Assembly: GCA_947474495.1 (NCBI GenBank)
Contig: CANJIM010000016.1
Span: forward strand, 1-47,176
Length of the DNA stretch: 47,176 nucleotides
Reading direction: 5' to 3'
Origin: Rhodospirillaceae bacterium
GTDB taxonomy: Bacteria; Pseudomonadota; Alphaproteobacteria; SMXQ01
Each line of letters opens with the position of its first letter. Within the stretch, counting starts at the first letter, position 1. The translations under genes and the position numbers were made by a program. This document shows, one piece after another, positions 1-47,176 of the stretch. The notes beneath the pieces were generated by a model. It was not told the DNA's origin. It was given only the letters and a program-made list of their open reading frames with translations, and made no database searches.

Positions 1-48
1 GCGGTCAATTCCCATGACGGAACAGGGTGTTAGGCGCTTCGCGGCGGC

Positions 49-94
49 TTAAAACGCATGTTAAGTTGGCTTTAAGGGCGCGCGGGCCTATTAA
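49..94. promoter_or_regulatory. Cluster of TTAA boxes with a perfect CtrA-type site upstream of glnD
   Basis: Four TTAA tetramers lie at 49-52, 61-64, 72-75 and 91-94, and the pair at 61-75 is an exact TTAA-N7-TTAA. This is the full consensus for the alphaproteobacterial cell-cycle regulator CtrA. It sits 66 bases before the glnD start, a normal position for regulation. Binding is inferred; a TTAA-N7-TTAA match is rare by chance in DNA this GC-rich. The rest of 1-140 holds no gene that I can support. Confidence 0.5.
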
Positions 95-140
95 CCGTCT
101 TGCATTGTAATAAACCGCGCCAAAGCGCATCTCTACAGCC

Positions 141-3020
141 ATGACTGCAGACGCCGCTCATACACTCATCGATGAGGACCTCCACGACGAGGTGACGATT
201 CCCGCGCCGCCCTCGGCGAAGGCACCGCGCGCCCGCACGGCGTCGAACGCGGCGGTGGCGCGCCTGTCGACCCGGCTCGAAGAGCTGGCCCTCACCGCCA
301 AGCCCAATCAGCTGCGCCCCCAGGCGCTCGCCCTGCTGCGCGAGACGTTGGATGCCGGCCGCGCCGAAGCGCGCCGCGCCTTTTACGAGACCAATGCCAG
401 CGGCGCCGACACGGTCGCCGCCAACGCCCGCCTGATGGACGGCATCATCGCCGCCATTCTCGCCTTCGCCAGCCGCGTCGTTTATCCCAATGCCAATCCG
501 ACCAAGGGCGAAAAGCTCGCGGTCTGCGCCGTCGGCGGCTATGGCCGCGCCGAACTGGCGCCGCAGTCGGACATCGATCTGCTGTTCCTGGTGCCCTACA
601 AGAAGACGCCGCACGCCGAACAGGTCATCGAATATGCGCTCTATCTCTTGTGGGACCTCGGCCTGAAAGTCGGCCAGGCGATCCGCTCGGTCGACGAGTG
701 CATCCGCCAGGCCAAGTCCGACATCACCATCCGCACCGCGACGCTCGAGACGCGCCACCTGTGGGGCGATGCCGCCCTGTCGGAAGAGCTGCGCAAGCGC
801 TTTCGCAAGGAAGTCGTCACCGGCAGCGAGGCGGATTTCGTCGAGGCCAAGCTCGCCGAGCGCGATGCGCGCCATCAGCGCGTCGGCGATTCGCGCTACG
901 TGCTCGAGCCCAACGTCAAGGAAGGCAAGGGCGGCCTGCGCGATCTGCACACGCTGTTCTGGCTGATCAAATATATCTACGGCATCGACGACGTGGCACG
1001 CATCGTCAAGCAGGGCATCTTGTCGGCGCGCGAGGCGCAGCGCTTCCAGCGCGCGCAGAACTTCCTATGGACGGTGCGCTGCCATCTGCATTACCTGAGC
1101 GGCCGCCCGGAAGAGCGCCTGACCTTCGACATGCAGGCCGAAGTCGGCCGCCTGATGGGCTATCGCGACCATGCCGGCGCGCGCGGCGTCGAGCGCTTCA
1201 TGAAGCATTACTTCCTCGTCGCCAAGGAAGTCGGCGACCTGACGCGCATCGTCTGCGCCAACCTGGAAGATAATCACAAGCGCCGGCCGCGCTCTCTGCT
1301 GCCTTTCTGGGGCAGCCAGTTGTGGGGCGGCAAGGGCGAGAGCGCGCAGATGCTCGAGGGCTTCAAGGTGCTCGGCGGCCGCATCGACGTGACCGACGAC
1401 GAGGCCTTCACCAAAGACCCCGTGCGCCTCATCGGACTGTTCCACACGGCGCAGCGCCATAAGCTCGACATCCATCCGCATGCGCTGCAGCTGATCACGC
1501 GCAGCCTGCTGCTGATCGACGATGATTTGCGCAACGATGCGGACGCCAACCGGCTGTTCATGGAAATTCTGGCGGCGCCCGACAATTCGGAATTCATGCT
1601 GCGGCGCATGAATGAATCGGGCGTCTTCGGCCGCTTTGTGCCGGACTTCGGCCGTGTCGTCGCGCAGATGCAGCACGACATGTATCACGTCTACACGGTC
1701 GACGAGCACACGCTGTTTGCCATCGGCATGCTCCATCGCATCGAGATGGGCGAGCTGAAGGACGAGCTGCCGCTCGCCACTGAAATCTTCCATCGTGTCG
1801 CCTCGCGCCGCGCGCTCTATCTCGCCGTGCTGCTGCATGACATCGCCAAAGGCCGCGGCGGCGATCACTCCGAGCTTGGCGCCGAGGTGGCGCTCAAGCT
1901 CGGCCCGCGCCTCGGTCTTTCCGAAGAAGAAACCGAAACCGTCGCCTGGCTGGTGCGTCACCACCTCGCCATGAGCAAGGTCGCCTTCAAGCGCGACATC
2001 AGCGATCCGTCCGCCATCCGTAGTTTCGTCGATGTCGTGCAGTCGCCCGAGCGATTGGGCCTTTTGCTGTTGCTCACCGTCGTCGATATCCGCGCCGTCG
2101 GCCCCAACGTGTGGAACGGTTGGAAAGCGGCGCTGCTGCGCGACCTGTTCTATGCCGCGCGCGAAATGATGTCGGGTGGCTTGATGGCCGAAGGCCGCGC
2201 CGCGCGAGTCGCCGCCGCCAAGGATGCCTTGCGCGCCGCCTTGCCGGATTGGTCCGAAGAAGAGTTCGCCGAGCATGTGGCGCGCGGCTATCTCTCTTAC
2301 TGGCTCGGCTTCGACACCAAGGGGCATACCCATCATGCGCGGCTGATCCGCGACGCCGAGGCCGAGGAGACGCCGCTCGCCATCGACGTCGTTGCCGATT
2401 CCTACCGCGCCGTTACCGAAGTCACTCTCTACACCGCCGACCATCCCGGCCTGTTCGCGCGCATCGCCGGCGCCATGGCGATGAGCGGCGCCAACATCGT
2501 CGACGCCCGCGTCTATACGCTTGCCAACGGCATGGCACTCGACTCGTTCTGGATTCAGGACGTCGAGGGCGGCGCCTTCGAGAAGACCGAGCGCGTCCGC
2601 AAGTTGCGTAGCAACATCGAGGGCGTGCTCGCCGGCAAGATCCGGCCCGGCCGCGAATTGGCCGGCAAGCGCACGGGGCCGGCCCGCGCCCGCGCCTTCC
2701 AGGTGCTGACCCGCGTGCTGATCGACAACGAGGCGTCGGCGACCCACACGGTGATCGAGCTGAACGGCCGCGACCGCCCCGGCTTCCTGTTCGACGTCAC
2801 CACGGCGCTGACCGACATGGCGCTGCAAATCACCAGCGCCAAGATTTCGACCTATGGCGCCCGCGCGGTCGACGTTTTCTATGTCAAAGACCTGTTCGGC
2901 CTCAAAATCACCCACGAAACCAAGCTCGCCCAATTGCGCGAACGCCTGTTCGCCGCAGTGCAGGACCCCGACGAGGCAGCTGCCCCGGCGAAATCCGGCC
3001 CCATAGCCCTAACGCATTGA
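141..3020 (+). CDS. glnD: [Protein-PII] uridylyltransferase / uridylyl-removing enzyme GlnD
   Basis: GlnD is the glutamine sensor of the nitrogen cascade. It adds UMP to PII proteins when nitrogen is scarce and removes it when glutamine is high. The 959 residues show the complete family layout. A nucleotidyltransferase domain carries GGYGRAEL followed by SDIDLLFL at about residues 132-150. A GlnD-specific helical region follows. An HD phosphohydrolase domain has the HD pair near 566-567. Two C-terminal ACT domains start near 757 and 868, each with the xxDxPGLF/GFLF glutamine-binding turn. The ATG at 141 gives an Ala/Pro-rich N-terminal extension of about 30 residues, which is common in alphaproteobacteria. 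No defects are visible in either active domain, so both activities are expected. A CtrA-type box lies upstream. Confidence 0.97.
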   Translation: MTADAAHTLIDEDLHDEVTIPAPPSAKAPRARTASNAAVARLSTRLEELALTAKPNQLRPQALALLRETLDAGRAEARRAFYETNASGADTVAANARLMDGIIAAILAFASRVVYPNANPTKGEKLAVCAVGGYGRAELAPQSDIDLLFLVPYKKTPHAEQVIEYALYLLWDLGLKVGQAIRSVDECIRQAKSDITIRTATLETRHLWGDAALSEELRKRFRKEVVTGSEADFVEAKLAERDARHQRVGDSRYVLEPNVKEGKGGLRDLHTLFWLIKYIYGIDDVARIVKQGILSAREAQRFQRAQNFLWTVRCHLHYLSGRPEERLTFDMQAEVGRLMGYRDHAGARGVERFMKHYFLVAKEVGDLTRIVCANLEDNHKRRPRSLLPFWGSQLWGGKGESAQMLEGFKVLGGRIDVTDDEAFTKDPVRLIGLFHTAQRHKLDIHPHALQLITRSLLLIDDDLRNDADANRLFMEILAAPDNSEFMLRRMNESGVFGRFVPDFGRVVAQMQHDMYHVYTVDEHTLFAIGMLHRIEMGELKDELPLATEIFHRVASRRALYLAVLLHDIAKGRGGDHSELGAEVALKLGPRLGLSEEETETVAWLVRHHLAMSKVAFKRDISDPSAIRSFVDVVQSPERLGLLLLLTVVDIRAVGPNVWNGWKAALLRDLFYAAREMMSGGLMAEGRAARVAAAKDALRAALPDWSEEEFAEHVARGYLSYWLGFDTKGHTHHARLIRDAEAEETPLAIDVVADSYRAVTEVTLYTADHPGLFARIAGAMAMSGANIVDARVYTLANGMALDSFWIQDVEGGAFEKTERVRKLRSNIEGVLAGKIRPGRELAGKRTGPARARAFQVLTRVLIDNEASATHTVIELNGRDRPGFLFDVTTALTDMALQITSAKISTYGARAVDVFYVKDLFGLKITHETKLAQLRERLFAAVQDPDEAAAPAKSGPIALTH

Positions 3021-3094
3021 TATAAAAGGATAAGCACGGCGGCGGTTTTCTGCTATGATCGCGCTCCTGTGCAACTGCCGAGTCTGTTCGCCCC

Positions 3095-4399
3095 ATGATG
3101 GCCCTCGAGCTCACGCTCGTCGTTCTGCTGATCATCCTCAATGGTTTCCTGGCCATGTCCGAATTGGCCGTGGTGTCTTCCCGGCCGGCGCGCCTGCGCG
3201 CCCTCGAATCGGCCGGCGTGCGCGGCGCGGCGACGGCGCTGCGCTTGGCGGAAAACCCAAGCAAGTTCCTCTCCACCGTGCAGATCGGCATCACGCTGGT
3301 TGGTGTGTTGGCGGGCGCCTTCTCCGGCGCGACCCTCGCCGAACGCCTCGGCGGCTATCTCGTCCTGCAAGGCATGCCGGATACCTGGGCCAACGCCGTC
3401 AGCCTGGTGGCGGTCGTCACCGTCGTCACCTATCTCTCGCTCATCGTCGGCGAATTGGTGCCCAAGCAGATCGCGCTCGGTGATCCCGAACGCGTCGCCG
3501 CCTTCGTCGCCCGCCCCATGCTGTGGATCGGCCGCATCTTCGCGCCAGCGGTGATCCTGCTCGACCTCTCCTCGAAGCTTTGCCTCAAGCTGATCGGCCG
3601 CGAAGGCCAGTCGAAGGAGTCGGTGACGGAAGACGAGATCCGGATGCTCGTCGCCGAAGCGGAAAGCGCCGGCGTGCTCGAGCCGGCCGAGAAGCAGATG
3701 ATCAGCGGCGTGCTGCGCTTCGGCGACCGCCCGGTCAGCGCCCTGATGACGCCGCGCCACGAAGTCGACTGGGTCGATCTCGAAGACAAGCAGTCGGAGA
3801 TTCGTCAGAAGCTCACGGCCAGCCGCCATTCGCGCCTGCCGGTCGGCAAGGGCAGTGTCGACGAGGTCGTCGGCATCGTCCAGGCGAAGGACTTGCTCAA
3901 CGCCTATCTCTCGGGCGAGGCGGTCGACATTCGCGGCCATGTGAAGGATGCGCCGATCATCCATGAAAGCGCCGACGCGCTCGAAATGCTCGAAGTGCTC
4001 AAGCGCGCCACCGTGCACATGGCCTTGGTGGTCGACGAATACGGCATGTTCCAGGGCGTCGTGACCAGCGGCGATATTCTAGAGGCCATCGCCGGCGCCT
4101 TCCGCGAGCAGGGCGAGGAGAGCGAAGACGCGGTGCGGCGCGACGACGGCTCCTGGCTGCTGTCGGGCTCGATGCCGCGCGACGAACTGTCCGATCTTCT
4201 CTTGCTGCCGATTCCGGGCGAGGTGACGTTCCACACCCTGGCCGGCTTCATGCTGCACAATCTCAAGCGCATGCCGAAGGTCGGCGATTCGGTCGTCGTC
4301 GGCGGCTGGCGCCTCGAAGTCGTCGATATGGACGGCCGCCGCATCGATCGCGTGCTCGCCCAGCGCCTGGCCGGCGACAGCGAAGAAGGCACCTGGTGA
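3095..4399 (+). CDS. Hemolysin family / CNNM-CBS domain membrane protein
   Basis: This 434-residue protein has the architecture DUF21/CNNM (about residues 1-190, with hydrophobic helices starting at residue 3), a CBS pair (about 205-325, first repeat beginning VSALMTPRHEVDWV) and a C-terminal CorC/HlyC domain (about 345-425). Such proteins are inner-membrane Mg/Co transport or efflux proteins in which the CBS pair senses adenine nucleotides. The hemolysin label is historical. It starts 75 bases after glnD at one of two consecutive ATGs (3095 or 3098); neither has a clear ribosome binding site. A second member, lacking the membrane domain, occurs at 27692. The substrate cannot be read from the sequence. 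Confidence 0.9.
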   Translation: MMALELTLVVLLIILNGFLAMSELAVVSSRPARLRALESAGVRGAATALRLAENPSKFLSTVQIGITLVGVLAGAFSGATLAERLGGYLVLQGMPDTWANAVSLVAVVTVVTYLSLIVGELVPKQIALGDPERVAAFVARPMLWIGRIFAPAVILLDLSSKLCLKLIGREGQSKESVTEDEIRMLVAEAESAGVLEPAEKQMISGVLRFGDRPVSALMTPRHEVDWVDLEDKQSEIRQKLTASRHSRLPVGKGSVDEVVGIVQAKDLLNAYLSGEAVDIRGHVKDAPIIHESADALEMLEVLKRATVHMALVVDEYGMFQGVVTSGDILEAIAGAFREQGEESEDAVRRDDGSWLLSGSMPRDELSDLLLLPIPGEVTFHTLAGFMLHNLKRMPKVGDSVVVGGWRLEVVDMDGRRIDRVLAQRLAGDSEEGTW

Positions 4400-4428
4400 T
4401 CTTGTCCGCCCCGAGAGGCCGTTAAGCC

Positions 4429-6033
4429 ATGGCATTGATGCGGGCCATCACCACGGTCGGCGGTTTCACGCTGATCAGCCGCGTGCTCGGCTTCGTCCGC
4501 GACATGCTGCTCGCCGCGCTGCTCGGCGCCGGCCCGGCGGCGGACGCCTTCGTCGTTGCCTTCAAGCTGCCCAATCTGTTTCGCCGCCTGTTCGCCGAAG
4601 GGGCGTTCAGCGCCGCCTTCGTGCCGATGTTCGCGCGCAAACTGGCCGGCGAAGGCAAGGACGTGGCGCGGCTGTTCGCCGAGCAGGCGCAGGCGGCCTT
4701 GCTGCTGGCGCTGCTTGTCTTCGTCGTCATCGCCGAATTCGCCATGCCCTGGGCGCTGGTCATCATCGCGCCCGGCTTCGGCGACGATCCGGCGAAATAC
4801 GCCCTTGCCGTCGAGCTGACGCGCATCACCTTTCCCTATCTGCTGTTCGTCTCGCTCGTCAGCCTGGTCGGCGGCGTGCTCAACGGTTTGGAGCGTTTCG
4901 CCGCCACCTCGGCGACGCCGGTGTTTTTGAACATCGTGATGATCGCCGGCCTTGCCGGCTGGCAATGGTATGCGCCCTCCGCCGCGCATGGCGCCGCCTG
5001 GGGCGTGACCGCGGCGGGCTTGGCGCAAATGATCTGGCTCTATCTCGTCATGCGCGCGGCGGGTTTCGGCTTGAAGCTGCGTTGGCCGCGCCTGACGCCG
5101 GATGTGAAGCGGTTGCTGATCTTGATGACGCCGGTGGCGCTCGGCGCCGGCATCTATCAAATCAATGTGGTGGTCGATATCGCCATCGCCTCGTTCCTGC
5201 CGTCGGGCGCCGTCTCCTATCTTTATTACGCCGACCGCTTGGTGCAGCTGCCGCTCGGCGTCGTCGGCATCGCCATCGGCACGGCGCTCTTGCCGATCCT
5301 GGCGCGGCAGATCCGCAACGGCGAGGCCCAAGCGGCCATGCACAATCAGAACCGCGCGCTGGAAGTGGCGCTGCTGCTGACCTTGCCGGCCGCCGTGGCG
5401 CTCACCGTGCTCGCTTATCCCATCGTGCTGGTGCTGTTCGAGCGCGGCGCCTTCGGCGGCGCCGAGGTCGCGGCGACGGCGGCGGCACTCGCGGCTTACG
5501 CCGTCGGCCTGCCGGCGCAGGTGCTGGTCAAGGTCTTCACGCCGGGCTATTTCGCGCGCGAGGATACTGCCTCGCCGGTGCGCATCGCCGTCGGCTGCAT
5601 GTTCGGCAATGTCGCCATCGGTATCGCCCTGATGTTCGCGCTGCGCGGCTATGGCCTCGGCCATCTCGGCATCGCGCTCGCCACCAGCATCACCGGCTGG
5701 ATCAATGCGCTGCTGCTGTCGCGCGGCTTGGCCAAACGCGGCCATTTCCATCTCGACGCGCGGGCCAAGAAACGCTTGTGGCCGATGGCCTTCGCCAGTT
5801 TCGCCATGGCCGGCGTTCTCCTGCTGCTCGCCTGGGCTCTCGCGGGTTGGCTCGCGGGATCGGAACATTTGCGCATCGCCGCGCTCGCTATCTTGGTGGC
5901 GGCCGGCATGGCGGTCTACGGCATCGCCGCGCAACTGTTCGGCGCGATGGATCTGCGTGAGTTGAAAACCCTGCTGCGCCGCCCGGGGCGCACGCCGCCG
6001 GTCGAACCAGCGGGCGGCGCGGATCTGACCTAG
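4429..6033 (+). CDS. murJ: Lipid II flippase MurJ
   Basis: MurJ moves the undecaprenyl-linked peptidoglycan precursor lipid II across the inner membrane. The 534-residue product is hydrophobic throughout, compatible with 14 transmembrane helices. It opens with the family signature region TVGGFTLISRVLGFVRDML and has the typical LPNLFRRLFAEGAFSAAFVP segment near residues 45-65. The ATG at 4429 has GAGAGG at 4413-4418 as ribosome binding site and lies 29 bases after the previous gene. In many Rhizobiales the next gene is trpS; here about 6.6 kb of accessory DNA lies between them. Confidence 0.96.
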   Translation: MALMRAITTVGGFTLISRVLGFVRDMLLAALLGAGPAADAFVVAFKLPNLFRRLFAEGAFSAAFVPMFARKLAGEGKDVARLFAEQAQAALLLALLVFVVIAEFAMPWALVIIAPGFGDDPAKYALAVELTRITFPYLLFVSLVSLVGGVLNGLERFAATSATPVFLNIVMIAGLAGWQWYAPSAAHGAAWGVTAAGLAQMIWLYLVMRAAGFGLKLRWPRLTPDVKRLLILMTPVALGAGIYQINVVVDIAIASFLPSGAVSYLYYADRLVQLPLGVVGIAIGTALLPILARQIRNGEAQAAMHNQNRALEVALLLTLPAAVALTVLAYPIVLVLFERGAFGGAEVAATAAALAAYAVGLPAQVLVKVFTPGYFAREDTASPVRIAVGCMFGNVAIGIALMFALRGYGLGHLGIALATSITGWINALLLSRGLAKRGHFHLDARAKKRLWPMAFASFAMAGVLLLLAWALAGWLAGSEHLRIAALAILVAAGMAVYGIAAQLFGAMDLRELKTLLRRPGRTPPVEPAGGADLT

Positions 6034-6483
6034 CGATCGGCCCGGACTCATTCGCCGATAAACGTGCGTATGGCGAACATCGCTGAGCGTGAAGCGCTCT
6101 TTGCGGGCCGTTCGGGCAATCACACCCGCCACATCTTCTATCTTTTATATGAATGGTAAACCGCGCGCTCGCCAAGGCTGCGGTAATTCCAGTTTCATTG
6201 CCGGTTTCATTGATAGACAGAGTCGATTCGCGATTTAAGATGATGGAAAAAAATCATCCTGGGGAGGAATGCCATGCAGACTCGGAAAAAGCGTCAGCGA
6301 TAACGCGCCGCGAGTCTGGAAGCCGACAAAACGCGCCGTGACGGAATCGCTGATCTCCGTCGTTCGCGCAAGGCCAGCTTCCCCTTCAGCTCCTCGATGA
6401 AGCCTCTGTTTTTTAAACCCGAAAATTTCTCTGCCGAAGGAATCGCCGGCCTTCGATGTTCCTCTGACACTTGAGAGTTGGTC
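6034..6483. other. 450-base intergenic region at the left edge of the Rieske/ABC block
   Basis: No full gene is visible. A weak terminator-like hairpin (GAGCG, loop of 5, CGCTC, then TTT) lies at 6085-6102, inside a wider CGGCCCG/CGGGCCG inverted repeat (6038-6044 and 6104-6110), and could end murJ transcription. A 9-bp direct repeat GTTTCATTG occurs at 6192-6200 and 6204-6212. Two tiny reading frames follow: 6274-6303, with a strong ribosome binding site, and 6397-6474, without one. The Rieske operon promoter is probably here, but I cannot fix its position. Confidence 0.6.
6274..6303 (+). CDS. Candidate 9-codon leader peptide or gene remnant
   Basis: An ATG at 6274 opens a nine-codon frame encoding MQTRKKRQR and then stops with TAA. 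It is preceded by a strong Shine-Dalgarno run GGGGAGGA at 6261-6268 with good spacing. A ribosome binding site this good before a nine-codon, highly basic peptide suggests either a leader for the oxygenase operon or the surviving 5' end of a gene deleted when the block arose. It may equally be chance. Confidence 0.3.
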   Translation: MQTRKKRQR

Positions 6484-7596
6484 ATGACGCCAGAACAGAA
6501 TGAACTGATGACGCGCGTCGGCCCGGGTACTCCGGCCGGCGAGATGTTGCGCCGCTATTGGTGGCCCGTCGGCTTCTCGCAAGAGCTTAAGGATAAGCCG
6601 GTTCCAGTGCGCCTTCTGGGCCAGGACTTGATCCTATTTCGCGATGGCTCCGGTCAGGCCGGGTTGCTCGATTTGCAGTGCCCGCATCGCGGCGCTTCAC
6701 TGGCGCTCGGGCGCGTCGAGGCGGACGGTATCCGTTGCTGCTATCACGGCTGGAAATTCGACAGCGCCGGTCGCTGCCTCGATATGCCGGCCGAACCCGC
6801 CAATTCGCCGATGCGCGATGAAACGCGGATGAAGGCCTATTCGACGTTCGAGATTTCCGGATTCGTGTTCGCTTACATTGGCCCGCAGCCGGCGCCGGCC
6901 TTCCCGAAATACGACCTCTTGTTCCTGCCGAACATGGACCGCCATGTCGGGTCGTCCGATGAATATTGCAATTGGATGCAGCGCGCCGAGAATGGCGTCG
7001 ATCAAATGCATTCGACTGTGCTGCATGCCACGGTCTATCCCGAGATCGCTTTGCAGCGTCCGAATGTCGATTGGCAATCGACATGGTACGGCGTGCGCGC
7101 CGCGTTCGATGTTCCCGGTCGGCAGACCAAGGTGTCCCATCTGGTGTTTCCGTCGCACAGCCGCTACTTCGGCGCGCGCGTCAACGATCTACCGAGCCAC
7201 ATCATGCGTTTCCGAGTGCCGATTGACGACGTCTGCACCCGCACCTTCTATGTGCGCGCCCGCGACGCGGAAGGCCGCGCCGGCGAGATCAAGACGAACG
7301 GCTACACGCAGCGCGAGCCCGGCGTCTACGAGCGCGTGGAAGACGGCTGGTGGGGCTTGAGCTCTCGCGAACAGGATCGTGCGGCGCAGGAAAGCCAAGG
7401 CCCGATCGCCGACCGGACACGGGAAATCTTGGGGACGTCGGATCGCGGCGTCGTCTTGTTCCGCCAGATGCTCAACAAGGCGATCACCGCGGTGCAACGC
7501 GGGGAAGACCCGCCAGGTGTCCTGCGCGGCGATCAAGGTGATTTGCTGACCTTCGATGCGAAGAAACTCAGGGCCGGGACATTGATCACGGCGTGA
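6484..7596 (+). CDS. Rieske non-heme iron aromatic ring-hydroxylating oxygenase, alpha subunit (copy 1)
   Basis: This is a predicted cytoplasmic oxygenase that hydroxylates or O-demethylates an aromatic or related substrate, using electrons delivered to a Rieske [2Fe-2S] centre. The 370 residues carry the Rieske motif C66-x-H68-x16-C85-x2-H88. The mononuclear iron site has the D173-x2-H176-x4-H181 arrangement within AENGVDQMHSTVLH. The style resembles the phthalate 4,5-dioxygenase group, where a separate FMN/ferredoxin reductase donates electrons; none is encoded nearby. ATG 6484 is preferred over TTG 6478 because TGAGAG at 6472-6477 is a suitable ribosome binding site and the paralogue at 7675 starts identically (MTPE). 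The substrate is unknown. Confidence 0.88.
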   Translation: MTPEQNELMTRVGPGTPAGEMLRRYWWPVGFSQELKDKPVPVRLLGQDLILFRDGSGQAGLLDLQCPHRGASLALGRVEADGIRCCYHGWKFDSAGRCLDMPAEPANSPMRDETRMKAYSTFEISGFVFAYIGPQPAPAFPKYDLLFLPNMDRHVGSSDEYCNWMQRAENGVDQMHSTVLHATVYPEIALQRPNVDWQSTWYGVRAAFDVPGRQTKVSHLVFPSHSRYFGARVNDLPSHIMRFRVPIDDVCTRTFYVRARDAEGRAGEIKTNGYTQREPGVYERVEDGWWGLSSREQDRAAQESQGPIADRTREILGTSDRGVVLFRQMLNKAITAVQRGEDPPGVLRGDQGDLLTFDAKKLRAGTLITA

Positions 7597-7674
7597 CACG
7601 CCGCAACGCGCTAAAGCAGAGCGCCTGTCGCATTAACGAACCGGCGTCGCACAAAGCTCAATAGGGAGAGAGAC

Positions 7675-8808
7675 ATGACACCCGAAGACAATGAGATGTT
7701 CACGCGCGTGGGCGCAGGAACGCCCGCCGGCAAGATGCTGCGGATGTATTGGTGGCCGATCTGGTTCTCGCAATCAGTGACCGACAAGCCCGTTCCGATT
7801 CGCATTCTCGGCGAGAACCTCGTCCTGTTCCGCGACGCGACCGGCAAAACCGGGTTGCTAGATCGACGCTGCCCCCATCGCGGTGCGTCGCTTGAACTTG
7901 GCCGCGTCGAGGCCGACGGCATCCGCTGCTGCTATCACGGATGGAAATTTGACCGGGCGGGCGCTTGCCTCGACATGCCGGCTGAGCCGGCCGATACCCC
8001 GCTCAAGAACGAGGTGCGCCAGACCGCCTATCTCACGCAGGAAGCCGGCGGACTGGTCTTTGCCTATCTCGGGCCGCAGCCAGCGCCGCTGCTGCCGAAG
8101 TACGACCTATTGTTCCGCGAAGACTGCAATCGCGTCGTTTATTCCAAGGAGGAGCATTGCAACTGGCTGCAGCGCGCCGAGAACGGTTACGACCCGCATC
8201 ACCTCATGTCTTTGCACGCGCCGGGCTATCCGCAGATCGCCTTGAAGCCGGCCAAGATCAGCTGGGAAAAGGCCTGGTACGGCTGCCGGACATTGCAGGA
8301 ATACCCCAATTCGCTCGTCAACGTGACCCATCAGATATTCCCGTCGCACACACGCCGGCTGGCCGCGCGGACCGGCGACGAGCCGCGGCACTACTTGAAT
8401 TTGCGCGTGCCGACTGACGACGTGACGACGACGACATTTTTCGTCCGCGTCCAAATCGCGGAGAAGGGGCCCTATACCCTCGAAACCAAAGGCCATGAGA
8501 AAAGCGAAGCGATGATCTACGACCCGGTCGATGACGGTTGGTGGCGCATTCCCTCGCACGAACAGGACCGCATTGCGCAGGAAAGCCAGGGGCCGATCGC
8601 CGATCGCAGCCGAGAGTATCTCGGCACTTCCGACGAAGGCCTCATCATGCTGCGCAACCTCATCCGCAGTTCGATCAAGGCGGTCGCCGAGGGCCGCGAT
8701 CCGTTCGGCGTCATTCGCGATCCGGAGAAAAACACCATCGTCCGCTTCGATGCCGGAAAGAACTTCTCGGATGGCGTCAACAAGCCGCCCGAGATCATCA
8801 ACGCGTGA
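7675..8808 (+). CDS. Rieske non-heme iron aromatic ring-hydroxylating oxygenase, alpha subunit (copy 2)
   Basis: This 377-residue protein is a close paralogue of the preceding gene; the two align without large gaps from end to end and more than half of the residues appear identical by eye. The Rieske ligands C66, H68, C85 and H88 and the iron ligands D173, H176 and H181 fall at the same residue numbers. The substrate-pocket half (residues about 185-290) is the most divergent, which suggests a different substrate or hetero-oligomer formation rather than a fresh duplication. AGGGAGAG directly before ATG 7675 is a strong ribosome binding site. It lies 78 bases after copy 1 and is probably co-transcribed with it and with the binding-protein gene that follows. 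Confidence 0.88.
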   Translation: MTPEDNEMFTRVGAGTPAGKMLRMYWWPIWFSQSVTDKPVPIRILGENLVLFRDATGKTGLLDRRCPHRGASLELGRVEADGIRCCYHGWKFDRAGACLDMPAEPADTPLKNEVRQTAYLTQEAGGLVFAYLGPQPAPLLPKYDLLFREDCNRVVYSKEEHCNWLQRAENGYDPHHLMSLHAPGYPQIALKPAKISWEKAWYGCRTLQEYPNSLVNVTHQIFPSHTRRLAARTGDEPRHYLNLRVPTDDVTTTTFFVRVQIAEKGPYTLETKGHEKSEAMIYDPVDDGWWRIPSHEQDRIAQESQGPIADRSREYLGTSDEGLIMLRNLIRSSIKAVAEGRDPFGVIRDPEKNTIVRFDAGKNFSDGVNKPPEIINA

Positions 8809-8852
8809 AGACCGTATTGAGCGCGCCCGGTTTCTTCCAAGGACACAGCGAC

Positions 8853-10007
8853 ATGAATCAGAAAATAAAAATCCGCGGCCTGTTGACGGCTTTGCTCGTG
8901 ATCGCGTCCATCGGTGTCGCGTCTGGCGCGCTGGCGGATAGCCCGCCGGCGGCGAAGAAACTCATCGCCGACATGAAGCTCAACGCCGAAACGACGGCGG
9001 GCTGGGAAGAGGAACAGGTCGTTCCGCAGGCCTGGCTGGACGGCGCGAAGAAGGAAGGCGCGCTGCGCATCAACGGCAGTTGGGAGAGCAAGGAGTTTCG
9101 CGAGATGTCGAAAGCCTTCTCCGAACGCTATCCCTTCGTGAAGATCAACTATTCGCGCGGCAGCAACGATACGCGCGTCCGCACGCCCCTCGTCGCTTTC
9201 CGCGAAGGGCGCTACATCACGGATGTGGTAACTGGTATCGATAGTTCTCTGCCGGAGTTTCGCGAGATTCGCGCGCTCGCCGATCTCACGGACATGCCGA
9301 ACATCAAGAACGTCCCGGACGACATGCAGAGCAAGGGCGGCGACTGGGCCAGCGTGCGTCTGCGCTACTGGTGCATGGCCTACAATCCGAAGCTGATCAG
9401 CAAGGAGCGGATGCCCAAGACTTGGGACGATCTGCTGACGACCAAGGAGCTCTACAACGGCCGGCTCGCCTTGTGGCGGGGCGTGTCGTCCTGGCTGTTG
9501 CCCCTATGGAACGCCAAGGGGGAAGCCTGGACGAGCAATTACATGAAAAAACTCTTCGAGGTCGCTCAGCCGCAAAAGCGTAAGGAAGGCGCGCGGGCTT
9601 TGGTCAATCTCGTGATCATTGGTGAGTTCAACGCGACGCTCGCCGCGGCGGAATATCAGGTACAAGAACCGCTCGGTAAAGGCGCGCCCGTCGCCTTCCA
9701 TTGCCCCGATCTGGTCCCTGTCGCCGCCTCCACCGTCGGCATCCTGAAGGGCAATCCGAATATCAATTCCAGCAAGCTGTTTCTCAATTGGCTACTCAGC
9801 AAGGAAGGGCAGGTCGCGCAATATGCCGCCGGCGGCGCGCCTCCCGTTCATCGCGATCTCCAGAAGGCCGGCATGATGCCCTTCCCCGACGAAGTCGCCG
9901 GCAAGAAGATTGCCTTCCGCAGCCCTGATCTGCTGGATGACGACATCACCGCGATGTTCCGTATGTTGAAGCCGATTTGGGACGGCGATTTCGGTGACAG
10001 CGAATGA
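8853..10007 (+). CDS. ABC transporter periplasmic substrate-binding protein (Fe3+/polyamine-type family)
   Basis: A 384-residue extracellular solute-binding protein. ATG 8853 gives a standard signal peptide: basic MNQKIKIR, a hydrophobic core, then GALA before the probable cleavage site near residue 25. The reading frame is open upstream into the oxygenase gene, but the signal peptide fixes the start here. The mature part has the layout of the FbpA/PotD-like group (a lobe around KINYSRGSNDTRVRTPLVAF, then MAYNPKLI and KTWDDLL). That group binds metals, polyamines, phosphonates or small organic anions, so the ligand cannot be named. Linkage to two Rieske oxygenases suggests the oxygenase substrate, but this is inference. 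The stop overlaps the likely permease start. Confidence 0.85.
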   Translation: MNQKIKIRGLLTALLVIASIGVASGALADSPPAAKKLIADMKLNAETTAGWEEEQVVPQAWLDGAKKEGALRINGSWESKEFREMSKAFSERYPFVKINYSRGSNDTRVRTPLVAFREGRYITDVVTGIDSSLPEFREIRALADLTDMPNIKNVPDDMQSKGGDWASVRLRYWCMAYNPKLISKERMPKTWDDLLTTKELYNGRLALWRGVSSWLLPLWNAKGEAWTSNYMKKLFEVAQPQKRKEGARALVNLVIIGEFNATLAAAEYQVQEPLGKGAPVAFHCPDLVPVAASTVGILKGNPNINSSKLFLNWLLSKEGQVAQYAAGGAPPVHRDLQKAGMMPFPDEVAGKKIAFRSPDLLDDDITAMFRMLKPIWDGDFGDSE

Positions 10008-11826
10008 AGCTGCGAGGAGACAGAGGACGGCAGAGTCCTTTGCCGGCAATTTTCGTATGACCGCGGTGACGGCGCCCGAGGCGCGATCGACGTTCGCGTC
10101 GTTCAGACTCTTGCCGAGAAATCCTTGGCATTGGATTCTGTTCGTCTTGGTCGCCTTCGTGGTCGTGACCCCAGTGATCTTCCTGATTCTCGGCAGCTTC
10201 TCGACTGCGAAGCTGCCGACCGAGTTTGACATCACCAAGATGGGCCTCGAAAATTATCGGGCCGTCTGGGGCGATCCGGCCACCTACAAGGTCTTCTCCA
10301 ACACCTTCGTTTATGTCGCCGGGGCGACCGCGCTCGGGATCTCGATCGCGGCTCTCCTGGCCTGGCTGGCGGAGCGCACCAGCATTTCCGGCAAGGTCAT
10401 CATCTATGCCGGTGTGCCGCTCACCTTGGCGATGCCGGGCATGCTGCAGGCGATGGCCTATGTGTTGCTGCTCAGCCCGCGCATCGGCTTTCTGAACAAG
10501 GCCATCGAGCCGCTGGGTCTCGGCCCGATCAATATCTACACGCTCGGCGGAATGATCTTCATCGAGGGTCTTCGCCTCGTGCCGACGGCGTTTCTCATGC
10601 TGGTGCCGCTGCTGCGATCAATGGACCCGATGCTGGAAGAGGCGGCGGCGATGTCGGGCGCCAGCCCGAGCTCGACACTGCGCAAAGTGACCTTCCATCT
10701 TATGTTGCCGGGTTTGCTCGCCGTGGTGATCTACCAGGCGATGACGGCCTTGGAGGTGTTCGAGGTCCCGGGCATTCTCGGCCTGCCCGGCAATATCTAC
10801 GTCTTCAGCACCAAGATTTATTCCATCCTGCATTCCGTCTCGGTCATCCCGTCCTACGGACAGGCCAACTCCTTGGCGATGGTCTATCTCGTTCTCGCGA
10901 TCGTGACGACCTGGCTTTATGCCCGTGTCATCTCTCATTCCGAGCGCTACTCGATCATCACCGGCAAGGGCTATCGCCCGCGCATGCTCGAACTGGGCGC
11001 GGTGCAGCGCGTGGCCGCCTGGGCGCTCATTTCGGCGTTCCTGCTGTTCTCGGTGATCCTGCCGTTTCTCGTGCTGCTGTTCGTCTCCTTCTTGCCCTTC
11101 CTGCAGGCGCCGTCGGCGGCAGCCTTCCAATCCATGTCGTTCGAGCATTATCTCGATTTGTTCGACGAGCCATCGATTGCCCGCGTTGTCCGCAACACGA
11201 TCTACATGGTCGTCATCACCTCGACGCTGACGGTGCTGGCATCACTCGCCATATCGCTGGTGGTGGTCCGTTCGAAATTCTGGGGCCGACGCATCCTCGA
11301 CCAGATGGCCTTTATCCCGCACGCCATTCCCGGCATCGTCATGGGATTGGCCTTTCTCTGGCTATTCTTGCAAGGCGGCAAGATCGGCCTCGATATCCAT
11401 GGCGGCATCTTGGCGATTTCCTTGGCCTTCACTGCGGGCTTCGTCGCCTATGGCACGCGCGCCATGAACGCCGCCATCTTGCAGGTTCACAAGGATCTAG
11501 AAGAGGCCGCTTATGTGTCCGGCGCGCCGAAATGGCGCACGGTGTGGCGCATCTTCTATCCCTTGATGATGCCGACCTTCGCCGGCGTCTGGATCTGGTC
11601 CATGCTGCACGCGGTGCGGCAGGCCGGCATGCCGCTCATCCTCTATGAGGGCGAAGAGCATGAAGTCCTCGCCGTGCTGATCTGGAATATGTGGGACGAA
11701 GGCAAGGTCGAGCAGGTCGGTGCCGTCGGCACCTTGCTGATTCTCGTCCTGCTGCTGATCACCGTGATGATCCGGCTGGTCGGCTTCGGCCGCAGCGCCC
11801 ACATCCAGAACGCCAAAAGCAAATAG
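9994..11826 (+). CDS. ABC transporter permease, two fused permease domains
   Basis: A 610-residue inner-membrane protein containing two consecutive permease domains. Each carries an EAA loop: EEAAAMSGASPSSTLRKV in the first half and EEAAYVSGAPKWRTVWRI in the second. This is the fused FbpB/SfuB arrangement, which serves as both halves of the channel. The longest frame starts at GTG 9994, overlapping the binding-protein stop by 14 bases and so allowing translational coupling. ATG 10057 is an alternative but has no ribosome binding site. A nucleotide-binding subunit is required for transport, and none is encoded in this window. Confidence 0.87.
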   Translation: MTANEAARRQRTAESFAGNFRMTAVTAPEARSTFASFRLLPRNPWHWILFVLVAFVVVTPVIFLILGSFSTAKLPTEFDITKMGLENYRAVWGDPATYKVFSNTFVYVAGATALGISIAALLAWLAERTSISGKVIIYAGVPLTLAMPGMLQAMAYVLLLSPRIGFLNKAIEPLGLGPINIYTLGGMIFIEGLRLVPTAFLMLVPLLRSMDPMLEEAAAMSGASPSSTLRKVTFHLMLPGLLAVVIYQAMTALEVFEVPGILGLPGNIYVFSTKIYSILHSVSVIPSYGQANSLAMVYLVLAIVTTWLYARVISHSERYSIITGKGYRPRMLELGAVQRVAAWALISAFLLFSVILPFLVLLFVSFLPFLQAPSAAAFQSMSFEHYLDLFDEPSIARVVRNTIYMVVITSTLTVLASLAISLVVVRSKFWGRRILDQMAFIPHAIPGIVMGLAFLWLFLQGGKIGLDIHGGILAISLAFTAGFVAYGTRAMNAAILQVHKDLEEAAYVSGAPKWRTVWRIFYPLMMPTFAGVWIWSMLHAVRQAGMPLILYEGEEHEVLAVLIWNMWDEGKVEQVGAVGTLLILVLLLITVMIRLVGFGRSAHIQNAKSK

Positions 11827-11851
11827 CCATTCGCTATCGCGGACGGCTCTG

Positions 11852-11908
11852 AATCAGATCGACGTCGCTCTCGGGCAACGCCATTGCCGAAGCCTCGCCG
11901 ATCTGATT
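11852..11908. terminator. Long stem-loop after the ABC permease gene
   Basis: AATCAGATCG at 11852-11861 pairs perfectly with CGATCTGATT at 11899-11908. Inside the 37-base loop a second small hairpin GGCAA/TTGCC is possible. The right arm is followed by TTAAGG rather than a T-run, so it is a weak intrinsic terminator at best. It marks the end of the oxygenase/transporter operon, 11 bases before the next gene starts. Confidence 0.4.
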
Positions 11909-11919
11909 TAAGGCGTCCC

Positions 11920-12633
11920 ATGGCGGAAATTTTCAACAGCTTGGGCCAACCGATCGGCCCACCGGTCGACGGCTGGACGGCGCGGCCGCGTCCACCGGCG
12001 ACGCCGATGGTCGGGCGCCGCTGCCGTTTGGAGCGCCTCGATCCGGCGCGGCATGCGGCCGAGCTTTATGCCGCCCATCGGACCGCGCCGAACGACAGCA
12101 ACTGGACCTATCTCATGGTCGGGCCGTTCAAGACGCTGGCGGCCTATGAGGTCTTCCTGCAGGCCGAGGCGGCCAAGAGCGATCCCTTCCATCATGTCGT
12201 GATCGACGCCGCCAGCGACAAAGCGGTCGGCATGGCCAACTTCATGCGCATCGATCCGCCAAACGGCGTGATCGAGATCGGCCATATCGCCTATTCGCCG
12301 CTGCTGCAGCAGACGACCGCCGGCACTGAGGCGATCTATCTCTTGCTGCGCCGCGCCTTCGACGAACTGGGTTACCGCCGGGTCGAATGGAAATGCGACA
12401 GCCTCAATTCCTCCTCGCGCCGGGCGGCGGAACGCTACGGCTTTCGCCATGAGGGCATTTTCCGCCAAGCCACGGTCTATAAAGGCCGCAGCCGGGACAC
12501 CGCCTGGTTCGCGCTGCTCGATGCCGATTGGCCGGCGGCGCGAACCGCCTTCGAGCGCTGGCTATCGCCGGACAATTTCGACGCCGCCGGGCTGCAGCGC
12601 CGTACCCTCACGGATATCCGCGCCCATCCCTAA
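11920..12633 (+). CDS. GNAT family N-acetyltransferase (RimJ/RimL-like)
   Basis: A 237-residue acetyltransferase of the Acetyltransf_3 type. Hallmarks are GHIAYSPLLQQTTAGTEAIY (acetyl-CoA binding region, about residues 124-143), followed by RRVEWKCDSLNSSSRRAAER and YGFRHEGIFR, the usual C-terminal signature of RimJ/RimL-like enzymes. ATG 11920 is chosen over TTG 11884 because it is the normal codon and clears the upstream stem-loop. Targets of this family range from protein N-termini to small amines, so no substrate is assigned. It could belong to the oxygenase block or be an independent gene; the stem-loop between them favours the second view. Confidence 0.85.
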   Translation: MAEIFNSLGQPIGPPVDGWTARPRPPATPMVGRRCRLERLDPARHAAELYAAHRTAPNDSNWTYLMVGPFKTLAAYEVFLQAEAAKSDPFHHVVIDAASDKAVGMANFMRIDPPNGVIEIGHIAYSPLLQQTTAGTEAIYLLLRRAFDELGYRRVEWKCDSLNSSSRRAAERYGFRHEGIFRQATVYKGRSRDTAWFALLDADWPAARTAFERWLSPDNFDAAGLQRRTLTDIRAHP

Positions 12634-12712
12634 CCGGCCCCCCTGTCCTTGACCGGACAAGATGGCGGGGCGATAACAGCGGCCCCATCAGCTTTTCGCG
12701 CATTCGGGCCTC

Positions 12713-13711
12713 ATGAACCGCATTTTTTCGGGCGTCCAGCCCACCGGCAACCTGCATCTCGGCAATTACCTGGGCGCCATCCGCAACTGGGTGAAGCTGC
12801 AGAAAGACTATGACTGCATCTTCTGCATCGTGGACCTCCATGCTCTCACGTTGCCCCAAAATCCCGACGAGCTGCGCAAGCACACCCGCGAGGTGACCGC
12901 CGCTTATATCGCGGCTGGCATCGATCCGGAGGGCTGCACGATCTTCAATCAGTCGACCGTGCCGGGCCATTCCGAGCTCGCCTGGCTGCTCGGCACGCTG
13001 ACGCCGCTCGGCTGGCTCAACCGCATGACCCAGTTCAAGGAAAAGGCCGGCAAGCAGAAGGACAACGCCGGGCTCGGGCTTTATGCCTATCCGGTGCTGA
13101 TGGCCGCCGACATCCTGCTCTACAAGGCGACCCATGTGCCGGTCGGCGAGGACCAGAAGCAGCATTTGGAACTGGCGCGTGATATCGCCGGCGCCTTCAA
13201 CCGCCGCTTTGAGACCGAGTATTTCCCGCTGCCAGAGCCGCAGATTCTCGGCGAGGCGACGCGCGTCATGTCCTTGCGCGACGGTTCCAAGAAGATGAGC
13301 AAGTCCGACGAATCGGACTATTCGCGCCTCAACATGACCGACGATGCCGACACGATCGCCCTGAAGGTGCGTAAAGCGCGCACCGATCTGGAGCCGCTGC
13401 CCAGTGAAGTGGAAGGCCTTGCAGGCCGCGCAGAAGCCGACAATCTCATCACTATCTTCGCCACCCTGGCGGGGCGCAGCCGCGCCGACGTGCTCGGCGA
13501 ATTTGGCGGCAAGCTGTTCTCCGAGTTCAAGGGCGCCCTGGTCGACCTCGCCGTCGCCACCCTCGGACCGATCGGCGCCGAAATGCGCCGCCTGACCGCC
13601 GACACGGCCTATGTCGACGCCATCCTCAAGCGCGGCGCCGAGCGGGCCGGCGAGATCGGCGCGCGCCACATGAACGAGGTGAAGGACATCATGGGCCTGC
13701 TGCGGCCCTGA
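12713..13711 (+). CDS. trpS: Tryptophanyl-tRNA synthetase
   Basis: TrpS charges tRNA-Trp. It is a class I synthetase of 332 residues, normal length for the bacterial enzyme. The HIGH-type motif appears as HLGN at residues 15-18 and the KMSKS loop is exact at 194-198. [18 protein letters not shown] at the N-terminus is the standard family opening, so ATG 12713 is secure. This is where the core synteny interrupted after murJ resumes. Confidence 0.97.
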
Positions 13712-13857
13712 CGCCTTTGCACCGGCCGGCTTTTTTGCCCGCTGCCGCGATTTTTGAACGACGACCCAAATCGCGGCGCGTATAGTCCGATCATCGCGCG
13801 TTAGGACAACCCAAAGATTCCGTCGCCATCTGTCGGCGAGCGGAGCGGATCAGGCCT

Positions 13858-14772
13858 ATGGACATCTACCTGCCGATCGCCGAGATCTCGGAGAACGTCT
13901 TCGTTCTCCTCGCGCTCGGTGCCGGGGTGGGATTCCTCTCCGGCCTGTTCGGCGTCGGCGGTGGTTTCCTGACCACGCCGCTCCTCATCTTCATCGGCAT
14001 CCCGCCCGCCGTGGCGGTCGCCACCGGCGCCAACCAGACGCTGGCCGCCTCGGTCTCCGGCACCATCGCGCATTTCCGCCGCGGCAATGTCGACTTCAAG
14101 ATGGGCGGCATCCTGGTGGCTGGCGGCATCGTCGGCTCGGTGTTCGGCATCTGGCTGTTCGGCCTGCTGCGCAAGCTCGGCCAGCTCGAACTCGCCATTT
14201 CCTTCGCCTACGTCCTATTGCTCGGCAGCCTCGGGCCGTTGATGATCATTGAAAGCTGGCGCGCCATGCGACGTCAGGGCGCGACCGGCCTGCCGCAGCG
14301 CAAATTGCATCAGCACACCTGGCTGCACGGCTTGCCGCTCAAGATGCGCTTTCCCAAGTCGCGGCTTTACGTCAGCGCGCTGCTGCCCTTGGGGCTTGGC
14401 TGCATCGTCGGTGTTCTCTCGGCGATCATGGGCGTCGGCGGCGGATTCATCATGGTGCCGGCGATGATCTATCTCATCGGCATGCCGACACTGGTCGTGA
14501 TTGGCACCTCTCTGTTCCAGATCATTTTCGTCACCGCCAACGTCACCTTCCTGCAGGCGACGCAGAACCAGACGGTCGATGTATTGCTCGCCCTCATTCT
14601 TCTTGTGGGCGCTGTGATCGGCGCGGAATTTGGCACGCGCTTCTCCGCCCGGCTGCGCGGCGAACAGCTGCGCGCCCTGCTCGGCGTTATCATCTTGGCG
14701 GTCGGTTTGAAGATTTTCGTCGATCTCTTCCTGCCGCCGTTCGACCTCTATAGCCTGGCCTTCGCGCCATGA
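13858..14772 (+). CDS. Sulfite exporter TauE/SafE family permease
   Basis: A 304-residue polytopic membrane protein with two TauE/SafE repeats, each containing a glycine-rich GVGGGF helix motif (FLSGLFGVGGGFLTTPLL near residue 23 and IMGVGGGFIMVPAMIY near 190). Family members move small sulfur-containing or organic anions. The loop around residues 135-165 is longer than in minimal TauE proteins. The stop overlaps the next start in an ATGA, so the two products are translationally coupled and probably act together. TauE/SafE proteins paired with a TIGR02186 protein recur in alphaproteobacteria, from memory of the family. Confidence 0.9.
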   Translation: MDIYLPIAEISENVFVLLALGAGVGFLSGLFGVGGGFLTTPLLIFIGIPPAVAVATGANQTLAASVSGTIAHFRRGNVDFKMGGILVAGGIVGSVFGIWLFGLLRKLGQLELAISFAYVLLLGSLGPLMIIESWRAMRRQGATGLPQRKLHQHTWLHGLPLKMRFPKSRLYVSALLPLGLGCIVGVLSAIMGVGGGFIMVPAMIYLIGMPTLVVIGTSLFQIIFVTANVTFLQATQNQTVDVLLALILLVGAVIGAEFGTRFSARLRGEQLRALLGVIILAVGLKIFVDLFLPPFDLYSLAFAP

Positions 14773-15527
14773 TGGGCTTGCGCCGCCTGGTCTTCGGCCT
14801 TTTCGCGTTGCTGGCGATCGTCCAGCCGGGGCCGGCGCGCGCGCAGGCGCTGGTCGCCGATCTCTCGGATCACTTCATCGCCATCACCACCGGCTTCATC
14901 GGCACCGACGTGCTGCTGTTCGGCGCCATCGAGGGTGACGGCGACGTCATCGTCGTGCTGCGCGGCCCGACGGGCAAGGAGCTGGTGCGCCGCAAGAGCC
15001 GCGTCGCCGGCATCTTCGTGAACGACAAAGACATGGCCTTCGTCAATGTGCCGACCTTCTACAGCGTCTCGTCGAACCGGCCGCTCGCCGAGATTCTCAG
15101 CACGAACGTCCGCATGCGCCACGAGATCGGCTTCGACACGCTGCGCTTTACGCCTGAACGCGCGGCGGGCGCCGCCGATCTGCCGCTTGCCGACACCTTC
15201 CGCCAGGCGCTGATCCGTAACAAGCAAAACGCCGAACTCTATGTCGAGGACCCCGGCAAAGTGGTTTTCCTCGGCGCGCGTCTGTTCCGCACCCGCGTCT
15301 ATTTCCCGTCGAACCTGCCGACCGGCAGCTACACCGCCGACGTCTATCTTGTGCGCGACGGCGCCGTGATCAGTGCGCAGTCGACGCCGCTCGTCGTCAG
15401 CAAGGTCGGCTTCGGCGCTGAGGTTTACGATTTTGCCTATCAATGGCCGATGGCCTATGGCGCGCTTGCCGTCCTGCTCGCTTTGTTCGCCGGCTGGATC
15501 GCCGCGCTTGTCTTCCGCCGCACGTAG
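14769..15527 (+). CDS. TIGR02186 family membrane-anchored periplasmic protein
   Basis: A 252-residue protein with an N-terminal signal peptide (cleavage probably after ARAQA, residues 18-22), a beta-rich periplasmic body and one C-terminal transmembrane helix (about 228-248, AYGALAVLLALFAGWIAALV) with a short basic tail. The text matches what I remember of the uncharacterised TIGR02186 family: the opening LVADLSDHFIAITTGFIGTD and the internal LRGP. It overlaps the TauE/SafE permease by four bases, which points to an accessory subunit of that permease. The molecular role is unknown. Confidence 0.82.
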   Translation: MMGLRRLVFGLFALLAIVQPGPARAQALVADLSDHFIAITTGFIGTDVLLFGAIEGDGDVIVVLRGPTGKELVRRKSRVAGIFVNDKDMAFVNVPTFYSVSSNRPLAEILSTNVRMRHEIGFDTLRFTPERAAGAADLPLADTFRQALIRNKQNAELYVEDPGKVVFLGARLFRTRVYFPSNLPTGSYTADVYLVRDGAVISAQSTPLVVSKVGFGAEVYDFAYQWPMAYGALAVLLALFAGWIAALVFRRT

Positions 15528-15562
15528 TCGCTCTCGCATTGGCCCCCACCATGGAGAACCGC

Positions 15563-15619
15563 ATGACCCGAAGAATTCGACGGCACGTTGACGACCGATT
15601 GCGATGGAGGCGTTCATGA
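15563..15619 (+). CDS. Candidate 18-codon ORF coupled to the UspA gene
   Basis: ATG 15563 has GGAG six bases upstream and opens a basic peptide MTRRIRRHVDDRLRWRRS. Its TGA shares the sequence ATGA with the start of the universal stress protein. Such an overlap is typical of coupled genes, but the peptide is short and arginine-rich, as random GC-rich frames often are. Confidence 0.2.
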   Translation: MTRRIRRHVDDRLRWRRS

Positions 15620-16128
15620 GCGGCGAGACACCAACCACGCCAGCAGCCGAAACGCCGGTGGGAATGATTGAGCGTGTCTTTCTCGTCGTCGTCGACAAGA
15701 GCGAGGAGCATAAGGTCGCCCTGCGCTATGCGGCGCTGCGCGCCAAGCGCACCGGCGGGCGCGTCGCCATGCTGTATGTCATCGCCCCGACCGACTTTCA
15801 GGCGTTCGGCTCGGTGGAAAACCTGATGCGCGAGGAGCAGCGTCAGGAAGCGGAAAGCGTGCTGCAGGGCCTCTCGGTCGAAGTGCAAGGGATCTGCGGC
15901 AAGACGCCGGTCTTCCATATCCGCGAGGGCAATGTCGCCGATGAATTGCTTGCCCTGATCGACGAGGACAAGGGCATTTCCGTCCTCGTGCTCGCCGCCG
16001 CCGCGCGCGGCAAGAACCCCGGCCCGCTGATCACGGCGCTCGCGGGCAAGATGTGGACGAAGCTCCATATCCCCATGACCATCGTGCCTGGCGATCTCAG
16101 CAACCAAGAGATGGATCGCCTCGCCTGA
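15616..16128 (+). CDS. Universal stress protein UspA family
   Basis: A 170-residue single-domain Usp protein. The N-terminal beta strand VFLVVVDKSEEHKVALRYAA and the C-terminal VLVLAAAARGKNPGPLITALAGKMW with HIPMTIVPG follow the family's nucleotide-binding fold. The glycine pattern is not the strict G-2x-G-9x-G-S of ATP-binding members, so nucleotide binding is uncertain. ATG 15616 is preferred to ATG 15604 because a perfect GGAGG lies at 15606-15610. A small hairpin (TTCCCC/GGGGAA, 16132-16146) follows the gene. Confidence 0.85.
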   Translation: MSGETPTTPAAETPVGMIERVFLVVVDKSEEHKVALRYAALRAKRTGGRVAMLYVIAPTDFQAFGSVENLMREEQRQEAESVLQGLSVEVQGICGKTPVFHIREGNVADELLALIDEDKGISVLVLAAAARGKNPGPLITALAGKMWTKLHIPMTIVPGDLSNQEMDRLA

Positions 16129-16244
16129 AGCTTCCCCCGCGGGGAACCCTCCCTCCCGCTGGCCGTTTCTTAAGAGAATGGCCCGGCTGCGCACGAACTT
16201 GTGTCCAGCCAGCGTAAGCGTGGCTAACGGAGGGTGTGGACAAT

Positions 16245-16328
16245 ATGACAACCATTCCTCAATGGAATCCTCGCCTTAGGCTCCAGATGCCTAGGCTTGA
16301 GGCAGCTCAGTTCCCGTTAACCATATGA
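16245..16328 (+). CDS. Candidate 27-residue small protein
   Basis: ATG 16245 is preceded by GGAGG at 16229-16233 (spacing somewhat long) and encodes a 27-residue peptide beginning MTTIPQWNPRLRLQ. It is mixed in composition rather than arginine-rich, unlike most chance frames in this genome. I recognise no family. Confidence 0.25.
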   Translation: MTTIPQWNPRLRLQMPRLEAAQFPLTI

Positions 16329-16377
16329 TTATGTTAGGGAAAATTATGTTGATTTTGATCCATCACCCAACCATTTG

Positions 16378-16392
16378 TTAACGGCTTTTTAA
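16378..16392. promoter_or_regulatory. Perfect CtrA-type box upstream of the Nfu gene
   Basis: TTAA-CGGCTTT-TTAA matches the CtrA consensus TTAA-N7-TTAA exactly and ends 50 bases before the nfu start. The left half is also the right arm of an 8-bp inverted repeat. Regulation by CtrA is inferred. Confidence 0.45.
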
Positions 16393-16442
16393 GACCTCCT
16401 TCCCGTCACCCTTCCTCGCCACGATCCGGATACGCCGCTCTC

Positions 16443-16991
16443 ATGTTCATCCAGACCGAGCAGACCCCCAATCCCGCGACCCTTAAATTCCTCCCCGGTC
16501 GCGAGGTGATGGCGGGCGGCACTGCCGACTTCCCGACCGCCGAGACCGCTGCCAAGTCCCCCCTCGCCACCGCGCTGTTCGCGGTCGACGGCGTGCGCGG
16601 GGTGTTTTTCGGCGGCGACTTCGTGACGGTGACCAAGGACGAGGCGCGCGATTGGCAGCTGCTCAAGCCGTCGATCCTGTCGGTCATCATGGAACATTTC
16701 ACGGCCGAGCAGCCGCTGTTCAGCGGCGCCGCCGAAGCGGCTGCGGATACGTCGGATGACGGCGAGATCGTCACCCAGATCAAAGAACTTCTGGCCACCC
16801 GGGTTCGCCCAGCCGTGGCCCAAGACGGCGGCGACATCATCTTCCAGAGCTTCGAAGACGGCGTCGTCACTCTGCACCTTCAAGGGTCGTGCGCGGGTTG
16901 CCCGAGCTCGACGGCCACCTTGAAGGCGGGGATTGAGAACCTCCTCCGGCACTACATCCCCGAAGTTCGGGAGGTGAGGGCGGCCCAGTAG
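16443..16991 (+). CDS. Nfu-type iron-sulfur cluster carrier protein
   Basis: This 182-residue protein has an Nfu_N domain (about 1-88, opening MFIQTEQTPNPATLKFLPG) and a C-terminal NifU-like domain (about 105-180). The cluster-binding C150-x2-C153 lies in GSCAGCPSS. Such proteins receive a [4Fe-4S] cluster from the scaffold and pass it to client enzymes in the cytoplasm. Clients encoded in this window could include MiaB and the Fe-S protein at 46104. Length and both domains are complete. Confidence 0.93.
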   Translation: MFIQTEQTPNPATLKFLPGREVMAGGTADFPTAETAAKSPLATALFAVDGVRGVFFGGDFVTVTKDEARDWQLLKPSILSVIMEHFTAEQPLFSGAAEAAADTSDDGEIVTQIKELLATRVRPAVAQDGGDIIFQSFEDGVVTLHLQGSCAGCPSSTATLKAGIENLLRHYIPEVREVRAAQ

Positions 16992-17099
16992 CACGGGTCG
17001 TTCCAGCCGCCGACGCGGCCCATTCACGGGACCGTTCGGTGTGCGCCTTCCGCTGCCTACCGCGTAACGCATTTGAAAACACGGGGGAGGAGCGCGGCT

Positions 17100-18254
17100 A
17101 TGAAAGGAATTCTTTTGTTCGCATCATTTGTTCGTTCGTTGTCGACCACGACAGTCCGCCTCGGAGCCCGCATTGGCAACGCCACCGGGTCCGCCGTTCT
17201 GAAGCCAGTGCCGCTCAGCGCCGTCGGCTTGACGCTCGGATTCGCGGCCGTTCTTGCGATGACGCCGTTGAAAAGCGCGCTGCTCGGCAAAGTCTCCGGC
17301 GCGTCCAATGACCGCATCGCCTATAGCCTTACCTTCACGCCGGCCTCTGACCGCGGCGATGCCTGGCACAAATTCGCCGCCGCCGGCAATTTCGACGGTC
17401 TCGACGTTGCCCGCGCCATGGTGGCGCTCGGCGACAGCAAGCGCATCGTCGCTGCCTTCGAAGACATGGGCTACCGCCTCGATATGCTGCGCGGTGGCGC
17501 CGGCACGGTGCCGCGTATCTATCTGCAAACGTTGCCGGCGGATCTGTCGGATATCGATTCGACCGATCTGCGCAAGGCCGTCTTCATCAAGTCGATGCTG
17601 CCGCCGATCCTGCGCGTCAACGAGGAGATTCTCGATCTGCGCGAATCGCTGAAGTCGCTGGCCAGCGACCTCGATGCGGGCCGCGCGCTCGGCGCCGACG
17701 ACCTTAAGCTGATCGACGAGACGGCCGCGCTCTATGACGTGAAGGCCACGATCCCGGCAGCCGCGCGGCTGAAGGAATTATTGCGCCGCGTCGACATCGT
17801 GCCGCCGTCGCTGGCCTTGACCCAGGCGGCGCTCGAAAGCGGCTGGGGCACTTCACGCTTTGCCCAGGAAGGCAATGCGCTGTTCGGCCAGAAGGCGTTC
17901 AACGACACGGTCGACAGCTTGCTGGCGCGCCACAAGAAACCCGAAGATGCGCACCGCTATCGCAGCTACGACAGCCTGATGAGCGCCGTGCGCTCCTATG
18001 TGCACAATCTCAACTCGCATCCGGCTTACGGCGAATTCCGCGCGCAGCGCGCCGAGCTGCGCAAGAAGGCCGCCGAAGGTCCGCTCGATGGCGACAACCT
18101 GGCGCGTACTCTGCTGCGCTACTCCGAGCGCGGTCTCAGCTACACCGCCGACATCCGCCAGATGATGCGCTCCAACGGCATGCGCTCTTACGATGCGGCG
18201 CGTCTGGAAGCGACCGGTACGCAGTTCGCCAGCCGCGCGCCGTCTGGGGCTTAA
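17100..18254 (+). CDS. Bax-like glucosaminidase (peptidoglycan hydrolase)
   Basis: A 384-residue envelope protein whose C-terminal half is a glucosaminidase domain: SLALTQAALESGWGTSRFAQEG contains the probable catalytic Glu246, followed by GNALFGQ. This resembles E. coli Bax and the GH73 superfamily, which cleave glycan strands of the cell wall. A hydrophobic stretch near residues 38-55 (VGLTLGFAAVLAMTPL) would anchor or export it. ATG 17100 has GGGGGAGG at 17083-17090 as ribosome binding site; TTG 17073 is the longer alternative. It converges on the deacetylase gene, separated by a repeat-containing gap. Confidence 0.85.
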   Translation: MKGILLFASFVRSLSTTTVRLGARIGNATGSAVLKPVPLSAVGLTLGFAAVLAMTPLKSALLGKVSGASNDRIAYSLTFTPASDRGDAWHKFAAAGNFDGLDVARAMVALGDSKRIVAAFEDMGYRLDMLRGGAGTVPRIYLQTLPADLSDIDSTDLRKAVFIKSMLPPILRVNEEILDLRESLKSLASDLDAGRALGADDLKLIDETAALYDVKATIPAAARLKELLRRVDIVPPSLALTQAALESGWGTSRFAQEGNALFGQKAFNDTVDSLLARHKKPEDAHRYRSYDSLMSAVRSYVHNLNSHPAYGEFRAQRAELRKKAAEGPLDGDNLARTLLRYSERGLSYTADIRQMMRSNGMRSYDAARLEATGTQFASRAPSGA

Positions 18255-18276
18255 AGAGGGCGGGGCTTAAGCCGGT

Positions 18277-18338
18277 TTAATCAGCCTGGCATTGCCCGCG
18301 CGATCTGGTCGCGCGCTTAATCAGCCGGGCTTTGCCCG
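18277..18338. repeat. Duplicated 22-bp sequence around the convergent gene ends
   Basis: TTAATCAGCC-x-GGC-x-TTGCCCG occurs at 18277-18298 and again at 18317-18338 with two mismatches. The second copy is the last codons and stop of the deacetylase gene on the minus strand; the first is a non-coding echo of that gene end. A GCGCGA/TCGCGC hairpin (18298-18314) lies between them and could act as a weak two-way terminator for the convergent genes. Confidence 0.6.
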
Positions 18339-19423
18339 GGCGGGTATGGCACGAACAATTGCGTCCCGTACCAGCGCCAGCGGTCGTTGCCTGCCGGCAA
18401 GGTGCAGTTGAGCCGCGCACGGCCCGGCGGAAAGGCCGCCGGAATCCGCACTTCGATGCGCCGTTCGTCGAGCCGCTCGACCTTCAAGGTCTGATCGGCG
18501 TAATAGCAGCCCATCCGCTCGATGTTGCGCAGCTCGCTCGCCAGGGTAAAGCCGAAGGCCGGTGGGTTCTCGCCCGTCAGAAATGGATCGGCCGGCGTCA
18601 CGTCGTCGACCGGGATGGGCAAGGCGCGCGCCGCCATGCGAAAGCGCGTCATATCGCTGAGCCGCTCATTGAGCGAAAAGCGCGGCAGATAGAAAAAATC
18701 CTCCCCCGCATGGGCAACGCCGGAATGCTGGCCGAAGGCCGCGACGTAACCGGCCTTCTGCACTTGCGCCTTCACCGCGAGGCTCATCTCGCCGTAGGGA
18801 TAGGCAAACAGGGTCGGCGGCTTGCCGATTTCGGCCTGAATGCGCGCCGCCGATTTTGCCAGTTCATCGGCGTTGCGCGCGGCGCCTTCCAACGGCATAT
18901 GCGGATGGCTCATCGTCTGGCTGCCGATGCTGACGAACCCCGAATCGCTCAGTTCGCGCAACTGATCCCAGCTCATGAATCCCGGCGCCTTGCGATCGAT
19001 GGTGTCGGTGGCGATGAAGATCGTGAAGGGAAAATTGGCGGCGCGCAGGCGTGGCCAAGCATTGTCATAGAATGAGGCATAGGCATCGTCGATCGAGATG
19101 CCGACCGTTTTGTCGGCCAGCGTCTCGCCGGCCTGTAGCGCCTTCACGATGTCGGCCAGCGGCAGCACGTTGTAGCCGCCGTCCCGCAATTCCTGCAGAT
19201 GGCCATCGAATTGATCGAGGCGGATGTTGGTCGCGGGAATTTGGCTTTCGCCGAAGCGATGGTAGATGAACAGCACGGCATGCGAGACGATGTCGTCGCC
19301 GTTCAATCGGCTGGCGGACTGCGGCAGGGCGGGTCCGGCGATGCACGCTAGAACCGCGATCACGGCGAACTGAACGCCGACGAATTTTATGGCGGCGCGC
19401 GCGCGTTGAAAACGGATCGGCAT
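18317..19423 (-). CDS. Polysaccharide deacetylase (NodB-type, carbohydrate esterase 4)
   Basis: A 368-residue exported protein with a signal peptide (hydrophobic FVGVQFAVIAVLACIAGPAL, cleavage near residue 35). The NodB fold shows motif 1 as ISIDDAY, motif 2 as GSQTMSHPH and a later FAYPYGE. Motif 2 of the canonical family begins with His (SHTxxH); here that residue is Gln, a form I recall in one alphaproteobacterial subgroup. Metal binding may therefore be altered, and activity is not certain. Likely substrates are N-acetylated surface or wall polysaccharides. A further C-terminal domain of about 110 residues follows the NodB fold. ATG 19423 is the natural start for the signal peptide. Confidence 0.85.
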   Translation of the reverse strand: MPIRFQRARAAIKFVGVQFAVIAVLACIAGPALPQSASRLNGDDIVSHAVLFIYHRFGESQIPATNIRLDQFDGHLQELRDGGYNVLPLADIVKALQAGETLADKTVGISIDDAYASFYDNAWPRLRAANFPFTIFIATDTIDRKAPGFMSWDQLRELSDSGFVSIGSQTMSHPHMPLEGAARNADELAKSAARIQAEIGKPPTLFAYPYGEMSLAVKAQVQKAGYVAAFGQHSGVAHAGEDFFYLPRFSLNERLSDMTRFRMAARALPIPVDDVTPADPFLTGENPPAFGFTLASELRNIERMGCYYADQTLKVERLDERRIEVRIPAAFPPGRARLNCTLPAGNDRWRWYGTQLFVPYPPGQSPAD

Positions 19424-19521
19424 TCGGCTCTCTGTCCCCTTCGGCGCGTGCCCCCGCTAGCGCCGCAGCCTGTTCTTGTGCCGATTATGCCGAGTTTCGC
19501 AGGGCCGCGAAAGCCGCTCTC

Positions 19522-20151
19522 TCACATCATTGTGGGGGCGGCTTTACCGTCGTCGATCAATGGGTAGCGCCGCGAATCGAAAAGCTGGTAGTGCCACCAT
19601 TCGTTGCGGTAAAAATCCCAGCCTGCCGAAGTCATGATGCCCATCAGCAGGAGACGGTTGCGCTGCGCTTCCGCCGAAATGCCGTCGATGACGCCATGAT
19701 GGGACAGCGGCGTGAAGGCGTCGAAGCCGGTGCCCATGTCGAGCTCGCGGCCGGCCGCGTCGAGCAGATTGAGATCGACGGCGACGCCGCGCGAATGTGG
19801 GGAGCCGCGCCGCGGATCGGCGAGAAATTCCGGGTCGGGCCGGGCGTTCCACAGCTTCCACTGCGCCTCGGTCGGCCGGTAGGCGTCGAAGATCTTGAGC
19901 CGGTAGCCGAGCGGTCGGGCAAGCTCGATGGCGCGTTGCAGCTTTTCCGCCGCGTCCGGATGCAGGTAGCATGCGGCACGCCCATAGACGGGCATTTCGG
20001 TGATATTCTGTGCCGTGGCATAGGCGATCTCGATCTCCACGTCGTAGGCTGACGTGGCGATATCGATCAGCGGCACGAGCGGGAAAGTGGGCGGCGCGGC
20101 GACGGGCGTATTCACAGACGATGATCCAGCGATGATGTTACCGGCAAACAT
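19522..20151 (-). CDS. D-alanyl-D-alanine dipeptidase (VanX/DdpX family)
   Basis: This is a zinc dipeptidase that hydrolyses D-Ala-D-Ala, giving peptidoglycan turnover or D-alanine salvage. The 209 residues contain the family motifs in order: AYRP with Arg92, SPHSRGVAVD with zinc ligands His119 and Asp126, and EWWH with catalytic Glu184 and zinc ligand His187. ATG 20151 is preferred to the upstream TTG 20184, which would start inside a palindrome. It is divergent from tsaB. In the absence of vanHA genes it is a housekeeping DdpX-like enzyme rather than a vancomycin-resistance gene. Confidence 0.9.
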   Translation of the reverse strand: MFAGNIIAGSSSVNTPVAAPPTFPLVPLIDIATSAYDVEIEIAYATAQNITEMPVYGRAACYLHPDAAEKLQRAIELARPLGYRLKIFDAYRPTEAQWKLWNARPDPEFLADPRRGSPHSRGVAVDLNLLDAAGRELDMGTGFDAFTPLSHHGVIDGISAEAQRNRLLLMGIMTSAGWDFYRNEWWHYQLFDSRRYPLIDDGKAAPTMM

Positions 20152-20168
20152 GATGCAGCGAACGGGCG

Positions 20169-20210
20169 ATTTGCGCACCGGCAAATTGAATCAAGACGGT
20201 GTGCGCAAAT
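20169..20210. promoter_or_regulatory. Inverted repeat between the divergent dipeptidase and tsaB genes
   Basis: ATTTGCGCAC at 20169-20178 is matched by GTGCGCAAAT at 20201-20210, a perfect 10-bp inverted repeat with a 22-base spacer. The right arm runs into the tsaB ATG (20209). The arrangement suits a dimeric regulator acting on both genes, or an mRNA hairpin that hides the tsaB start. Confidence 0.45.
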
Positions 20211-20931
20211 GACGGCGGTGGCCACGAATGCTGTATTGGCCTTCGATACGGCCTGCGATGCCTGCTCGGCCGCCGTCTGGCGGAATGGCGCGATTCTCGC
20301 GCGCGAGTTCGTGCCGATGGCGCGCGGCCAATCGGAAGCGTTGGTGCCGATGATCGAACGCGTCATGGCCGCGGCCAAACTTGATTTTCCCGATCTCGCC
20401 GGCCTCGGCGTCACCGTCGGGCCGGGCGCCTTCACCGGCTTGCGTATCGGTCTCGCCGCCGCCCGCGCCATCGCGCTGGCCAGCGGCAAGCCGGCCGTCG
20501 GCATCATCACGCTCGAAGCCATTGCCGAAGCCGTACCGCCGCAACCAGGCATGCTCATCGTCGCCATCGACGCCAAGCGCGACGATCTCTACGTACAATC
20601 CTTCGCCGGCGGCGCGGCATGGACGCCCAGCAGCGTGGCGATCGCCCAACTGCCGGAGGCGGTGACGCTGCCGCCGGGCGCCTTCGCGCTCGCCGGCGAC
20701 GGCGCGGCGCGGCTCTACGCGGCGCTCGATGATGAGGCGCGCGAGCGCGCGAGCTTGATTACGGATTTTACACTGCCGGATGCCGCTGTCGTCGCGCGGT
20801 TGGCGGCGGCGCGGCTCGCATCCGGTACGGTGATCGTCTCGCCGCGTCCGCTCTATCTGCGACCGCCCGACGCCAAGCTGCCGCAGGACGGCGGCCGCAT
20901 CCGGGTCGCGCCTATGAAGAACGGGGCGTGA
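20209..20931 (+). CDS. tsaB: tRNA t6A modification protein TsaB
   Basis: TsaB is the scaffold partner of TsaD in making N6-threonylcarbamoyladenosine at position 37 of ANN-decoding tRNAs. The 240 residues open with an ASKHA fold strand (VLAFDTACDACSAAVW) and carry the highly conserved GVTVGPGAFTGLRIGLAAAR near residues 65-84. This identifies the family. The next gene, rimI, is the usual neighbour and starts 10 bases later. Confidence 0.95.
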   Translation: MTAVATNAVLAFDTACDACSAAVWRNGAILAREFVPMARGQSEALVPMIERVMAAAKLDFPDLAGLGVTVGPGAFTGLRIGLAAARAIALASGKPAVGIITLEAIAEAVPPQPGMLIVAIDAKRDDLYVQSFAGGAAWTPSSVAIAQLPEAVTLPPGAFALAGDGAARLYAALDDEARERASLITDFTLPDAAVVARLAAARLASGTVIVSPRPLYLRPPDAKLPQDGGRIRVAPMKNGA

Positions 20932-20941
20932 GGAGCGGGAC

Positions 20942-21427
20942 ATGAGCAGCGTGATGCCCGAGCTGAAACTGCTGCCGGTCGGCGCCGCCTATCATGTCGT
21001 CATCGCCGGCCTGCATCAGCTCTGTTTCGACGACGGCTGGACCGCTTATACCGTGGGCCAGGTCATGCGCATGGAAGGCGCCTTCGGTTATGTCGCCGTT
21101 GTGGAAACGGCCGACGATGAAATTCCTGTCGGCTTCGCGCTAGCCAGTGGAACGCTCGACGAATGGGAATTGCTGTCGATCGCCGTGCTGCCGCAATACC
21201 GCCGGACCGGGGCGGCGCGGCGGCTGATGGATGCGATCCTGATCGGCGTGCGGGCGCATCAGGGCGACAAGCTGTTTCTCGAAGTTGCCGAGGACAATGC
21301 GCCGGCGCGCCGGCTTTACGAATCCTATGGCTTCACGCAGGTCGGCCGCCGGCCAGGCTATTACAAACGCCCGAACGGCCCGGCGATGACGGCGCTCACG
21401 ATGCGCCGGGATCTCGCGCCAAAATAG
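20942..21427 (+). CDS. rimI: Ribosomal-protein-alanine N-acetyltransferase RimI
   Basis: A 161-residue GNAT enzyme. The acetyl-CoA loop appears as VLPQYRRTGAARRLMDAIL, followed by FLEVAEDNAPARRLYESYGF, the typical RimI signature. RimI acetylates the N-terminus of ribosomal protein S18 in E. coli. The tsaB-rimI arrangement supports the name over a generic GNAT call. GAGGAGCGG before ATG 20942 is the ribosome binding site. Confidence 0.9.
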   Translation: MSSVMPELKLLPVGAAYHVVIAGLHQLCFDDGWTAYTVGQVMRMEGAFGYVAVVETADDEIPVGFALASGTLDEWELLSIAVLPQYRRTGAARRLMDAILIGVRAHQGDKLFLEVAEDNAPARRLYESYGFTQVGRRPGYYKRPNGPAMTALTMRRDLAPK

Positions 21428-21429
21428 TC

Positions 21430-21672
21430 TCAGCGCTTGCGGATGCGGAGTAGGTAGATGGCGCCGTCGCCCGCGGCGCCGGCTTCGACATCGAGCGCCA
21501 GCACCTCATGTCCGTGATCGCGCACCGAGCGCGGCACATTGTCTCGCGGCTCGGCCCCCTTCAGGCGCACCTCGGCGGTGTCGCCGGGCGCCATGCGCTC
21601 CAGCAATAGTTTTGTCTTCACAAAGGTCATCGGACAGACCTCGGAAGTGATGTCTAAGCGATGCTCGGTCAT
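21430..21672 (-). CDS. TusA/SirA family sulfurtransferase-like protein
   Basis: An 80-residue single-domain protein with the family's N-terminal strand and Cys13 in EVCPMTFVKTKLLLE. TusA proteins carry persulfide sulfur on that Cys for tRNA thiolation and molybdenum cofactor pathways. The usual CPxP is CPMT here, so the second proline is lost, as in many SirA-like paralogues. It converges with rimI with a two-base gap and is divergent from mucR. Confidence 0.88.
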   Translation of the reverse strand: MTEHRLDITSEVCPMTFVKTKLLLERMAPGDTAEVRLKGAEPRDNVPRSVRDHGHEVLALDVEAGAAGDGAIYLLRIRKR

Positions 21673-21779
21673 TTCAACAACATAGGTTCGATTTGCTTGA
21701 TAAATCTAAGGAAATCCGCATTGAACCAATGAATAAAAGAACTTATAACCTTGCAGATCATCAAAGCGGAGTACGCCGG

Positions 21780-22208
21780 ATGCCTGAGGAGAATGCCTCC
21801 AACGATCTTCTTGTCTTAACAACAGAGATCGTATCTTCGCACGTCGCAAACAATACTGTCTCGACGGGCGATCTTCCGCAGTTGATCCAGCAGGTTTACG
21901 CGACGCTCGCCAGCATCGGCAAGGCGTCCGCCGGCGGTCTCGGCGCCATGGGCGAGCGCCCCGAGCCGGCCGTGCCGATCAAGAAATCCGTCATGCCCGA
22001 TTACATTGTTTGCCTGGAGGACGGCCGCAAGCTCAAGATGCTCAAGCGCCACCTCAAGACCGCCTATGACATGACGCCGGACAATTATCGCGAACGCTGG
22101 GGCCTGCCGGCCGACTATCCGATGGTGGCGCCGAATTATGCCAAGCAGCGCAGTTCGCTGGCCAAAAAGATCGGCCTCGGCACCAAGCCGCGCAAGCGCT
22201 CGCGCTAG
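21780..22208 (+). CDS. MucR/Ros family transcriptional regulator
   Basis: A 142-residue regulator recognisable by TTEIVSSHVANNTVSTGDLP (residues 14-33) and the C-terminal KMLKRHLKTAYDMTPDNYRE with WGLPADYPMVAPNYA. MucR proteins bind AT-rich DNA and repress exopolysaccharide, motility and host-interaction genes in Rhizobiales. The zinc-finger positions read C78, D81, H91 and then A95-Y96 where Ros has His, so a classical zinc site is not complete. ATG 21780 with GGAG eight bases upstream is chosen; the longer frame from 21693 would add 29 residues that do not look like the family. The AT-rich gap before it (21673-21779) is a plausible self-binding region. Confidence 0.92.
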   Translation: MPEENASNDLLVLTTEIVSSHVANNTVSTGDLPQLIQQVYATLASIGKASAGGLGAMGERPEPAVPIKKSVMPDYIVCLEDGRKLKMLKRHLKTAYDMTPDNYRERWGLPADYPMVAPNYAKQRSSLAKKIGLGTKPRKRSR

Positions 22209-22215
22209 CCGCCGC

Positions 22216-22300
22216 GCGGTTCCGTTCAAAGGGTCGGTCTGACCCCGCTTATATTCGTCCAGGCTGCTGATTTCGTTCGCGGAACCGCTGCCAGACCGAC
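22216..22300. promoter_or_regulatory. Two interleaved inverted repeats upstream of fur
   Basis: GCGGTTCCG (22216-22224) pairs with CGGAACCGC (22280-22288), and GTCGGTCTG (22233-22241) pairs with CAGACCGAC (22292-22300). Both are perfect 9-bp pairs and their order is A-B-A'-B'. This cannot form two nested stems but can form an H-type pseudoknot, or two mutually exclusive hairpins. It lies between mucR and fur, 82 bases before the fur start, so a leader RNA switch or a mucR terminator are both possible. Confidence 0.5.
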
Positions 22301-22381
22301 GCAAGGGCAGGGTAGGCGGACCGGGCCTAATCAGTTATGGTGTCGCCGTTTGGCGCACCTCGCCGCGCCTGGAGGATTATG

Positions 22382-22810
22382 ATGGCTCAGGAAGTCTCGA
22401 CGCTCGAAAAGCTCTGTCTCGACAAGGGCATGAAAATGACCGGCCAGCGCCGCGTCATCGCGCGGGTGCTATCCGACGCCGAGGATCACCCCGACGTCGA
22501 AGAGCTGCATCGCCGCGCCTCGGCCATCGATCCACGCATCAGCATCGCCACGGTCTATCGCACCGTCCGCCTGTTCGAAGAAGCCAACATCCTGTCGCGC
22601 CACGAGTTCGGCGACGGCCGCGCGCGCTATGAGCGCGCCCCGGACAGCCACCACGACCATCTGATCGACATCAAGAGCGGCAAGGTTATCGAGTTCCACA
22701 ACGAGGAAATCGAAGCCCTGCAGCGCGAAATCGCCAAGCGCCTCGGATTTAAGCTGGTCGACCATCGGCTCGAATTGTTCGCCGTGCCCCTCAAGGGCGG
22801 CGACAATTAA
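22382..22810 (+). CDS. Fur family metalloregulator (Fur or manganese-sensing Mur)
   Basis: A 142-residue Fur-family repressor: winged helix with ISIATVYRTVRLFEE (residues 53-67), hinge, then the metal-binding HHDH at 90-93 and a C-terminal dimerisation domain. The CxxC that holds structural zinc in E. coli Fur is replaced by IDIKSG, as in Rhizobiales orthologues. Those often respond to manganese and are called Mur. Irr at 44845 is probably the main iron regulator here. ATG 22382 lies six bases after GGAGG (22371-22375); the preceding in-frame ATG 22379 is nearly equal, and ATG 22337 is unlikely. Confidence 0.92.
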   Translation: MAQEVSTLEKLCLDKGMKMTGQRRVIARVLSDAEDHPDVEELHRRASAIDPRISIATVYRTVRLFEEANILSRHEFGDGRARYERAPDSHHDHLIDIKSGKVIEFHNEEIEALQREIAKRLGFKLVDHRLELFAVPLKGGDN

Positions 22811-22884
22811 CGCCGCGACGCCCCAGCGTGTCCGTGCCCGCGCCCCTGAAGCCTTCGCCGCAGACCGCCGCCTCGCCCATTGAG

Positions 22885-23700
22885 ATGACTGCTGTCCTAT
22901 CCAACGACCGTCCTCTACCGGCCTTGCGAACCGGCAATCTGGAGTTGCGCCTCGCCGAGACGCCGGCGGAGATCGACGCCGCTTTGGCGCTGCGCTATCG
23001 CGTCTTCTACGAAGAGATGGGCGCCAAGCCATCCGCCGAGGTCGCGCGCAGCAAGCGCGACATCGACGCCTACGATCCCCATTGTGATCATCTTGTGGTG
23101 CTCGATCATTCGCAGGGCGCGCCCGTCGTCGTCGGCACCTACCGCCTGATCCGCCGCGCCATCGCCGAAAAAGTCGGCGGGTTCTATTCGGCGTCCGAAT
23201 ACGATGTTGCGAAACTGGTCGCGATGCCGGGCGAGATTCTCGAACTCGGCCGTTCCTGCGTCGATGCCGCCCACCGCAATCGCCCGACCATGCAACTGAT
23301 GTGGCGCGGCATTTCGAATTACGTCTTCCATCACGATATCCAGGTGATGTTCGGCTGCGCCAGCCTCGCAGGCACCGACGTGCAGGCGCATGCGGATATC
23401 CTGTCTTACCTGCATCATTTCCATCTCGCCCCGTCGGCCCTGCGCACGCGCGCCTTGCCGGACCGCTATATCGACATGGCGCTCAAGCCAGCTGTCGAGC
23501 TTGATGCGCGCCGCTGCCTCGCCGAATTGCCGCCATTGGTGAAGGGCTATCTTCGCCTCGGTGGCTTTGTGGGCGACGGCGCCGTGATCGACGAGCAGTT
23601 CAACACCATCGATGTCTGCATCATCGTCAAGACCGATTTGGTGACCGAAAAATACATGCGTCACTACGAAAGCCAGCGCGACGCCCCCGGCGGCGCCTGA
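22885..23700 (+). CDS. olsB: L-ornithine N-alpha-acyltransferase OlsB-like
   Basis: OlsB transfers a 3-hydroxyacyl chain from ACP to the amino group of ornithine, the first step to phosphate-free ornithine lipids. The protein shows the family text NLELRLAETPAEIDAALALR, then YRVFYEEMGA and ELGRSCV. The next gene is a PlsC-type acyltransferase, the olsB-olsA arrangement known from rhizobia. Start choice is uncertain: GTG 22828 would add 19 residues; ATG 22885 is preferred because homology begins soon after it, though neither has a good ribosome binding site. Such genes are sometimes annotated as hemolysin-like GNAT proteins. Confidence 0.85.
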   Translation: MTAVLSNDRPLPALRTGNLELRLAETPAEIDAALALRYRVFYEEMGAKPSAEVARSKRDIDAYDPHCDHLVVLDHSQGAPVVVGTYRLIRRAIAEKVGGFYSASEYDVAKLVAMPGEILELGRSCVDAAHRNRPTMQLMWRGISNYVFHHDIQVMFGCASLAGTDVQAHADILSYLHHFHLAPSALRTRALPDRYIDMALKPAVELDARRCLAELPPLVKGYLRLGGFVGDGAVIDEQFNTIDVCIIVKTDLVTEKYMRHYESQRDAPGGA

Positions 23701-23702
23701 GC

Positions 23703-24557
23703 ATGCGGTCCCACCTACGCGCCGGCGTTCGCCTCTCGCTTTACACCATCTGGACCGCGCTGATGTTGCCGGTGCAAATGGTCTTGGTCGGTTTGCGTCT
23801 GCCCGCCGCATCGAGCTTTCCGCGCTTTTATCATCGCGGCGTCTGCCGCATCATCGGCATCGAGCTGAAAGTGCGTGGCGACCAAGCGCCGGGCAAGCCG
23901 ATGCTGTTCGTCGCCAATCACGCCTCTTATCTCGACATCACCGTGCTCGGCGCGTTGATCCGCGGTTCCTTCGTCGCCAAGGCGGAAATCGCCGACTGGC
24001 CGTTCTTCGGCCTGCTCGCCAAATTGCAGCGCACGGTCTTCATCGAGCGGCGCAGCGCCCATGCCGCGAAGCAGCGCGACGCCATCACGCAGCGGCTTGA
24101 GGCGGGCGACGATCTGATTCTGTTTCCCGAAGGCACCAGCAGCGACGGCAACCGCATCCTGCCGTTCAAGAGTGCGCTGTTCAGCGTCGCCGAGCGCGAG
24201 GTTGATGGCCGCCCGCTCACCGTGCAGCCGGTTTCGGTGGCCTACCTCAAGCTTGATGGCCTGCCGATCGGCCGCGAATGGCGACCTAATATCGCCTGGT
24301 ATGGCGACATGAACATGATCGCGCATGCCTGGAACCTCTTTACTTTGGGCAAGCTGACGGTCGAGATTGGGTTCCATGCGCCGCTCGATATGGCCGCTTT
24401 GACCCTGCCGGGGGCCGGGGATGAAGGCCTGATGACGACCGTAACAAGCGTGCCGCTGACCGGCGGCGCCCGCCGCAAGGCGCTGGCCGAGCTCAGCCAG
24501 GCGGCGGTGGAGGCCGGTTTCGCCGAATCGCTGTTCGCGTCGGGCCGCCGGCGCTAA
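23703..24557 (+). CDS. 1-acyl-glycerol-3-phosphate acyltransferase family protein (OlsA-like)
   Basis: A 284-residue membrane-associated acyltransferase with the PlsC active-site HxxxxD as [12 protein letters not shown] (near residue 78), followed by FIERR and [20 protein letters not shown]. An N-terminal hydrophobic helix anchors it. It begins two bases after the OlsB stop, so the most economical role is OlsA: O-acylation of lyso-ornithine lipid. A role as the main PlsC in phosphatidic acid synthesis is not excluded. Confidence 0.88.
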
Positions 24558-24589
24558 TATCCGCCCCTCTTCAAACCGGAATTAATCGC

Positions 24590-25969
24590 GTGGCGAGCAA
24601 GAAGCTCTACATCAAGACCTACGGCTGCCAGATGAACGTCTATGACTCCGCGCGTATGACGGATGTCCTGGCGCCGCTCGGCTATGCGGTCACCGACACG
24701 GCGGCGGGCGCCGACATGGTGATCCTCAATACCTGCCATATCCGCGAAAAGGCGGCGGAGAAGGTCTACTCCGACCTCGGCCGTCTGCGTGAATTGAAGC
24801 AGGAGAAAGACGCCAACGGCGAGACGCTGCTGCTCGGCGTTGCCGGTTGCGTCGCGCAGGCCGAAGGCGACGAGATCGCTCGTCGCGCCCCCTTCGTCGA
24901 CATGGTGTTCGGGCCGCAGACCTATCATCGGCTGCCCGAGATGGTCGCCAAGGCGACCGGTCGTAAGACCGTGCTGGACACCGAATTTCCCGCTGAACCG
25001 AAGTTCGACCAATTGCCGGTGCCGTCGGCGGCGCAAGGCGTCACCGCGTTCCTTTCGGTGCAGGAAGGCTGCGACAAGTTCTGCACCTTCTGCGTCGTGC
25101 CCTACACGCGGGGCGCGGAATATTCCCGCCCGGCCGCGTCAGTGATCGCCGAAGCGAAGGCGCTCGTCGCGCTCGGCGTGCGCGAGCTCACGTTGCTCGG
25201 CCAGAACGTCAACGCCTATCACGGCGAAGGTCTCGATGGCCGCGAATGGTCCTTCGCCCGCCTGATCCGCGCGCTTGCCGAGATCGATGGTCTGGCGCGC
25301 ATCCGTTACACCACGTCGCATCCGAATGACATGGACCAGGATTTGATCGCCGCCCATGGCGATCTGCCGCAGCTCATGCCGTTCCTGCATCTGCCGGTGC
25401 AGTCCGGTTCCGACACGGTTCTCGAGGCGATGAACCGCAAATACACGGCGGACGATTTCCGCCGCGTCGTCGACCGCTTGCGTCAGGCGCGGCCCGATCT
25501 GGCGCTGTCGTCGGATTTCATCGTCGGTTTTCCCGGCGAGAGCGATGCCGACTTCGAGGCGACCATGGCGCTGGTGCGCGAGATCGGCTTTGCCATGGCC
25601 TATTCGTTCAAATACAGCCGCCGTCCCGGCACGCCGGCCTCGGTCATCGCCAAGCAGGTCGCCGAGGACGTGAAGACGGCGCGGCTCGATGCCCTGCTCG
25701 CTCTCCTGGTCGAACAGCAACGCGCCTTCAACGCGGCGCAAGTCGGCTGCGAACTCGACGTGCTGTTCGCCGCGCCGGGCCGTCATGACGGCCAGGTCAT
25801 GGGCCGCAGTCCTTATCTACAGGCGGTGCATGTCGAGGCGGGCGAGCAAGTCTCCACGCTGATCGGCAAGATCGCCCGCGTGCGCGTGCTGTCGGCGGCC
25901 ACCAACAGCTTGTCCGGCGAATTGCTGGCACCACGGCCGATATCTTCTTCAGGTGAGGCAGCCGCATGA
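24590..25969 (+). CDS. miaB: tRNA-2-methylthio-N6-dimethylallyladenosine synthase MiaB
   Basis: MiaB is a radical SAM methylthiotransferase that adds a methylthio group at A37 of tRNA. The 459 residues have the UPF0004 domain with cluster cysteines C13, C49 and C87, the radical SAM cluster C161-x3-C165-x2-C168, and a C-terminal TRAM domain. [12 protein letters not shown] and NTCHIREKA are diagnostic of MiaB over MtaB or RimO. GTG 24590 is the start, just ahead of the conserved [12 protein letters not shown]. It heads the miaB-phoH-ybeY-corC-lnt operon; the stop overlaps phoH in ATGA. Confidence 0.97.
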
Positions 25970-27090
25970 GTCCGGCTGATTCCGGCACGCCGTTGCCGCC
26001 CGGTCTCGCCGAGGCGCCGCTGCAAATCGAGTTCGACGATAACCGCCTGTTGTCGCTGCTCTATGGCGAGCATGATCGCAATCTCGCGCGCATCGAAAGC
26101 GCGCTCGCTGTGCAGATCGTCACGCGCGGCAACCGTCTTGCCGTCACCGGCCCCACTGTTGCGGTCGATCAGGCGCGCCGCGCCTTGCTCGCGCTCTACA
26201 GCGATCTCAAGCGCGGACAGCCGGTCGATGCGGGCGCGCTCGATGCGGCCTTGCGCCAGGTGCAAGGCGTCGAAGCGGTGGTCCGCCCGACGCGGGGCGG
26301 CACGGCCGTGAAGACTGACGGCGATCTCGTCATCGCCACGCGCCGCCGCCAGATCTCGCCGCGCTCTGCCGTGCAGGCGACCTACCTGCGCGCCATGCGC
26401 GAGAATGAGATGGTGTTCGGCATCGGTCCCGCCGGTACCGGCAAAACCTATCTCGCCGTCGCTGCCGCCGTCGCCGCGCTCACCGCTGGCGAGGTGGACC
26501 GTATCGTGCTGTCGCGCCCGGCCGTCGAAGCGGGCGAGCGGCTCGGCTTCCTGCCCGGCGACATGCGCGAGAAGGTCGACCCCTATCTGCGGCCGCTTTA
26601 CGACGCGCTGCACGATATGTTGCCCGCCGATCAAGTTGAGAAGCGTTTGGAGTCCGGCGAGATCGAAGTGGCGCCGCTCGCCTTCATGCGCGGCCGCACG
26701 TTGGCGCATAGCTTCGTCATTCTCGACGAGGCGCAAAACACCACAGCGATGCAGATGAAGATGTGCCTGACCCGTCTCGGCGAAGGCTCGCGGATGATCG
26801 TCACCGGCGATCTCAGCCAAGTCGATCTGCCGCCGGGCACCAAGTCGGGCCTGCGCGACGCGCTGGACACGCTGCAGGGCGTCGAAGGCATCGGCGTCAT
26901 CACCTTCACCGAAGCCGATGTCATGCGCCATCCCGTCGTCGCGCGCATCGTGCGGGCCTATGAAGCGGCGGACAAATCGCGGCTCCAGCGCAAGCGCACC
27001 CCCTCGTCCTTGTCGTCTGCCGATGCGGATGACGGCGCCGTCGCCGCCCAATTGCCCGACTTCATTACCAAGCCGCGCCCAAGCGAATGA
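25966..27090 (+). CDS. PhoH family ATPase (YbeZ-like)
   Basis: A 374-residue P-loop protein with a KH-like N-terminal region, a Walker A GPAGTGKT at residues 154-161 and a Walker [10 protein letters not shown]. PhoH/YbeZ works with the endoribonuclease YbeY in RNA and ribosome metabolism. The next gene is ybeY, and the two overlap by four bases (ATGA), as does the preceding miaB. A Ser/Ala/Asp-rich tail follows the ATPase domain. Confidence 0.95.
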
Positions 27091-27695
27091 GCGTCCGCAA
27101 GATCCCGAGCCTGCGCATCGCCGTGCTCGTCGAGACGCCGGCGTGGTCGAAGCGTCTGCCCGCTGTCGCCGTCCTCGTGCGCAAGTTCGCCCGCGCTGGC
27201 GTCAAGGCGGCGCTTGCCGACGGCGCGCCCCATCCCAAAGGCGCGGCGCCCTGGACGCTCACGCTATTGCTTGCCGACGATGCCGAGCTGAAAGCGTTGA
27301 ACCATGATTTTCGCGGCAAGGCCAAGCCGACCAACGTGTTGTCCTTTCCGGCTTGGGAGGACGCGCCGCAGCGCGGGTCGGCGCCTGTCAATTTGGGCGA
27401 CATCGCCGTCGCTCTGACCACCACGGCGGGCGAATCGCGCAAGCAGGGCAAGCGCTTGGCCGATCATCTGGCGCATTTGACGGTGCATGGCGTTTTACAT
27501 CTTTTCGGCTATGATCATCTCGACGATTCCCAAGCCCATGACATGGAAAGCTTGGAGCGGACGGTGCTGGCGCGCCATGGGATTTCCGATCCCTACTTTC
27601 TGCGTCCGGCGCGCAAAGCCGCCCCCCGAGCCCGCAAAAGCCCTGTCGTCAAACCAGGAGGCCGCATCCGCAAAGCGGCCCGAACGAGGACATGA
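27087..27695 (+). CDS. ybeY: Endoribonuclease YbeY
   Basis: YbeY is a zinc-dependent single-strand endoribonuclease needed for 16S rRNA 3' maturation and ribosome quality control. The zinc motif H134-x3-H138-x5-H144 is exact (HGVLHLFGYDH), and FRGKAKPTNVLSFP precedes it. The 202 residues exceed the usual 155-170 because of an N-terminal addition and a basic tail rich in Lys, Arg and Pro after about residue 170. The tail overlaps the corC start by four bases. Confidence 0.95.
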   Translation: MSVRKIPSLRIAVLVETPAWSKRLPAVAVLVRKFARAGVKAALADGAPHPKGAAPWTLTLLLADDAELKALNHDFRGKAKPTNVLSFPAWEDAPQRGSAPVNLGDIAVALTTTAGESRKQGKRLADHLAHLTVHGVLHLFGYDHLDDSQAHDMESLERTVLARHGISDPYFLRPARKAAPRARKSPVVKPGGRIRKAARTRT

Positions 27696-28657
27696 CCGAC
27701 CCGAGCCATAGTCTATTGCCCCGCGACGAGTCGCCGGCTCCGCAAGGATCGCCGGCGTCTTCTCCCGGGGCGTCTCCCATCGCGCCGCGCGGTCTGCGCG
27801 GCTTGATCCAGAAATTTCGCCGCGCCCGCAAGGCCGACGAATCGCTCCGCGAAGCCATCGAGGAGTTGATCGAGGACAGCGAGCCCGGCGAGGGCGAAAA
27901 CGGTCCGGCGGAAATCAATCCCGACGAACGGCTGCTGCTGCAGAACATCCTGCATCTGCGCGACGTGACCGCCTATGACGTGATGGTGCCGCGCGCCGAC
28001 ATCAGCGCCGTCGAAGTTTCCACGCCGCAAGCCGACCTGATCCGCCTGATGACGCAGGAAGCTCATTCGCGTCTGCCGGTCTATCGCGAATCGCTCGATG
28101 ATGTCCGCGGCGTCGTTCATATCAAGGACGTGTTGGCGCAAACGCTGACGAGCGAGCCATTCGATCTTTCCAAAATGCTGCGCAAGGTGCTGTTCGTCTC
28201 GCCGAGTATGCGCGTGCTTGATCTGCTGCTGGAGATGCGCCTGACGCGCGTGCATATGGCGATGGTGGTCGACGAGTACGGCGGCATCGATGGCCTCGTC
28301 ACCATCGAAGATATGATCGAAGCTATCGTCGGCGATATTCAAGATGAACATGACGCCGAAGAGCCCGGCATGATCGAGCGGCCCGACGGCACGTGGCTTG
28401 CCGATGCACGCACCGACATCGCTCATTTCGAGACCAAGGTCGGCGCGTTGCTCACCGATGAGGAACGCGAAGCCGACATCGACACGCTCGGCGGTCTCGT
28501 CGTTTTTCTCGCCGGCCGCGTGCCGACGCGGGGCGAAGTGGTGCGTCATTCGTCCGGCCTGCAGATCGAAGTGGTCGACGGCGATCCGCGTCGCGTCAAG
28601 CGGCTGCGCCTGCGCATGCCCGCCGATAAACCCTCGCCCGCCAACGGCGGGCGCTGA
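27692..28657 (+). CDS. corC: CorC/YbeX family CBS-domain transporter-associated protein
   Basis: A 321-residue soluble protein with a CBS pair (about residues 90-205, RDVTAYDVMVPRADISAVEV and MAMVVDEYGGIDGLVT) and a C-terminal CorC/HlyC domain (about 225-310). It lacks the CNNM membrane domain present in the gene at 3095. YbeX/CorC is implicated in Mg2+/Co2+ handling and ribosome metabolism. Position between ybeY and lnt is the classic ybeZYX-lnt order and settles the name. Confidence 0.92.
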   Translation: MTDPSHSLLPRDESPAPQGSPASSPGASPIAPRGLRGLIQKFRRARKADESLREAIEELIEDSEPGEGENGPAEINPDERLLLQNILHLRDVTAYDVMVPRADISAVEVSTPQADLIRLMTQEAHSRLPVYRESLDDVRGVVHIKDVLAQTLTSEPFDLSKMLRKVLFVSPSMRVLDLLLEMRLTRVHMAMVVDEYGGIDGLVTIEDMIEAIVGDIQDEHDAEEPGMIERPDGTWLADARTDIAHFETKVGALLTDEEREADIDTLGGLVVFLAGRVPTRGEVVRHSSGLQIEVVDGDPRRVKRLRLRMPADKPSPANGGR

Positions 28658-28660
28658 CAG

Positions 28661-30214
28661 GTGTTTGGCGCGATCGAGCGCGGTGCCGCAAAGCTCGCCG
28701 CATTGACCGGCTGGCGCCGTCTGCTGGCGGCCTTCGGTCTCGGTCTCTTGTCGGTCGGCGCTTTGCCGCCCTTCTACGTCGTGCCGTTGCTCGCCGTCGC
28801 CTTCACCGGCTTGCTGTGGCTTGCCTATGGCGCCAAAACGCCGCGCGCCGCCTTCCTCATCGGCTGGGCCTTCGGTTTCGGCCATTACGCTGCCGGGCTT
28901 TATTGGATCACCAACGCGCTGCTGGTCGATGCCGCCAAATTCGGCTGGCTGGTGCCCTTTGCCGTCAGCGGGCTGTCGCTGTTCCTCGGCTTGTTTGCCG
29001 CCGTTGCGCTTTACGCGCTGCATCACTTGCGGGCGCGCGGCTTCGCGCAAGGCTGGGGCGGGCCGCTCGGTTTCGCGCTCGCCTGGACGGCGGTCGAATG
29101 GCTACGCGGCCACATCCTCACCGGCTTTCCATGGAATCAGATCGCCACGGTGTGGAGCGGCCTGCCGGTCATGACCCAGAGCGCGGCGCTGTTCGGCGCC
29201 TATGGGCTGTCGTTGCTGACGGTGGCCGCTGCCGCGGCTTTCGCACCGCTAGGCGAGCCGGGTCTGCCCTCGCTGGCACGGCGTCGCGCGCTGTTGCTGC
29301 TCTTGCCCTTGGCGCTTTGCGCCTTTTTCGGCGTGTGGCGCATGAGCGGCGCCAGCGATGCGGATGTGCCGGGCGTCAACTTGCGGCTCGTGCAGGGCAA
29401 CATCGATCAGCGACTCAAGTGGCAGGACGACGTGCGCGTCGAAACGGCGCGCAAATATCTCGCGCTGTCGGCGCAGCCGTCCGTCAAACCCATCAATGCT
29501 GTGATCTGGCCGGAGACGGCGCTGCCGTTCTTCCTCGCCGACGAGCCTGAACTGCGCGCGGCGCTCGGCCAGCTTGCGGGTCGTCTCGCGCCGGGTGCGC
29601 TCGTCATCACCGGCACGCCGCGCGCCGAGCGGGTGCCGTACCGTGTGTGGAACAGCGTGCAGGCGGTGAACGCCGGTGGCGAGATCGTCGCCACGTACGA
29701 CAAGTTTCATCTCGTACCGTTCGGCGAATATATGCCGCTGCGCGGGCTACTGCCGTTCGACAAGATCACGGCTGGCGCGGTGGATTTTTCTGCCGGGCCC
29801 GGGCCGCAGACTCTCGCGCTGCCGGGCTTGCCGCCGGCGTCGCCGCTCGTCTGCTACGAGGTCATCTTTCCGGGCAATGTCACCGACCATCGCACGCGCG
29901 CCGGTTGGCTGCTCAATGTCACCAACGATGGCTGGTTCGGCATCTCGACAGGACCGCATCAGCATCTTGCCAGCGCGCGGTTGCGCGCCGTCGAGGAGGG
30001 CCTGCCGCTTGTGCGCGCTGCGAACACCGGCATTTCAGCCATTGTCGATTCTTACGGCCGGTTGCGAATGTCTCTCGCTCTCGGCAGCGCCGGCGTGCTC
30101 GATGGCGCTCTGCCGGCCGCCTTGCCGCCGACGTTCTATGCACGCTTCGGCGATTTCATTTTTTTCCTCATGTTCGCCGTTGGTCTTGTCGGCTGCGCCA
30201 TTCGCCGACGTTAA
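28661..30214 (+). CDS. lnt: Apolipoprotein N-acyltransferase
   Basis: Lnt adds the third acyl chain to the N-terminal Cys of lipoproteins in the inner membrane. The 517-residue protein has N-terminal transmembrane helices followed by a periplasmic nitrilase-fold domain with the Glu-Lys-Cys triad: Glu285 in VIWPETALPFF, Lys348 in YDKFHLVPFGEY and Cys398 in SPLVCYEVIFP. A final C-terminal helix precedes the basic tail. GTG 28661 is used, three bases after the corC stop. Confidence 0.95.
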   Translation: MFGAIERGAAKLAALTGWRRLLAAFGLGLLSVGALPPFYVVPLLAVAFTGLLWLAYGAKTPRAAFLIGWAFGFGHYAAGLYWITNALLVDAAKFGWLVPFAVSGLSLFLGLFAAVALYALHHLRARGFAQGWGGPLGFALAWTAVEWLRGHILTGFPWNQIATVWSGLPVMTQSAALFGAYGLSLLTVAAAAAFAPLGEPGLPSLARRRALLLLLPLALCAFFGVWRMSGASDADVPGVNLRLVQGNIDQRLKWQDDVRVETARKYLALSAQPSVKPINAVIWPETALPFFLADEPELRAALGQLAGRLAPGALVITGTPRAERVPYRVWNSVQAVNAGGEIVATYDKFHLVPFGEYMPLRGLLPFDKITAGAVDFSAGPGPQTLALPGLPPASPLVCYEVIFPGNVTDHRTRAGWLLNVTNDGWFGISTGPHQHLASARLRAVEEGLPLVRAANTGISAIVDSYGRLRMSLALGSAGVLDGALPAALPPTFYARFGDFIFFLMFAVGLVGCAIRRR

Positions 30215-30434
30215 GCGCGCGCCGAATATGAGAATCATCGGCCCTTTGCCGATCGCGTGATCCATCGCGCGTTTCGCCCCGTCAGCAGCGGCCTTACGAA
30301 AAATTGACTGAGAAATGCGAGACAGCGAGGCGACGCGAGCATACACTTGTATGCGAGTATCCAGCCGGCGCTGGCTGTTGACGGACTGCCGCGAGCCGCG
30401 TCCGCATCGGCCAAGCCGTCAGTCGAGGGGAAGT
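30215..30434. promoter_or_regulatory. Regulatory gap upstream of the XRE gene, with a 16-bp palindrome
   Basis: A hairpin ATCGGC/GCCGAT (30237-30253) follows lnt. At 30340-30355 lies GCATACA-CT-TGTATGC, a 7+7 bp palindrome with a two-base centre, about 80 bases before the XRE start. Its size and place suit an operator for the helix-turn-helix protein encoded downstream (autoregulation). A TTGACG hexamer lies at about 30377. Confidence 0.5.
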
Positions 30435-30935
30435 ATGGTTAGAGTGCCGCGTGCTGGGGCAGCGCGAGTGAGCGTCGCCCGTCGGGGAGATGATGTTGCT
30501 GATCCGGTAGACATTCATGTCGGTCGCCGCTTGCGGCAACGGCGGACATTGCTCGGTCTGAGCCAAGATAAGCTCGGTCGTGCCGTCGGACTGACCTTCC
30601 AGCAAATTCAGAAATACGAACGCGGCGCCAATCGCATTGGTGCCAGCCGCCTCCTCCAGTTTAGCCGCGCCCTCACCGTGCCTGTCGCCTATTTCTTCGA
30701 AGACGCGCCAGGCCTGACCGACAAGCCGTCGCGCGCGAGCGCCAAGTCCGACGGCAAGATGAAGGCCGGCCCGAAGGGCGCGGTCCGGGATGGCGCGCTG
30801 GATGCGGCGGGTCACGACCCCTTCTCGCGGCGCGAGACTCTCGACCTGGTGCGCGCCTATTACGCCATTTCCAAGCCGATCGTGCGCAAGCGCGTCCTCG
30901 ACCTGCTGCGCGAGCTGGCCAAAGCCGAAGCGTAA
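30435..30935 (+). CDS. XRE-family helix-turn-helix transcriptional regulator (PraR/PhrR-like)
   Basis: A 166-residue regulator with a Cro/C1-type HTH at about residues 28-85 (GRRLRQRRTLLGLSQDKLGR, then GLTFQQIQKYERGANRIGAS). VAYFFEDAPG and a linker follow, then a C-terminal helical segment (residues 135-164, SRRETLDLVRAYYAI) that probably mediates oligomerisation. The text resembles rhizobial PhrR/PraR regulators from memory. ATG 30435 follows GAGGGG (30425-30430); the open frame reaches further upstream but is Arg-rich and unlikely to be translated. Target genes are unknown; metK is next downstream. Confidence 0.85.
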   Translation: MVRVPRAGAARVSVARRGDDVADPVDIHVGRRLRQRRTLLGLSQDKLGRAVGLTFQQIQKYERGANRIGASRLLQFSRALTVPVAYFFEDAPGLTDKPSRASAKSDGKMKAGPKGAVRDGALDAAGHDPFSRRETLDLVRAYYAISKPIVRKRVLDLLRELAKAEA

Positions 30936-31002
30936 GGCGGGCTGGGCGGGCTCGGCCGCCAGGGCGAGATCGACCGGACGGCAAATCCCCTTGACGCTCT
31001 CG

Positions 31003-31143
31003 GCAAAGGTTGCAACAACCCAGCGCTAAGGTGCGGAAAAGGGAAGAAAAACCGCGCCTCGCCCGTGCTCCATAGCGGTGCGCGCTATCCTTCCCGTCAT
31101 CGCCCGCGCAGCTTGCGCATCCATCGGCTCTCGGAGGTCATCC
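31003..31143. promoter_or_regulatory. metK 5' region with three possible hairpins
   Basis: Going downstream there is GGTTG-CAA-CAACC, then GGTGCGG paired with CCGCGCC (one G-U pair) around a purine-rich loop, then ATAGCG-GTGCG-CGCTAT shortly before the GGAGG site. Leaders of SAM synthetase genes are often riboswitch-controlled, but I could not match this one to the SAM-II, SAM-V or SAM/SAH consensus as I remember them. Confidence 0.3.
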
Positions 31144-32361
<1,218 letters not shown>

Positions 32362-32382
32362 ACGCCGCACGTGCTTTGACTG

Positions 32383-32413
32383 CAACGGCCGGTCGTCATG
32401 CGACCGGCCGTTG
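32383..32413 (+). terminator. Strong hairpin after metK
   Basis: A perfect 13-bp stem (CAACGGCCGGTCG and its complement) with a TCATG loop follows the metK stop by 21 bases. The downstream sequence TCGTATCC has only a weak U-tract, so it may stabilise the mRNA 3' end or end transcription inefficiently. The trmB start lies 18 bases beyond. Confidence 0.7.
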
Positions 32414-32431
32414 TCGTATCCTGAGCCGGTG

Positions 32432-33181
32432 ATGCCGAAGATTTCTTCTTCCACGGATGACATGCCTGATGAGAAGGGCCCCGATGAGCGGGCGGATGTC
32501 GGTCGCCTATATGGCCGCCGCCTCGGCCGACCCTTGCGCGCGGGGCGGCAATCCGCCGTCGATTCATGGTTGCCGCGCCTCGGCGTGACCTTGCCGCCGG
32601 CGCCGGCGACCCTGGATCCCGTCGCGCTGTTCGAAGCGCCCGTCACCGAGGCTTGGCTCGAAGTCGGCTTCGGCGCCGGCGAGCATCTCTTGGCGCAGGC
32701 CGCCGCCCATCCCCACGCCGGCCTGATCGGCTGCGAGCCCTTCATCAACGGCATGGCGGCGCTGCTGTCAGAGATCGACCACGTCCCGGCCCGCGCGGCC
32801 AACATCCGCGTCCTGATGGATGACGCCCGGCTGCTGCTCGCCGGCCTGAAGGACGCGAGCATCGCTAAAGCCTTCGTGCTGTTTCCCGATCCCTGGCCGA
32901 AAGCGCGCCATCACAAGCGCCGCTTCGTCGCCAAAGCCAATCTCGACCAGCTGGCCCGCGTGCTGCAGGACGGCGCGGAACTCCGCCTCGCCACCGACGA
33001 TCCGGGGTATTTGCGCTGGATGCTGGTGGAAATGACCGATCACCCGGCCTTCCGCTGGACCGCCCGGCGCCCCGCCGACTGGCGCCAACGGCCCGCCGAT
33101 TCGCCTAAAACTCGCTATGAAAACAAGGGCTTAGCTGGTGCCGCCCCGGCCTTCATGACCTGGCGGCGCCAGCCCCGCTAA
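32432..33181 (+). CDS. trmB: tRNA (guanine-N7-)-methyltransferase TrmB
   Basis: TrmB methylates G46 of tRNA using SAM. The 249 residues have RLYGRRLGRPLR at the start of the domain, the SAM-binding EVGFGAGEHLLAQAA, GCEPFINGMAALL and the family-defining FPDPWPKARHHKRRF. The usual glutamate of the GFEPF-type motif is retained. ATG 32432 and ATG 32462 are both possible starts; neither has a good ribosome binding site and the region between is not conserved. Confidence 0.94.
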   Translation: MPKISSSTDDMPDEKGPDERADVGRLYGRRLGRPLRAGRQSAVDSWLPRLGVTLPPAPATLDPVALFEAPVTEAWLEVGFGAGEHLLAQAAAHPHAGLIGCEPFINGMAALLSEIDHVPARAANIRVLMDDARLLLAGLKDASIAKAFVLFPDPWPKARHHKRRFVAKANLDQLARVLQDGAELRLATDDPGYLRWMLVEMTDHPAFRWTARRPADWRQRPADSPKTRYENKGLAGAAPAFMTWRRQPR

Positions 33182-33537
33182 GGCGGCTTTAGACCCCGCC
33201 CCGCCCCATCCGGCAGGCAGGACGGCGCCAGCCGGCGCGCCCCAATGGCCCAACAACCTTGAAGAAATCGCCGAAACGGCTATATTTCCCCTGCCTTGAC
33301 ACAAGGCCTCCTTTACATCGGTCGAGTTTGGTAGCGGGTGGGCCGGCGGCCCACTTCTGTCGCCGCTTTGATTTCGCATTCGCTGGCGCTGTCGCCGAGA
33401 CGACCGAGAACGAGGGCATGATCCCGACGGATGTCGGCGCCGATTTGGCTGCTGATAGGCTTTTGGGGCCGCGCGCTGAAATGCGTCGCGGTGCTTCGCA
33501 TGACGACGACGTTGCAGATTGAGACGCTAGAGATCGC
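33182..33537. promoter_or_regulatory. Promoter and long leader of the rimP-nusA-infB operon
   Basis: A good sigma-70-type promoter, TTGAAG (33259-33264), 16 bases, TATATT (33281-33286), gives a leader of about 240 bases before rimP. Early in the leader is a perfect hairpin GTGGGCC-GGC-GGCCCAC at 33338-33354 followed by TTCTGT, which could be an attenuator. A second candidate -35, TTGACA, lies at 33296-33301 without a clear -10. Long leaders before rimP-nusA are common because NusA controls its own operon. No gene is supported here. Confidence 0.6.
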
Positions 33538-34032
33538 ATGGATATCGCAGAGCGCATTGCCGGCATGATCGAGCCCGCCCTCACGGACATGGGCTACGCC
33601 CTCGTGCGCGTGCAGCTGTCCGGCGCCTCGCGGCTGACACTGCAGATCATGGCCGAGCGGACCGACGGCGAGAACATGAAGGTCGACGATTGCGCCGACA
33701 TCAGCCGCGCCGTCTCGGCGCTGCTCGACGTCGAAGACCCGATCGAGGCCGCCTATAGCCTGGAAGTCTCGTCGCCCGGCATCGACCGTCCGCTGGTCAA
33801 GCCGGCCGACTACGAGCGCTGGGCCGGCTTCGAGGCGCGCATCGACACGGCCATGCCGGTCGATGGGCGCAAACGCTTTCGCGGCCGTCTCATCGGCCTC
33901 GCTGGCGACGACGTGAAATTGCGGCTCGACGATGGCGCCGACGCGGTTGTTCCGCTCGCCGCTATTTCGCGCGCCAAGTTAATGCTGACTGACGACCTCA
34001 TCGAAGCCGCGCAAAGCGGCAAGCGCACCTAA
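33538..34032 (+). CDS. rimP: Ribosome maturation factor RimP
   Basis: RimP assists 30S subunit assembly. The 164 residues show the two-domain family layout: the N-terminal alpha/beta domain with DCADISRAVSALLDVEDPI and YSLEVSSPGIDRPL (about residues 56-85), and a C-terminal SH3-like barrel. It heads the nusA-infB operon and ends 31 bases before nusA. Confidence 0.95.
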   Translation: MDIAERIAGMIEPALTDMGYALVRVQLSGASRLTLQIMAERTDGENMKVDDCADISRAVSALLDVEDPIEAAYSLEVSSPGIDRPLVKPADYERWAGFEARIDTAMPVDGRKRFRGRLIGLAGDDVKLRLDDGADAVVPLAAISRAKLMLTDDLIEAAQSGKRT

Positions 34033-34063
34033 CGCGCATCTAACCCAAGGACGCAACGACACC

Positions 34064-35617
34064 ATGGCGATCGACACGACACTGGGCCTCGCCCGTCCCG
34101 AACTGATCCAGGTGGCCGACACGGTCGCCCGCGAGAAGAGCATCGACCGTGAGGAAGTGCTCGTCGCGATGGAGCAGGCCATCCAGAAGGCGGGCCGCTC
34201 CAAGTACGGGCACGAGCACGACATTCGCGCCGACATCAACCGCAAGACCGGCGAGATCATGCTCGCCAAATATACCGAGATCGTCGAGACCGTCGAAAAC
34301 GAATCGACGCAGATCGATCTCAAGAACGGCTTGCGCAAGAAGCCTGACGCGCAGCTCGGCGACTTCATCGTCGAAACGCTGCCGCCGATCGATTTTGGTC
34401 GCATCGCCGCGCAAACCGCCAAGCAGGTCATCGTGCAGAAGGTGCGCGACGCCGAGCGTCAGCGCCAGTTCCGCGAATACAAGGATCGCGTCGGCGAGGT
34501 CATCAACGGCCTCGTGAAGCGCGTCGAGTACGGCAACATCACCGTCGATCTGGGTCGCGCCGAAGCCGTGCTGCGCCGCGACGAGAGCCTGCCGCGCGAA
34601 AATCTCCGCCAGTCCGACCGCGTGCGCGCCTACATCTACGAAGTGCGCGAAGAGCCGCGCGGCCCGCAGATCTTCCTGTCGCGCACGCGCCCGGAATTTA
34701 TGGCCAAGCTGTTCGCCCAGGAAGTGCCGGAGATTTATGACGGCATCATCGAGATCAAGTCGGTCGCCCGCGATCCCGGTAGCCGCGCCAAGATCGCCGT
34801 GCTGTCGAACGACAGCAGCATCGATCCGGTCGGCGCTTGCGTCGGCATGCGCGGCTCGCGCGTGCAGGCCGTCGTGCAGGAGCTGCAGGGCGAGAAGATC
34901 GACATCATTCAATGGTCGCTCGATCCGGCGACCTTCGTGGTGAACGCGCTGGCGCCCGCCGAAGTCACCAAGGTCGTGCTCGATGAAGAGCAGCATCGCA
35001 TCGAAGTGGTGGTGCCGGACGATCAGCTCTCGCTGGCCATCGGCCGCCGCGGCCAGAACGTGCGTCTCGCTTCGCAGCTCACCGGTTGGGACATTGCTAT
35101 CCTGACCGAAGCGCAGGAGTCGGAGCGCCGTCAGGCTGAATTCCATTCGCGCTCGCAGATGTTCATCGACGCGCTCGATGTCGACGACGTCATCGCTCAC
35201 CTGCTGGTTACGGAAGGCTTCTCCTCGGTCGAGGAAGTCGCCTTCGTGCCGGTCGAGGATCTGGCGGACATCGAGGGCTTCGACGAGAGCATCGCCGAGG
35301 AACTCCGCAACCGCGCCCAGGCGTTCCTCTCCGAACAGGAAGAGAAAATGACCGCCCGCCACAAGGAGCTGGGCGTCGACGAAGCGCTCACCGAAATCGA
35401 GCTGCTGACGCCGGCCGATCTGGTGAAGCTCGGCGAGAAGGGCGTGAAAACGCTCGACGACCTCGCCGATCTGGCCAGCGACGAACTGATCGAGATCGTC
35501 GAACGCAAGATGTCGAACGACGACGCCAACGCGGTCATCATGGCCGCGCGCGCTCACTGGTTTGCCGACGAGCCTGCCGCTTCTGACGAAGCCGGCACGC
35601 CCACCGGGCAGGCTTGA
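34064..35617 (+). CDS. nusA: Transcription termination/antitermination protein NusA
   Basis: NusA binds RNA polymerase and modulates pausing, termination and antitermination. The 517 residues contain the N-terminal polymerase-binding domain (about 1-130), S1 (about 135-200), two KH domains ([20 protein letters not shown] near 260 and [20 protein letters not shown] near 325) and two C-terminal acidic helix-hairpin repeats (about 370-500). The C-terminal repeats are characteristic of proteobacterial NusA. Confidence 0.97.
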
Positions 35618-35641
35618 TGTAGCACCGGGCGCGAGGCAACC

Positions 35642-36340
35642 ATGACGGGGCCCGCGATCAAGAGACACCGGCCGGCAAAATCGCCGGCTCCCACTGCGGC
35701 ATCAGCCGGAGTGAACGAGGAGTTACGCGCGGGCGACATGCGCGTAAGCGACCCAGCCGCGCCACCGAAGAAGCAGCGCCGCAATATTGCTGACGGCGAA
35801 ACCGGCGATCGCGAAACGATGGTCCGCTTCGTCATCGCGCCCGACGGCGTCGTGGTCGTGGATCTCGAAGGCAAATTGCCCGGTCGCGGTTTGTGGCTCG
35901 CCGCCAACCGCGACGTGTTGCAGGGCGCGCGTCTCACGGCTTTGTTCAGCCGCGCCGCGCGCGAGAAAGTCATCGTGCCGGCGGATCTTGCCGACAGGCT
36001 CGAAGCCTTGCTCGCCAGCCGCTGCCAGAACTTGATGGGCTTGGCGCGGCGCGCCGGCCTGATGGTCGCGGGTTACGAACAAGTGCGCGGCGCGCTCCGC
36101 GCCGGCAAGGCGGCGGTCTTGATCGCCGCCAGCGACGGCGCCGATGATGGGCGCAACAAGGTCCGCCATCTGGCGCCCGACTTGCCGCTGATCGATTCCT
36201 TGACCTCGGCGGAGATCGGCGCGGCGCTTGGCGCCGGCGCCATGGTTCACGCCGCTTTGACCGACGGGCGCTTGGCCCGCGAGATTTTGACGACCGCCGA
36301 CAAGCTCGGTGCGCTCCGCCGCGGTTCGCAGGCGGCGTGA
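35642..36340 (+). CDS. YlxR (DUF448) and L7Ae-like RNA-binding protein
   Basis: A 232-residue fusion typical of alphaproteobacteria: a disordered N-terminal tail, a YlxR/DUF448 domain (about 45-130, with VRFVIAPDGVVVVDLEGK and LPGRGLWLAANRDVL) and a L7Ae/Gadd45-like domain (about 130-215, NLMGLARRAGLMVAGYEQVR). The usual RxCIVT element of YlxR is replaced by RRNIADGETGDRE, so its Cys is missing. It lies between nusA and infB, its standard place, and probably acts on RNA during ribosome or RNase P biogenesis. Confidence 0.9.
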   Translation: MTGPAIKRHRPAKSPAPTAASAGVNEELRAGDMRVSDPAAPPKKQRRNIADGETGDRETMVRFVIAPDGVVVVDLEGKLPGRGLWLAANRDVLQGARLTALFSRAAREKVIVPADLADRLEALLASRCQNLMGLARRAGLMVAGYEQVRGALRAGKAAVLIAASDGADDGRNKVRHLAPDLPLIDSLTSAEIGAALGAGAMVHAALTDGRLAREILTTADKLGALRRGSQAA

Positions 36341-36382
36341 GCGTTTTAGAATTGCGATGATTGTTTAGGAAAGTCGGACGAT

Positions 36383-38998
36383 ATGACCGAAGCCACCAAA
36401 GACGAGAAAAAGCCGTTGACGCTGTCGCGCCCGGGCAAGCTCGAGCTGAAGAAGACCGTCGAGACCGGCCAGATCCGTCAGAGCTTCTCGCACGGACGCA
36501 CCAAGTCGGTGACCGTCGAGGTGCGCAAGAAGCGCACCTTCACGGCCGGCGAGGGCGGCAACATGGCCGAGGTCAAGCCCGGCCTGAAAGAAATGGCTGC
36601 CGCCGCCGAGGCGCAGATCGCCGCCGCGCCCGCCCCGGCCCCTGAGCCCCGCGCGCCCGAGCCGGCGCGTCCCGCCACGCCGGGCGGCCGCATTCTGACC
36701 GAAGACGAACGCGCTGTGCGCGCCCGCGCCCTGCAGGGCGCGATGACCGCCGCCGAGATCGCGCGCCGTGAAGCGGAAGAAAACGCTCGCCTCAAGGCCG
36801 AGGACGACGCCCGCCGCAAGATCGAAGAGGAGGCCCGCAAGGCCGAGGACACGCGTCTCGCCGCCGAGGCCGCCTTCCGCGGCGAGCCGGCGCCGGTGCC
36901 GAAGCCGGCGCCCGTCGAGGCCAAAACCGCCGCTCCGGCGGCAGCGCCCGCGCCCGGCGCCGTGAAGCCGAAGCTCGTCGCCCCGCCGATCGCCAAGGTC
37001 AATGAAGTCGAGGATGATGACGACGGCAAGAAGCGAGGCGCGCCTGGCGCCAAGCCGGCGCCGCGCCGCCCCGGCCTCACTCCCGCCAAGGGCGTTGCCG
37101 ACCGTAACCGCGGCAAGCTCACCATCAGCCGCGCGCTGGACGACAACGCCGGCGACCGTATGCGCAGCTTGGCGTCGGTGCGCCGCGCTCGCGAGCGCGA
37201 GAAGCGCTTGCTGCAGGGCTCCGGCCAAGTCGTCGAAAAATTCGCGCGCGACGTGGTGATTCCCGAAGTCATCACCGTGCAGGAATTGTCCAACCGCATG
37301 GCCGAGCGTTCGACCGACGTCATCAAGGCGCTGATGCGCATGGGCGTCATGGCGACGATCAACCAAAGCATCGATGCCGACACCGCCGAGTTGGTGGTGG
37401 CCGAATTCGGCCATAAGGCAAAGCGCGTCAGCGCCGCCGACGTCGAACAGGGCCTCAAGGGCGAAGTCGATATCGACGAGGCGATGGAAGGCCGTCCGCC
37501 GGTCGTCACCGTCATGGGTCACGTCGACCACGGCAAAACCTCGCTGCTCGATGCCTTGCGCAAGACTGACGTCGCCGCCCACGAAGCCGGCGGCATCACG
37601 CAGCATATCGGCGCCTATCAGGTGCATATGAAGTCCGGCGCGGCGATCACCTTCCTCGATACGCCGGGCCACGAAGCCTTCACCGCCATGCGCGCGCGCG
37701 GCGCCCAGGCCACCGACATCGTCGTGCTGGTCGTCGCCGCCGACGATGGCATCATGCCGCAGACCATCGAGGCGATTCACCACGCCAAGGCGGCCGGCGT
37801 GCCGATCGTCGTGGCGATCAATAAAATCGATAAGCCCGACGCCAACCCCGGCCGCGTGCGCCAGGAGTTGCTGCAGCATGAGATCGTCGTCGAAGACATG
37901 GGCGGCGACGTGATGGCTATCGAAGTGTCCGCCAAATCCGGCGCCGGCCTCGAGAAGCTGGAAGAAGCCATCCTGCTGCAAGCCGAAGTGCTCGAGCTCA
38001 AGGCCAACCCGAACCGCGCTGCCGAAGGCGTTGTCATCGAAGCCAAGATGGAGCGCGGTCGCGGCAGCGTCGCCACCGTGCTGGTGCAGCGCGGCACACT
38101 GAAGCTCGGCGACATCTTCGTTGCCGGCTCCGAATGGGGCCGCGTCCGCGCCCTGCTCGACGATCACGGCAAGAAGGTGAAGATCGCCGAGCCGTCGATG
38201 CCCGTCGAAGTGCTCGGCCTCAACGGCACGCCGTCCGCCGGCGACGATTTCTCGGTCGTCGACAGCGAACAGCGCGCTCGCGAAGTCACCGAATTCCGTC
38301 AGCGCCGCGCCCGCGACGTCCGCACCTCCGTCGCCGCGCGCGGCACAGTCGAGCAGATGCTGTCGGCGATCGCCGCCGGCACGGCCAAAGAACTGTTCGT
38401 CGTCATCAAGGGCGACGTGCAGGGCTCGGTCGAAGCCATCGTCGGCAGCTTGGAAAAGCTCAACACGGCCGAAGTCGCCGTGCGCGTGCTGCACTCGGCG
38501 GTCGGCGGCATCAACGAATCCGACGTCACGCTGGCTCGTGCGTCGAACGCGGTGATCATCGGCTTCAACGTGCGCGCTAATCCGCAGGCGCGCGATCTCG
38601 CCAAGCGCGATGGTCTCGAGATTCGCTACTACTCGATCATCTATGACCTGACGAACGACATCAAAGCCGGCTTGTCCGGCATGCTGTCGCCGACCCGCCG
38701 CGAAAACTTCCTCGGCAATGCGACGATCCGCGAGATCTTCAATGTGACCAAGACCGGTAAGGTCGCCGGCTGCATGGTCACCGAAGGCACCGTCAAGCGT
38801 GGCGCCAAGGTCCGCCTGCTGCGCGACAACGTCGTGATCCACGAGGGCACGCTCAAGACGCTCCGCCGCTTCAAGGACGAAGTCCGCGAAGTGAAGGAAG
38901 GTTACGAGTGCGGCATGGCCTTCGAGAACTACACGGATATCCAGGCGAACGACGTCATCGAGTGCTTCGAGATCGAGGAGGTCGCGCGCACGCTGTAA
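36383..38998 (+). CDS. infB: Translation initiation factor IF-2
   Basis: IF-2 is the GTPase that brings initiator tRNA to the 30S subunit. The 871-residue protein opens with an IF2-associated segment, continues with a long Ala/Pro/Glu/Lys/Arg-rich linker (about residues 60-260), an IF2_N domain, and the G domain with G1 GHVDHGKT at 379-386, DTPGHE and NKIDKPDAN. Domains II-IV complete the C-terminus. ATG 36383 is the only start before the conserved N-terminus; there are no internal stops. Confidence 0.97.
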
Positions 38999-39041
38999 GG
39001 CGCCGCGCGATCTCAGGTCTCAGGAACAGCGGGAGAGCCGC

Positions 39042-39503
39042 ATGAAACGTCGCGACTCCGGCGGCCACGAAGATATCGGTCCGACGCAACGCCAGTTGCG
39101 CGTCGGTGAAGAGTTGCGCCACGCGCTGGTCCATATCATGGAGCGGGCGCATTTCCGTGACCCCGATCTGCTCGGCGTGTCGGTCACCATCACCGAAGTG
39201 CGCGTCAGCCCCGATCTGAAAAACGCCACGGCCTATGTCACACGGCTCGGCGGCGAGAATGTCGATACGCTGGTCGCCGCGCTCAAGCGCGCCGCGCCCT
39301 ACATTCGCGGCCAGCTCGCCAAGGCGGTGAAGCTGCGCGTCGCGCCGGTCGTCACCTTCGCGGCCGACACCTCGTTCGACTACGCCTCCTACATCAACAA
39401 CATCCTGCACAGCCCGGACGTGTCGCGCGACTTGGCGGCCGATGACGATGTGGCCGACCTCGACGAAAACCAGGATGGCGGCACGCCCGCCGAAAAGCCC
39501 TGA
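39042..39503 (+). CDS. rbfA: Ribosome-binding factor A
   Basis: RbfA helps mature the 16S rRNA 5' end and is needed for cold adaptation in E. coli. The 153 residues carry the KH-like fold with TQRQLRVGEELRHALVHIM, VTITEVRVSPDLKNATAYV and an acidic C-terminal tail. GGGAGAG at 39031-39037 is the ribosome binding site. Its TGA shares one base-step with the CTG of truB (CTGA). Confidence 0.95.
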   Translation: MKRRDSGGHEDIGPTQRQLRVGEELRHALVHIMERAHFRDPDLLGVSVTITEVRVSPDLKNATAYVTRLGGENVDTLVAALKRAAPYIRGQLAKAVKLRVAPVVTFAADTSFDYASYINNILHSPDVSRDLAADDDVADLDENQDGGTPAEKP

Positions 39504-40420
39504 GCAAAAAAGACGCGCTTCCCGGCCCAAACGGCTGGCTGGTCATCGACAAGCCTCTCGGCCTGTCGTCGTTCCAAGTCGTGGCGCGAGTCCGCCGCGC
39601 CCTCGGCACCCGCAAGGTCGGCCATGGCGGCACGCTCGATCCGCTCGCCTCCGGCGTCTTGCCGATTGCCGTCGGCGAGGCGACCAAGACCGTCGCTTAC
39701 GCGATGGACGGGCGAAAAATCTATCGCTTCGCCGTCCGCTGGGGCGAGGCGCGCAACACCGACGACGCCGAAGGCGAAGTCATGGGGACCAGCGACATTC
39801 GCCCCGACTGCGATGCGATTTTGGCCGCCTTGCCGGCCTTCATCGGCACTATCGACCAAATCCCGCCGGCCTTTTCCGCCATCAAGATCGGCGGCGAACG
39901 GGCCTATAAGCTCGCCCGCGCCGGCGAGGCGGTCGAGATGGTGGCCCGCCAAGTGACGGTCAAAGGCCTGGAATTACTGGAAGAAACACCAGATTTAGCG
40001 CGCTTTGAGGTCGAGTGCGGCAAGGGCTTGTATGTCCGCTCGCTCGGACGCGACCTTGCCAAGGCCTTGGGAACATTGGGTTATATCGCCGAGCTGCGGC
40101 GCACCCGAGTGGGCCCGTTCGGCGAAAATGCCGCGATTTCCCTGGATAAGCTGGAGGCCCTCGGGCATAGTGCCGCCGCTTCAGAGACCCTGCTGCCAAT
40201 CGAGACCGTGCTGGACGACATCCCGGCCCTGGCCTTGAGCGACACCGACGCGGCCCGTTTAAGACAGGGCCAGCCCGTGCAGGTTCTCGGTACCGGCTTC
40301 CCGGCGTATCGGCTTCCCGAAGATGGTGTGATCGCGCTTGCGACCGCCAATGGAAAGCCCGTTGCGCTGGCCCGCATGGAGCGGGGCATGTTGCGTCCGG
40401 TGCGAGTCTTGAACCTCTAA
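39500..40420 (+). CDS. truB: tRNA pseudouridine(55) synthase TruB, apparent CTG start
   Basis: TruB makes the universal pseudouridine 55 in the T-loop of tRNA. Reading from CTG 39500 gives 306 residues opening with [20 protein letters not shown], the conserved TruB N-terminus, then the catalytic [16 protein letters not shown] with its Asp, and a C-terminal PUA-like domain. In this frame no ATG, GTG or TTG lies between the in-frame stop at 39443-39445 and GTG 39581, and GTG 39581 would delete the conserved [12 protein letters not shown] segment. CTG 39500 overlaps the rbfA stop as CTGA, so translation is probably coupled to rbfA termination. Confidence 0.93.
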
Positions 40421-40437
40421 ACGTCAGGAGATTGACG

Positions 40438-40707
40438 ATGTCGATTACGGCCGAGCGCAAGACGGTGCTCATTGGCGAATACGCCACTCAGCAGGGCGAC
40501 ACGGGGTCGCCCGAGGTCCAGATCGCGATTCTCAGCGAGAGAATCAACAATCTGACCGAACATATGAAAACGCATAACCACGACTATCACTCGCGGCGCG
40601 GTTTGCTGGCCATGGTCAGCAAGCGCCGCCGGCTGCTCGACTACCTCAAGGGCAAGAACGTTGCCCGTTACAACGAGGTCGTTCAGCGTCTCGGCTTGCG
40701 TCGCTGA
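40438..40707 (+). CDS. rpsO: 30S ribosomal protein S15
   Basis: S15 binds the central domain of 16S rRNA early in assembly. The 89 residues match the invariant family length and text ([20 protein letters not shown], then [20 protein letters not shown]). CAGGAG at 40425-40430 sits seven bases before ATG 40438. The rpsO-pnp order is conserved across proteobacteria. Confidence 0.98.
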
Positions 40708-40740
40708 GCCACTAGGGGCTCAAGCAACGGCCGATTGATT

Positions 40741-40788
40741 CCGCGGGCTTCGGCCCGCGGGGCGCCCCGCCGAGGCGGCGGGTGCGTC
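40741..40788 (+). promoter_or_regulatory. rpsO-pnp intergenic hairpins
   Basis: CCGCGGGC-TTCG-GCCCGCGG (40741-40760) is a perfect 8-bp stem with a UUCG tetraloop, followed directly by a second, imperfect GC-rich hairpin to about 40788. In E. coli the equivalent region holds the RNase III site through which PNPase controls its own mRNA; the same role is inferred here. Confidence 0.6.
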
Positions 40789-40811
40789 GTGGAAGGTTGG
40801 AAGGAAGATCC

Positions 40812-42938
40812 ATGTTTAATATCGTGAAGAAAGAAATCACCTGGGCCGGCCGCAAGCTGACCTTGGAAACCGGCCGCGTCGCCCGTCAGGCCGACGGCGC
40901 CGTCCTGGTCACTTACGGCGAGACCGTCGTGCTCTGCACGGCCGTCGCCGCCCGCGAACCGAAAGTGGGCATCGACTTTTTCCCGCTGACGGTCAACTAC
41001 CAAGAGAAGGCTTTCGCCGCCGGCAAAATTCCCGGCGGCTTTTTCAAGCGCGAAGGTCGCCCGACCGAGAAGGAAGTTCTGTCTTCCCGTCTCATCGACC
41101 GCCCGATCCGCCCGCTGTTCCACCCGCTGTTCCGCAACGAGACGCAGGTCGTCACCACGGTCATCTCGCATGACCTCGAGAACGATCCCGATATCGTCGC
41201 GATGATCGGCGCCTCCGCCGCGCTCACGCTGTCCGGCGTGCCCTTCATGGGCCCGATCGGCGCCGCGCGCGTCGGCATGATCGACGGCGAGTTCGTCCTG
41301 AACCCGCAGCTCGACAAGATGAAGGACACTGCCCTCGATCTCGTCGTCGCCGGCACCAAGGACGGCGTGCTGATGGTCGAGTCGGAAGCGAAAGAACTGA
41401 GCGAAGAGCAGATGCTCTCCGCCGTCATGTTCGGCCATCGCGGCTTCCAGCCGGTGATCGACATGATCATCGCCCTCGCTGAAAAGGCCGCCAAGGAGCC
41501 GCGCGCTCTGCCGACGGTTCCGGAAGCGACCGCCGCGGTTGAAGCCCGCCTCAAGGCGCTGGCCGAAGCCGATCTGCGCAAGGCCTATGCCATCGTCGAC
41601 AAGACCGCGCGCCGCAACGCCGTTGATGACGTGAAGGCGAAGGCGATCGAAGCGCTCAAGGCCGAAGAGCTCGATGCCGATCTCGGCAAGAAGCTGTTCA
41701 AGGAGTTGGAGAAGGACGTCGTCCGTAACAACATCCTCGACACCAAGCTGCGCATCGACGGCCGCGACGGCAAGACCGTGCGTCCGATCGTCGCCGAAGT
41801 CGGCGTGTTGCCGCGCGCCCATGGTTCGGCGCTGTTCACCCGCGGCGAGACGCAGGGTCTGGTGGTCGCCACGCTCGGCACCGGCCAGGACGAGCAGGTC
41901 ATCGACGCGCTTGACGGCGATTACCGCGAGCACTTCATGCTGCACTACAACTTCCCTCCGTACTCGGTGGGTGAAGTCGGCCGCATGGGCAGCCCGGGCC
42001 GCCGCGAAGTCGGCCACGGCAAGCTCGCCTGGCGCGCCATCCGTCCGCTGCTGCCGCCCAAGGACAAGTTCCCCTACACGATCCGCATCGTCTCCGAGAT
42101 CACCGAGTCGAACGGCTCGTCGTCGATGGCGACGGTCTGCGGCTCGTCACTCTCGCTGATGGACGCGGGCGTGCCGCTGATCCGTCCGGTGGCGGGCATC
42201 GCTATGGGCCTGATCAAGGAAGGCGAGCGCTTCGCCGTCCTGTCGGACATCCTCGGCGACGAAGATCATCTCGGCGACATGGACTTCAAGGTCGCCGGCA
42301 CCGAGAAGGGCATCACCTCGCTCCAGATGGACATCAAGATCACGTCCATCACGGAAGACATCATGAAAATCGCTCTGGAGCAGGCCCAAGGCGGCCGTCT
42401 CCATATCCTCGGCGAGATGTCGAAGGGGTTGTCGGGCGCCCGTGAAGGCGTGTCGTCGAATGCGCCGCGCATCACCACCTTCTCGATCCCCAAGGATAAG
42501 ATCCGTGAAGTGATTGGCACGGGCGGCAAGGTGATCCGCGAGATCACCGAGCAGACCGGCGCCAAGATCGACATCGAAGACGACGGCACCATCAAGGTCG
42601 CCGCGGTCGACAGCGAAGCGGCCGACAAGGCCATCGCGTGGATCAAGGGCATCGTCGCGGAGCCGGAAATCGGCACCATCTACACCGGCAAGGTCGTGAA
42701 GGTCGTCGACTTCGGCGCTTTCGTGAACTTCCTCGGCTCGAAGGACGGTCTCGTCCACATTAGCGAACTGGCCGCCAAGCGCGTCGCCAAGGTGAGCGAC
42801 GTGGTCAACGAGGGCGATGCCGTGAAGGTCAAGGTGCTCGGCGTCGACGAACGTGGCAAGGTGCGCCTGTCGATGAAGGTCGTGAACCAGGAGACCGGCG
42901 AAGAGCTGGTCGCCGAAAAGGGCGTGCCGGCCGAATAA
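40812..42938 (+). CDS. pnp: Polyribonucleotide nucleotidyltransferase (PNPase)
   Basis: PNPase is the phosphorolytic 3'-5' exoribonuclease of the degradosome. The 708 residues contain two RNase PH domains separated by a helical linker, a KH domain from about 557 ([20 protein letters not shown]) and an S1 domain from about 620 ([20 protein letters not shown]). AAGGAAG at 40801-40807 is the ribosome binding site. It ends the operon; a strong terminator follows. Confidence 0.98.
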
Positions 42939-42964
42939 GCCCGCGTTCCTTTGCGCAAGATCGG

Positions 42965-42991
42965 AAAAGGGGAGGGCAACCTCCCCTTTTT
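42965..42991 (+). terminator. Rho-independent terminator after pnp
   Basis: A perfect 11-bp stem (AAAAGGGGAGG and CCTCCCCTTTT) with a GCAA tetraloop ends in a run of five T. This is the clearest intrinsic terminator of the window and closes the rimP-pnp operon. Confidence 0.9.
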
Positions 42992-43243
42992 CATGCCCGC
43001 GCGCCGCTGGCGACAGCTTCCTAGGCGGTTGGAAAGCCTGACAAAACGCCGCGCCGCAGCATGAGAAAAGCCTTTCTGCATAAAGTTTAATAAGGTATCT
43101 CTCGGCGGCTTGGCGTTTCGCTGCGGCGACCATATATAGCCAAGGCGGGGGCGAAGGTTCGGTCGGGACAGGAAAACCGGGCCGAAATGGGGCAGGCGCA
43201 TAAGGCGCGACTAAATTTCTCCAGTCATTAGGGTTGGATCGGC
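42992..43243 (+). promoter_or_regulatory. Promoter region of the nitronate monooxygenase-like gene
   Basis: TTGGCG (43110-43115), 17 bases, TATATA (43133-43138) is a good sigma-70-type promoter about 100 bases before the GTG start. The remaining sequence shows no gene and no other clear motif. Confidence 0.6.
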
Positions 43244-44641
43244 GTGAAGACGCTCAAGACGTTGCTTATCTCGGGACGCGAAGCGCTACCCCTCGTCGAA
43301 GGCGGCAAGGGTATCGCCGTCTCCAACGGCGAGTCGTCGGGCGCCTGGGCGAGCGCCGGCGGCGTCGGCACCTTCTCCGGCGTCAATGCCGACTCCTACG
43401 ACGCCAACGGCGACATCATTCCCGTCGTCTACAAGGGCCGCACGCGCCGCGAACGCCACGAAGAACTGATCGCCTACGCCATCCAAGGCGGCATCACCCA
43501 GGCCCGCATCGCCCATCAGATGGCCGGCGGCGCCGGCCCGATCCACATGAACATCCTGTGGGAAATGGGCGGCTCGGAACGCATCCTCAAAGGCGTGCTC
43601 GAAGGCGCCAAGGGCTTGATCCAAGGCGTCACCTGCGGCGCCGGCATGCCCTACAAGATGGCCGAAATCTGCGCCAGCTTCGGCGTCTACTACTATCCCA
43701 TCGTCTCGTCGGCGCGCGCCTTCCGCGCATTGTGGAAGCGCGCGTATTACAAGTTCTCCGACTGGCTCGGCGGCGTGGTCTACGAAGATCCTTGGCTCGC
43801 CGGCGGCCACAACGGCCTGTCGAACAGCGAAGATCCCAACCAGCCGCAAAGCCCCTATCCGCGCGTTGCCGAGCTGCGCGCGCTGCTGCGCGAAGTGGGC
43901 CTACCGGAAACGCCGATCGTCATGGCCGGCGGCGTGTGGAATCTGCGCGAATGGGAGCATTGGCTCGACAATCCGGAAATCGGCCCGATCGCCTTCCAGT
44001 TCGGCACGCGGCCGCTGCTGACGCAGGAAAGCCCGATCTCCAACGAGTGGAAGCAGAGGCTGCTGACGCTCGAAGAGGGCGACATCTATCTCAACAAGTT
44101 CAGCCCGACCGGCTTCTATTCGTCGGCGGTGAAGAACGATTTCCTCAACGATCTGCGTGGCCGCAGCGATCGCCAGGTGGCTTACAGCCACGAAGCGGTC
44201 GGCGAACATGACACGTCCTTCCCGGTCGGCGCCCGCGGCCGCGAGGTCTTTCTCACGTCGCATGACGCCGAAAAGGCGCGCGGCTGGGTTGCCGCCGGCT
44301 ACGACATGCCGCTGCGCACGCCGGACTCGACCCTGGTGTTCGTCACGCTGCCCGATGCGCGCCAGATCCGCACCGATCAGATCGAGTGCATGGGCTGCCT
44401 GTCGCACTGCCATTTCTCGAATTGGGCGCAGAACGACGAAGGCACCACCGGCCGGACGCCCGACCCGCGCTCCTTCTGCATCCAGAAGACGCTGCAGGCG
44501 ATCAGCCATGGCAGCGAGGTCAAGGACCAGCTGATGTTCGCCGGTCACAACGCCTACCGCTTCAAGACCGACCCGTTCTACGCCAACGGCTTCATTCCGA
44601 CGGTGCGGCAACTGGTCGAGCGGCTACAAACCGGCGACTGA
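43244..44641 (+). CDS. Nitronate monooxygenase / NAD(P)H-dependent flavin oxidoreductase family protein
   Basis: A 465-residue TIM-barrel flavoprotein of the 2-nitropropane dioxygenase superfamily (GITQARIAHQMAGGAGPIHM, then IVMAGGVWNLREWEHWL and FQFGTRPLLT, the FMN phosphate-binding region). Typical members are 320-380 residues. This one continues for about 100 residues, including C382-x2-C385-x3-C389 and C412, a pattern that could bind a metal or Fe-S cluster. GTG 43244 is the start. The reaction is not certain: nitronate oxidation, enoyl reduction and quinone reduction all occur in the superfamily. The gene is monocistronic between the pnp terminator and irr. Confidence 0.8.
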   Translation: MKTLKTLLISGREALPLVEGGKGIAVSNGESSGAWASAGGVGTFSGVNADSYDANGDIIPVVYKGRTRRERHEELIAYAIQGGITQARIAHQMAGGAGPIHMNILWEMGGSERILKGVLEGAKGLIQGVTCGAGMPYKMAEICASFGVYYYPIVSSARAFRALWKRAYYKFSDWLGGVVYEDPWLAGGHNGLSNSEDPNQPQSPYPRVAELRALLREVGLPETPIVMAGGVWNLREWEHWLDNPEIGPIAFQFGTRPLLTQESPISNEWKQRLLTLEEGDIYLNKFSPTGFYSSAVKNDFLNDLRGRSDRQVAYSHEAVGEHDTSFPVGARGREVFLTSHDAEKARGWVAAGYDMPLRTPDSTLVFVTLPDARQIRTDQIECMGCLSHCHFSNWAQNDEGTTGRTPDPRSFCIQKTLQAISHGSEVKDQLMFAGHNAYRFKTDPFYANGFIPTVRQLVERLQTGD

Positions 44642-44754
44642 GTTCCAGGTTTATTGTCATATCGGGCAGAAACCCCTGTGGGCTCAAGGCCTTGGCCCCT
44701 GCGCGTTCCTTTGAGTAGTTCCAGAACGCGGCAAAGGGCCCTGTTTCTTTTAGC

Positions 44755-44782
44755 TTTAATTTAATCGTCCACAGCCCTATAT
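44755..44782 (+). promoter_or_regulatory. Putative irr promoter
   Basis: TTTAAT (44755-44760), 16 bases, CTATAT (44777-44782) lies about 65 bases before irr in a clearly AT-rich stretch. A near-consensus CtrA box (TTAG-N7-TTAA, 44750-44764) overlaps the -35. Confidence 0.5.
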
Positions 44783-44844
44783 AGAGCCAGTGGAGGCGCG
44801 CGGTCGTTGCGCGACAGCCTCCGGAAAGAATTGGGAAGTGTGAC

Positions 44845-45264
44845 ATGACCAGCATGGATCGGCCTTTCAGCCGCGTGCTTGATCGCCTCAAGGATGCGGG
44901 CCTGCGCCCGACCCGCCAGCGCTTGGCCCTCGCCAAGCTGCTCGCGGAAGCGGGCGACTGTCATATGACCGCCGAGCAGCTGCACGCCCAGTCGCAGGGC
45001 GCCGGCATCCGCGTGTCGCTCGCCACCGTCTACAACACGCTGCACCAGTTCACCGAAGCGGGCATCCTGCGCGAGATCGTCGTCGACGCCGGCCGCTCGT
45101 ATTTCGACACCAACGTGAGCGACCATCACCATTTCTTCTTCGAAGATTCGAGCCAGCTCCAGGACATCGACGGCGCGTCGGTGACCATCTCGAGCCTGCC
45201 GCAAGCGCCGCATGGCACCTCGGTCAAGCGCGTCGACGTCGTCATCCGCGTCAAGCAGGACTGA
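44845..45264 (+). CDS. irr: Iron response regulator Irr (Fur family)
   Basis: Irr is the alphaproteobacterial Fur-family regulator that responds to haem status rather than free iron; it represses or activates haem, iron-storage and Fe-S genes when iron is low. The 139 residues have the winged helix (SLATVYNTLHQFTEAGILRE) and the diagnostic HHH at 94-96 in DHHHFFFED. The haem regulatory CP motif of Bradyrhizobium Irr is not present: the region reads GDCHMTAEQL with Cys39 but no following Pro. Rubrerythrin and an Fe-S protein follow, consistent with iron and peroxide control. Confidence 0.93.
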   Translation: MTSMDRPFSRVLDRLKDAGLRPTRQRLALAKLLAEAGDCHMTAEQLHAQSQGAGIRVSLATVYNTLHQFTEAGILREIVVDAGRSYFDTNVSDHHHFFFEDSSQLQDIDGASVTISSLPQAPHGTSVKRVDVVIRVKQD

Positions 45265-45329
45265 TTCGCCGCGCCCGGCTGACGGCTGCGAGCGCCTCTC
45301 ATTTTCCATATATTACTAGCCCTTCTATT

Positions 45330-45354
45330 ACAGTTTAGATTTTCTCTAAACTGT
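45330..45354. promoter_or_regulatory. Irr-box-like palindrome at the rubrerythrin promoter
   Basis: ACAGTTTAGA-TTTTC-TCTAAACTGT is a perfect 10+10 bp inverted repeat. Its core TTTAGA-N5-TCTAAA resembles the iron control element bound by Irr. The right arm abuts TTGACG (45354-45359), which with CATAAA 17 bases on (45377-45382) forms a good promoter for rubrerythrin. Binding here would block polymerase, so repression is expected. Confidence 0.65.
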
Positions 45355-45515
45355 TGACGGGGATGGCCGTTTGCGCCATAAAGGGCATCAGGTCGCCGTC
45401 GGAACCCATCCGCGTGCCCTGCCATCGCCGAGCGTCATGACGCGCGACCGATGATCCCAAGATTCAAAAACCGGCGCGATCATCACAGGGCGCGCCCAAC
45501 ATCAGGAGAGAGACC

Positions 45516-45932
45516 ATGGCCAATCTGAAAGGCAGCAAGACCGAAGAGAGCCTGAAGGCCGCGTTCGCCGGCGAATCGCAGGCCAACCGCCGTTATCTGT
45601 ACTTCGCCCAGAAGGCCGACGTTGAAGGCTTCAACGACGTCTCTGCCGTGTTCCGCTCGACGGCGGAAGGCGAGACCGGCCATGCCCACGGCCATCTCGA
45701 ATTTCTCGAGGCCGTCGGCGACCCGGCGACCGGCAAGCCGATCGGCGACACCAAGCTGAACCTCGCCGCCTCCATCGCCGGCGAGACGCACGAATACACC
45801 GACATGTATCCGGGCATGGCGAAGACCGCGCGCGAAGAAGGCTTCGACGAAATCGCCGACTGGTTCGAGACCTTGGCTAAGGCCGAGAAGTCGCACGCCG
45901 GCCGTTTCCAGAAGGCCCTCGACTCGATCTAA
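45516..45932 (+). CDS. Rubrerythrin (di-iron domain only)
   Basis: A 138-residue ferritin-like di-iron peroxidase that reduces hydrogen peroxide. The di-iron ligands are visible as Glu20, Glu53-x2-His56, Glu90 and Glu93, and Glu124-x2-His127. The C-terminal rubredoxin domain of classical rubrerythrin (about 190 residues) is absent, so electrons must come from another protein. AGGAGAGAG before ATG 45516 is a strong ribosome binding site. The gene lies between irr and an Fe-S protein and follows an Irr-like box. Confidence 0.92.
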
Positions 45933-45943
45933 TCGACCCCAGT

Positions 45944-45993
45944 GAGCCGTTCCGGCTCGCCGCTCGTACACTTCTCCGAGGTGCGCGAGCGGC
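45944..45993 (+). promoter_or_regulatory. Tandem hairpins between rubrerythrin and the Fe-S protein gene
   Basis: GAGCCG-TTC-CGGCTC (45944-45958) is followed at once by GCCGCTCG paired with CGAGCGGC across 19 bases (45959-45993). There is no T-run, so an mRNA-stabilising or processing element that lowers expression of the second gene is more likely than a full terminator. Confidence 0.5.
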
Positions 45994-46103
45994 GCCGGGC
46001 GGCGCTGCATTCCCGCCGCTCCGCCTATCGCCCAATGGCTGCGTACTTTGTCGATAGTCTGCTGGGGCGCGCGACAAGAACCCCATGAAGAAGGATCAGG
46101 TCG

Positions 46104-47176
46104 ATGGCGGAAGGAAGTCTCGAGGCGCCGACACGGCATGCCATCGATTGGAACAATCCCGACTTCTATGACGAGGCCAAGCTCGACGCCGAAATGCGGC
46201 GGGTGTTCGATATCTGCCATGGCTGCCGCCGCTGCTTCAATCTGTGCGACAGCTTTCCGCGCCTGTTCGACCTGATCGACGCGGGCGAATCGGGCGAGCT
46301 CGAATCGGTCGCGAGCCAGGACTTCAAGCCCGTCGTCGATGCCTGCACGCTGTGCGACATGTGCTTCATGACGAAGTGCCCCTATGTCCCGCCGCATGAA
46401 TTCAATCTCGATTTCCCCCACTTGATGCTGCGCTATCGCGCCGTCGAGAAGAAGAAAGGCGAGATCCCCTTCGCCGTCACCCAGCTCACCGAGACCGACC
46501 GCAACGGCCATATCGCCGGCGCTGTCGCGCCGCTCGCTAACTGGGCATCGGACAGCCACAACGGCCTGACCCGCTCGGTGCTGCAGGCGACGGCCGGCGT
46601 CCATAAAGACGCCGAGCTGCCGAAATTCCACGGCAAGACTTTCACGGCGCGCGCCAAGACCGAGAAGCCGGCGCGCGACATGTCGGCGCCCGCCGCGGCC
46701 CGCAAGATCGCCGTCTATGCCACTTGCTTCGTGAACTACAATAACCCGTCGATCGGCGAGGCCGCGCTCGGCGTGCTGGCCAAGAACGGCGTCGAGACCG
46801 AAGTGGTTTATCCCGGCTGCTGCGGCATGCCGCAGCTCGAGAATGGCGATCTGGCGCGTGTCGCCGAAGGCGCCAAGCGCACCGCCGCCGCCTTCCGCCC
46901 GTGGATCGAGAAGGGCTACGAGGTCGCGGCCTTGACGCCATCTTGCGCGCTGATGCTCAAGTTCGAATGGCCGTTGATCCTGCCGGACAATGCCGACGTC
47001 AAACTGCTCTCGCAATCGGTGTGGGACATCAGCGAACTGATCGTCGATATCGCGAAGACCGAAGGCCTGGCGCCCGGCCTCGCCGCCGTCGACGGCGGCG
47101 TGACGCTGCATTCGGCCTGCCATTCGCGAGCGCAGAACATGGGCAACAAGGCGGCCGAGATGCTGCGTCTGATCCC
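46104..47176 (+). CDS. Heterodisulfide reductase-related (GlpC-like) Fe-S protein, partial at the window end
   Basis: The first 357 residues of an Fe-S electron-transfer protein are present; the frame is open at the window edge. Two [4Fe-4S] motifs lie near the N-terminus: C38-x2-C41-x2-C44-x3-C48 and C81-x2-C84-x2-C87-x4-C92. A first CCG domain follows (YATCFVNYNNPSIGEAALGV, then YPGCCGMPQLENGD), and a second begins before the cut (TPSCALMLKFEWP, then HSACHSRAQNMGN). Such proteins pass electrons between quinones, thiols or flavoproteins. It may be the electron donor for the adjacent rubredoxin-less rubrerythrin. I recall rubrerythrin, this Fe-S protein and DUF3501 as a recurrent trio. AAGGA at 46090-46094 supports ATG 46104. 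Confidence 0.9.
   Translation, partial: MAEGSLEAPTRHAIDWNNPDFYDEAKLDAEMRRVFDICHGCRRCFNLCDSFPRLFDLIDAGESGELESVASQDFKPVVDACTLCDMCFMTKCPYVPPHEFNLDFPHLMLRYRAVEKKKGEIPFAVTQLTETDRNGHIAGAVAPLANWASDSHNGLTRSVLQATAGVHKDAELPKFHGKTFTARAKTEKPARDMSAPAAARKIAVYATCFVNYNNPSIGEAALGVLAKNGVETEVVYPGCCGMPQLENGDLARVAEGAKRTAAAFRPWIEKGYEVAALTPSCALMLKFEWPLILPDNADVKLLSQSVWDISELIVDIAKTEGLAPGLAAVDGGVTLHSACHSRAQNMGNKAAEMLRLI

Follow-up and report, generated by a model that had tools for sequence, protein, structure and literature searches.

Between murJ and a GNAT acetyltransferase gene in the window (the whole 47,176-nucleotide stretch of DNA that was analysed) lies an inserted block of four + strand genes, which encode two Rieske oxygenases (RieA and RieB), a periplasmic binding protein, and a fused double permease, and which contains neither an ABC ATPase nor an oxygenase reductase. 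We propose, with a probability of roughly 0.6, that the block is a catabolic cassette that works with an MsiK-like ATPase shared among importers and with a reductase acting in trans. According to this proposal, the binding protein would take up an anionic compound, probably an aromatic carboxylate, in the periplasm, and the double permease would import it, powered by a standalone ATPase encoded elsewhere in the genome of the window, G000 (G000:C56:8161-9282, the C56 ATPase), which would also serve about seven other permeases of the same clade (clade A) in G000. RieA and RieB, singly or as a heteromer, would then oxidise the compound with O2 in the cytoplasm, using electrons from one of a few dispersed reductases.

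The block is inserted between murJ and GNAT

The four genes occupy approximately 6032-11897. To their left lie glnD (141-3020), a CNNM/CorC-type gene (3095-4399), and murJ (4429-6033), and to their right the GNAT gene (11920..12633, + strand, ATG at 11920) and trpS (12713-13711). We compared the surroundings of murJ in 20 relatives, one of which (G006) has a contig that ends just past murJ, leaving 19 readable sites: that of G001 (locus L149), the sole congener at hand, those of eight other members of the family (nine family members in total), and those of ten members of the class. The public relatives carry the labels Alphaproteobacteria or Rhodospirillales MAGs. GNAT begins 9 bp after the murJ stop in G001 and is followed there by trpS; trpS directly follows murJ in the other 18. 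None of the 19 has the block at this site.

The limits of the insert were placed by aligning the window with G001. Homology stops at 6031, at the end of murJ, where the last bases homologous to the uninterrupted G001 site are GATCTGACCT (6022..6031), and restarts at ~11898, with the right edge marked by GATCTGATTT (11900..11909). These two stretches, one at each end of the insert, are identical at 8/10 positions; G001 has one copy, and the two may be an imperfect 10 bp repeat flanking the insert. We considered a mobile element and rejected it: beyond the possible repeat, the insert holds no transposase or integrase, and 6032-11897 has room for the four genes only.

The original prediction had drawn an accessory block at 6034-12650, inserted between murJ and trpS and made up of two Rieske oxygenases, a periplasmic binding protein, a double permease, and a GNAT protein. 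All of these genes are indeed present between murJ and trpS, and the insertion itself stood up to the comparison of relatives, the same block being found in 0/19 rather than in most of them. The limits did not stand, and GNAT has to be taken out of the block: it is 84% identical to the G001 copy (the flanking proteins are 76-97% identical to those of G001), and because it sits 9 bp from murJ in G001, which has murJ-GNAT-trpS without the block, it is a resident, genus-level gene older than the insertion. As judged from these alignments, the block is a real inserted accessory block, smaller than first proposed, which would have entered between murJ and GNAT after the species split from its sister. 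The CNNM/CorC-type gene is a separate addition at the genus level; it is also present in G001, but the glnD-murJ interval of the other family members showed no such gene.

The insert opens with a leader (6032..6483, + strand, ~450 bp, ~53% GC) without a gene or Rfam match. At E 0.1 the Rfam search gave no hit in the block, riboswitches included, no homologues of the leader were found in the other fetched loci, and promoter and terminator scans were near the shuffled expectation. The leader is a probable promoter region.

RieA and RieB resemble phthalate dioxygenases

RieA (6484..7596, + strand, 370 aa, ATG at 6484 in an ORF that opens with TTG at 6478) and RieB (7675..8808, + strand, 377 aa) are paralogous oxygenase alpha subunits of 56% identity. 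Both match the Pfam Rieske (PF00355, 73 and 69 bits) and LigXa_C domains, the latter above its cut-off. In an alignment of 18 sequences, the Rieske ligands of the CxH...CxxH motif (C66, H68, C85, and H88) are invariant, and so are D173, H176, H181, and D298, which we take from knowledge of the family to be the iron ligands and the bridging aspartate. The structural model of RieA (pLDDT 87.9) aligns with 7FJL, 7V25, 9INA, and 7FHR with Z scores of 36-38 over 355-359 residues, the next structural group having a Z of 25, and its structural identity to phthalate and isophthalate dioxygenases is ~31%. Taken together, the motifs and the model indicate that RieA and RieB are intact oxygenases of the phthalate-dioxygenase type. 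No curated NCBIfam equivalog came near its cut-off for any gene of the block, and the oxygenases show no close similarity to a characterised enzyme.

Phthalate itself is an unlikely substrate. In the Comamonas enzyme, Arg207 binds phthalate (PMC12445078), and the carboxylate site formed by Arg207 and Arg244 is not matched here, because the segment containing Arg207 is absent from the RieA/RieB family. A nearly invariant arginine of RieA, R232, lies near R244 but is out of register.

The two-component phthalate dioxygenase system includes a reductase, unlike the block, which has none. In the genome, 32 Rieske matches (~25 of them strong) contrast with only three PF00175 proteins, two oxygenase-reductase-like ones on other contigs (C47 and C96) and a ferric-reductase-like one. 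No Reductase_C protein (ferredoxin-reductase type) was found in the genome; there are 15 Fer2 matches, so a ferredoxin-type supply is also conceivable. Since reductases are few in the genome and none lies in the block, RieA and RieB would be reduced in trans. The LigXa system of SYK-6 offers a precedent: there, the locus tag of the ferredoxin gene is distant from that of the oxygenase gene (PMC12997858).

The importer and its likely substrate

The binding protein (8853..10007, + strand, ATG at 8853) carries a Sec-type signal peptide, belongs to the SBP_bac_1/8 superfamily, and has Pfam matches to SBP_bac_1/8/6. The permease (9994..11826, + strand, starting at GTG 9994 or ATG 10057) consists of two BPD_transp_1 stretches (Pfam) with two intact EAA loops. 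The pair thus has the signal-peptide-bearing binding protein and the EAA loops of an importer. The binding-protein model is of moderate confidence (pLDDT 67.6), and its nearest folds are MctA (citrate), FbpA, AfuA, and P5PA, which bind carboxylates, phosphates, and metal-anion complexes. A binding-protein fold of this kind next to phthalate-type oxygenases points to an aromatic carboxylate, and we infer this class of substrate from the two together. A single aromatic acid from plants or soil is probably what the cassette takes up and oxidises.

A single candidate ATPase accompanies clade A

No ABC ATPase lies in the block, and none was listed on the window's contig in genome searches, which returned 31 matches for permeases and 18 for TOBE_2 ATPases. 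In the permease tree, the double permease falls into clade A, a monophyletic group of 28 rows with a support of 100 and a long stem. Clade A occurs in 9/11 genomes of the family, with 29 near-full-length copies, and is missing from G002 and G006. As a search of a sample of 385 Alphaproteobacteria returned no member outside the family at E 1e-130, clade A was found only in this family. The EAA loops are intact in 28/28 clade-A permeases, implying that an ATPase is expected to dock. The degree of EAA-loop conservation, examined as a possible sign of a common ATPase, was discarded as not discriminating, being above that of the rest in both clades (73 vs 65% and 46 vs 31%).

In the draft genome G000 (127 contigs, 96% complete), an ABC ATPase lies within 3 kb of 0/8 clade-A permeases, compared with 14/19 of the other double permeases (Fisher p = 6e-4); leaving out contig-end cases gives 0/7 and 14/16 (p = 1.5e-4). 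A cognate ATPase was traceable in the genomes with clade A. Exactly one copy (at least 63% identical to the G001 gene) is present in 9/9 clade-A genomes, and it is absent from G002 and G006, the two genomes without clade A. The nine ATPases form one clade (support 99). In G004, G005, G007, G008, G009, and G010, the ATPase adjoins one clade-A permease each, and the five of these six permeases that are in the tree all fall into one subclade with a G003 sequence; in G003 the ATPase adjoins a permease fragment at a contig end. In the remaining two genomes it stands alone, as the C56 ATPase of G000, a PhnT2/PotA-like protein with a TOBE_2 domain, and as G001:C100:7885-9057, which is 94% identical to it. 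Neither contig of the standalone gene carries a clade-A permease, and no member of the ATPase-linked subclade was found in G000 or G001. An ATPase that is kept without its usual partner, in a genome with several ATPase-less permeases, is what a shared ATPase predicts, and we infer that the C56 ATPase is shared among the clade-A permeases. C56:16374, a permease outside clade A at a distance of 7 kb from the standalone ATPase, has no ATPase of its own either and could be an additional client, or the only one. The association of the ATPase with clade A is one of co-occurrence, which is not interaction.

These data bear on the strongest competing explanation, in which the block is an ordinary catabolic insertion whose transporter takes any of many related ATPases, none of them dedicated, and the missing neighbours reflect gene-order drift. 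The 18 TOBE_2 ATPase matches would offer ample choice, and promiscuity among related ATPases is documented for AfuC with P5PAB (PMC8427247). We nevertheless regard this explanation as unlikely, because a single clade-A-type ATPase tracks clade A in 9/9 genomes and is missing with it in 2/2, and the standalone gene has been kept at 94% identity in G000 and G001 even though the linked permease subclade was not found in either.

Uptake and oxidation are paired repeatedly

The original prediction that the genes form an uptake-plus-oxidation module is supported by their paralogues. In the oxygenase tree of the fetched loci, RieA and RieB belong to a nine-member clade (support 100), and 5/5 members of this clade in G000 (two on C16 and one each on C50, C54, and C17) have a clade-A permease no more than 2 kb away; the same adjacency is seen at C111 of G001 and C370 of G010. 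Genes of glyoxalase/extradiol type, M24 genes, and Rieske genes are found at other clade-A loci; in the paralogous loci, genes were called as ORFs in the fetched stretches rather than taken from curated annotation. This gene order supports a recurrent pairing of uptake with Rieske oxidation. It also makes it quite improbable that the permease and the binding protein have no functional link to the oxygenases and adjoin them by chance, serving, for example, iron-chelate or phosphonate uptake. Such a role would fit the best NCBIfam match of the permease, PhnU2, which scores 114 bits against a cut-off of 593, and the weak similarity of the binding protein to iron and 2-aminoethylphosphonate binders, but would leave the repeated adjacency on these six contigs and the catabolic-type neighbours at the other loci to coincidence.

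The five genes had also been thought to constitute one fixed system, and this could not be upheld. In other genera, RieA, RieB, and the binding protein have orthologues that are not accompanied by this permease: RieA beside a TctC-like protein at L069, and the RieB-binding protein pair, whose adjacency is conserved, at L074 and, with a divergent RieA, at L075. These loci suggest that the cassette is a mosaic of exchangeable parts.

Origin of the parts

The nearest relatives of the parts are in other genera or public MAGs, the closest matches being 73% for the permease (G005), 77% for RieB (L074), 68% for RieA (L069), and 57% for the binding protein (L075). Foreign codon usage, which the original prediction had proposed to look for, was not found: the distance of the block is 4.17, compared with 4.08 +/- 0.84 in the flanks, and the GC3 of the four genes is 0.79, compared with 0.82 +/- 0.04. 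A block within the range of its flanks would suit a source inside the family. That the genus instead had the block from the start and G001 lost it accords with this unexceptional codon usage but is very improbable, given that every other relative of the family and class that is readable at the site lacks the block and that nothing closely similar occurs anywhere in G001, where the best permease match is 63%.

Implications and comparison with known systems

Beyond the inserted cassette with its shared ATPase, we tentatively suggest, at somewhat less than even odds, that import is modular throughout the family: cassettes of binding protein, double permease, and oxygenase would be gained, lost, and recombined as whole units, nearly all clade-A cassettes depending on a single ATPase gene and on few reductases. 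If so, new substrates could be added without bringing an energy or electron component, and small insertions such as the one at murJ would explain simply how bacteria possibly living on humic or terrestrial matter gain substrates. Were many carboxylate or aromatic importers driven by one ATPase, the uptake range of the lineage would be revealed by knocking out one gene or by one expression signal, and ATPase-less catabolic clusters would no longer be taken for broken transporters.

The oxygenases share an alpha-only fold, across the whole chain, with the phthalate and isophthalate dioxygenases of Comamonas testosteroni KF1 (7FJL, 7V25, and 9INA) and a Cupriavidus metallidurans Rieske oxygenase (7FHR), and their Rieske and iron-site residues are likewise intact; RieA differs in being only ~31% identical, ~60-70 residues shorter, and without the Arg207 segment or an adjacent reductase. 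LigXa, the oxygenase of the DDVA O-demethylase of Sphingobium SYK-6, has the LigXa_C domain in common, a likeness at the domain level, whereas RieA and RieB are a tandem pair with a binding-protein transporter. Sharing of an ABC ATPase is known for disaccharide importers, which are served by MsiK in Streptomyces. There too, several sets of binding protein and permease lack their own ATPase and one ATPase gene lies elsewhere, a genomic pattern that G000 reproduces with several ATPase-less permease sets and one conserved cognate ATPase; clade A, with its putatively shared ATPase, comprises instead double-domain PhnU2/FbpB-like permeases of an alphaproteobacterial family. P5PAB of Actinobacillus, likewise an ATPase-less operon of a permease and a binding protein from the same superfamily, works with AfuC, the ATPase of a paralogous system, as shown in E. 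coli (PMC8427247); that is one borrowed pair, whereas in G000 a standalone ATPase would have up to eight permeases to serve. For SAR202 and Arctic Rhodospirillales, genomes with enlarged sets of ring-hydroxylating dioxygenases or of genes for aromatic degradation have been reported (PMC6946804, PMC9789639), an expansion similar to the present one, and the parts of these reports available to us do not describe ATPase-less importer cassettes. Oxygenase expansions in aquatic lineages and shared ABC ATPases are each known; in the literature searched we found no earlier account of importers that lack an ATPase and are coupled to oxygenases across a whole lineage.

The glnD-murJ-trpS stretch

Among the relatives compared around murJ, the gap between glnD and murJ holds a CNNM/CorC-type gene (3095-4399 in the window) in the window and in its congener G001, and the gene is absent from this gap in the remaining family members; the glnD-murJ-trpS stretch has thus gained genes more than once. 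The public MAG contig L072 (CAMAVH010000111.1) corresponds to G001, with an identical protein; its title, 'Rhizobium sp. Q54', looks like a mislabel, as does 'Bordetella parapertussis' on MAG L078 (CAMDFL010000067.1). The right-hand edge of the insert between murJ and the GNAT gene has an 18 nt inverted repeat (83%; 11852-11869 / 11891-11908), which contains the junction sequence GATCTGATT and could be a terminator or a junction remnant.

Oxygenases, permeases and their partners

The whole genome carrying the window (G000, a 3.0 Mb draft) has 32 Rieske and 31 double-permease matches, but its PF00175 proteins include only two NAD reductases of oxygenase type. Two of its contigs encode fusion proteins with an N-terminal glyoxalase/extradiol-type domain and a C-terminal Rieske domain (L170:9496-10272 on C50 and L171:9087-9917 on C34), and similar genes occur in the loci L190, L191, and L192. 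These fusion genes lie within catabolic clusters, near permeases of the family-restricted clade A and M24 peptidase-like genes. Orthologues of RieA, the first Rieske oxygenase of the insert, were found in L069 and L070 (66-68%). In L069, the genes that come next are not those of a clade-A ABC system but code for a binding protein resembling TctC and for an amidohydrolase, so that this locus, as judged from its predicted genes, pairs the oxygenase type of RieA with a different uptake family.

Follow-up and report, generated by a model that had tools for sequence, protein, structure and literature searches.

Within the window, that is, the whole 47,176-nucleotide stretch of DNA analysed here, the gene irr (44845-45264, plus strand) codes for a Fur-superfamily iron response regulator of 139 amino acids, assigned through NCBIfam and Pfam (FUR) and the presumed binder of the element described below. 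It is followed on the same strand by rbr (45516-45932), the gene of a short rubrerythrin of 138 amino acids without a rubredoxin domain (Pfam Rubrerythrin, 103.4 bits). The irr product scored above the cut-offs of two NCBIfam models, i.e., 210.8 bits for IrrA (NF045678, cut-off 150) and 189 bits for Irr (NF045677, cut-off 170). It displays HHH at residues 94-96, in keeping with the HXH haem-binding motif, the outer histidines of which recur in 82 of the 82 Irr proteins encoded next to rbr in the comparison below, and it possesses a single cysteine and hence no CxxC zinc site. The rbr product aligned over residues 1-137 with the rubrerythrins of PDB entries 9onm, 4di0 and 8fuh (E about 1e-72); its rubrerythrin domain takes up residues 11-134 of 138, and it is without the additional membrane iron-export domain that defines MbfA. 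Three FUR-family proteins were found in the genome of the window: besides Irr, there is a second regulator, Fur/Mur-like, in the window itself (22337-22810; 98.9 bits to a Fur model, cut-off 146) and a third paralog on contig C35.

Between the two genes lies the inverted repeat ACAGTTTAGA-TTTTC-TCTAAACTGT (45330-45354, no strand assigned), whose arms of 10 nt each (45330-45339 and 45345-45354) were 100% complementary and 5 nt apart in an inverted-repeat search of the window. It encloses the core TTTAGA-N5-TCTAAA of a putative Irr box, or ICE (45334-45350, TTTAGATTTTCTCTAAA, likewise without strand). The consensus of the ICE is TTTAGAA-N3-TTCTAAA. The earlier note had placed a palindrome with this core directly 3' of irr and ahead of the rubrerythrin gene, and both its position and the core, matched at 12 of 12 positions, are confirmed; the description as a perfect 25-base palindrome holds for the two 10-bp arms and is slightly overstated for the whole, the central TTTTC not being self-complementary. 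The likeness to the ICE pointed out in that note also held, the consensus being borne out by the conservation set out below.

Perfect 10-bp arms with a spacer of at most 8 bp are not rare in this 47-kb window (8 listed, at 6 places), and the unusual feature is therefore the sequence and not the symmetry. At up to two mismatches, TTTAGA-N5-TCTAAA has a single match in the window, against a mean of 0.12 in shuffles, 11 of 100 of which held at least one such match, and the core at 45334-45350 is the sole exact match across the 2.99-Mb genome. Its inner bases are T and C, as against the usual A..T, with C in that place in 3 of 78 loci; perfect TTTAGAANNNTTCTAAA, from which the box differs at these inner bases, was absent from a scan of the same genome. 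Looser searches of this genome (G000) revealed no enrichment: at up to one mismatch the 17-mer core gave 3 sites, as did its reversed control, and the 15-mer ICE gave 12 sites against 39 for the control. Since near-matches were not enriched genome-wide, only placed hits were followed. Gene context was read for those of the 12 15-mer sites that lie on contigs C16 (the rbr site), C62 (two), C118 and C61, those on C7, C14, C20, C29, C74, C87 and C99 being left out of this reading. The C61 site falls between ORFs resembling an RluD-type synthase and an RpoH-type sigma factor (both named by eye), and no iron link was seen in these adjoining ORFs.

The palindrome abuts the predicted -35 of rbr, just as had been claimed. 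The hexamer TTGACG (45354-45359, plus strand) overlaps the palindrome by a single base, its final one, and is followed at a spacing of 17 bp by a predicted weak -10 hexamer, CATAAA (45377-45382, plus strand), which agrees with the consensus at 4 of 6 positions. A strict promoter scan accepts only T as the final -10 base and so reported none at CATAAA. Counted from a putative start near 45389, the box would extend from about -59 to -35, with its centre at about -47.

For comparison, we assembled the best 80 of 587 confirmed rbr relatives together with 30 more from the 38 of 61 genomes that gave a match, a sample that leans to close relatives of rbr because the best 80 were used. The stretch examined ahead of each rbr was up to 300 bp long (148 bp only for L079), and 109 of the 110 loci were used; L098, with an upstream region identical to that of L073, was left out. 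We called irr adjacent where tblastn gave it 60 bits or more on the same strand and no more than 600 bp away, a rule by which L112, with its irr about 1.4 kb upstream and mostly beyond the fetched stretch, was classed as non-adjacent. So defined, irr stands just upstream of rbr at 82 of the 109 loci, including the window (L084) and its sister genome (L085).

Among these 82 irr-adjacent loci, drawn from the best 80 of 587 relatives plus 30, the core was matched at 10 or more of its 12 positions in 70 (1.76 in dinucleotide shuffles), at 11 or more in 39 (0.1) and perfectly in 20 (0), while 12 loci fell below 10 of 12. Related sequences inflate such locus counts; after merging by detectable upstream DNA homology, 47 of 59 cluster representatives still carried at least 10 of 12. 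The spacing within the box is specific: a spacer of 5 gives the 70 of 82, and none of the alternatives between 0 and 11 exceeds 13. The promoter geometry is conserved too. TTGAC follows the box by 2-6 bp in 72 of the 78 irr-adjacent loci of this sample whose box reaches at least 9 of 12, against an expectation of about 0.02 per locus at the rate of TTGAC in these regions, and the offset is most often 3 bp (49 of 78, the window included). In the 72 loci the -10 spacing, taken as the best of 15-19 bp, was most commonly 17 bp (36 of 72) and fell within 16-18 bp in 67, and the -35 was near consensus, with TTGACA or TTGACG in 52. The palindrome is identical at 25 of 25 bases in the sister genome (G001), versus 198 of 225 across the remaining intergenic stretch; since the two genomes agree over much of the leader as well, this comparison is weak when taken alone.

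Boxes were also seen before irr, with at least 10 of 12 positions in 26 of 80 loci versus 1.2 in mononucleotide shuffles. SAR11 loci such as L014, L017, L024, L025, L026 and L039 bear ICE-like boxes of 11 of 12 there, suggesting that irr may be autoregulated in those genomes; for irr of the window, where the best upstream match is 9 of 12, autoregulation is not claimed. Two perfect ICEs at a distance of 32 bp flank the -35-like TTGAC of rbr at L096 (G059:C7:94959-95007), and at L058 the box scored as second is probably the true one. Five loci labelled as gamma- or proteobacterial (L008, L009, L022, L064 and L074) have boxes with the inner bases C(T/C)-N-AG, e.g., TTTAGACTGAGTCTAAA, in place of AA-N-TT; an Irr-like protein scoring 109-137 bits, short of the IrrA cut-off, is encoded in four of the five genomes, the exception being that of L064.

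Loci in which irr and rbr are separated offer a view of the partner of the box. Among 27 non-adjacent loci, 12 have a box of at least 10 of 12, and 11 of the 12 genomes with a box encode elsewhere an Irr-like protein scoring 100 bits or more, versus 4 of the 15 without (Fisher p 0.0014). This 100-bit threshold was set once the scores had been seen, at a drop from 108.9 to 68.2, and the genomes include many MAGs. The exception with a box and no such protein is L064; an Irr-like protein without a box is found at L033, L037, L069 and L079, the last with its short upstream region. This co-occurrence constitutes the best sequence-based evidence here for Irr as the partner, and the palindrome, as a candidate operator, is very probably a genuine and conserved one for Irr. 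Fur-family boxes look alike and the genome has three paralogs, so one might think of the Fur/Mur-like regulator at 22337-22810 or the third paralog on C35 as the protein served by the box; yet box presence tracks Irr-like proteins, while other FUR-type matches (about 45-68 bits with the Irr model) turn up whether or not a genome has the box, and we hold this reading to be very improbable. We also rejected, as most improbable, the idea that irr ends in a transcription terminator or RNA hairpin formed by this repeat. The repeat folds well as RNA (z -2.94), but its stem is A+T-rich with no T-run after it, and a terminator scan of 44640-45520 found no intrinsic terminator. The box is kept, moreover, in genomes that have no irr upstream. 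At the five core pairs it is the letters themselves that are conserved: 1 of 390 cells holds a compensatory pair, and 39 of 78 loci keep the outer pair. So little compensatory change is what a site read by a protein, but not a stem in RNA, should show.

Perfect TTTAGAANNNTTCTAAA occurred at 14 sites in 12 of the 61 genomes scanned, and the reversed pattern at 5 sites in 4 other genomes of the same set. By coordinates, 7 of the 14 perfect ICEs stand before rbr, one promoter having two of them, and a further 2 before ahpC. One precedes a ferritin-domain gene resembling Dps, another a gene for a Dyp-type peroxidase, and a third the gene of an Rrf2 regulator, behind which comes an ORF resembling a cysteine desulfurase (named by eye); one lies near sufB, between an aspartate dehydrogenase gene and an unassigned ORF preceding sufB, and for the remaining one, in G049, the gene is not clear. 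In the genome of the window, the ICE-like sequences TTATAATTATTCTAA and TTAGAGCGGTTCTAA, 66 bp apart (contig C62:10282-10362, L126), flank the promoter of an AhpC-family gene that is followed by a CMD-family gene (AhpD-like, named by eye), and the same 66-bp pair is present in G001 and G043. Among AhpC relatives of at least 58% identity, 13 of 14 of which were read, 5 had a box of at least 10 of 12 and 8 had none (raw counts). A further ICE-like box precedes a gene for a Dps-like ferritin (contig C118:3928-3942, L121), also in G001; the protein scored 76.5 bits with the Dps model, below the cut-off of 114. These dps and ahpC boxes match 10-11 of 12 positions and were picked post hoc from the unenriched scan. 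The second ferritin-family protein and the COQ7-like protein of this genome, considered as MbfA/Bfr targets, gave no lead.

The explanation that we favour, and consider reasonably probable, is that the palindrome is an Irr operator (ICE) at which Irr, binding at low haem or iron, most likely represses rbr. An Irr dimer from the adjacent irr would bind the palindrome when haem or iron is low, cover the upstream edge of the -35 and most likely hinder RNA polymerase, so that rubrerythrin stays low; with plentiful haem or iron, or upon peroxide damage to Irr, Irr would leave and rbr would be made. The site, where it stands relative to the predicted promoter, its conservation and its co-occurrence with Irr are shown here; what we infer is that Irr binds, where transcription starts, which signal acts and, least certain of all, that the effect is repression and not activation. 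The earlier note had likewise predicted repression by Irr under iron scarcity, and the part of this claim concerning the identity of the Irr box and its link to rbr draws good support from conservation, spacing, co-occurrence with Irr and the genes behind ICEs, while repression is the somewhat likelier direction of control.

On that direction, the literature points both ways. ICEs are bound by apo-Irr, haem abolishes the binding, and the position of the ICE sets whether Irr represses or activates (PMC7762939, PMC5587712). Repression seems the better supported of the two by a modest measure, and activation at low iron, with Irr on the same box contacting polymerase from just upstream of the -35, seems rather unlikely. 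Repression is somewhat likelier because of the promoter architecture, for which we count the near-consensus -35, the paired ahpC boxes and second boxes of at least 9 of 12 within 60 bp downstream, found in 14 of 78 loci versus 2.15 in mononucleotide shuffles, although 12 of these 14 are related SAR11 genomes; by analogy, the repression of mbfA and bfr by Irr in Bradyrhizobium (PMC4902296) also counts somewhat in its favour. Activation can appeal to the tight phasing to TTGAC of a box just upstream of the -35, and to the statement, in PMC7762939 and PMC5587712, that direct activation is commoner for Irr than for Fur or DtxR. It can also appeal to the Pelagibacter rbr SAR11_0399, which rose 1.57-fold (P 0.025) in iron limitation (PMC2864753). 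The SAR11 loci that we examined, other than that strain's own, mostly share the same box-promoter architecture, and this rise counts against repression, as does the unlike geometry of R. sphaeroides mbfA, whose mapped start falls within its box (PMC3413700). The rise is small, however, and comes without an irr mutant, and mbfA of R. sphaeroides rises similarly, about 1.5-fold, in the iron-limited wild type although it is about 8-fold higher without Irr (PMC3413700); a modest rise of rbr is thus compatible with repression. A near-consensus -35, furthermore, would seem to need no activator, the downstream second boxes of SAR11 and G059 stand close to the -10 or beyond it, and the making of a di-iron protein during iron scarcity would be physiologically odd.

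A different matter, compatible with repression, is the signal. The box might chiefly be a peroxide switch in which Irr acts in the manner of PerR, rbr, ahpCD and dps form a peroxide regulon, and iron or haem is a co-signal, a reading that we entertain as a tentative possibility. His40, Asp88, His94, His96 and Asp107 are present in all 82 adjacent Irr proteins (best 80 of 587 plus 30) and align with residues 37, 85, 91, 93 and 104 of PerR 2fe3, namely His37, Asp85, His91, His93 and Asp104, which we take to be its five regulatory metal ligands. That Irr keeps these five and that ICE-like boxes stand before ahpC and the dps-like gene, the latter box being kept in the sister genome, raises the thought that the switch may respond to peroxide too, and that three FUR-family proteins were found in the genome tells in the same direction. 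Against this stand the imperfect, post hoc choice of those two boxes, the 8 of 13 closer AhpC relatives without a box of 10 of 12, and the PerR models of NCBIfam, none of whose cut-offs was reached (best 78.1 bits versus 250). Differing from PerR of Bacillus subtilis also in its single cysteine and in the lack of a CxxC structural zinc site, Irr would act at TTTAGA-N5-TCTAAA, unlike the PerR box, TTATAATNATTATAA. It nevertheless shares with that regulator the same five residues and, by prediction, the alkyl hydroperoxide reductase and Dps-like targets described in PMC3184428, where His37 and His91 of PerR are reported to be oxidised. B. japonicum Irr is degraded on exposure to peroxide (PMC4902296), and a shared aspartate and overlapping targets have been noted for Irr and PerR (PMC8638967). 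A peroxide-responsive role of this Irr is, on these grounds, plausible.

Set beside the ICEs of Bradyrhizobium and Rhodobacter (mbfA, bfr, ccpA), the box resembles them in lying in the promoter of an iron or peroxide gene, with Irr binding here predicted. It differs from them in its inner bases, T..C, and in its target, a short soluble rubrerythrin adjoining irr and not the membrane ferritin MbfA; and whereas the start of R. sphaeroides mbfA maps inside its box (PMC3413700), the box here abuts the -35 from upstream. It is closest to SAR11 and other, mostly alphaproteobacterial, irr-rbr loci, in which irr is followed by rbr and the box usually stands 3 bp before TTGAC, except that the second box often carried by SAR11 promoters is not present in the window. 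In the portions of the literature searched, no description of an ICE before this short rbr was found, and an earlier prediction of it as an Irr target is possible; the Bradyrhizobium Irr target blr7895 has been called rubrerythrin-like (PMC3413700, PMC6515984). What we have before us is very probably an element of a known kind; the gene behind it is one for which those portions yielded no ICE description and to which the known Irr target blr7895 is related.

One may go further and speculate, with as much doubt as attaches to the peroxide signal, that a PerR-like Irr with a haem or iron co-signal runs a compact regulon (rubrerythrin, AhpC/AhpD-like and Dps-like proteins) through -35-phased ICEs, that irr-rbr is a widespread and perhaps ancestral alphaproteobacterial Irr unit, and that gamma-labelled genomes hold a sister version of it, with an Irr-like protein and a CT-N-AG box. 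More immediately, a widely conserved irr-rbr pair, that of SAR11 included, is tied to a defined candidate operator with a fixed promoter geometry, and the sign and the signal of Irr control thereby become testable outside the rhizobia. If it is true that Irr here answers peroxide as PerR does, this would help to explain how the two regulators relate to each other.
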